A stretch of 41,967 nt of DNA from Pseudomonadota bacterium (GTDB lineage Bacteria; Pseudomonadota; Alphaproteobacteria; ATCC43930; CGMCC-115725), in assembly GCA_021812165.1 (NCBI GenBank), contig JAKAOO010000004.1, positions 1-41,967 on the forward strand, given 5' to 3'. A program made the translations under genes and the position numbers. Position 1 is the first letter of the stretch; the number at the start of each line of letters is the position of its first letter. Under the pieces are notes generated by a model, which worked only from the letters and a program-made list of their open reading frames with translations, made no database searches and was not told the DNA's origin. Shown in pieces: positions 1-41,967 of this stretch.

Positions 1-540
1 GCGGTCGAATTTTCTTCTCTCAGCAAGACCTATTCGATGGCGGGCTGGCGCATCGGCTTCGCGGTCGGAAACCGGCGCCTCATCGCGGCCCTGACGCGGG
101 TCAAATCCTATCTCGACTACGGCGCGTTTACGCCGGTCCAGGTGGCCGCGACCGCCGCGCTCAACGGCCCTCAGGATTGCATCCGCGAAATCCGCGAGCG
201 CTATCGCGGGCGGCGCGACACGCTCATCGATGGCCTCAAGCAAGCGGGCTGGACGGTGCCGCCCCCCAAAGCGACGATGTTTGCCTGGGCGCCCGTTCCC
301 GCGGAATATCGCGAGATCGGGAGCCTTGCCTTCTCGAAGCTTCTTTTGGAGCGGGCGAACGTCGCCGTCTCTCCGGGCGTCGGTTTTGGCGAGCATGGGG
401 AGGGGTTTGTCCGCATCGCGCTTGTCGAGAACCGCCAGCGCCTGCGCCAAGCGACCCGCAACATCAAGGCCTTCCTGTCGGGGAGAAACATGGGCCTGCA
501 ACGCGAACAAGCCGCGCCCGATCTCGCCGCCGCGTCCTGA
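1..540 (+). CDS. Pyridoxal-phosphate aminotransferase class I/II (5'-truncated by window edge)
   Basis: Open in frame from base 1: AVEFSSLSKTYSMAGWRIGF contains the PLP-lysine motif SLSKTY; typical C-terminal domain ending FVRIALVENRQRL. Confidence 0.9.
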   Translation, partial: AVEFSSLSKTYSMAGWRIGFAVGNRRLIAALTRVKSYLDYGAFTPVQVAATAALNGPQDCIREIRERYRGRRDTLIDGLKQAGWTVPPPKATMFAWAPVPAEYREIGSLAFSKLLLERANVAVSPGVGFGEHGEGFVRIALVENRQRLRQATRNIKAFLSGRNMGLQREQAAPDLAAAS

Positions 541-578
541 AAAAAGCTGGCGGCACGGCTCACTAGGGAGGGAAGGAC

Positions 579-1547
579 ATGCTGCAACTCAGCCGAGACC
601 AGTTGATCCTCGCCTATACGCGGATGCGCACGATCCGCGTGTTCGAGGAGCGCGTCCACGCCGAGTTCGGCGGCGGCGCCATCCCCGGCTTTGTCCATCT
701 TTATGCCGGCGAGGAGGCGTCCGCGGTCGGCGTCTGCCTCAATCTCGAAATGAAGGACAAGATCGCGAGCACGCATCGCGGCCACGGCCACTGCATCGCC
801 AAAGGCTGCGACGTGAAGGCGATGATGAAGGAGATCTACGGCCGCCGCGACGGGCTTTGCGGCGGCAAGGGCGGCTCGATGCACATCGCCGACTTGTCGA
901 AAGGGATGATGGGGGCGAACGGCATCGTCGGCGGCGGCCCGCCGCTCGTCTGCGGCGCCGCGCTCGCGGCCAAGACCCTCAAAACCGGCGCCGTCGCGGT
1001 CGCTTTTGTCGGCGACGGCGGTTCGAACCAGGGGACGACGCTCGAATCCTATAATCTCGCGCGGGTCTGGAACCTGCCGGCGATTTTCGTCGTCGAAGAC
1101 AACGGCTATGCCGAGACGACGGCGAGCGCCTGGTCGGTTGGCGGGAGCCAGGTGAAGCGGGCCGAAGCCTTCGGCATGCCCGGCGTCACGGTCGAGGGCG
1201 AGGACTTTTTCGCGGTCTCAGACGCCGCCGAGGAGGCGATCCGGCGCGCCCGAGACGGCAACGGCCCGAGCCTCATCCATCTGACGCTGCCGCGCTATTT
1301 CGGCCATTTCGAGGGCGACGCGATGACCTACCGCGGCGAGGGCGAAATCGATTCTCTGCGCCGCGACCGCGATTGCCTCAAGGGTTTCCGCACGCGGGTG
1401 ACGGAAACGGGGCTTCTGGAAGAGGGGCAGCTCGACGGCATCGACGGCGAAGTCGCCGCCCTCATCGACGAGGCGGTCGAGGAGGCGAGGCGGGCGCCGC
1501 CTCCGCGCCGGGACGATCTCTTGACCGACGTCTACGTCTCTTATTGA
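579..1547 (+). CDS. TPP-dependent 2-oxoacid/acetoin dehydrogenase E1 component, alpha subunit
   Basis: TPP-binding motif GDGGSNQGTTLESYNLARVWNLPAIFVVEDNGYAETT; HRGHGHCIAKG; GGKGGSMHIAD. Confidence 0.93.
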   Translation: MLQLSRDQLILAYTRMRTIRVFEERVHAEFGGGAIPGFVHLYAGEEASAVGVCLNLEMKDKIASTHRGHGHCIAKGCDVKAMMKEIYGRRDGLCGGKGGSMHIADLSKGMMGANGIVGGGPPLVCGAALAAKTLKTGAVAVAFVGDGGSNQGTTLESYNLARVWNLPAIFVVEDNGYAETTASAWSVGGSQVKRAEAFGMPGVTVEGEDFFAVSDAAEEAIRRARDGNGPSLIHLTLPRYFGHFEGDAMTYRGEGEIDSLRRDRDCLKGFRTRVTETGLLEEGQLDGIDGEVAALIDEAVEEARRAPPPRRDDLLTDVYVSY

Positions 1548-1560
1548 GGAGGGCCGGGCG

Positions 1561-2574
1561 ATGTCGAAAAAATCCTTCCGCGCGGCGGTCAACGAAGCCT
1601 TGGCGCAGGAGATGCGCCGCGATCCGACCGTCATCGTCATGGGCGAGGACAATGCCGGCGGCATGGGCGCGCCGGGCGCGGATGACGCCTGGGGCGGCGT
1701 TCTCGGCGTCACCAAGGGCCTCATGCCCGAATTCGGCCGCGAGCGGGTTCTCGACACCCCGATCAGCGAGAGCGCCTTTATCGGCGCGGCGGTCGGGGCG
1801 GCGGCTTGCGGCCTCCGGCCCGTCGCCGAACTGATGTTTGTCGATTTCCTGGGGGTCTGTTTCGACCAGATCTTCAACCAGGCGGCAAAGTTCCGTTACA
1901 TGTTCGGCGGCAAGGCCACAACCCCTGTCGTCATCCGCACCATGTACGGCGCGGGGCTTCGGGCGGCGAGCCAGCACAGCCAGTGCCTTTATCCGATCTT
2001 CACGCACATCCCGGGTTTGAAGGTCGTCATCCCATCTTCGCCTTACGAAGCGAAGGGCCTCCTCATCGAGGCGATCCGCGACGACGATCCCGTCATCTTC
2101 TTCGAGCACAAGCTCCTCTACGACGAGGAAGAGGAGGTGCCGGACGAGCCGTATCGCATCCCCTTTGGCGAAGCCAATGTGACGCGCGAAGGCGGCGACG
2201 TGACGATCGTCGCCTTGGGACGCATGGTGAAGCTTGCGGGCGAGGTTGCGGACAAGCTCTTGAAAGAAGGGATCGCCGCGACGGTCATCGATCCCCGGAC
2301 GACCTCGCCGCTCGATACCGCGAGCATCCTCGATTCTGTCCGGGAAACGGGGCGTCTCGTCGTCGTCGACGAGGCGAGTCCGCGTTGCAACCTTGCGACC
2401 GACATCGCGGCTTTTGCCACCGAAAACGCATTCGGAGCGCTGAAGGCGCCGATCCGCATGGTGAGCCCGCCGCACACGCCGGTTCCCTTCGCGCCCGAGC
2501 TCGAGGACCTCTACATGCCGGGTGCGAAAGAGATCGAGGCGGCGGTGCGCGCGGTCGCGGACTACGCGCACTGA
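1561..2574 (+). CDS. 2-oxoacid/acetoin dehydrogenase E1 component, beta subunit
   Basis: Transketolase-like pyrimidine and C-terminal domains; DTPISESAFIGAAVGAAACGLRPVAELMFVDF; 13 bp downstream of E1 alpha. Confidence 0.93.
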   Translation: MSKKSFRAAVNEALAQEMRRDPTVIVMGEDNAGGMGAPGADDAWGGVLGVTKGLMPEFGRERVLDTPISESAFIGAAVGAAACGLRPVAELMFVDFLGVCFDQIFNQAAKFRYMFGGKATTPVVIRTMYGAGLRAASQHSQCLYPIFTHIPGLKVVIPSSPYEAKGLLIEAIRDDDPVIFFEHKLLYDEEEEVPDEPYRIPFGEANVTREGGDVTIVALGRMVKLAGEVADKLLKEGIAATVIDPRTTSPLDTASILDSVRETGRLVVVDEASPRCNLATDIAAFATENAFGALKAPIRMVSPPHTPVPFAPELEDLYMPGAKEIEAAVRAVADYAH

Positions 2575-2649
2575 CGGGCGTGACAACGAGAGCGATCATC
2601 GCACGCGAACGTGGCCTGCCCCTTGGGCAAAGCCTGGTTCCTCGGCCGG

Positions 2650-2853
2650 ATGAAGCGGCGAACATTCTATTGGCTTGGGGGCGCGCTATACATCGTGCTG
2701 CAAATCGATTTCTGGATTGCGCCTTGGCCCTCTCACCTCGCTCTAGCTTCGCTGATCGGGTCCACTGTTCTGACATGGGGATACGTTGTCGACCTCATCG
2801 TTCAACGTCGGTCGGCCATCTGGCGCATGATCCAGCGCCTCAGAGGTCGTTAG
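2650..2853 (+). CDS. Small hypothetical membrane protein
   Basis: ORF MKRRTFYWLGGALYIVLQIDFW... with two hydrophobic stretches; start chosen at internal ATG of the 2611 ORF. Confidence 0.35.
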   Translation: MKRRTFYWLGGALYIVLQIDFWIAPWPSHLALASLIGSTVLTWGYVVDLIVQRRSAIWRMIQRLRGR

Positions 2854-2995
2854 CATGCTACGGCGTGAGCAGGTTTGACTTCCGCGGGTGGCCCGCCTAT
2901 TTTCGCGCGCAAAGCTCATTCCGCTGTTTGCGGAGGATCCGACACTCCTTCGTCATGGTCGGGCAAAGATCCGTGGGCCTTCAGCCGACGGACGT

Positions 2996-3081
2996 GCTCC
3001 GTGGGCATCCACGCCTTGGGACCGGCTCGATCGGCTGTCGTAGCGCGTGGATGCCCGGATCAAGTCCGGGCATGACGGAGT
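2996..3081. repeat. Intergenic palindromic (REP-like) repeat
   Basis: cgtgggcatccacg ... cgtggatgcccggatcaagtccgggcatgacgg; internal hairpin cccggatcaagtccggg. Confidence 0.6.
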
Positions 3082-3139
3082 AAGCAAGGTCTCGGGATAG
3101 CGGACCGATGGCATTGAGACTTACGAGGGAAAGCCGAAC

Positions 3140-3265
3140 GTGAAAATTGCCAACTCCTTGAAATCGCTTCGAAAGCGCGACAAGAACTCGAAGCTCGTGC
3201 GGCGCCGCGGCCGGGTTTATCTCATCAATAAGGTCAATCCGCGGTTCAAGGCGCGCCAAGGCTAG
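3140..3265 (+). CDS. rpmJ: 50S ribosomal protein L36, cysteine-free (YkgO-like) form, GTG start
   Basis: Translation from [44 protein letters not shown] (41 aa); full-length match to the L36 pattern without zinc-ligand Cys. Absent from the supplied ORF list. Confidence 0.93.
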
Positions 3266-3300
3266 CCGTGGAAGCCGAATGCATCGTTCCTGTCACCGCC

Positions 3301-3409
3301 AGATTGCTTCCCCCCGGAACGGCCCGCCCTTGGCGGACCGGCCGTCCGGGGGTCGCTCGCGATGACACCTTCGGCCGTCATTGCGAGGAGCGGCGCGACG
3401 AAGCAATCT
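3301..3409. repeat. Interspersed palindromic repeat, copy 1
   Basis: Terminal arms agattgcttc / gaagcaatct; inner gatgac...gtcattgcgagga; related to 25942-26084 and 28990-29061. Confidence 0.7.
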
Positions 3410-3471
3410 CGGTGAACGCGCCGCGGCAGCGAGCGCTGGGACGGGATCAGTAGAAAAAGGGGACCTCTGCG

Positions 3472-4959
3472 ATGCGGATGCCGGCTCCCGATGCCGCCGT
3501 CTTGCAGCGCCGCTCCGAGATCCTGCGGGCGCTCCAAAAAATCGTGCCCGGCGAAGGGGTCATCGTCTCCGAAGCGGAACGGCGGGCCTATGAAAGCGAC
3601 GGGCTCAGCGCCTATCGCGGACTGCCTCTCGCCGTCGTTCTGCCTTCGAACCTCGAACAAGTGAGAGCCGTTCTGCGCTATTGCCGGGAAGTGGGGGTGA
3701 AGGTCGTCCCGCGCGGCGCCGGCACCTCGCTTTCGGGGGGCGCCTTGCCGCTCTCCGACGGCATCCTCCTCGGCATGAGCAAGTTCAACCGCATCCTCGA
3801 GATCGATCTCGCAAATCGCTGCGTCGTCGCCGAGCCCGGGGTCACCAACCTCGCCATCACGGCCGCGGTCGAAGCGAAGGGCTTTTATTACGCGCCCGAC
3901 CCTTCGAGCCAGATCGCCTGCACGATCGGCGGCAACGTCGCGGAGAATTCGGGCGGCGTGCACTGCCTCAAATACGGGGTCACGACGAACAATCTCCTCG
4001 GCATCGAGATGGTGCTGATGGACGGCGAGGTCGTCCGTCTCGGCGGCAAGCACCTCGATGCGGGAGGCTACGACCTTTTGGGGGTGATGACCGGCTCGGA
4101 AGGGCTTTTGGGGATCGTCACCGAGGTGACGGTGCGCATCCTGCCGAAACCCGAGACGGCGCGCGCCCTCCTCATCGGGTTTCCCGAGATTGCCGCCGCC
4201 GGCGCCGCCGTCGCGGCGATCATCGCGGAGGGGATCGTCCCGGGCGGGATGGAAATGATGGACCGGCCGGCGACGAAAGCGGCCGAGGATTTCGTGCACG
4301 CCGGCTACCCGCTCGATGTCGAAGCGCTCCTCATCGTCGAACTCGACGGCGTTGCGGCCGAGGTCGATCATCTCCTCGGGGTCGTCGAAACAATCGCCCG
4401 CGAGAAGGGCGCCACGACCATCAAAAAAAGCCGCGACGACGCCGAACGCCTCCTTTTCTGGTCCGGGCGCAAGGCCGCCTTTCCCGCGGTCGGGCGCATC
4501 TCTCCCGATTACTACTGTATGGACGGCACGATCCCGCGCGGCCGGCTCGCGCAAGTTTTGACGCGGATCGGCGAACTCTCAAAGCGTCATGGGCTTGCCG
4601 TCGTCAATGTCTTTCATGCGGGCGACGGCAATCTCCATCCGCTCATCCTTTACGACGCCAACAAGGAGGGCGAGATCGAACGCGCCGAGGCCTTCGGCGC
4701 CGATATTCTGCGGCTTTGCGTCGAGGTGGGGGGCGTCTTGACGGGCGAGCACGGGGTCGGGGTCGAAAAACGCGATCTCATGGGGGCGATGTTCGACGAC
4801 AATGATCTCGCCCACCAGGAGCGCCTCAAATGCGCCTTCGACCCCGACGGGCTTTTGAACCCCGGCAAGATGTTCCCCGAGCTTCATCGCTGCGCCGAAC
4901 TCGGCCGCCTTCACGTCCATGCCGGCAAGCTCCCTCATCCCGACCTGCCGCGGTTCTGA
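3472..4959 (+). CDS. glcD: FAD-linked oxidase, glycolate oxidase GlcD-like
   Basis: FAD-binding motif VVPRGAGTSLSGGALP and C-terminal HAGDGNLHPLILYD / GEHGVGVEKR. Confidence 0.88.
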   Translation: MRMPAPDAAVLQRRSEILRALQKIVPGEGVIVSEAERRAYESDGLSAYRGLPLAVVLPSNLEQVRAVLRYCREVGVKVVPRGAGTSLSGGALPLSDGILLGMSKFNRILEIDLANRCVVAEPGVTNLAITAAVEAKGFYYAPDPSSQIACTIGGNVAENSGGVHCLKYGVTTNNLLGIEMVLMDGEVVRLGGKHLDAGGYDLLGVMTGSEGLLGIVTEVTVRILPKPETARALLIGFPEIAAAGAAVAAIIAEGIVPGGMEMMDRPATKAAEDFVHAGYPLDVEALLIVELDGVAAEVDHLLGVVETIAREKGATTIKKSRDDAERLLFWSGRKAAFPAVGRISPDYYCMDGTIPRGRLAQVLTRIGELSKRHGLAVVNVFHAGDGNLHPLILYDANKEGEIERAEAFGADILRLCVEVGGVLTGEHGVGVEKRDLMGAMFDDNDLAHQERLKCAFDPDGLLNPGKMFPELHRCAELGRLHVHAGKLPHPDLPRF

Positions 4960-4989
4960 TTTCGTTTCCCGTCTGATGGAGAAAGCAAG

Positions 4990-5391
4990 ATGGCTGAAGC
5001 CGGAAAGAGCGCGTTGTTTGAAAAGGGGCTCGCGATGCGCCGCGCGGTGCTTGGCGCCGAGTATGTCGACCGCTCGATCAGGAGCGCCGACGCCTTTATG
5101 GAGCCTTTCCAGAAGCTCGTCACCGAATGGTGCTGGGGCGAGATCTGGAACCGGCCCGGTCTCGACAGGAAGACCCGAAGCCTTTTGAACCTCGCCATGC
5201 TGACCGCTCTCAACCGGCCGAACGAGGTGAAGCTCCACGTGCGCGGCGCGCTCAATAACGGCGTCACTCCGGCCGAGATGCAGGAGGTGTTTCTGCAGGC
5301 GGCGATCTATTGCGGCGTTCCCGCGGCGCTCGAAAGTTTCCGCGTCGCGTCCGAGATCTTGAAGGAGCCGGCGGAAAAGAAGCCCGCCTGA
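4990..5391 (+). CDS. Carboxymuconolactone decarboxylase family protein (PcaC-like)
   Basis: Typical CMD pattern: W..IW.RPGLDRKTRSLLNLAMLTALNRPNEVKLHVRGALNNGVTPAEMQEVFLQAAIYCGVPAA. Confidence 0.9.
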   Translation: MAEAGKSALFEKGLAMRRAVLGAEYVDRSIRSADAFMEPFQKLVTEWCWGEIWNRPGLDRKTRSLLNLAMLTALNRPNEVKLHVRGALNNGVTPAEMQEVFLQAAIYCGVPAALESFRVASEILKEPAEKKPA

Positions 5392-5483
5392 CGAGGTTCG
5401 CGGGCGCCGCCGGCCTGCCTGCGCCCCGGCGGCCTTGCCTTTTCGGGGCGTCCCGCGGCCTCTCGCGCGGGCGCCCTCAGCCC

Positions 5484-5960
5484 TCAGCCCTCGGCATCGA
5501 GGACGCGGCCGCCGGCGGTGACGGGCTTTGCCGCGATCAGCACGAACGCGATGAGGCATGGTTCGCTGCCGCGATTGAACCAGTTGTGAATCGTCCCGCG
5601 CTGAATGACGACGTCTCCGGCTTTCAGATGGACGCTCTCGTCCTCGAGTTCCATGTCGATTTCGCCGGACATCACGACGATGTAATCGATCGAATCGGTG
5701 CGGTGGCGGCGCGGCGCGACCCCGGGTAGGAACTCGATGACGCGAAAGATCGTGCCGTTCGGCAGGGTCGTCGCGACCTTGCGCAGGCCTTCGTCTTCGC
5801 GCCCGTCGTTATCGACCGGAAACCCCGCGGTCGTCCAAACGTTGCACGCGTTTGCCCGGGGCCTCGTCACGAACACGTTCTCGCAGATCTCGTCGATCAG
5901 CACGACCGCGCGGCCCTCCTCGTCGTGTCCCGTGACGATGCGGCGAAGCTTGAGCGCCAT
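5484..5960 (-). CDS. Cupin-domain protein
   Basis: Cupin motifs PRRHRTDSIDYIVVMSGEIDMELEDESVHLKAGDVVIQRGTIHNWFNRGSEPC. Confidence 0.88.
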   Translation of the reverse strand: MALKLRRIVTGHDEEGRAVVLIDEICENVFVTRPRANACNVWTTAGFPVDNDGREDEGLRKVATTLPNGTIFRVIEFLPGVAPRRHRTDSIDYIVVMSGEIDMELEDESVHLKAGDVVIQRGTIHNWFNRGSEPCLIAFVLIAAKPVTAGGRVLDAEG

Positions 5961-6122
5961 GAGTGGCCTCCTCGAGTGATTGGCGGAAAGCGCGATCTAT
6001 CCATGAACGCGCGCTCTTTCGCCAGAGGCGGTCACGAGACCCTTGGGCACCGAGGGCGCTCTCTCGCCTTTCTCTCTCGGTAGGCATGAGGATGGCCTCG
6101 GTCCGCGGCTCCTCGCCCGCGC

Positions 6123-6947
6123 TCAAAAGCGACAGCGCAGACCGACAGTCAGATATTGCCAGCCGGGATCGGCGGCTTTGCCGATCCACAGGTTCGAGCG
6201 ATGGTGAAACTGGACGAGAAGCTCGTATCGCGGATGGTTGGGGAGGGCGAAGGTCACCTCGGGCGAGAAATAGTTCAATAAATGTGCGCCATGCGAGCCG
6301 GGCGGCAGATCCGCGGCGTAACTGAAACCGAGGCTGACCGCAATCGACGTGCGCAAGATTCGATTCCACGGAAAACGGATCCAGCGGAAATAGATCGCGA
6401 GCCAGCCTTCATCGGCGTGCATATCGCCGAACCGCTTGGCAACACCGATTTCCGGCTCGATGTTGAGAGCCTGCCAAAGGGTGAGGAGACGCCGGGATAT
6501 GGCCGCGCCGGCGAGCCCCGCGTTACCCCATTTCCAATCCCAGGGCGCCGACGGGCTGTTGTAAAAGATGTCAGCCATAGGCGTCAGAACTTGCGGTCCG
6601 CCAAAGAGCGAGACTGCGCAATTCCCGTTACACGCGGTAAAGAAATGGGCAGTGTGCCAGGTCACCCAACTTGCGGGCGGCGGGGCGCTGGCGGGGCCGG
6701 GCTCGCCGCCGACGGCATCTGCCGGCGAGAGGAGAAATCCGAATATTGCGAGAAGGACGAGGAGCACTCTCTGCACTCGCCGCCCCGGCGCTGCACCAAA
6801 AGCGTTCAATCCCTTGCGCCGTCGCGCCGGGCTCGGGGTTGGGCCGCAGAGGCCGACGCCCGCGAATGAATTCACGCCGAAGCCCCGTCCCCCCGCCATT
6901 CCGACACGCCCGGATGGGACGCTATATCGAGACGGTTTGGCTTTCAA
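6123..6947 (-). CDS. Putative outer-membrane beta-barrel, lipid A deacylase (PagL)/acyloxyacyl hydrolase-like
   Basis: Signal-like N-terminus, YELLVQFHHRSNLW resembling the PagL-type His-x-Ser motif, C-terminal aromatic (GLRCRF). Start codon uncertain. Confidence 0.5.
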   Translation of the reverse strand: MKAKPSRYSVPSGRVGMAGGRGFGVNSFAGVGLCGPTPSPARRRKGLNAFGAAPGRRVQRVLLVLLAIFGFLLSPADAVGGEPGPASAPPPASWVTWHTAHFFTACNGNCAVSLFGGPQVLTPMADIFYNSPSAPWDWKWGNAGLAGAAISRRLLTLWQALNIEPEIGVAKRFGDMHADEGWLAIYFRWIRFPWNRILRTSIAVSLGFSYAADLPPGSHGAHLLNYFSPEVTFALPNHPRYELLVQFHHRSNLWIGKAADPGWQYLTVGLRCRF

Positions 6948-6977
6948 GCCGCCTTTCTCGCAAGGCGCGAATTTCTC

Positions 6978-7568
6978 TCAGGCCGCCCGCCGCCGCACGC
7001 CTTTTTCGGTGACGATCACATCCATCGGGATGTCGTGAGGCTGCGGGTAGATGGTCTCGATGGCCGTCATCTCGAAGCCGACGCCGATCGCCAGAGGCTT
7101 GGGCTCCAGCGCGGCGAGGGTGCGGTCGAAATAGCCGCCGCCATTGCCGAGACGAAACGAGGCGCGGTCGAAGCCGACGAGAGGAACGAGCACCGCTTGC
7201 GGGAGCACGATCTCGCGCGCCTGCGGCACCGGAATGTTCCAGATGCCGTCGACGAGCCTCTCGCCCGGGCGCCAGGCCCGGTATTCGAGCGGCCCTTTTA
7301 TGTCGATGACGGCGGGGAGGGCGATGCCGACCCCTTCTTCGACGAGCCGGGCGAGAAGAGGGCGCGGGTCGAACTCGGCGCGAAAGGGCCAATAGGCGCC
7401 GAGGATGCGGGGAGCGATCTCGCGCAGGAGCGCGGTCAAATGGGCCTCGATCGCGCGCCCCAAAGCGCGGCGCTCGGTGGGCGCTATCTTCATGCGCAGC
7501 GCGACGAGCCGTTCCCTTTCCACCCGGCGCCAGGCTTTGAGTTCGGCACCCTCCATCGGCGCGCCCAT
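6978..7568 (-). CDS. 5-formyltetrahydrofolate cyclo-ligase
   Basis: LVPLVGFDRASFRLGNGGGYFDRTLA motif; adjacent to fhs. Confidence 0.92.
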   Translation of the reverse strand: MGAPMEGAELKAWRRVERERLVALRMKIAPTERRALGRAIEAHLTALLREIAPRILGAYWPFRAEFDPRPLLARLVEEGVGIALPAVIDIKGPLEYRAWRPGERLVDGIWNIPVPQAREIVLPQAVLVPLVGFDRASFRLGNGGGYFDRTLAALEPKPLAIGVGFEMTAIETIYPQPHDIPMDVIVTEKGVRRRAA

Positions 7569-9268
7569 TAGAAGAGGCCGGTGATCTTCCCCTCTTCGTT
7601 GACCGAGATGCCGTTCGCCGCGGGGACACGCGGCAGGCCCGGCATCGTCATGATCTCGCCGCAGATCGGAACGACGAATTCGGCGCCCGCCGAAAGGCGC
7701 ACCTCGCGTATGGTGACGATGTGGCCTTCGGGCGCCCCTTTGATATTGGGGTCGGTCGTAAAGCTGTATTGGGTTTTCGCCATGCAGATCGGCAAATGCC
7801 CGAAGCCCTGCTCTTCCAACTGGGCGAGCTGGTCTTTGACCCTCTGATCGGCCTCGATCTCGGCCGCGCCGTAGATCTTCTGGGCGATGGTCCGGATCTT
7901 GTCACGAAGAGGCATTTCCGAAGGATAGAGGTAGCGAAAATTCGCGAGCCCGTTTTCCGCGAGCGTGATGACGGCCTGCGCCAGTTCGATCGCGCCCTTG
8001 CCGCCATATGCCCAATGGTCGGCGACGACCGCCTCCGTGCCTTCGGCGGCGCAGAGTTCCTTGAGCCGGGAAAGCTCGGCCGCGGTGTCGGCCGTAAAGC
8101 GGTTGACCGAAACCACCGCCGGCACGCCGAACCGGCGCAGATTGGCGAGGTGGCGGGCGAGGTTCGAAAAGCCTTTTTCGACCGCGCCGACATTCTCCTT
8201 GCCGAGCGCCTCGCGCGCCACCCCGCCATGCATCTTGAGCGCGCGAATGCTCGCCACCACAACCGCCGCATCCGGTTTCAAACCCGTCTGCCGGCACTTG
8301 ATGTCGAAGAATTTTTCCGCCCCGAGATCGGCGCCGAAGCCGGCCTCGGTGACCGTATAATCGACGAGCCGCAACGCCGCCGTCGTCGCCACCACCGAGT
8401 TGCAGCCATGCGCGATGTTGCCGAACGGGCCGCCATGGATGAAGGCGGGGTTGCCTTCGAGAGACTGCACGAGGTTGGGGGCGATCGCATCCTTGAGAAG
8501 CGCCGCCATCGCCCCTTCCGCTTTGACGTCGGTGGCGCGCACCGCCTTTCGGTCGCGGGTCTGGCCGACGACGATGTTGCCGAGGCGCCGCTTCAGATCG
8601 TCGAGGTCCGTGGCGAGGGCAAAGACCGCCATCACCTGCGAGGCCGCCGTGATGTCGAAGCCGTCCTCGCGCGGATAGCCGTTGGCGGGGCCGCCCAATG
8701 AGGAGACGATCGAGCGCAGAGCGCGCTCGTTCATGTCGAGGGCGCGGCGCCAGGAAACGCGCCGCGGATCGAGGCGGGGCTCGCTCCCCCAGTAGATGTG
8801 GTTGTCGATCATCGCCGCGAGCAGATTGTTGGCGGCGCCGATCGCGTGGATATCGCCGGTGAAGTGGAGGTTGATGTCCTCCATCGGCACGGCCTGCGCA
8901 TAGCCGCCGCCCGCGGCTCCGCCTTTGACCCCGAAGCAGGGCCCGAGACTCGCCTCGCGCAGGCAGATCATCGCCCTCTTGCCGAGAGCGTTGAGAGCAT
9001 CGCCGAGCCCGACCGTCGTCGTCGTCTTCCCTTCCCCGGCCGCGGTCGGGGTCATCGCGGTGACGAGGATGAGCTTGCGGTTCGGCCGCTCGCGCAGCGT
9101 TCGCAGGTAATCGAGCGCGATCTTCGCCTTGTACTTGCCGTAAGGCTCGACCGCGTCGGCCGGGACGTCGAGCTTGGCCGCAATCTCGTAGATCGGGCGC
9201 ATCTTCGCGTCCTGGGCGATCTCGATGTTGGATTTCGGGTTCTTGTGCTGGTCCTCTCCACGCGCCAC
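7568..9268 (-). CDS. fhs: Formate--tetrahydrofolate ligase
   Basis: [22 protein letters not shown] nucleotide-binding motif; [19 protein letters not shown]. Start placed at GTG 9268 preceded by GGGAGAG; upstream part of the 783-aa ORF is antisense to the rhodanese gene. Confidence 0.95.
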
Positions 9269-9365
9269 GCCAACTCTCCCTCGTTCATCACTCTCCTTGC
9301 TCTTAGCCTCTTCGCACCGCTCACCGCAACCGTGCCGCGCCGTAACGAGGCAGCGAATAAGGAGA

Positions 9366-10979
9366 TCACCCTCGGGGCGGCGCAACGCGGAAACGGCAGT
9401 CGGCGTCGTGCGCGATCCTTTCCGCAAGCCCGATCTCCCACTCGAGGTATTCGCGCATGCGCCGCTCGCGTTCTTCGGGAGGTCTGTCGCGGGCCGAAAG
9501 GGCAACGTCGTCGGGCTCGCTCGCGAGCGGGCCCATCCCCTCATCGAGCGGCAGGCCCGCTTCCCTCCAAGCCGCCGTTCCTCCGGCGAGAACCGCTGGG
9601 CGACGCCCGTGCGCCTTGCCGATCTCCGCCGCGGCAAAGCGCGCGAGCGTTCCCTCCTCGCTGGTGAAGACGAGGTCTCCTTCGCCCGGCAATTTGCCGA
9701 GCGCGGAGGCGAGCCGCGCCCGGATCGCAAACCATGCGCCCGGGATGTGGCCGGCGCGATGGCGCGTCGAGAGCGCGAGATCGACGACGACGGCGGAAGG
9801 CGTGCGGCGCATCGCCGCGGCGAGATCGGCAGGGGCAAGGATCTGCGGTTCGGGACCCGCGAGCGCGAACCTCGCCGCGTCGGGCGCGGGGAATCCCTCT
9901 TCCAGCGCCGCGCCCGCAAATCCCTCTTCGAGCACCACTGCGTCCCAACCCATGCGTCGGAGCCACGCGGCCGTCATCGGCGCGCGCACGCCTTCCCTAT
10001 CGACGAGAACGACGCGCGCGCCCCAGACGCCGAGCCAATTGTCCGTTTCCTGAACGAGCTGGCCGCCCGGAGCCGAAAGGCTCCCCGGCAAGTGTCCCGC
10101 CCGATATTCCTCCGGCTCGCGCACATCGAGGAGGTAGAGCGTGCGGCGATCCGCCTCGCGCCGCCATTCGTCGAGGGTTCGACCGTCGATCATCGGGACG
10201 CCGAAGCGCCGGGCGACCCTCTGCGCGCGTTCGCGGGCGAGCGCGAGGCCCTGGGGCGACACCGCGGGCGCTCGGCGCGAGGCCCCGCGCGCGACTTCGA
10301 AACCCGCGAGGTGCCAGCCCATCGTGCCGTTTTTGAGCGAACGGACAGGGTTCGGGACGCCGGCGTCGATCAGCGCCTGCGCGCCGATGATGCTGCGCGT
10401 GCGCCCGCCGCAGTTGACGACGACGAGCGTATCCGCCGCGGGGACGAGATCGGCAAAGCGATAAAGGAGTTCGGCGCCCGGAACGCTCGTCGCTCCGGGG
10501 ATGCTGTTCGAATGGTATTCCTCGAAGGTGCGGCTGTCGAAGATCGCGATCTTCTCGCCGCTCCTCTGAAGTGCCGCCAGCTCCTCCGCGCCGAGCGAAG
10601 GGGTGCCGCATTGGTGCTCGACGATTTCGGCGAACGCCTTGCTCGGAACGTGGACGCCGCTATAGAGGGGGTAACCCGCCTCGGCCCAGGCCTTGATTCC
10701 GCCCTCGAGCACGGCGACATCGCCGTATCCGCCTTCGGCAAGGCGCGCGGCGGCCCGCTCTGCGAGGCCCTCGCCGTCGTCGCAGACGACGACCCTTACC
10801 GCGCGCCGCGGCAGGAGAGGGGGCGCCAAGAGTTCGAGCCGGCTCAAAGGCAAGCTGGAGGCCATCAAGAGATGGCTGGCGAAAAAGCTCCCTTCCTCGC
10901 GCGCATCGACGATCGCGACCTCGCCCGGTTCACTCAGCCTTCGGCGCAATTCGGCTGTGGTAATCGATCCTGACGCCAT
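9366..10979 (-). CDS. Four-domain rhodanese-like protein
   Basis: Four tandem rhodanese units with active-site loops [42 protein letters not shown]; start at [15 protein letters not shown]. Confidence 0.9.
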
Positions 10980-11137
10980 TTCGGCCTCCCTCGTTCTGCT
11001 CTCTGATTTTCGCGAAATGCGAGCGGGCGTCAAAGCCTCGCCATCGCGAGCGCCGAAACGGCGAGCTCGCTCTCGCTCCGCGCCGGCGCCGGCGCTATTC
11101 TGACATCGAAGGCATGGGTCGAGAGAGGTAAAAGGCG

Positions 11138-11341
11138 ATGGGGGTGCCAGAATTTCTGAACCGGCACCTCTTACTCGGGATGAACCTCGTCACTTGGGCC
11201 GGTTTCATCCTGATGGGGCTCGCCTACCACCTGACACGGACGCGAAGGGCGAGGATGCCCTACGGCATCGCCCTCATGGCGGTCGGCACCGCGCTCGTCT
11301 TTCTGGGGATTTACCTCATGCCTCCCGCGCCCACGCCCTAG
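11138..11341 (+). CDS. Small hypothetical two-TM membrane protein
   Basis: 67-aa ORF with two hydrophobic helices; upstream gagaggtaaaaggcg. Confidence 0.5.
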   Translation: MGVPEFLNRHLLLGMNLVTWAGFILMGLAYHLTRTRRARMPYGIALMAVGTALVFLGIYLMPPAPTP

Positions 11342-11342
11342 A

Positions 11343-11470
11343 TCGTCGTTCCGGGACGGCTCGAAAGGCCGGGCCCGGAACCCATGGACACCGGCGGTTC
11401 GCGAGCTTTGGAAGGCCGATGCTCCTGGATTGCGGGTTCGCGGTCTGCGACCGTGCCCCGGAATGACAAT
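11343..11470. repeat. Intergenic repeat element (cgttccggg...ccccggaatgac type)
   Basis: Ends gtcgttccggg / ccccggaatgac partially inverted; noncoding between two genes. Confidence 0.45.
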
Positions 11471-11507
11471 CCTATGGTGTTTTTTTGTGGGCTTCCGAGC
11501 GGGATCC

Positions 11508-12605
11508 TCACTCGAAGACGATGACGCCGCGCGCCACTTCGCCCGCGAGCATCGCCCGGAAGCCTTCGTTGATCTCGTCGAAGCGATAGGTGCGGCTGAT
11601 GAGCCCATCGAGATCGATCCGCTTTTCGAGGTCGAGATCGGCGAGAAGCGGAAAATCGACCGCGGGGCGCACCGAGCCGTAATAGGTGCCCGAAACCGTC
11701 TTCTCGCTATAGACCATCTGCGCGGGGTTGATCGGGGCGCGCGCGGCAAAGGCCGGGATGCCGACGAGGACCGCGTGGCCTCCCGGCGCCAGAGCCTCGA
11801 TCGCGAAGACTGCGGTCGCCTCGCCGCCGATCGCGTCGAATGCGGTGCCGACGCCGAGACCGCCCGTCAGTTCGCGCACCCGCGCCGCCGCATCCTCCGT
11901 GCGCGCATTGATGAAATGCGTCGCGCCAAAGCCTTTCGCGAGGTCGAGCTTCCGGTCGAGAAGGTCGCAGGCGATGATGGGCGAGGCGCCCGCGAGCCTT
12001 GCCCCCTGGACGACGTTGAGCCCGACCCCGCCGCAGCCGATGACGAGAACGCTGCTGCCGGGGGCGACCCGCGCATGGCGGATGACGGCGCCGACGCCGG
12101 TCGCGACGCTGCAGCCGATGATCGCGGCGTGGGTAAAAGGCAGGTCGCCGCGGATCTTGACCACCTGCTCGGCGGGGCAGACGACCTTTTCGGAAAATGT
12201 CCCGATCCGCGCCATCTGATTGACCGGCTCGCCGTCGAAAGAAAGGCGCGCACTGCCGTCGAGCATCCGCCAGCGCGGTGTATCGTTGCGGCCGATGCAA
12301 AGGACGCTTCGGCCCTCGGCGCAATACCGGCAATGCCCGCAATTGGGGCGAAACGAGAAAATCACGTGGTCGCCGGGTTTGACCGCCGCGACGCCGGGGC
12401 CGACCTCTTCGACGATGCCGGCCGCCTCATGGCCCAAGACCATCGGCAAAGGCAAAGGCCAGTCGCCGTTCATGATGTGATAGTCGCTCATGCATACCCC
12501 GGCCGCCTTGACGCGAACCCGGACCTCGCCCGCTTTCGGCCCTTCCTGCTCGAGATCGAGGATTTCGAGCGGCTTTCCTACCTCGCGCAAAACCGCAGCA
12601 CGCAT
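11508..12605 (-). CDS. Zn-dependent alcohol dehydrogenase (MDR family)
   Basis: GHEAAGIVEEVGPGV, structural Zn CGHCRYCAEGRSVLC, Rossmann VIGCGGVGLNVVQGA. Confidence 0.94.
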   Translation of the reverse strand: MRAAVLREVGKPLEILDLEQEGPKAGEVRVRVKAAGVCMSDYHIMNGDWPLPLPMVLGHEAAGIVEEVGPGVAAVKPGDHVIFSFRPNCGHCRYCAEGRSVLCIGRNDTPRWRMLDGSARLSFDGEPVNQMARIGTFSEKVVCPAEQVVKIRGDLPFTHAAIIGCSVATGVGAVIRHARVAPGSSVLVIGCGGVGLNVVQGARLAGASPIIACDLLDRKLDLAKGFGATHFINARTEDAAARVRELTGGLGVGTAFDAIGGEATAVFAIEALAPGGHAVLVGIPAFAARAPINPAQMVYSEKTVSGTYYGSVRPAVDFPLLADLDLEKRIDLDGLISRTYRFDEINEGFRAMLAGEVARGVIVFE

Positions 12606-12646
12606 CTTCCTCTCCTCTCCATCGTGCTCGCTCGTCGCGAGCCACC

Positions 12647-12916
12647 TTAGCGGCGATAGACGCGATGGGTACCGATATCGATCGCGGCAAGAACTTCACC
12701 CTCTTCGTCGCTCTCACGCATGAGCAATATCCGGTATTCCCGCGTCACGCGGATGCTGTACGTGTCGTCCCAGCCCGAGAGGCGCTCGAAATTCAACCCG
12801 GGGCGTTGGGGATTTTCCAGGAGCCCGGAAAGCGCGTCCCTCGCCTTGATCCGGATGCGCTCAGGCACCCGGCGCTCGGACTTCCTGTATCTTTCCGTGA
12901 TGCGGACACGAATCAC
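12647..12916 (-). CDS. RelE/ParE-superfamily toxin-like protein
   Basis: NPQRPGLNFERLSGWDDTYSIRVTREYRILLMRE...AIDIGTHRVYRR pattern; GTG start overlapping upstream ORF stop. Confidence 0.75.
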   Translation of the reverse strand: MIRVRITERYRKSERRVPERIRIKARDALSGLLENPQRPGLNFERLSGWDDTYSIRVTREYRILLMRESDEEGEVLAAIDIGTHRVYRR

Positions 12917-13449
12917 GTTGCGGCTAGATATCGGCGCAGCGCCGCCGGATCCTCGAAGCTCGGGCCGGAACGCGCGTCGGCACTAAAGTGTGCTCGCAAC
13001 GCCATCATCTGCCAACGCGCGTCCCGCAATGCCTCGACGAAACGCGCGACCGCCTCAGCCTCACGCCGGGCCATGCCGCGCGCGCGGCGCGCAAACACCG
13101 GGTCGCCATCGCGGACAAGCGTCAAGGTCGTCAAAATTCGATCAACGAGCTTTCGGATCCGGCCGAGATCACGCGCGGCCTCGGCCTCGCAAAATTCAAG
13201 CCTCTCGATGCGATAGTCCCAATCGGGCCGCTCTCCGCGCTCGGCGGCAGCCCGCGCATTAGCCACCAGGCGGGCTATCCCCTCGATACCGCGGTTTATA
13301 GAGGCTTCCCCTTCGACGAGCGCGCTCTCGGCCTCGGCCAAGCGGACCTCACCCGGTGCCTTCACGTTCGCGAGTGCGGCGCAGAAGTCCATAAACGCCG
13401 ATGCAGGGCGCGTTTCAATCGCAGGATCGCTGTAGGCGGGAAGGCTCAT
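12913..13449 (-). CDS. Hypothetical protein translationally coupled to the RelE-like gene
   Basis: 178-aa ORF, GTGA overlap with downstream toxin-like gene; largely helical composition. Confidence 0.65.
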   Translation of the reverse strand: MSLPAYSDPAIETRPASAFMDFCAALANVKAPGEVRLAEAESALVEGEASINRGIEGIARLVANARAAAERGERPDWDYRIERLEFCEAEAARDLGRIRKLVDRILTTLTLVRDGDPVFARRARGMARREAEAVARFVEALRDARWQMMALRAHFSADARSGPSFEDPAALRRYLAAT

Positions 13450-13532
13450 CTTTCACACATAAGGCGCAGGCAGCGCGGCGGCAACGGCCGCTCGCCATTG
13501 ATGATGCGCCGACCACCGGCATCAGAGCCCCG

Positions 13533-14561
13533 CTAATCGCGCCCGCTGACGACGCCGCTGATGAGATTTCCTTCATAAAGGGTGTCGAGATCGATCGAGG
13601 CCTTCTGCGACACCGGTTTGAGACTTCGAGAGAGGGCGTCGAGAGACTTTCGCGCGTCTCGCGCGAGGGCTTCCGCCGCCTCGATCCCGACCGCGCGAAA
13701 GCGGAGCGCGTCTCCCGGCCGGCGCCGGCCGACGACCGGAAGATCGGCCGAAATCACGGTCGCGATCTTGGGATAGCCGCCGGTCGTCTGATGGTCGGCG
13801 AGAAGGAGGATCGGCTGCCCCGAACCCGGAACCTGAATCGCTCCCTCAGGGATCGCGTCGGAGACGATGTCCCAGCCGCCTCGATGGAAAAGTCGCGGGC
13901 CGTCGAGACGCATCCCCATGCGGTCGGCCTGGGGCGAGACGCGGAACTCGCTTTCGAGGAAAAGGGCGAGAGCCGCGTCGGTGAAATGCCGATCCTGGGG
14001 CCCGAGAACGACGGCGATCGTCTTCTCTCTTCCGAGCGAGGGCGGCGCAGGCAAGAACAGGTCCTCCCTCTCGGGCGCGCGGGAGAACGCGAGCGGCAAG
14101 AGATCGCCCGCTTTGAGAGGCCGCCCTTCGAAGCCGCCGATCCCGGCGCGGGCGTAGGTGGCGGCGCTGCCGAGAAACCGCGGCACGGCGATGCCGCCCG
14201 CAAGCGCGAGATAGCAGCAGGAGGCGCGGCGATCGGCCATCACCTCGAAGGTTTCGCCGCTTTCGAGGGTGACGCTTTGCCAGGCGGGAATGCTGCGCCC
14301 GCCAAGGATCGCGATCCGCCCTTCTCCGCCGGCGAGAGCGACCCGCGCGGTCTCGGCGACCACCTTTATGGTCGGCCCGCCGTACAGGATCTCGAGTGCC
14401 GCCTCTGCCCGCTCGTTGCCGACAAGGGCGTTGGCGAGCTCCAGGCTCTCGCGGTCGAGAGCGCCCGAAACGGGCACGCCCAACTGCCGGTACCCGACCC
14501 TACCGAGATCCTGAACGCTCGTCAGGATGCCCGGCTTCGTGATGAGGAGCCCGCTCGTCAT
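13533..14561 (-). CDS. pxpC: 5-oxoprolinase subunit PxpC / biotin-dependent carboxyltransferase (KipA-like)
   Basis: ITKPGILTSVQDLGRVGYRQLGVPVSGALD; SADRMGMRLDG-like region; GGYPKIATVISADLP; ATGA overlap with pxpB stop. Confidence 0.92.
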   Translation of the reverse strand: MTSGLLITKPGILTSVQDLGRVGYRQLGVPVSGALDRESLELANALVGNERAEAALEILYGGPTIKVVAETARVALAGGEGRIAILGGRSIPAWQSVTLESGETFEVMADRRASCCYLALAGGIAVPRFLGSAATYARAGIGGFEGRPLKAGDLLPLAFSRAPEREDLFLPAPPSLGREKTIAVVLGPQDRHFTDAALALFLESEFRVSPQADRMGMRLDGPRLFHRGGWDIVSDAIPEGAIQVPGSGQPILLLADHQTTGGYPKIATVISADLPVVGRRRPGDALRFRAVGIEAAEALARDARKSLDALSRSLKPVSQKASIDLDTLYEGNLISGVVSGRD

Positions 14562-15280
14562 AGAGCCACTCTCTCGCCCGCGATCGCGTAGCCCCCTTTC
14601 TCGCTTTTCTCGCGGATTTGCGCGAAAAGCGCGGGGTCGATCGCTTCGAAACGAACGGCGTCGCCCGGGGCAAGAAGCGCCGGGGGAGAGCGCGAGGGAT
14701 CGAAGAGCGTGACCGGGGTCCTGCCGATGATGTGCCAGCCGCCGGGGCTTTCGAAGGTGTAGATGGCGGTGAGGGTGGTCGCGATCGCCACCGAGCCGGC
14801 GGCCACCTTCTGGCGCGGATCGGCGCGTCGCGGCAGCGCCAACTCGGCCGGCAGGTCGCCGAGATAAGGAAAGCCCGGGAGAAAGCCGATCATATAGACG
14901 TGGTAGGGGAGGGTGCGGTGACGCCGCGCGACCTCCTCGGGGGAAAGCCCGACGCGCCGGGCCACTTCTTCGAGATCGGGAGCGAAGGCGCCGTCGTAGC
15001 AGATTGGAATGCGCCACAGGGTGGCCATGCGCCGCGCCTTCGGCCGGCGCCCAAGCAGCGCGCCGATCGCCGGTTCGAGTTCGCGCCTTCCCGTCACGAG
15101 GGGATCGTACTCGACGAAGAGCGAGCGGAAGGTGGGAAGGGTCTCGGTGACGCCGGCGATCGCCGCCGCCGCAAGGCTCGCCTGCAGGTTCAGAACCTCC
15201 TCGCTCACAGCGCGGTCGACGCGCTCGCCGAATTCGACGACGAGCCCGCAATCCCCGGCCGACAGGAAACGAACCTTCAT
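14558..15280 (-). CDS. pxpB: 5-oxoprolinase subunit PxpB (KipI-like)
   Basis: RFLSAGDCGLVVEFG; YMIGFLPGFPYLGDLP; GSVAIATTLTAIYTFESPGGWHIIGRTP. Confidence 0.92.
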   Translation of the reverse strand: MKVRFLSAGDCGLVVEFGERVDRAVSEEVLNLQASLAAAAIAGVTETLPTFRSLFVEYDPLVTGRRELEPAIGALLGRRPKARRMATLWRIPICYDGAFAPDLEEVARRVGLSPEEVARRHRTLPYHVYMIGFLPGFPYLGDLPAELALPRRADPRQKVAAGSVAIATTLTAIYTFESPGGWHIIGRTPVTLFDPSRSPPALLAPGDAVRFEAIDPALFAQIREKSEKGGYAIAGERVAL

Positions 15281-15674
15281 AAAGCGCGCTCGCGAAATCC
15301 GGTCTCTTCTGCGACCGGCCGATCTTATTCGGCGGCGGCCGGCGCCGCCACGCCTTGAGCGCGCGCGCCCGCCTGCGGGCTTTTGCCGCTCGGAAAGAAG
15401 CGCTTGGCGCGAGCCCTGCCCGAGACCGGCCATGCGGATATGGCCATGCGGGTATTGACACTCTCCAGCCGGCCGCGACAATCTTTCGATGTTTCCGCGG
15501 GCCGCGCGCAGGGTTGACGGCTTTGCCGGGTAGCTGAGCGCGGGCAAGTACGTTGCCGAGTGAACCGTGATGACCGGGGCGCGTATATGAAATGCCTCCC
15601 GAACGATCCGGGCGGCGAGGTGCCGTTGCCTCTACGCGGGCGGCTTGTCATATTCTTCGCGCCGAGGAGGACAT

Positions 15675-16595
15675 GTGACAAAGCTCAGCATGTGCGAGGC
15701 CCCGCTCGCCTCCAATGAGGCGTTGCCGAAGGCCTTTGCCGAGCATCCTTCCGCTGGCGAGCGCGCGCAGCAAGAAGCCGCGCCGCAATTCAAAGCATCG
15801 CTGGCGCGCCGGCTGATCCGCGCCATCGACCGGGAACTGCGCCGGATCGAGGGCATCCGCGAATTTTGCGACCGCTCCGATTGCCTGTTGCGCATCTCGT
15901 TCGGTCGCGTCGGCGCCGATATGCGCCTCGGCGACGGCGCCGTCCTTCCCCGTGGGGCGGAAGTCCTCGATCTCCACTTGTGGAATGAGCATCTGGCGAA
16001 CCTTGGGTCATTGACGCTCGCGCGCACCAGCGCCTTGCGCCGTCAGCTTTCCGCCTCGCTTTCTCTGCTTGCCGCCCGCATCGAAAGCGACCCCGCCTTG
16101 GCGAGGATTGCCGCGCTTCGCGCGCGAACCGCCTTCGTCCCTTACGCTCAGACGCAAAAGATCCGCCATATCGCCGAAGTCTACGGCTTCGACATGGTCG
16201 AGTACGGGGGACGCGGCTCGATGTGGTGGCGGGTGCACGATTTTCTCGAGAATTTCCTGATCTGCGCCTTGGCGTGGGCGTATAATCCGAGCGCCTTGCG
16301 CGGCAAAGGACTGCTGCGGCCCCGCTGCCAGTTCTGGATATCGCGCGAGGCGTTTCTGAAGCGCTATGGGAGGCTCCGGGGAGTGCCGCGGCACAGCGTC
16401 CCCGGACAACAAAGAGGCCCGGTCAGAGGAGACCCCAGGGATCACGTCGGAAAGCAACGGATAGGAGACGAGAATGCCGTTCGATGGTACGGGTTTGCAG
16501 GCGGTGCTGCCATCCGATACGGGGCTGTTCCCGGTTTGGAGCCGGCACGGTTTGCGTCTGTGGTTGAAGGCGTCGCTCAACCGCGTAAGCCGTGA
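15675..16595 (+). CDS. YkoP-like-domain hypothetical protein
   Basis: RISFGRVGADMRLGDGAVLPRGAEVLDLHLWNEHL resembles the YkoP-like domain; C-terminal ~40 aa overlap next ORF, so the 3' end may be frameshifted. Confidence 0.5.
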   Translation: MTKLSMCEAPLASNEALPKAFAEHPSAGERAQQEAAPQFKASLARRLIRAIDRELRRIEGIREFCDRSDCLLRISFGRVGADMRLGDGAVLPRGAEVLDLHLWNEHLANLGSLTLARTSALRRQLSASLSLLAARIESDPALARIAALRARTAFVPYAQTQKIRHIAEVYGFDMVEYGGRGSMWWRVHDFLENFLICALAWAYNPSALRGKGLLRPRCQFWISREAFLKRYGRLRGVPRHSVPGQQRGPVRGDPRDHVGKQRIGDENAVRWYGFAGGAAIRYGAVPGLEPARFASVVEGVAQPRKP

Positions 16596-16962
16596 ACAAA
16601 TCGCCGCGGGGTTGGTCGAGGTCCCCACTCCCTCCGAGCGCTACACCGCGGCCGGCGGGCTTTTGCGCCAGGCGAGAGGGCTCATCGAAGACCCGCGCCA
16701 CTGGATGCGCGGCACCTATTGGTGGTTCCGGGGCCGGCGCTGTGCGGTCGGCGCTGTGCGGGCGGCGGCGAAGCGGATGAGAACCCCGGTTCCCGCTTGG
16801 CTCGCTCATTCTTACCTGATCACCGTCGCCCGCTCGCGCGGCTTCACCAATGTCGAAGCGATGAACGATCGTTCCTCGCACGGGGCCGTGCTGCGGGCTT
16901 TTGACGAAGCGATCGCGCTCGCCGAGACTTCGGCCTTCGTCCGCGTGGAAGAGGCCGCCTGA
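16474..16962 (+). CDS. DUF6197-like conserved hypothetical protein
   Basis: WWFRGRRCAVGAVRAAAKR...GFTNVEAMNDRSSHGAVLRAFDEAIA. Confidence 0.55.
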   Translation: MPFDGTGLQAVLPSDTGLFPVWSRHGLRLWLKASLNRVSREQIAAGLVEVPTPSERYTAAGGLLRQARGLIEDPRHWMRGTYWWFRGRRCAVGAVRAAAKRMRTPVPAWLAHSYLITVARSRGFTNVEAMNDRSSHGAVLRAFDEAIALAETSAFVRVEEAA

Positions 16963-17130
16963 GGGTCTTCGGCGGGCGGAAGGCGTCGTCGGGGGCCGCT
17001 TCGCAAGGGTCAGCCCCTCGCCCGCGGGCGAGAGAGAAGGGAAGGAGCGGGGCGCGGCCTCGGGCTCGACAGCGCTCTCGGAAGGCGGCTAGCATCGCTT
17101 TCCCGTCCCGCCCCGCAAAAGGCCCGCGCG

Positions 17131-17844
17131 ATGACCCGCCATTTCGGCGTCCTCATTCCCTCGACCAACACCATCTGCGAGAGCGAATTCACGCGCCTCT
17201 TGCCGCCCCGATATCAGGCGCATTTCGGGCGACTTCTGACGAGCGCGCCAGGGCAGCCTTTCGCCCCGAGCCGCGAGGAAGACATCGCATGCCAGTCGCG
17301 GCTTCTCGCAACCGCGAAGGTCGAGCTTTTGATCCTCGCGCAAACCTCGGCAAGCCTCTTTGCCGAGGATTACGACAGTGCGGTGACGGGGCGGATGAGC
17401 GAGGCCGCCGGCGTCCCGGCTCTGACCTCGGCGCAGGCTTTGGGCCGCGCCGTGCGGGCATTGGGCGCCCGGCGGATTGCTCTCGTCTCCCCCTATACGG
17501 ACGAGGTCAACGCCCGCGCCGCCCGCTATTTCGCCGCAAAGCACGGCCTCGAAACGCTCTCCAGCGAAGGATTTGCCGCCCGCGACGCGTATGCGATCGG
17601 CGGCCTCGGCCCCGAACACGCGCAAAGGGCGCTTCTCCGCATCGACCGGCCGCTAATCGAGGTCTTTGTCATTCCCGGCGGCAACTTTCCGACGATGGCG
17701 TTTCTCGCGGGCTGGGAAGCCCTGTTCAAAAAGCCGGTCGTCACCACCAATCAGGCCTCGATCTGGGCGATGCTCGTCGCCTTCAAGAGCGGCGAGCGCC
17801 TCTCGGGTCTGGGGCGCCTCCTCGAAGAGATGCCGGCAGGCTGA
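17131..17844 (+). CDS. Maleate cis-trans isomerase / Asp-Glu racemase superfamily protein
   Basis: GVLIPSTNTICESEF, AKVELLILAQTSASLFAEDY, RRIALVSPYTDEVNARAARYFAAKHG, VIPGGNFPTM. Confidence 0.85.
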   Translation: MTRHFGVLIPSTNTICESEFTRLLPPRYQAHFGRLLTSAPGQPFAPSREEDIACQSRLLATAKVELLILAQTSASLFAEDYDSAVTGRMSEAAGVPALTSAQALGRAVRALGARRIALVSPYTDEVNARAARYFAAKHGLETLSSEGFAARDAYAIGGLGPEHAQRALLRIDRPLIEVFVIPGGNFPTMAFLAGWEALFKKPVVTTNQASIWAMLVAFKSGERLSGLGRLLEEMPAG

Positions 17845-17981
17845 GCCGGGGGCGAGAGGATGGGCCCGATGCGGCAAGCTGTCGCAGGCTAGAGGGCGAG
17901 AGGACGACTTTTTGGCCTGTGCCGGTCAAAAACCCGCGAATACTGTGGCCTACGCGCTAGGGTTTTAAGAAGGGGGAATCC

Positions 17982-19229
17982 ATGTCGAAGCCGTCAAAGA
18001 TCCTTACCAGGCGGACGATCCTCAGGGCGGGCGCCGCCGCCGCTGCCCTGCCGATCGCCGCTCCCTTTATCGTCGAGGCGCGCGGCGAGACCCCGGTCAA
18101 GATCGGCTTTATCGATCCCTTTTCAGGGACTTATGGAGTTCTGGGCGGCTACGAACTGAACGGCGCCCGAATGGCTCTCGCCGAGATCAACAAAAAAGGC
18201 GGAATCCTCGGCCGCCCGGTCGAAATCATCCCCGAGGACGACGCTGCGGATGTCGGCAAGGCGACCGTCAAATTCCACAAGCTCGTCGAGAAGGACAAGG
18301 TCAATTTCATCTCGGGATCGGTCTCTTCCGCCGTCTCCCTGGCGCTCAGCCATGCTGCCAATCTCAAAGGGATCCTCTTTGTGGATACGGGCGGACACGT
18401 CGATTCCGTGACCGGCCAGCACTGCCATTGGACAACCTTCAAGATCTGCTCCGACACCTGGATGCTGGCCAACGCCATCAGCAAGACCCTCATCTCCAAA
18501 TTCGGCAAGCGCTGGTACATCTCGACCCCGGACTACGCGTGGGGGCATTTCCTCGAGGCGGGCTTCGCCGCACTTCTCAAACAGAACGGCGGGACCCTTC
18601 TCGGCAACGCCTTGATGCCCTTGGGCTCGACCGATTTCTCGTCCGTGCTGATCAAGGTTCAGGCGGCAAAGCCGGAAGTCTTTATCGTCCTGCAAGGCGG
18701 CGATGATTTCGTCGATTTGATGAAGCAAGCCACCCAGTTCGGCATGACCAAAAAGATGGCGTTCGGTTACGGCCTGGTCGAGTTCGAGAATTTGGCGGCG
18801 CTTCCGGAAGCGGCGCGAGTCGGCTGGGGCGTCATGGAATGGTGGTGGGATCAACCGAAAAATCCGCACGTCACGGCCTTCGTCGCGAAATACCGCAAGC
18901 TCTATGCAAAGACGCCGAGCGCGCGCAGCTGGTTCGGCTATGTGGCGATGCATACGATCGCCATGGGTGCGGCCAAGGCGAAGAGCCTCAATTCGATCAA
19001 AGTGGCCCATGCGATTGAAGGCATGGAGCTGCCGCCGGAGCTGGCGCTCGGCCCCTACCCGATTTCCTACCGCGCGGGCGATCATCAGATGCTGCTCACC
19101 GAGTTCGTGGGAGAAGTCAGCAGCACCGGGAAATATCCCTATCTCTTCGACGTCAAGGAAACGATCCCGGGAGCGAAGCTCGCGAAATCGCCGGCGGCCA
19201 AAGGGTGCAAGCTGACCTATCCCGCGTGA
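17982..19229 (+). CDS. ABC transporter substrate-binding protein (branched-chain amino acid type), Tat-like signal
   Basis: TRRTILRAGAAAAALPIAAPFI signal; VKIGFIDPFSGTYGVLGGYELNGARMALAEINKKGGILGRPVEII. Confidence 0.93.
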   Translation: MSKPSKILTRRTILRAGAAAAALPIAAPFIVEARGETPVKIGFIDPFSGTYGVLGGYELNGARMALAEINKKGGILGRPVEIIPEDDAADVGKATVKFHKLVEKDKVNFISGSVSSAVSLALSHAANLKGILFVDTGGHVDSVTGQHCHWTTFKICSDTWMLANAISKTLISKFGKRWYISTPDYAWGHFLEAGFAALLKQNGGTLLGNALMPLGSTDFSSVLIKVQAAKPEVFIVLQGGDDFVDLMKQATQFGMTKKMAFGYGLVEFENLAALPEAARVGWGVMEWWWDQPKNPHVTAFVAKYRKLYAKTPSARSWFGYVAMHTIAMGAAKAKSLNSIKVAHAIEGMELPPELALGPYPISYRAGDHQMLLTEFVGEVSSTGKYPYLFDVKETIPGAKLAKSPAAKGCKLTYPA

Positions 19230-19483
19230 GGCTGTCGGGCGAAGTTCGCCGAGGTTTTGTCGGCCGGCTTTCCGTTGCCGGCCTGGGATGCGGCCTCGCC
19301 GCGACGGTTTCGCTCGCGAAATCGCCGCCGCGCGCGGTCGCCTGCGCCGCAGCCGGAGGTATTCGGGAACGGAAAGCCGTGGTAGAGTGCCGTCAGCGCG
19401 CTCACAAGACGCGATCGCTGGGCTCTGGAGATCAGTGAAAACCGGCCGCGTCGTCGCCTTATCTGAAAAAGGCAAGCAAAAGA

Positions 19484-20353
19484 ATGGAACTCGTATTGTT
19501 TGATGGATTTAACGGGCTCATACAGGGCGCGTTTTACGCTCTGATGGCATTAGGACTCTCTTTGATCATCAGCCTCAATTCGGTGATCAATTTCGCCCAT
19601 GGCGGGTTTATGGTCGTCGGCGCTTACTTGGCGTTTGCTTTGGCCCCTTATCTCGGCTTTTGGGGCGCCTTGATCGCAGGACCCGTACTGACGGGGATCC
19701 TCGGCATTCTCGTCGAGCGCTTTCTCGTGCGCTACCTTTATGCCCGTCCCGACCCCGTATACAGTCTGCTTCTGACATTCGGGCTCGCGCTCATCATCGA
19801 GGATTCGGTTCGCAGCGTCTGGGGGGCCGGGGGCGTGCCTTTCGCGATCCCCTCCTGGCTCGACTCCCCGGTGAGCGAGACCTACTTTTTTATCACCGGC
19901 TACCGGGTTTTTGTGATGAGCGCGATTACCCTCGCCGCAGGCGCTCTTTTCGCCTTTTTGCGCCTCTCGCGCTTCGGCGTCCGCATCCGCGCCGGCATTC
20001 TCGATCTGGAGACCGTTGCCGCTCTCGGGGTCAACGTTTACCTCCTGCGCGCGGTCAATTTCGCGATCGGCATCGCCCTTGCGGGTTTCGCCGGCGTTCT
20101 CGCGGCGGGCGTGTTGCAGCTTTCGCCGACGATGGGCAATGACGTGATCATGGCGACCTTCGTCGCCATCGTCGTCGGCGGCATCGGGAGCCTCTTTGGC
20201 AGCGTGCTCGGCGGCTTGCTGATCGGGCTCGCCGCCGGAGTGACGAGCGCCTATTACCCGGTCGCCAGCGACGTCGTCATTTATGTCATCATGGCCATAG
20301 TGCTGATCGTGCGACCGCGCGGCTTGCTCGGGCAGGAAGGGCTTTTCGAATGA
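19484..20353 (+). CDS. livH: Branched-chain amino acid ABC transporter permease, LivH-like
   Basis: GFNGLIQGAFYALMALGLSLIISLNSVINFAHGGFMVVGAYLA; GGIGSLFGSVLGGLLIGL. Confidence 0.93.
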   Translation: MELVLFDGFNGLIQGAFYALMALGLSLIISLNSVINFAHGGFMVVGAYLAFALAPYLGFWGALIAGPVLTGILGILVERFLVRYLYARPDPVYSLLLTFGLALIIEDSVRSVWGAGGVPFAIPSWLDSPVSETYFFITGYRVFVMSAITLAAGALFAFLRLSRFGVRIRAGILDLETVAALGVNVYLLRAVNFAIGIALAGFAGVLAAGVLQLSPTMGNDVIMATFVAIVVGGIGSLFGSVLGGLLIGLAAGVTSAYYPVASDVVIYVIMAIVLIVRPRGLLGQEGLFE

Positions 20354-21290
20354 GGGGGCGCCTTCCCGCGAATGTCATTATCTGGGCCCTGTTGTTGACG
20401 GCGCCCTTCTGGCTGCCGCTCATTGGCGGCTATACGGCGCTTGCAAGCCGCATTCTCATCTTCGCTCTCGGTGCCATGGGCCTCAACCTGCTGCTCGGGT
20501 TCACCGGCATGATGTCGTTCGGCCAGGCCGCGTATTTCGGGCTTGGCGGGTACGGCGCGGGCCTCGCGCTCGTGCATCTGGCGAGCAGCAGCTGGCTTGC
20601 CGTCCTCATCGGCACGCTCGCCGGCGGCGCCGCCGCGCTGCTGATCGGCCCTCTCGTAATGCACCGGCGCGGCATCTATTTCGCGATGATCACCGTCGCG
20701 GTCGGCCAGATCTTCTACTTCATCGCCGAGCGGTGGGACAGTTTCACCGGCGGGCAGGACGGGCTCACCGGCTTCTCGCGCCAGCCGCTCCACTTCAGCG
20801 GCTACGCGATCTCGCTGCGGGACGTGCCGTTTTATTATTTCGTGCTGTTCTTCTTTGCGATCGGCGCCGGCCTCGTCGCCCTCCTCCTCCATTCGCCGCT
20901 CGGCCACACCTTTGTCGCCATTCGCGAAAATCGGCGGCGCGCCACGTTTCTCGGGATCCATGTGGAACGGTACGTGTGGGCATCCTTCGCCATCGCCGGT
21001 CTCATCGGCGGCTTGGCCGGAGCGCTCAACGCTCTCCAGAACAATTTCATCTCTCCCGAAAATCTCTACTGGGTCGAATCCGGGAATTTCGTGATCATAG
21101 CGGTCTTGGGCGGCATGCGGAGCTTCTGGGGGCCGCTCATCGGCTCGATCATCTTTATCGGTGTCCAGGACTATGTAAGTTCCATCTTGCCGAACAATTG
21201 GGAAACAGTCATCGGCGCGTTGTTCATCGTCGTGGTTCTTTTCTTCCCGACAGGCGTTCTCGGGATCATTCGGCGCGGGGTGAGACCCGC

Positions 21291-21294
<4 letters not shown>
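20350..21294 (+). CDS. livM: Branched-chain amino acid ABC transporter permease, LivM-like
   Basis: ALGAMGLNLLLGFTGMMSFGQAAYFGLGGYGAGL; ATGA-type overlap with livH and livG. Confidence 0.93.
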
Positions 21295-22036
<742 letters not shown>

Positions 22037-22040
<4 letters not shown>

Positions 22041-22756
22041 GCGCCGTCCTCAGGGCGCAAGACCTCCACACCTACTATGGCAAGAGCCATATCCTCCATG
22101 GCGTCTCGATCGAGGTCGCGGAAGGCGAGCTCGTCACCCTTCTCGGACGCAACGGCGCCGGCAAGACCACCACCCTCAGAAGCCTCGTAGGCCTGACGCC
22201 CGCCCGCCAGGGAAGGGTGGAACTCTTCGGCCATGACACGACGCACTGGCCGGCCCACAAGATCTCGCGCCTCGGGGTCGGTTACGTGCCGGAAGGGCGA
22301 AAGATCTTTTCCAATCTGACGGTTCTCGAAAATCTTTCGGTGCCGGTAAGCCGTCCCGGGCGGTGGACGATCGAGCGCATTTTCGAGCTTTTTCCCAATC
22401 TCGGGGAGCGGCGCAGCAGCTGGGGGCGGCAACTCTCGGGCGGCGAGCAGGAGATGCTGGCGATTGCCCGGGCGCTCTTGATCAACCCGAAACTCCTCCT
22501 TCTCGACGAGCCCTCGCAGGGTTTGGCGCCGCTCCTCGTCCGCGAAGTGTTCCGCACCATCTCGTCGATGCGCAAGGAGGGGATCTCGATCCTTCTCGTC
22601 GAACAGAATGCGCGTTTCGGGCTCGACGTCGCCGATCGCGTCTACGTCATGAACGACGGCGAGGTGGTTCATTCGGGCTGCGCGCGCGAGCTGGCCCAAG
22701 ACGAAGAGCAGGTCCGCGCTTTTGCCGGCGCCGAGTCGCGCGCGGCGGTCGGCTAA
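22037..22756 (+). CDS. livF: ABC transporter ATP-binding protein, LivF-like (GTG start)
   Basis: [71 protein letters not shown] overlap with livG. Confidence 0.94.
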
Positions 22757-22980
22757 AACCTTCTTTTCATCTCTCCGGCGCGTCGCCCGGGATAGCCGGG
22801 GCCTTCGGCGGCTCTGCTGAGATGGCGCTCTTTTTGACAGGTTGCGGTCAGGAAAGATCTCTATCGGGAAGAGCGCTTCGCCCGCGGCCGCAACTTTGCG
22901 GCCGGCGGTCAGGAATGTTTGACGCGAGGTCGATTGCGGGGTCGATCGGGCTCGCCTCGTCGGCGATTGGGAGGTTTTTC

Positions 22981-25905
22981 ATGTCTGCGCCTGCCGCGCG
23001 AGGCCGCCAGAACGGCCGCTCTTCTCATGCTCTCCCGATGGACCCGGTGATGCGCCTTCGCCATGCGGAGGAGGCGAAGGCGAATGGCGCGATCCTCCCG
23101 CGCGTTCTCATCGGCGGCCCGCCTGCGGCCAATTCGCCGCCCGCTCCCCGCGGCCGCACGCAAACGGCGGAAAAGGACCTGCCCTTGCGCGAGGATGTCC
23201 GTCTCCTCGGCCGCGTCCTCGGCGACACGCTGCGCGCCCAGGAAGGCGAGGCGACGTTCGAGGTCATCGAGCGCATCCGCCGCACCGCCCTCAGCTTCCG
23301 CCGCGACGAGGACGCCTCGGCGCGGCAAGCGCTCGAGGTCATCCGCGGCGACCTTTCGTTGCGTCGCGCAACAACGATGATCCGCGCCTTTACCCTCTTT
23401 TCGCATCTGGCGAACATCGCCGAGGATCGGCACCACATCCGCCGCACCCGCGCCCACGCGCTGGCGGCGTCGGGCTCGCGCGAGGGCAGCATCGCCGCGG
23501 CGTTGGAGCGGGCGAGCGCGGCCGGGATGACGCCCTGCGAGCTGCGCCGCTTCTTTGCGGGGGCGCGTGTCGTGCCGGTTCTGACCGCACACCCGACCGA
23601 GGTGCGGCGCAAAAGCGTGATGGATCGCGAGCGCGAGGTCGCGAGCATCCTCGCCCGTCGCGACCGCGCCGCGGCGACTGCGGAAGAAGCGGCCGATCTC
23701 GAAGAGAGCCTGCGCCGCGCCGTGTTGATTTTATGGCAGACGAGCCTGCTGCGCCGCTTTCGGCCGCAGGTCGGCGACGAGGTCGCCAACGGCCTCTCTT
23801 ATTTCGATTACACCTTTTTGCGCGAGCTGCCGCGCTTTTACGTCGATCTCGAAGACCGGCTCGCTGCGCTCGACGAGGGCGCGGAAGGCGGCGAGATCCC
23901 GTCATTCCTGCGCATCGGCAGCTGGATCGGCGGCGATCGCGACGGCAACCCTTATGTCACCGCCGAAGCGCTCGATGACGCCCTCGCGATGCAAAACGCG
24001 CGCGCGATGCGCTTTTATGCCGGGGAGCTCGACCTTCTCGGTTCCGAGCTGTCGCTCGATGGCCGCTTTGCGGCCGTTTCGGACGAGCTGCGCCGGCTTG
24101 CCGAGGCCTCGCCCAAAGACTGCCGTTGCCGCACAAGCGAACCGTATCGGCGCGCGGTCGCGGGCATTGCCGCGCGCCTCGCCGCGACGGCGCGGTCCCC
24201 GGGCGCGCCCTCGGCGGCGCCGGCCGAGGGCGAGGCCGTTCCCTACGCCGATGCCGGCGAGTTGGCGAGCGAACTCGCGGTCGTGCATCGTTCCCTGACC
24301 GCCAACGGTTCCGCCCTCCTCGCGCGCGGGCGGTTGCGCCGTCTGCGCCGGGCGGTCGACGCCTTCGGCTTTCACCTCGCAGCCCTCGATCTGCGGCAGA
24401 ATTCCGACGTGCATGAGCGCACGGTTGCGGAGCTGTTCGAAAAAGCCGTTCCGGGAACCGATTACGCAAGGCTCGACGAAGGCGGGCGGCTTGCCCTCCT
24501 CGCCGCCGAACTCAGGACGGCGCGCCCGCTCTACTCGCCCTTTCTCGCCTACTCGGCCGAAACCAATGCGGAGCTCGCGGTTCTGCGAAGCGCGCGCGAA
24601 GGGCGGCGGCGCTACGGCAAGGCGGCGGTGGCGAATGCCGTGATCTCCAACACGCACAGCGCTTCCGACATCCTCGAAGCCGCCCTCCTTTTGAAGGAGG
24701 TCGGACTGTTGCGGCCCGACGAGACGGGGCCGAGTGTCGCCATCGTGCCGCTTTTCGAGACGATCGCGGATCTGCGCGCCTCGCCGCGAGTCATGGCTGC
24801 GCTCTTCGCACGGCCCGAATACCAGACGCTCATCGCAGAGCAAGGCGGTCGACAGGAGGTCATGCTCGGCTATTCCGACAGCAACAAGGACGGCGGATTT
24901 CTCACCTCGGGGTGGGAGCTTTACAAGGCGGAGGTCGCGCTCGTCGGAGCGTTTCGCCGGCACGGCGTCGGCCTCAGCCTGTTTCATGGCCGCGGCGGTT
25001 CCGTCGGTCGCGGCGGCGGCCCGAGTTATGAGGCGATCCTGGCGCAGCCGGGCGGCGCGGTTCGCGGCAGGATCCGCATCACCGAACAGGGCGAGGTCGT
25101 CGCCAGCAAGTATTCGAACCCCGAATTCGGCCGCCGCAACCTCGAGATCATCGCTGCCGCGACGCTCGAAGCGAGCCTTCTGCGGCCGGACGAGGCCGCG
25201 CCTTGCGCTCTCCATCTCGAAGCCATGGAGGAACTGTCAGAGGCCGCTTATCGCGCCTATCGCGGCCTTGTCTACGAGACCGAGGGCTTCGCGCGCTACT
25301 TCCGCGAGTCGACGGTGGTGGACGAGATCGCCAACCTCAATATCGGCAGCCGACCGGCTTCGCGGCGCCGCTCCTCCCGGATCGAGGACCTGAGGGCGAT
25401 CCCATGGGTCTTCAGCTGGTCCCAGTGCCGTCTCATGCTGCCCGGCTGGTACGGGTTCGGTGCAGCCGTCAAAGCGTGGACCGACGCGCACCCGAGGGAC
25501 GGCCTGGCGACCCTCAAAGCGATGTATCGCGGGTGGCCGTTCTTCCGTGCTTTGCTCTCGAACATGGATATGGTGCTTGCCAAAAGCGACATCGCGATCG
25601 CCTCCCGCTATGCGGAACTCGTTTCCGATGCGGCGCTGCGCGAGGCGGTTTTCGCGCGTCTGCGCGGCGAGTGGCAGGCATCGATCGACGCCCTCTTTCA
25701 GATCACCGGGCAGAAGAGCCTGCTCGAATCCAATCCGCTTCTGTTGCGCTCGATCCGCAACCGCTTCCCCTATCTCGACCCGCTCAACCACATGCAAGTG
25801 GAGCTCTTGAAGCGCTTGCGCGCCGGCGATGCCGGTGAGGCGGTCGTCGAAGCGATCCACCTGACCATCAACGGCATCGCCGCGGGCTTGCGCAACAGCG
25901 GCTAG
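22981..25905 (+). CDS. ppc: Phosphoenolpyruvate carboxylase
   Basis: [63 protein letters not shown]. Start at ATG 22981; the listed ORF begins inside livF. Confidence 0.96.
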
Positions 25906-25941
25906 TGGTAAGAGTCTGACGATTGGTACCGCGGCGGATTC

Positions 25942-26084
25942 CGTCGGGATTGCTTCCCCCCGGAACGCCCGCGAGGCCGTCCGGGGGTCGCAATGACACC
26001 GTAGGTCGTTGTCATTGCGAGGAGCCCACGGGTCCGCGTTTCCCGCGGCCCGAGGATAAACTGCGCGACGAAGCAATCCCGACG
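25942..26084. repeat. Interspersed palindromic repeat, copy 2 (long form)
   Basis: Perfect 15-bp terminal inverted repeat cgtcgggattgcttc / gaagcaatcccgacg. Confidence 0.8.
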
Positions 26085-26226
26085 CGGCAGGCGACAACGG
26101 CTCCATCCGTCTGATTTTGACTACTAGGAGGCGGCGAAAAGGGCTTCGCTCAGAAGAGCGAGCGGCGGCCGCGCGCTCGCGGCCCCGATCGTGCTATGCT
26201 GCACCGGAGTTTCTGGGAGAAAAGCG

Positions 26227-26583
26227 ATGGAGTCGGGGCTTGTCCACAAAAAGTGCACGCCTTGCCGCGGCGGCGTGCCGCCGCTCGGGCCGGAGGAGGC
26301 GGAGAGTTACCGGAAAGCCGCGCCCGAATGGGCGCTTCTCGAAGGCGCGACCCGGATCGAGAGAACCTATCGCCGCAAGAACTTCTCCGAGGCCTTCGAC
26401 TTCGTCGCGCGCGCCGCCGCGCTTGCCGAGGAGGAGGGCCACCACCCCGACATCAGTTTCGGCTGGGGCTATGTGACGGTCTCCCTTCGCACCAAGAAGA
26501 TCAAGGGCCTTCACGAAAACGACTTTATCATGGCCGCAAAGCTCGACCGCATCGCGGCGGAGCCGGAAGAGACACCGCACTGA
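26227..26583 (+). CDS. phhB: 4a-hydroxytetrahydrobiopterin dehydratase (PCD/PhhB)
   Basis: RTYRRKNFSEAFDFVARAAALAEEEGHHPDISFGWGYVTVSLRT pattern (PCD signature HHPD). Confidence 0.9.
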   Translation: MESGLVHKKCTPCRGGVPPLGPEEAESYRKAAPEWALLEGATRIERTYRRKNFSEAFDFVARAAALAEEEGHHPDISFGWGYVTVSLRTKKIKGLHENDFIMAAKLDRIAAEPEETPH

Positions 26584-26727
26584 GGCGCATTCCCGGCAAG
26601 AGGGGCGCCCGACGACGCTGACGGCCTTCCCCGAGGCCGCGTATCGCGAACGCATCGCCGCGCCTCGCTCCGCTGGCTGCGAACCGCCGCGCAGTCCGGT
26701 GGCCCGCGGGAAGGCGTGAAGGCCGCC

Positions 26728-27516
26728 TCAGGCCTCACCTCCGCGCAAAAAATCGTCATAGGCGAGCGGCAGGAGACGGGCGAGACGCTCCGCCCAAATT
26801 GTTTCGCCCTCGCTTTCGGCGATGAGATCCTGGCGCAGTTCGATTTCGACATGGGGAAGGCCGCGCCGCTCGCCATGGCGGGGAATCGTGTAATCGGTGA
26901 GGTCGCTGACGCGATAGGGCTCGTTGTCGCCGACGAGGAGCCCTTCTTCCGCGCAGAGCCGGGCGAGAAGAAGGCGGGCGAGGCGCGGGTCGCGGTTATA
27001 GAGAACGCCTGCGTGCCAAGGCCGCGGGACGCCCTTGAAGATTGGCGTGAAGCTGTGGAGAGCGATGAGGACGCTCGCTCGGCCGCGGGCCTCGCGCTGG
27101 TCGAGCGCCGCGGCGATCGCCGTGTGATAGGGGCGGAAGATCGCCGCCCTTCGGCACTCCCGCTCCCTCTCGCCGAGGCCGCAATTGCCGGGGACCCTCG
27201 TGTTCTCGCTCACCTCGGGGATCGAGCTCGGGACTGCGGGGTCGCGGTTGCAGTCGATGACGAGCCGCGAATAGTTCTGAAGGACGAGCGGGGCGTCGAG
27301 CCTTTGCGAAAGAAGACGGCCGAGCCCGCCGATGCCGATATCCCAGGCGATGTGCCTGCGGCTTTCTTCTTCGCTGAGGCCGAGCCTCCCGAGCCGGCGC
27401 GGAAACGCGCGGCCCGCGTGATCGCAAACGAGAAAAAAGACGGAAGGGCCGTTTTCGTTGACGAGGAGGACCGGATCGGGGTCGCCCTCTTGGAGGAGCG
27501 CGCTCGCGGCCGTCAT
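26728..27516 (-). CDS. N-formylglutamate amidohydrolase family protein
   Basis: FFLVCDHAGRAFPRRLG; HIAWDIGIGGLGRLLSQRLDAPLVLQNYSRLVIDCNRDP; LIALHSFTPIFKG. Start ATG 27516. Confidence 0.9.
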   Translation of the reverse strand: MTAASALLQEGDPDPVLLVNENGPSVFFLVCDHAGRAFPRRLGRLGLSEEESRRHIAWDIGIGGLGRLLSQRLDAPLVLQNYSRLVIDCNRDPAVPSSIPEVSENTRVPGNCGLGERERECRRAAIFRPYHTAIAAALDQREARGRASVLIALHSFTPIFKGVPRPWHAGVLYNRDPRLARLLLARLCAEEGLLVGDNEPYRVSDLTDYTIPRHGERRGLPHVEIELRQDLIAESEGETIWAERLARLLPLAYDDFLRGGEA

Positions 27517-27542
27517 TTTCCAGCCCTGAGGCTCTCGAAGGG

Positions 27543-28817
27543 TCAATAGATTTCGGCGTAGTGCGCGCAAAGCTCGGCGGGCGACAAGGCGGCGACTTTC
27601 GAGGCTTCGACCCGTTTGAAGCGCAGATAGGCCTCGAGGTGCGCCGCGCCAAACCAGCCTCTTGCCTCTTCGCTCGCTTCTAGCCGATCGAGCGCCTCTT
27701 CGAGCTTGCCCGGCAGAGAGGGCGGGTTTTCCCGGTTCTCGGGCAGGGGCAGAGAACGGCGAATGCCGTCGGCGCCGGCGAAGATGACGGCTGCGAGAGC
27801 GAGATAGGGGGAAGCGGCAGCATCGCACGCGCGGAACTCGACATTGAACGCGCGCGCCTTCTCGGAGGCGCTTTCGGCCGCAAAGACCGGGCAGATGCGC
27901 AAGGAGGCGCCGCGATCCTGCTCGACGATGTCGATCCGGGTCGGCGCCCAGCGATCGGGGACAAGACGCAGATAAGAGACGGGCGAAGGCGCCGTGACGG
28001 CGGCGATCGCCGGAAGATGGTGGAGAACGCCGGCGAAAAAGTGCTGAGCCGGCTCGGAAAGGCCGAGCGGCGCGCCTTCGAGATAGGTCGCCGGATGGCC
28101 GGAGGCATCGCAAAGGCTCATATGGATGTGGACGCCGTTTCCCACCCCTTGCGCGTCGGGCTTCGGCGTAAAGACGGCGCGATGCCCGAGGCGATGCGCG
28201 GCGGCGCGCGCCATCTCGCGGGTGACGACCGCGCGGTCGGCGGCAACGAGCGCGGGGGCCGGCGCCACCGTCACCTCGAACTGGCGCGCCCCATATTCGG
28301 CGAGAAACGTATCGGGCGGGACGCCGGCCTCGCGAAGCGCGGCGACAAAGGCTTCGCCGAAGAGGCCTTGCCGGCGGAAAGCGCCGAGCGCATAGGCATC
28401 GCCCGGCCGCTCCTCGGTGCCGGTATAAAGAAACTCCTGTTCGAAAGCGGCGATCGCCTGAAGGCCGGCGGCGCTTTCGAGCTCCCTCGCCGCCCGGCGC
28501 AGGAACTCGCGCGGGCAGCATTCCCAGGGCGCGCCGTCGGTCGTGCAGATGTCGCCGAGGAAGAAATGCTCGACCGCCGAATCGTCGCCGAAATCGACCC
28601 GGACCTCGGCCTTCCGGTCGGGGACGATCATCAGATCGCCGGCGGTGCCGAACGGCGTGTCCCAGATCGGGCCCTGGGGCGACATCATGAGGTTGCTGCC
28701 GGTCCAGCCGACGCCCTTATGGAGCCGCGAGCCAAGCTCGCGCGCCGGAAACCCCTTCCCCCGCACATGCCCCGAGATGTCGCAGGTCGCGACAAAGATG
28801 AGTTCTTCCCGAATCAT
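27543..28817 (-). CDS. Glutamine synthetase family protein
   Basis: FEQEFLYTG; QFEVTVAP; FTPKPDAQGVGNGVHIHMSL; VEFRACDAAASPYLALAAVIFAGADGI. Confidence 0.9.
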   Translation of the reverse strand: MIREELIFVATCDISGHVRGKGFPARELGSRLHKGVGWTGSNLMMSPQGPIWDTPFGTAGDLMIVPDRKAEVRVDFGDDSAVEHFFLGDICTTDGAPWECCPREFLRRAARELESAAGLQAIAAFEQEFLYTGTEERPGDAYALGAFRRQGLFGEAFVAALREAGVPPDTFLAEYGARQFEVTVAPAPALVAADRAVVTREMARAAAHRLGHRAVFTPKPDAQGVGNGVHIHMSLCDASGHPATYLEGAPLGLSEPAQHFFAGVLHHLPAIAAVTAPSPVSYLRLVPDRWAPTRIDIVEQDRGASLRICPVFAAESASEKARAFNVEFRACDAAASPYLALAAVIFAGADGIRRSLPLPENRENPPSLPGKLEEALDRLEASEEARGWFGAAHLEAYLRFKRVEASKVAALSPAELCAHYAEIY

Positions 28818-28989
28818 CCGGCCTCCCTATTTTCGCCGCGCGGAGTGTAACGGGGGCCGCGGCCAACCGAAATAGGGGTCATTGAGGCGCTCGGGAGCGC
28901 TGGGGACAGGACTTTGATCACTGGGCATGGGTGCCAATCAAAGCCCCGTCGGCCGCGTGGGACCTGGAGATACACCCGCGCCCGGGGAA

Positions 28990-29061
28990 GATTGCCTCGT
29001 CGCGGAGTTTATCCTCGGGCCGCGCGAAGCGCGGACCCGTGGGCTCCTCGCAAAGACAACC
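28990..29061. repeat. Interspersed palindromic repeat, partial copy 3 (inverse orientation)
   Basis: gattgcctcgtcgcggagtttatcctcgggccgcgcgaagcgcggacccgtgggctcctcgcaa matches the reverse complement of 26015-26080. Confidence 0.7.
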
Positions 29062-29063
29062 CT

Positions 29064-29807
29064 TCATTGTGGGGCATTGCCTTCCGCCGCGCGGCGCATT
29101 TCTTCGATGATCCGCGCCGCGGCTTGCGCCGGGTCCGCGCTTCTGATGATGGGGCGGCCGACGATCAGGTAATCGGCGCCGGCGGCGATCGCCTCGGCCG
29201 GGGTCGCCGCCCGTTTGTGGTCGTCGGATCGGGTGCCCGCGGGCCGCACCCCCGGCGTCGCGACGAGAAGCTGCGGGGAGCCCGCGAGACGGCGCAGCTC
29301 GTCGGGGTTGTCGCGAGGGGCCGCGATGATGCCGTCGCAACCGCAAAGCGCCGCGAGCCTCGCGCGGCGGCGCACCAGTTCCGCGACGCTTGCCTGAGAC
29401 CCGAGATCCTCGAGCCCTTCCTCGCCGAGGCTCGTCAAGACCGTAATCGCAAAGATCTTGAGCCCCGAATCCGCTCTTCCCTCGCACGCTCTCTTCATGA
29501 TCTCGCCGTCGCCGTGGACGGTGAGGAAGGAGACGCCGCGCTCGGCCGCGCGCCTCACCCCCTCTTTCACGGTCTCGCCGATGTCGAACATCTTCGCGTC
29601 GAGAAAGATCTTCTTTCCCTGCCGCAAAAGCTCGGCGAGGAGCCCGTCGAATCCTTCCGCGAAGAGGAGCCACAGGCCGAGCTTCAGAAAGCCGGCGACG
29701 CCGTCGAGGCGCGCGGCAAGTTCTCGCGCCTCGCGAATGCTCGGCACATCGAGCGCAACGATGAGACGATCCTCGATTTTTTGCGGAAGGTTGCGTGGAG
29801 CCGTCAT
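29064..29807 (-). CDS. pyrF: Orotidine-5'-phosphate decarboxylase
   Basis: LIVALDVPSIREARELA; KIFLDAKMFDIGETV; TPGVRPAGTRSDDHKRAATPAEAIAAGADYLIVGRPI. Confidence 0.95.
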   Translation of the reverse strand: MTAPRNLPQKIEDRLIVALDVPSIREARELAARLDGVAGFLKLGLWLLFAEGFDGLLAELLRQGKKIFLDAKMFDIGETVKEGVRRAAERGVSFLTVHGDGEIMKRACEGRADSGLKIFAITVLTSLGEEGLEDLGSQASVAELVRRRARLAALCGCDGIIAAPRDNPDELRRLAGSPQLLVATPGVRPAGTRSDDHKRAATPAEAIAAGADYLIVGRPIIRSADPAQAAARIIEEMRRAAEGNAPQ

Positions 29808-29886
29808 GAGGGCGTCAATAGCATCTCGGGCCGCCCGTGAGGAGGGCCGCCGGCAGGGATCGCTGGGGCGAGAAAGGAAGGCTTCG

Positions 29887-30291
29887 ATGGCGAAGGAAGG
29901 GGTGCGTTCGGAAAGGCTCGCTCAGCCGAGCGGGCATTTCTCGCCGGCAATCGCGGTTGCGGCGAAAGGCCGGCTCGTCTTCATCTCGGGCATGACGGCG
30001 CGCGGCGGCGACGGCTCCATCGTCGGCCGCGGCGAGATCGAGGCGCAAACGCGCCAGGTCTGCGAAAACCTCAAGGCTGCGGTCGAGGCGGCGGGGGGTA
30101 GCCTCGCCGACATCTGCCGGGTCGACGTCTATGTGCGCAACATGGAGCATTTCGACGCGATCCACCGGGTGCGGCGCGCCTATTTCCCGGATCCTCCGCC
30201 GGCCTCGACAATGGTCGAGGTGACGAAGATGACTTCGCCCGACGCCCTCATCGAGATGAGCGCGATCGCGGTCGTTGGCGAGCGCGAATGA
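29887..30291 (+). CDS. RidA (YjgF/UK114) family protein
   Basis: [15 protein letters not shown]...[42 protein letters not shown]. Confidence 0.92.
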
Positions 30292-30504
30292 GCCCTCGCC
30301 CCGAGGGTCGAGCGGTGTCGCCCGGCGCTCCTCGCCCGACGGCAAGATCCGCATCTCCTGTTGCACTGTGGTTTGCACTTTTCCGGCCGATCGAGCGCCA
30401 TACTCTCTTTTGGCCTGTCGCACCCCGGCAGTTCCGGGGGTCTCGGCGACGGCGTTCGTCGAAACTGCGGAAGGCGGGTGAAAGGAGGGGTGCGCCCTCG
30501 TTTT

Positions 30505-30533
30505 TTGACCTCCGCGCACGATCCTTGTACGAT
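30505..30533 (+). promoter_or_regulatory. Candidate sigma-70-type promoter for the D-glutamate/murL operon
   Basis: TTGACC (30505-30510), 17-bp spacer, TACGAT (30528-30533), 27 bp before ATG 30561. Confidence 0.45.
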
Positions 30534-30560
30534 CCTCGCGCATCTTGGGCGAGGCAAGCG

Positions 30561-31361
30561 ATGAGCGCCAAGGATAGGCAGAGCATCGAAGCGGGAGAAA
30601 GCGAACGCCGGCGGATCCGCAACGGCGAACTCAAGGGTCCGACGGCGGGGCTTGCGCCCGGCAACGTGCAGGCGAACCTCGTCATCCTGCCGCAAGCGCT
30701 CGCCCACGATTTCCTGCGCTTTGCCCAGGCGAACCCGAAGCCCTGCCCGGTGCTCGCGGTCTCCGAACCCGGCGATCCGCGTCTGCCGAGCCTCGGCGAC
30801 GATCTCGATATCCGCACCGATCTGCCGCGCTACCGCGTCTGGCGGAAGGGCGAGCTCGTGGACGAGCCCTGCGATCTCAAAAGCGTCTGGCGCGAGGATC
30901 TCGTCAGCTTTGCGCTTGGCTGCTCCTTTTCGTTTGAAACCGCCCTGCTCGAAGAGGGGATCGAGCTTCGCCACATGACGTGCGGGTCGAACGTGCCGAT
31001 GTACCGGACCAGCATCCCCTGCACGCCGGCCGGTCCCTTTCACGGTCCTCTCGTCGTCTCGATGCGGCCCTTGCGGCCGGAGGATGCGATCCGCGCGATC
31101 CAGATCACCTCGCGTTTTCCCGCCGTTCACGGCGCGCCGGTGCATCTTGGCCTCCCCGAAATGATCGGCGTCAGAAACCTCGACAAGCCCGATTACGGGG
31201 ATGCGGTGCCGGTGCGCAGCGACGAGCTGCCGATCTTTTGGGCCTGCGGCGTCACCCCGCAAGCCGTCATCGCCACCGTCAAGCCCGAATTTTGCGTCAC
31301 CCACGCTCCGGGCTCGATGCTCGTCACCGATTTGCGCAATTCGAAGCTCGCGGCTCTTTGA
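30561..31361 (+). CDS. DUF1445 putative hydro-lyase / D-glutamate cyclase N-terminal-domain protein
   Basis: [96 protein letters not shown]. Confidence 0.9.
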
Positions 31362-31383
31362 TCTTATTCCGCATCCGAAGGAG

Positions 31384-32355
31384 ATGGAGAGCGCGCTCCC
31401 CCTCGTCGATCGCATCGAGCGTCTGATCGAGGTCGATGTCGGGCGCAACATGGGGGCGCTTTTCGCGGCGGCGAAGGGCGGGCTCAAAAGCGCCGCGTTG
31501 GCGCTCGCGGCGGCAAGGCCCGGGGCGGCAAGGCCCGGGGCGGCAAGGCCCGGGGTAGCAGGGTCCGGGGTAGCAGGGTCCGGAGCGGTCGGGATCCTCA
31601 CCGGATTTTTCGTCCCCGAAGGCGCGCCGCCGGCGGCCGAAACGGACGGCCCGGTCGGCGCCGCGCTTTTGGCAAGAGGCCTCGACTTGGTCGGCATCCG
31701 CTGCCGCCTCGCCACCGACGAACCGTGCCGCAGCGCCTGCGCCGCCGCTCTCGACGCGGCGGAGGCAAAGGCCGCGCTCGACATCGCGCCGTTGGGGCGG
31801 CCTCCTGACGCCGTCGTCGAAGCGTGGCGGGAAGCAGGCATCGAGTTTGCGATTTCCATCGAGCGCTGCGGGAAGGGCGCCGACGGGGCGCCGCACAATA
31901 TGCGCGGCCGCGATATCAGCGCGCACACGGCGCCGCTCGACGCGCTTTTTCTCGCCGGCCCCTGGGAGACGATCGGGATCGGCGACGGCGGCAACGAGAT
32001 CGGGATGGGAGCGCTGCCGCGCGACCTCGTCGCACGCCACGTCGTGGGCGGCAACGTCATCGCTTGCGCTACTGCGGCCAAGCACCTGATCGTCGCCGGG
32101 GTTTCGAATTGGGGCGCCTATGCGCTTTTGGGCGCGCTTGCGGCGCTGCGCGAGGAGTGGCGCCAAAGACTTCTCTCCTGCCTCGACGAAGCGCTCGACC
32201 AGAGGATCCTCGAGGCAACCGTGCGGCAAGGGCCCGCCGTCGACGGCGTCTCTCTCCAACAAAGGCTGACCGTCGACGGCCTGCCGCCCGCGCGCCATCA
32301 CCAGGTTCTTCGCTCCATTCGCGCGCTCGTCGAGGATGGCCGTGCGCGCTCATGA
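31384..32355 (+). CDS. DUF4392 / D-glutamate cyclase C-terminal-domain-like protein
   Basis: ILTGFFVPEGAPPAAETDGPVGAALLARGL; SIERCGKGADGAPHNMRGRDIS; GIGDGGNEIGMGAL; 22 bp downstream of DUF1445 gene. Confidence 0.85.
   Translation: MESALPLVDRIERLIEVDVGRNMGALFAAAKGGLKSAALALAAARPGAARPGAARPGVAGSGVAGSGAVGILTGFFVPEGAPPAAETDGPVGAALLARGLDLVGIRCRLATDEPCRSACAAALDAAEAKAALDIAPLGRPPDAVVEAWREAGIEFAISIERCGKGADGAPHNMRGRDISAHTAPLDALFLAGPWETIGIGDGGNEIGMGALPRDLVARHVVGGNVIACATAAKHLIVAGVSNWGAYALLGALAALREEWRQRLLSCLDEALDQRILEATVRQGPAVDGVSLQQRLTVDGLPPARHHQVLRSIRALVEDGRARS
31509..31583 (+). repeat. In-frame 15-bp tandem repeat within the DUF4392 gene
   Basis: 3 x ggcggcaaggcccgg followed by 2 x ggtagcagggtccgg, encoding (AARPG)/(VAGSG)-type repeats. 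Confidence 0.95.
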
Positions 32356-33670
32356 TTTCGTCTTTGCGGGTTACGCCTTCGATCAAGCGCCATCGTGCCT
32401 TTCCCTGCGCTATCGCTACGAAGGGGGGCCGAGCTTCGAAGAAAGGGTGTTTTTCGACTTTGCGGGCCGCGCCTTGTCGCCCCCGGAAGAGGAAGCGCTC
32501 GACCGCGTCTTTCGGCTGATCCTCCTCCTCTCGGGGGTCAGCTATTACAAGGCCTTTGCTCCGCAGAGACTGGTCTCTGAGGCGTTCCCGATCGATGCGC
32601 CGACGGCGGCTTTTGTCGAAAAGTTCTACCGGAAAGGCTTGGCCGAGTTCGCCTTCAAGAACGGAATTTCGCTCGCCGAGCGCCCCTCCTTCGAGACCGC
32701 GAGCCTCGAACCGCCGGCGCCGGTCTCCCTCGACCTGCCGCGTCGAAGCCTGGTGCCGGTTGGAGGCGGCAAGGATTCGATCGTGACGCTCGAATGCCTC
32801 AAAAAGGCGGGCGAGCCTCTCCTCCTTTTTGCGGTAGGCGATGCCGAACCGATCGCTGAGACCATCGCCGCCTCGGGGCTTCCTGCCGTTCGCGCCCGCC
32901 GCCGGCTCGATCCCGCGATTTTCGCTCTCAATCGAAAGGGCGCGATGAACGGCCATGTGCCGGTCACCGGGATCCTGTCGGGAATCGCGCTCGCCGCGGC
33001 CATTCTCAAAGGCGCCGACCGGGTCGTGATGGCGAACGAGCATTCGGCGAGCGCCGGCAACCTCGTGATCGACGGCGTCGAGATCAATCACCAGTTCAGC
33101 AAATCCTTCGAATTCGAAAGGGATTTCTCGAACTATATCGAGCGCGCGGTCGGAAAAGGGCTCGGTTATTTCTCGCTTTTGCGGCCGTTGTCCGAAATCG
33201 CGATCGCCGCGCGTTTTTCGCGCTTCCCCCAATATTTCGAGAAATTCCGGAGCTGCAACGCCGCCTTTCGGCAAGACCCGAAGGTGCGAGCGGAAGGGTG
33301 GTGCGGGAATTGCCCGAAGTGCCGGTTCGTCTTCCTGGCGCTCGCCCCCTTTCTCGCAAAGAGGGATCTCATCGCGATTTTCGGGCGCGATCTCTTGGCA
33401 GAGCCGGAACAGCTGGCGGGCTTTCGCGCCCTTTGCGGCCTCGGCGACTGGAAGCCCTTCGAATGCGTCGGCGAAGTCTCCGAAAGCGCCGCGGTCGTCG
33501 CCCATCTCGCGGCGCAAAAGGAATGGGAGAGCGAGCCCGTTTTGCGGGAATTGGCGGCTGATCTTCGTTCTTCCCGGCAGGAACTCGCCGATTTTTCGAG
33601 CCTCTTTCCGAACCGGCACCCCCATCGCGTGCCGGAAGCCTATCTTCAGATGCTTGATGCGTGCCGCTGA
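32336..33670 (+). CDS. murL: UDP-N-acetyl-alpha-D-muramoyl-L-alanyl-L-glutamate epimerase (MurL)-like
   Basis: PP-loop-like VGGGKDSIVTLE; AMNGHVPVTGILSGIALAAAIL; MANEHSASAGN; EINHQFSKSFEFE; WCGNCPKCRFVFLAL; located directly upstream of and overlapping a MurD-type ligase. Confidence 0.85.
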   Translation: MAVRAHDFVFAGYAFDQAPSCLSLRYRYEGGPSFEERVFFDFAGRALSPPEEEALDRVFRLILLLSGVSYYKAFAPQRLVSEAFPIDAPTAAFVEKFYRKGLAEFAFKNGISLAERPSFETASLEPPAPVSLDLPRRSLVPVGGGKDSIVTLECLKKAGEPLLLFAVGDAEPIAETIAASGLPAVRARRRLDPAIFALNRKGAMNGHVPVTGILSGIALAAAILKGADRVVMANEHSASAGNLVIDGVEINHQFSKSFEFERDFSNYIERAVGKGLGYFSLLRPLSEIAIAARFSRFPQYFEKFRSCNAAFRQDPKVRAEGWCGNCPKCRFVFLALAPFLAKRDLIAIFGRDLLAEPEQLAGFRALCGLGDWKPFECVGEVSESAAVVAHLAAQKEWESEPVLRELAADLRSSRQELADFSSLFPNRHPHRVPEAYLQMLDACR

Positions 33671-35003
33671 TCTCGGTTCGAAACGGGTGGCAATCTGGGG
33701 CCTCGGGCGCGAAGGGCAGGCAGCCATTCGTTTTTTGCGCCGGCATCACCCGGATCTGCCGCTGTTCCTTCTGGACGATGCCGAGGATCCTCGCCTCCTC
33801 GAAGGGATCGGCGGCGCGATCGAACCCTTTTTCGGAAAAGAGGCGATCGGCCGCGCACTTCCCCGGGTCGAGGTCATCGTCAAATCGCCGGGAGTGAGCC
33901 TCTACCGCCCGGAGATCGCGGCGGCTCGCGCGAGCGGCGTCAAGATCACATCCCTCCTCAATCTCTGGTTCGCCGAGCCGAGAAGGGCGGCGGCGATTTG
34001 CGTTACCGGCACGAAAGGCAAGAGCACGACGGCCTCCCTTCTCGCCCATCTTTTGACCGCAGAGGGCCGGAAGGTCGCGCTCGCCGGCAATATCGGCGTG
34101 GCGATCACCGATATCGAGCAGGAAGCAGTCGAATTCGTCGTCGTCGAGGTGTCGAGCTATCAAGCCGCCGATTTCACGGGAAAGCCCGATGTTGCGCTTT
34201 TGACCGCGCTCTTTCCGGAGCATCTCGATTGGCATGGCGGGCTCGAAAACTATTACCGCGACAAGCTTCGGCTTCTGGGACGGGCGCGCCCGCGGATTCT
34301 TCCTGCGTCGGCCCTCGCCATCGCCGCGCGGTTTCTTCCGCCCGCAGAGACGGGCGCGTGCGTTTTCGACGAAGAAGGCGCGCTCCACGCGCGCGACGGC
34401 GCAATTTTCGACGGCGCCACCCGCATCGGCGAGATCGCGAACGCCTATCTGCGCCGCCGCCACAACGCTTCGAACCTTTGCGCCGCGCTCGCCGCCTTGA
34501 AGCTTTACGGCGGCGATCTCGGGCGAGCGCTCGAAGCGACGGCCGACTTTGCGGGATTGCCGCACCGGCAGGAGGAGCTCGGTCTTGCGGGCGGCGTCCT
34601 TGCCGTAGACGACAGCATCTCGACGACGCCCGAATCGGCACTGGCGGCGCTCGAAGCGTATGAAGGGCGCGACATTACCGTGATTCTCGGCGGCCATGAC
34701 CGCGGCATCGATTATGGGAAGCTCGTCGAGGCGCTGCTGCGGGGAGCGGCGAGGAGGGCGATCTGCGTTGGCGAGGCCGGAAGGCGAATTTATGCCGAGG
34801 CGACGCGAGGCGGCGGGCGGCAAGAGGGCGCCCTCTTTTTCGAAGCCTCTTCCATGGCGGAAGCGGTGGCGCAGGCGAAGAACCTCACTGCGAAGGGCGG
34901 AGTGATCTTGCTCTCCCCGGCCGCGCCGAGCTATGGGCAATACCGCGATTTTATCGAACGCGGCCGGGATTTTGCGGTTCGGATCGGACTTCCTTGGCGA
35001 TGA
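33657..35003 (+). CDS. murD2: Mur ligase, MurD2-like (UDP-MurNAc-L-alanine--L-glutamate ligase candidate)
   Basis: ATP motif VTGTKGKSTTASLLAHLL; NASNLCAALAAL; LPHRQEELG; VDDSISTTPESALAAL and LSPAAPSYGQYRDFIERGRDF differ from canonical MurD DSKATN / LSPACASFD. Confidence 0.85.
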   Translation: MRAADLGSKRVAIWGLGREGQAAIRFLRRHHPDLPLFLLDDAEDPRLLEGIGGAIEPFFGKEAIGRALPRVEVIVKSPGVSLYRPEIAAARASGVKITSLLNLWFAEPRRAAAICVTGTKGKSTTASLLAHLLTAEGRKVALAGNIGVAITDIEQEAVEFVVVEVSSYQAADFTGKPDVALLTALFPEHLDWHGGLENYYRDKLRLLGRARPRILPASALAIAARFLPPAETGACVFDEEGALHARDGAIFDGATRIGEIANAYLRRRHNASNLCAALAALKLYGGDLGRALEATADFAGLPHRQEELGLAGGVLAVDDSISTTPESALAALEAYEGRDITVILGGHDRGIDYGKLVEALLRGAARRAICVGEAGRRIYAEATRGGGRQEGALFFEASSMAEAVAQAKNLTAKGGVILLSPAAPSYGQYRDFIERGRDFAVRIGLPWR

Positions 35004-35236
35004 CAAAGAGCCGCCGCCTCCTTTTTCTTCTTCTGCTCGCGGGATTGTCGGCCTCCTGTTCGAGCGCGCCGGCCATTCTCGTTCGAGGCGACGCGAAATC
35101 GGCCGATGTCGCCTATCGCGGCGACCTCGCGGCCGCCACCGCCATCGCCAGGCGGCATTGCGCCCGCTACCAGCGCGTTCCCCGGCTTCTCGGAGCCGAC
35201 ATCGGCACCGCCTATTTCAACTGCGTGAGGCCGTGA
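35000..35236 (+). CDS. Small putative lipoprotein
   Basis: MTKSRRLLFLLLLAGLSASCSSAP signal with lipobox-like Cys; ATGA overlap with murD2 stop. Confidence 0.65.
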   Translation: MTKSRRLLFLLLLAGLSASCSSAPAILVRGDAKSADVAYRGDLAAATAIARRHCARYQRVPRLLGADIGTAYFNCVRP

Positions 35237-36444
35237 AAAGAGGCGCCTCTTCTCTTTCGGCCTCCTGGGCCGTGCATCTGGCGCTTTTGTGGCTCGTGGG
35301 TGCGGATCTGCGCCTGACGATCCTCGCGGTGCCGCCCGTCCTGCCTTTGATCCACCGCGATCTTTCTTTGAGCGAAGCGGCGGTGGGCGCCCTTTCCGGC
35401 CTTCCGGTCTTGCTTTTTGGGCTCGCGGCGATCGCCGGATCGCTTTTGATCGCGCGTCTCGGCACCCGCCGCGCCATCATTTTGGGGCTCGTCGTCGTCG
35501 CCGCCGCGTCTTCGATGCGCGGTCTCGGCCCCTCGGTGCCGATGCTCTTCGCGGCGACGCTCGTGATGGGCGCCGGAGTTTCCGTTTTGCAGCCGGCTCT
35601 GCCCGCGCTCGTCGCCCTCTGGTTTGGCGATGCTCCCGGCTTTGCGACGGCCGTGTACGCCAACGGGCTTCTCGTCGGCGAGGCTCTGCCTGCGGCGTTG
35701 ACGATCCCTTTGGTGCTCCCTCTCGTCGGGGGAAGCTGGCCGGTGAGCTTTGTCGTCTGGGCCTTGCCCGTCGCCCTGAGCGCGCTCCTCTTCGCCGTTT
35801 CGACTTCCGAGGTCGCGAAGCCGGCCGGGCTCCCGAGGACGCGCTGGTGGCCGGATTGGAAGAGCCGCGCCACGTGGGAGCTTGGGCTGGCGATGGGCGG
35901 GAACGGCGGGCTTTATTTTTCGACGAACGCGTTCATCCCCGATTACCTGCATGCGATCGGGCGCCCGGAGCTTGTCGGGCCTGCCCTGAGCGCGCTCAAT
36001 CTCGCCCAGATGCCGGCTTCGCTCACGGCCTTTTTTGTGGTGCAGAGACTGTCGATCGGCAAATGGGGCTATGTCTTCCTGCCTCTCGTTTGCTTTTTCG
36101 GGATTGCCGCCCTTCTCGGCGCAAGCACGCCGGTCATCGTCGCCGGCGCCGGATTGACCGGCTTCTGCTGCTCTTTCACCATGATCTTGGTGCTCGCCTT
36201 GCCGCCGCAGATCGCCTCTGCGAACGAGGTCCATCGCCTTTCCGCAGGAATGTTCGGGATCGGCTATTCGCTCTCTTTTGCGATCCCGCTTTTGGGGGGC
36301 GCGATCTGGGACGCGACGGGCGTGCCCGCAAGCGCGTTTGCCGGCAGCGCGCTCGCCGCGGCAATCGCCGTCGGCGCCGGTCTCAGCCGCCGTCCGCTCA
36401 GCGCAGGCGCGCACCGCAAGCCCCTTCCGCCGATTGCCTCTTGA
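35233..36444 (+). CDS. MFS transporter (CynX/NimT-like)
   Basis: About 12 hydrophobic segments; GTG start overlapping the lipoprotein stop. Confidence 0.88.
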   Translation: MKRGASSLSASWAVHLALLWLVGADLRLTILAVPPVLPLIHRDLSLSEAAVGALSGLPVLLFGLAAIAGSLLIARLGTRRAIILGLVVVAAASSMRGLGPSVPMLFAATLVMGAGVSVLQPALPALVALWFGDAPGFATAVYANGLLVGEALPAALTIPLVLPLVGGSWPVSFVVWALPVALSALLFAVSTSEVAKPAGLPRTRWWPDWKSRATWELGLAMGGNGGLYFSTNAFIPDYLHAIGRPELVGPALSALNLAQMPASLTAFFVVQRLSIGKWGYVFLPLVCFFGIAALLGASTPVIVAGAGLTGFCCSFTMILVLALPPQIASANEVHRLSAGMFGIGYSLSFAIPLLGGAIWDATGVPASAFAGSALAAAIAVGAGLSRRPLSAGAHRKPLPPIAS

Positions 36445-36507
36445 AGCGGCGCGCCGCCGCGGCGATGCTCAGGGGGAAACCGCAACCACCAGGAGCGCAC
36501 TCCCGCG

Positions 36508-37134
36508 ATGAGCATCGAATTTTATGCCTGGAACACCCCCAACGGCCGCAAGATCAGCGCCGCCCTCGAAGAGATGGGGCTCCCCTACACCGTGAAGCCG
36601 ATCGACATCACGAAAGGCGAGCAATATTCGCCCGAATTTTTGAAGATCAGCCCCAACAACAAGATCCCGGCGATCGTCGATCCCGAGGGCCCGGGCGGCG
36701 CGCCGATCAGCGTCTTCGAGTCGGGCGCCATCCTCATCTATCTCGGCGAGAAGACCGGGCTCTTCTGGCCGAAGGATCTGCGCCGCCGGATGAAGGTTCT
36801 CGAATGGCTGATGTGGCAGATGGGCGGTTTCGGGCCGATGCCCGGCCAGGTCCATCATTTCCTTCTCGTCAAGGACGAGGCCGACCGGCGTTACGGGCTT
36901 GACCGCTACATGAAGGAGACCCGACGGCTTTACTCGGTTCTCGATCGCCGCCTCGGCGAGGCGGAATTTGCCGCGGGCGAAATCTCGATCGCCGATTTCG
37001 CGATCCTCGGCTGGGCCTGGAGGCACGAGCGGCACCAGGTCGACCTCGCCGACTATCCGAACGTCAAGCGCTGGTACGAGGCGATGATGGCGCGCCCCGG
37101 CACGGCCCGCGGCTTCGCCGTCGCCTTGAGCTGA
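36508..37134 (+). CDS. Glutathione S-transferase family protein (YfcG/YghU-like)
   Basis: EFYAWNTPNGRKISAALEEMGLPYTVKPIDITKGEQYSPEFLKISPNNKIPAIVDPEG; GAILIYLGEKTG. Confidence 0.92.
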   Translation: MSIEFYAWNTPNGRKISAALEEMGLPYTVKPIDITKGEQYSPEFLKISPNNKIPAIVDPEGPGGAPISVFESGAILIYLGEKTGLFWPKDLRRRMKVLEWLMWQMGGFGPMPGQVHHFLLVKDEADRRYGLDRYMKETRRLYSVLDRRLGEAEFAAGEISIADFAILGWAWRHERHQVDLADYPNVKRWYEAMMARPGTARGFAVALS

Positions 37135-37184
37135 GAGGCGTTCAGAACACTTCGAAGAGCCCGGCGGCGCCCATGCCGCCGCCG
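36955..37184. repeat. Direct repeat, left copy: GST 3' end plus remnant of thiolase 3' end
   Basis: About 90% identical by eye to 40010-40240; minus strand 37142-37184 still encodes [13 protein letters not shown]. Confidence 0.93.
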
Positions 37185-37212
37185 TTTTTGCACAACCTCC
37201 CGCGATGCCCCT

Positions 37213-38241
37213 TCAGCCGGCCGCGAGCAAGCGTCGGACATGAAAGCCCAGGCGCGGCATGCCGTCGTTGGTAAGGCTCATATGCGTCGGCGCGATCTTG
37301 GCCGCCACGAGGCGGCCTCTGGCGGCGGCGCGCCATTCCGAGGTTTCGGCCGTGAGCGAGGCGCAATTCGCCTCGCTGCACAGAAGCACCAGCTCTGCGG
37401 GATAGGGGCGCAGCCTGTAACCGCGCGACCCGCGTAAGATCGCGGCAAAAGTCCGCATCATCGCTTCGCGCAACGCTCGATCGATATCAATGGTGCTCAG
37501 ATGCCGGAGCGCCTCCTCGACTTCCGATGCCTCGGAGGCCCGAAACCGGGAGGCCTGGAACGGTCGCACAGGCGGATCGACGAGAATGAGTCGGGCGATC
37601 TCCTCACCTTCCGCCAAAAGCCTCTGCGCCATCTCGAAGGCGATCAGAGAACCGACGCACCATCCGATCAGGCGGTAGGGCCCGCGCGATTGGCACCGCC
37701 GCAGGATTTCGAGATATTCGGCCGCCATCGCGGAGATGGTGTCGCCGGGTTCGACCTCGCCGGCGCGGTAAAGCGCCTGGAAGCCGACGACCGGCTGCTC
37801 CGGCTCGAGATGCATGGCCAGACGGCGGGCGAATTCCGCGCTTCCGGTGAGACCGTGTGCGCAAAAGAGCGGCGGCAGCTTTCCCCTGGCATTGAAGATC
37901 GGGGCCGCCTCGTTGCGCACGGCCGGCTTTTCGATCAGCGCGGCCAACTTCCCCACCGTGTCGGCCTCCAACAGGGCAGCAAGAGGCAGAATCTTGCAAA
38001 AGGCCGCCTCGATTTCGGCAAAGAGGGCGGCCGCGCCGAGGGAATCGCCGCCGAGATCGTACCAATGGTCCTCGACGCCGATCGGCACGACTTTGAGGAT
38101 GCGCTCCCAGATCGCGACGAGCCGCTTCTCGATGGGGTTTCTGGCCGGCAGAAACGCTCCCAGCCCGGTCAACGAGTCGCGCGGAATGACGATGTCGGCG
38201 ATGGCGGCCGACCGCGCTGCGGCATCCGCAGTCATTTGCAT
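37213..38241 (-). CDS. PCP-thioesterase NRPS-like didomain protein
   Basis: Carrier motif DHWYDLGGDSLGAAALFAEIE; type I TE PPLFCAHGLTGSAEF...YRLIGWCVGSLIAFEMAQRL; start ATG 38241 after GAGGAG. Confidence 0.9.
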   Translation of the reverse strand: MQMTADAAARSAAIADIVIPRDSLTGLGAFLPARNPIEKRLVAIWERILKVVPIGVEDHWYDLGGDSLGAAALFAEIEAAFCKILPLAALLEADTVGKLAALIEKPAVRNEAAPIFNARGKLPPLFCAHGLTGSAEFARRLAMHLEPEQPVVGFQALYRAGEVEPGDTISAMAAEYLEILRRCQSRGPYRLIGWCVGSLIAFEMAQRLLAEGEEIARLILVDPPVRPFQASRFRASEASEVEEALRHLSTIDIDRALREAMMRTFAAILRGSRGYRLRPYPAELVLLCSEANCASLTAETSEWRAAARGRLVAAKIAPTHMSLTNDGMPRLGFHVRRLLAAG

Positions 38242-38289
38242 GACCGCTCCTCGCACTCCCCGCATCGCCCCGGCCTTGTGGAAATCATC

Positions 38290-39753
38290 TCAATTCGTCC
38301 GCAGCGAGGCGGCGAGATCCAGCTTGCGGATCTTGCCGGAAGCCGTCTTGGGCAAGCCGTCGCAAGTGATGATCCGGCGCGGCACTTTGTGCGGCGCGAG
38401 CCGATCGCGGCAATGCCCGATCAGGCGAGCGGTGTCGATCGGCATCTGCAGCACGACGAAAGCGGCGATTTCTTCCCCAAGATCGCCGCCGGGGCAGCCC
38501 AATGCCGCCGCCTCTCGGACCGCCGGATGGTCGAGCAGCACGCCTTCGATCTCCGCCGCATAGATGATTGCGCCGCCGCGGTTGATCACGTCGGAGGCGC
38601 GGCCTTCGATGTAGAGATAACCCTCGGCGTCGAAGGCGGCGAGGTCGCTGGTGTAGTACCAGCCGTCGCGCAGGAATTCCGGGTCGTCCTCGCCCACCGG
38701 ACCGGCCCAGCTTGAGATCACCGAAGGACCGCGGCAGCGCAGCCTGCCGATCTTGCCGACGGCAACGGGGCGATCTTCCGCATCGACGATCTCGACCGTG
38801 AGTCCGGGAAGGACGCGTCCGACGCTGCGCGCATGCTCATCGGTCTCCCAAGGGTAAAGACAGCTAATGGTGCCGACCCCGGCCGAGCCAAATCTGTCGT
38901 AGACGTTGAGGCTGATGCGCCGAGCAATCTCCCGCTTCTCGGCCGCATGCAGGGCGGCCCCTCCGATGATCAGGTTTGTCAAGTGTGGCAACAACATGCC
39001 GTCCGCCGGTGCGAGTTCCAACAGACGCCGCGCGAGGGTCGGCACGAGGAATGTTGTGTCCGGGCTGTAGCGGTTGATTGCGGCGACGAGTTCCTGCGGC
39101 CTGAACAAAGGCGGATAAAGGATCAGGGTCTTGCCGGCATAGAGGGTTTGGAGACACGAGGAGAGATTGGAGGAGAACACCAAGGCGCCGGCCGAGAAAA
39201 AGCGAACATTCGGCGGCATGAGCGTGATCCCTGTCCTCGCGTTCAACCGCGCGATCCATTGATCATGGGTCAGCACCATGCCTTTCGGCGACCCGGTCGT
39301 GCCCGAACTCGAAAGGATCGCCTGCGGACGGCTGCCGCCCGGCGCACTCTGCATTTGCGGCGCGTCCGCAGCCTTCGCGTCCGGCAACAGCCCGTCGATG
39401 GCGAGGCAGGGCACGCCGGCAATATCCGGCATGTCGGGCTCACGCACCACAAAGCCAGCGCCAAGGCCGGCCGCCAGCTGCGCCCGCGCGTGCGGACCCG
39501 AACGCCAGTCCATCGGGATGCTCACGGCGCCGGCCTTGGCTACAGCCAGAAACAGCACCAGGAATTCGGCCCGCTCCTTGAGGCAAAGCCCGATGCGATC
39601 CCCCTCGCCGAAGCCGAGACCGGCGATCGCGGCCGCCGCCTTGGCGACGAGACGGTCCAGCTCGCGATAGGTAAGCTTCCGCTCGCCCTCGACGATCGCC
39701 TCCGCCTGCGGCCGCAGCTCCGCTTGCCGGCTCACCATGTCCGCGATATTCAT
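38290..39753 (-). CDS. Stand-alone adenylation / acyl-AMP ligase
   Basis: ILSSSGTTGSPKGMVLTH; DGWYYTSDLAAFDAEGYLYIEGRASDVINRGGAIIYAAEIE; PKTASGKIRKLDL. Confidence 0.92.
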   Translation of the reverse strand: MNIADMVSRQAELRPQAEAIVEGERKLTYRELDRLVAKAAAAIAGLGFGEGDRIGLCLKERAEFLVLFLAVAKAGAVSIPMDWRSGPHARAQLAAGLGAGFVVREPDMPDIAGVPCLAIDGLLPDAKAADAPQMQSAPGGSRPQAILSSSGTTGSPKGMVLTHDQWIARLNARTGITLMPPNVRFFSAGALVFSSNLSSCLQTLYAGKTLILYPPLFRPQELVAAINRYSPDTTFLVPTLARRLLELAPADGMLLPHLTNLIIGGAALHAAEKREIARRISLNVYDRFGSAGVGTISCLYPWETDEHARSVGRVLPGLTVEIVDAEDRPVAVGKIGRLRCRGPSVISSWAGPVGEDDPEFLRDGWYYTSDLAAFDAEGYLYIEGRASDVINRGGAIIYAAEIEGVLLDHPAVREAAALGCPGGDLGEEIAAFVVLQMPIDTARLIGHCRDRLAPHKVPRRIITCDGLPKTASGKIRKLDLAASLRTN

Positions 39754-39781
39754 CCATTCCCCCACGCTGCGGGCATCGATG

Positions 39782-39838
39782 TTAATTCCTCCGCAGCAAG
39801 GCGGCAAGATCCGCAAGGCGGATCTTGCCGGTAGCGCC
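39782..39838 (-). pseudogene. Remnant of the C-terminus of a second acyl-AMP ligase
   Basis: Minus-strand GATGKIRLADLAALLRRN* parallels ASGKIRKLDLAASLRTN* of the intact gene; nucleotide similarity to 38290-38345. Confidence 0.75.
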
Positions 39839-39902
39839 TGAAGATGTCCGCCTTTCATAGCACATCATTTGTCGGCTTCTGCTGCTGCTGATGGGCCCGT
39901 GG

Positions 39903-39935
39903 GGTTGTGGATAACGCGCAACGTTATCCACAACC
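39903..39935. promoter_or_regulatory. Perfect 14-bp inverted repeat containing two DnaA boxes
   Basis: ggttgtggataacg-cgcaa-cgttatccacaacc; TTATCCACA on minus (39906-39914) and plus (39924-39932) strands. Confidence 0.8.
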
Positions 39936-40009
39936 TTACAGGCCGGGCGCGCCGAGCGGATTTAAGCGGCCCGAGAAGCATGGATGGGGTCTCCCTTATC
40001 GTCGAAGTG

Positions 40010-40240
40010 GGCGAGGCGGAATTTGCCGCGGGCGAAATCTCGATCGCCGATCTTGCGATCCTCGGCTGGGCCTGGAGGCATGAGCGGCACCAGGTCGAGC
40101 TCGCCGACTATCCGAACGTCAAACGCTGGTACGAAACGATGATGGGGCGCCCCGGCACGGCGCGGGGGTTCGAGGTGGCCTTGAGCTGAGGGGCGCTTCA
40201 GAACACTTCGAAGAGCCCGGCGGCGCCCATGCCGCCGCCG
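40010..40240. repeat. Direct repeat, right copy: truncated GST 3' end plus intact thiolase 3' end
   Basis: Plus strand encodes GEAEFAAGEISIADLAILGWAWRHERHQVELADYPNVKRWYETMMGRPGTARGFEVALS*. Confidence 0.93.
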
Positions 40241-41400
40241 ATGCACATGGTGACGACGACGCGGCGCGCGCCGCGGCGCTTGCCTTCGATGAGGGCGTGT
40301 CCGACCATGCGCGCCCCCGACATTCCGTAAGGATGGCCGATCGAAATCGCCCCGCCATCGACATTGTAACGCTCGGGGTCGATGCCGAGGCGGTCGCGGC
40401 AATAAAGCGCCTGCACGGCAAAGGCTTCGTTCAATTCCCAGAGGTCGATGTCGGCGATCGTGAGCCCGTGCTGCTGCAAGAGCTTCGGCACGGCAAAGAC
40501 GGGGCCGATCCCCATCTCGTCGGGGTCGCATCCGGCAACCGCCATCCCGCGATAGGCGCCCAAGGGTTCGAGGCCGCGCCGTTCGGCTTCCTTAGCTTCC
40601 ATCAAGAGCGAGGCCGAAGCGCCGTCGGAAAGCTGGCAGGCGTTGCCGGCGGTGATGAAACGCCCAACCTTCACCCTCTGCCCGTCGTGGAAAACCGGCC
40701 TCAAAGCGGCCAGCCCTTCGCGCGTCGTCGAGGGCCGGTTGCCCTCGTCTTTCTGAAGCGTGACGGGAACGCGAGACATCTCATGCGTCTGCCGGTTTTC
40801 GGCGAGCATGACCGTCGGCAAAGGCGCCAACTCGCGGTCGAAGCGCCCGGCCTCTTGCGCCGCCGCCGTCCGTTGCTGCGAGGAAAGCGCGTATTCGTCC
40901 TGCGCCTCGCGCGTCACCTGATAGCGCTCGGCGACGACCTCGGCGGTCTCGATCATCGTCATGTAAAGCTGCGGCAAACGTTCGACGAGCCAGGGATCCT
41001 CCGCCCGGTAGGCGTTGCGCTTGTCGTTCTGGACGAGAGAGACCGATTCGACCCCGCCGCCCAACGCGATTTCCATCCCGTCGTAAAGGATTTCCTTGGC
41101 CGCCGTCGCAATCGCCATCAAGCCCGAAGAGCATTGGCGGTCGATCGTCATACCGGGGACAGAGGGCGGGAGCCCGGCGCGAAGGAGCGCCTGGCGCGCG
41201 ATGTTGGAGCCCTGGGAGCCTTCCTGCAGCGCCGCGCCCAGCACCACATCCTCGACCTCCGCGGGATCGACGCCGGCGCGCCGCACGGCCTCGCCGATCG
41301 CATGGCCGGCGAGCTCTTGCGCCTGCGTGTCGTTGAAGGCGCCCTTATAAGCTCGGCCGATGGGCGTGCGGGCGGTCGAGACGATGACGGCTTCGCGCAT
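40198..41400 (-). CDS. Acetyl-CoA acetyltransferase / thiolase family
   Basis: [12 protein letters not shown] catalytic Cys; [40 protein letters not shown]. Confidence 0.95.
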
Positions 41401-41725
41401 TCTTTCCTCCCTCCAAGGCCGCGCCGGCGGCGCCGGCCGATGATGTCATGTATGGACGGCCCCCGTTGCGCAAGGAGTTTTTGGCGGGTTGGGCGTGAGG
41501 TCGGGAGCGGTCATGTATCCGGCCTTTAGGATGCGGTCGGAAGGCCGCTGGCCCCGATGGGTTACGCGGACTGGGCTCCCAGCATTGCGGCGCGCTTTGC
41601 TGCGCGATGACATATCGGAGTTACCAATCCAGGTCCTGACCATTTTGCCGTCGCTGCCTTCTGCTCCTTGCCTGGTGACCGGCCGGAGGCCCGGCCGGAA
41701 GGGGGTTGCGTGCTTGGGGCGCGGG

Positions 41726-41967
41726 TTACTCGGCCGACGCCGCGACCGCAACGAGTCTGGCGGCGGAGGCCGAGTGAGCCGCAGTGGGCGCCGGCCGCTG
41801 GTAGCTCTCGCCGGACTGCAGCATGGCCCAAGCGATGCGGGCGTTTTTGGCGGCCTGGGCGATCACCGCGCCCCCCGCCTTCGAGCGTGTGAAGGAATCG
41901 GGTTTGTGCCACGGTTCAGACCCTTCGGCACAGGGCTGATCGGCCGCCAATGCCGGCGTGGCAGGGA
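41726..41967 (-). mobile_element. Possible IS110/IS1111-family transposase C-terminal fragment (runs off window edge)
   Basis: AGGAVIAQAAKNARIAWAMLQSGESYQRPA resembles the conserved IS110-type C-terminal A.A.K.ARI.WAML..GE.Y; upstream frame open to the edge but degenerate. Confidence 0.5.

What the first reader, a model, noticed from the sequence alone, without database searches (positions are those of the whole stretch)
30561..36444. Operon linking D-glutamate cyclase modules to the MurL/MurD2 alternative peptidoglycan D-Glu pathway
Seen: DUF1445, DUF4392, MurL-like, MurD2-like, lipoprotein and MFS genes are all on + with a 22-bp gap or start/stop overlaps. Known: MurD2 adds L-Glu to UDP-MurNAc-L-Ala and MurL epimerises the terminal Glu (shown in Xanthomonas), so free D-Glu and MurI are not needed. 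DUF1445/DUF4392 are the two halves of mammalian D-glutamate cyclase (D-Glu to 5-oxo-D-proline). Inference: if the cell cannot reuse free D-Glu through MurD, D-Glu released by wall turnover or taken up must be removed, so a cyclase would be a natural partner. I know of no description of this combined unit.
Basis: partly seen in the sequence, partly recalled or inferred. Interest (0 to 1): 0.88.

Follow-up and report, generated by a model that had tools for sequence, protein, structure and literature searches.

The report
D-glutamate disposal genes beside D-Glu-free wall synthesis
A group of uncultured Alphaproteobacteria appears to build its cell wall without free D-glutamate, and in all nine species examined the genes for a likely D-glutamate-destroying enzyme are joined to the wall genes, which suggests that such bacteria must actively clear D-glutamate they cannot reuse.

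Summary
At 30561-35236 (+) lie DUF1445, DUF4392, MurL, MurD2 and a small lipoprotein, with one 22-nt gap and otherwise overlaps. MurD2 carries the L-Glu residue signature. The genome (95.9% complete) has no detected MurI, D-amino-acid transaminase or canonical MurD: murD is missing from its dcw slot between mraY and ftsW.

The unit is not unique to this contig. All nine species of the genus have it in the same order on varied flanks, with coupled overlaps (MurL 56-71% identical). None of 30 other genomes of the family has MurL or DUF4392. The linkage to DUF4392 is confined to this genus; 17 MurL genomes from other taxa lack DUF4392.

Independent context supports 'D-Glu disposal'. Pseudoalteromonas has GH3-DUF1445-PxpA(5-oxoprolinase)-DUF4392-Dat-like operons. 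In the sister MurL clade, MurL-MurD2 sits in dcw behind DgcA (N-acetyl-D-Glu racemase) or beside DadA-like oxidoreductases. The window's genus lacks DgcA.

Cyclase activity itself is untested, most MurL loci elsewhere show no such neighbour, and the MFS gene is not conserved. I file it as a new variant of a known pathway: MurL/MurD2 plus a probable built-in D-Glu sink.

The parts
30561..31361 (+). DUF1445 / D-Glu_cyclase family protein (266 aa), N-terminal half of the vertebrate D-glutamate cyclase
   Evidence: PF07286 218.6 bits, NF003969 418 bits; PDB relatives 3db9 and 2pif; 76-82% identical in eight sister species
31384..32355 (+). DUF4392 / GLUCM-like_C protein (323 aa), C-terminal half of the vertebrate D-glutamate cyclase
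   Evidence: PF14336 233 bits; aligns to TON_0340, with E59, D61, D157 and E161 equivalents kept as E86, D88, D201 and E205
32336..33670 (+). [quoted passage not shown]
   Evidence: NF041275 456 bits full length; 44% identical to annotated Xanthomonas sacchari MurL; model pLDDT 94.7 with QueC-like PP-loop core
33657..35003 (+). [quoted passage not shown]
   Evidence: TIGR01087 297 bits; E188 and R349 match Xanthomonas MurD2 E197/R358 instead of E. coli D182/K348; P424 and I321 also follow Xanthomonas
34994..35236 (+). small lipoprotein-like protein, no known family
   Evidence: no Pfam/NCBIfam match; homologues of 45-47% identity close behind MurD2 in six sister loci
35233..36444 (+). CynX/NimT-type MFS transporter, overlapping the lipoprotein stop; not conserved in the unit
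   Evidence: PF07690 67 bits, TIGR00896 132 bits, the latter below cut-off; not found in sister loci
29887..30291 (+). RidA-family protein upstream; absent from the sister loci fetched, probably not part of the unit
   Evidence: PF01042 91 bits; no homologue in L039-L047

Best explanation
This is an operon for peptidoglycan D-Glu made without free D-Glu, joined to a sink for free D-Glu. [quoted passage not shown] Because MurD2 disfavours D-Glu and no MurI, Dat or DgcA was found in the genome, D-Glu released by wall turnover or taken up cannot be reused directly. DUF1445 and DUF4392 together would convert it to 5-oxo-D-proline, as the fused vertebrate enzyme does (inferred). The genes overlap, so the sink is probably made together with the wall enzymes.
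For: No MurI; only one murD-level gene, the window's; dcw runs murF-mraY-ftsW-murG-murC with murD missing; Dat best hit 110 bits, the BCAT level, against 220-282 bits in most other genera. MurD2 residues. Order kept in 9/9 species on different flanks, with coupled overlaps; MurL and DUF4392 each 9/9 in the genus and 0/30 in the rest of the family. Purifying selection on all four genes. Function of the pair: Pseudoalteromonas operons GH3-DUF1445-PxpA-DUF4392-class IV aminotransferase, the last with a best match to D-amino-acid transaminase, and the mammalian enzyme (PMC5339696). Convergence: DgcA directly before MurL in dcw, DadA-like genes beside MurL/MurD2, in other lineages; DgcA in 5/12 MurL+ versus 0/21 MurL- genomes of that order. 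The genus lacks DgcA, which many relatives have. D-Glu can inhibit bacterial growth (PMC12502697).
Against: No bacterial DUF1445/DUF4392 has been assayed as a cyclase in anything I could read; the archaeal DUF4392 protein TON_0340 showed only weak Mn-dependent phosphatase activity (PMC5132392). The pairing is one evolutionary event in one genus, so 9/9 is not nine independent observations. In the class sample MurL and DUF4392 co-occur only in this genome, no more than chance. Most other MurL loci, Xanthomonas included, have no D-Glu gene next door. Three of the nine species keep a Dat-level gene. 5-oxoprolinase and D-Glu-releasing enzymes were not searched in this genome.
Confidence: 0.62

Rival explanations
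1. The MurL/MurD2 pathway is real, but the DUF1445/DUF4392 pair acts on something else, for example a side product of MurL's carboxyl activation or a phosphorylated or adenylated small molecule, and is coupled to MurL as a repair or clean-up enzyme.
For: The pair is translationally coupled to MurL itself. TON_0340 is a weak Mn-dependent phosphatase best on AMP (PMC5132392), and MurL is reported to release AMP (PMC8788868); its model has a QueC-like PP-loop core.
Against: TON_0340 turnover of AMP is very low. DUF1445 and DUF4392 occur together without MurL, next to 5-oxoprolinase and a Dat-like gene. Other MurL bacteria lack DUF4392.
Confidence: 0.15
2. The cyclase pair serves catabolism of external D-Glu or 5-oxoproline, and sits beside MurL only because the genes arrived together or landed there by chance.
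For: DUF4392 elsewhere lies in amino-acid uptake and catabolic clusters without MurL and near hydantoinase/oxoprolinase genes.
Against: Order and overlaps persist across nine species while the flanking genes have changed. MurL's nearest relatives outside the genus lie in a different order, and none of their MurL loci held DUF4392, so the block was probably not imported whole.
Confidence: 0.18
3. The pair works in reverse, supplying D-Glu from 5-oxo-D-proline for the cell wall.
For: No other known D-Glu source was found in the genome.
Against: MurD2 carries the L-Glu signature and MurL makes free D-Glu unnecessary; in mice, loss of the enzyme raises D-Glu (PMC5339696).
Confidence: 0.03

Closest known systems
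MurD2/MurL pathway of Xanthomonas oryzae, Micromonospora and Salinispora (PMC8788868)
   Same: Two adjacent genes, MurL then MurD2, L-Glu signature residues, no MurI or D-amino-acid transaminase
   Different: Here the pair is preceded by, and overlaps, a DUF1445-DUF4392 pair; the Xanthomonas sacchari locus has no such gene
Vertebrate D-glutamate cyclase DGLUCY / 9030617O03Rik (PMC5339696)
   Same: Same two families, DUF1445 and DUF4392
   Different: Two separate bacterial proteins, not fused; activity not tested; operonic with wall synthesis
Pseudoalteromonas GH3-DUF1445-PxpA-DUF4392-aminotransferase operon
   Same: DUF1445 (58-62% identical to the genus) and DUF4392 (about 30-36%) in one operon
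   Different: Tied to 5-oxoprolinase and a Dat-like gene, not to MurL/MurD2
dcw clusters with mraY-DgcA-MurL-MurD2-ftsW in another alphaproteobacterial order (L140, L142, L150/L151)
   Same: MurL/MurD2 of the sister clade, with a D-Glu or L-Ala-D-Glu converting gene directly in front
   Different: Different enzyme (enolase-superfamily DgcA, sometimes with a DadA-like gene) and located inside dcw

Membership tests
MurL | Full-length match to the MurL family model | tested here: met
   NF041275 456 bits, 7e-137, positions 8-445/447; below the curated cut-off of 700 tuned on Xanthomonadales; none of the 17 MurL genomes sampled in the class reaches 700 either
MurL | Adjacent MurD2 and absence of MurI/Dat | tested here: met
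[quoted passage not shown]
   Model shows a QueC-like PP-loop core and four invariant Cys, consistent with AMP-forming activation
MurD2 | Glu and Arg at the positions of E. coli D182 and K348, which set L-Glu specificity | tested here: met
   E188 and R349; also P424 and I321 as in Xanthomonas
MurD2 | Ligation of L-Glu instead of D-Glu | not testable with these tools
   needs an enzyme assay
Canonical MurI/MurD route | MurI or Dat present, with murD in dcw | tested here: not met
D-glutamate cyclase (DGLUCY type) | Both DUF1445 and DUF4392 present | tested here: met
D-glutamate cyclase (DGLUCY type) | Metal-binding acidic residues of DUF4392 kept | tested here: met
   E86, D88, D201 and E205 invariant in 14 sequences and aligned to TON_0340; not all six positions were mapped on the structure
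D-glutamate cyclase (DGLUCY type) | Conversion of D-Glu to 5-oxo-D-proline | not testable with these tools
   Context only: PxpA and Dat-like genes in Pseudoalteromonas operons

The most novel reading that the evidence does not exclude
Bacteria that switched to the D-Glu-free MurL/MurD2 route have repeatedly attached a D-Glu-clearing enzyme to it: D-Glu cyclase in this genus, DgcA-type racemase/epimerase and DadA-type oxidoreductases elsewhere. D-Glu clearance would then be a general requirement of the alternative wall pathway.
Probability: 0.4. Interest if true: 0.78.

Novelty: new variant of a known kind. Interest (0 to 1): 0.64.

Why it matters
The MurL/MurD2 route has been studied as a way to make wall D-Glu, but what the cell then does with free D-Glu has not been asked in anything I found. 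This locus, kept in a whole genus, gives a directly testable answer. It would also tie bacterial DUF1445/DUF4392, still annotated as 'putative hydro-lyase', to D-Glu and wall turnover.

Tried and rejected
The Asp/Glu-racemase-family hits in the genome were considered as possible MurI and rejected: TIGR00067 gave no candidate at all. A class-wide link between MurL and DUF4392 was looked for and not found (Fisher p 0.37). The flavin amine oxidase next to MurD2 in four Beijerinckiaceae/Hyphomicrobiales loci was set aside because it is convergent. DUF1445 beside DUF4392 in other Alphaproteobacteria was looked for and not found within the stretches fetched. The Xanthomonas and Pseudonocardia loci showed no D-Glu gene. 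MurL itself has no solved relative by sequence.

Full report
Observation. The ORFs at 30561-36444 are as described. Families: PF07286 (DUF1445), PF14336 (DUF4392), NF041275 (MurL), TIGR01087 (MurD), a lipoprotein-like 80-aa protein without a family, and a CynX-like MFS protein. The gap is 22 nt, then overlaps of 20, 14 and 10 nt.

Pathway in this genome. The window lies in a 3.66-Mb, 312-contig genome, 95.9% complete. TIGR00067 (MurI) gives no candidate. The only hit above the murD cut-off is the window's gene; the others are below it and read as MurC, MurF and MurE of the dcw contigs. The dcw cluster on C52 and C84 reads mraZ-rsmH-ftsL-ftsI-murE-murF and murF-mraY-ftsW-murG-murC: murD is missing between mraY (3621-4709) and ftsW (2345-3463) (gene names beyond the Mur hits are read from the sequences by eye). 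The best D-amino-acid transaminase hit is 110 bits, a level that many relatives also have beside a 220-282-bit gene. So the known routes to D-Glu were not found, as in Xanthomonas (PMC8788868).

MurD2 identity. In the alignment with E. coli MurD and Xanthomonas sacchari MurD2, the window protein has E188 and R349 where E. coli (numbering without Met) has D182 and K348. These are the two residues whose exchange switched Xanthomonas MurD2 to D-Glu (PMC8788868). P424 and I321 also follow Xanthomonas; the fourth compared position is Tyr where Xanthomonas has Phe.

MurL. It matches NF041275 end to end and is 44% identical to the annotated Xanthomonas sacchari MurL. Its AlphaFold2 model (pLDDT 94.7) best matches QatC and QueC (E about 1e-5), with Cap9 at E 0.01: a PP-loop core, with four invariant cysteines C307, C323, C326 and C329 in the alignment. 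That fits the reported ATP to AMP chemistry; the step from fold to mechanism is inference.

The conserved unit. All nine genomes of the genus have MurL, and none of the other 30 genomes of the family does; DUF4392 shows exactly the same pattern. In all nine species DUF1445-DUF4392-MurL stand in that order on one strand. MurD2 follows directly in seven; in G007 the locus is split over two contigs that fit the same order, and G004's contig ends inside MurL. MurL overlaps MurD2 by exactly 14 nt in all seven species measured, and DUF4392 overlaps MurL by 11 nt in most. The flanks differ between species. A lipoprotein of 45-47% identity follows in six sister loci; the MFS gene does not. dN/dS is about 0.17 to 0.22 for the four genes between the window and its nearest relative. 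The 9/9 versus 0/30 pattern is one evolutionary event and must not be read as nine independent ones.

Limits of the link. In 385 genomes of the class, MurL occurs in 17 and DUF4392 in 10, together only here. Seventeen MurL genomes from other taxa have no DUF4392 (the eighteenth, L011, is a member of the same genus unit). In the MurL tree the genus is one clade (SH-aLRT 100) and sister to MurL of another alphaproteobacterial order (99).

What the pair may do. In mice the two-domain protein turns D-Glu into 5-oxo-D-proline, and its loss raises D-Glu (PMC5339696). In three Pseudoalteromonas replicons the order is GH3 (beta-N-acetylhexosaminidase-like)-DUF1445-PxpA-DUF4392-class IV aminotransferase; in the one scanned, the last best matches D-amino-acid transaminase, below its cut-off. 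In Bacillus subtilis ycsI lies in the pxpABC operon (PMC10448178; that YcsI is DUF1445 is from memory). This context points to D-Glu, 5-oxoproline and perhaps wall turnover. TON_0340, a DUF4392 protein, shows only weak phosphatase activity (PMC5132392), so the catalytic role of each half is open.

Convergent neighbours. In the sister clade, L140, L142 and L150/L151 show mraY-DgcA-MurL and MurL-MurD2-ftsW inside dcw. The DgcA proteins score 457, 464 and 489 bits against a cut-off of 400; they could also act as L-Ala-D/L-Glu epimerases. L150 adds a DadA-like gene between mraY and DgcA. L120 has a DadA-like gene behind MurD2 and L019 (Parvularculaceae) one in front of MurL; these DadA-like proteins are 48-55% identical to each other and match the DadA subfamily below its cut-off. 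L023/L024 (Solirubrobacterales) have a divergent DAO-family gene. That is 7 of about 43 MurL genomes looked at outside the genus, some with short flanks; no background rate was measured. In the order concerned DgcA is found in 5 of 12 MurL genomes and 0 of 21 others (Fisher p 0.003, not corrected for kinship). In the window's own family many relatives have DgcA, but the nine genomes of the genus do not (best 62 bits).

Reading. Cells that wire L-Glu into the wall precursor cannot recycle free D-Glu directly; a sink next to MurL/MurD2 makes sense, and high D-Glu is reported to inhibit growth in other bacteria (PMC12502697). The pathway assignment is strong, the cyclase assignment moderate, and the physiological reason inference. 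I found no paper that describes the combination in the library searched; subscription journals are mostly missing from it.

Cautions. The genus is known here from fragmented genomes of 77-98% completeness, so absences in single species are weak, though they agree across nine. Three species keep Dat-level genes, so D-Glu may still be made there.

Noticed in passing
window:32336-33670 (MurL) and alignment A1: MurL's predicted fold has a QueC/QatC/Cap9-like PP-loop core and four invariant cysteines, which suggests a QueC-type carboxylate-adenylating origin for an enzyme described in 2021 as lacking known domains.
   Followed up: partly
L189 and hits H10-H12 (Pseudonocardia plasmids): Pseudonocardia plasmids carry a MurL homologue of 36-37% identity; in the one inspected there is no annotated MurD2 beside it and a large WD40-repeat gene overlaps on the other strand; role unknown.
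   Followed up: no
L140, L142, L150/L151: MurL-MurD2 occupies the murD position inside the dcw cluster, with DgcA and once a DadA-like gene inserted after mraY.
   Followed up: partly
L131 and L133 (G464:C145:838-2181, G461:C38:1702-3030): Two MurL genes of one genus are reported with a TGA inside the match.
   Followed up: no
window:31510-31590: The window's DUF4392 has a private low-complexity insert of short tandem repeats (ARPGA/VAGSG) absent from sister species.
   Followed up: no
L110:4102-13296: Two tandem DUF4392 domains in one frame lie between hydantoinase/oxoprolinase-type genes in another alphaproteobacterium.
   Followed up: partly
L016, L017, L026, L028: A flavin amine oxidase gene lies convergent to MurD2 in four Beijerinckiaceae/Hyphomicrobiales loci.
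   Followed up: no
window:17131-17844: Arylmalonate-decarboxylase/Asp-Glu-racemase family gene in front of ABC-transporter-like genes; not MurI.
   Followed up: partly
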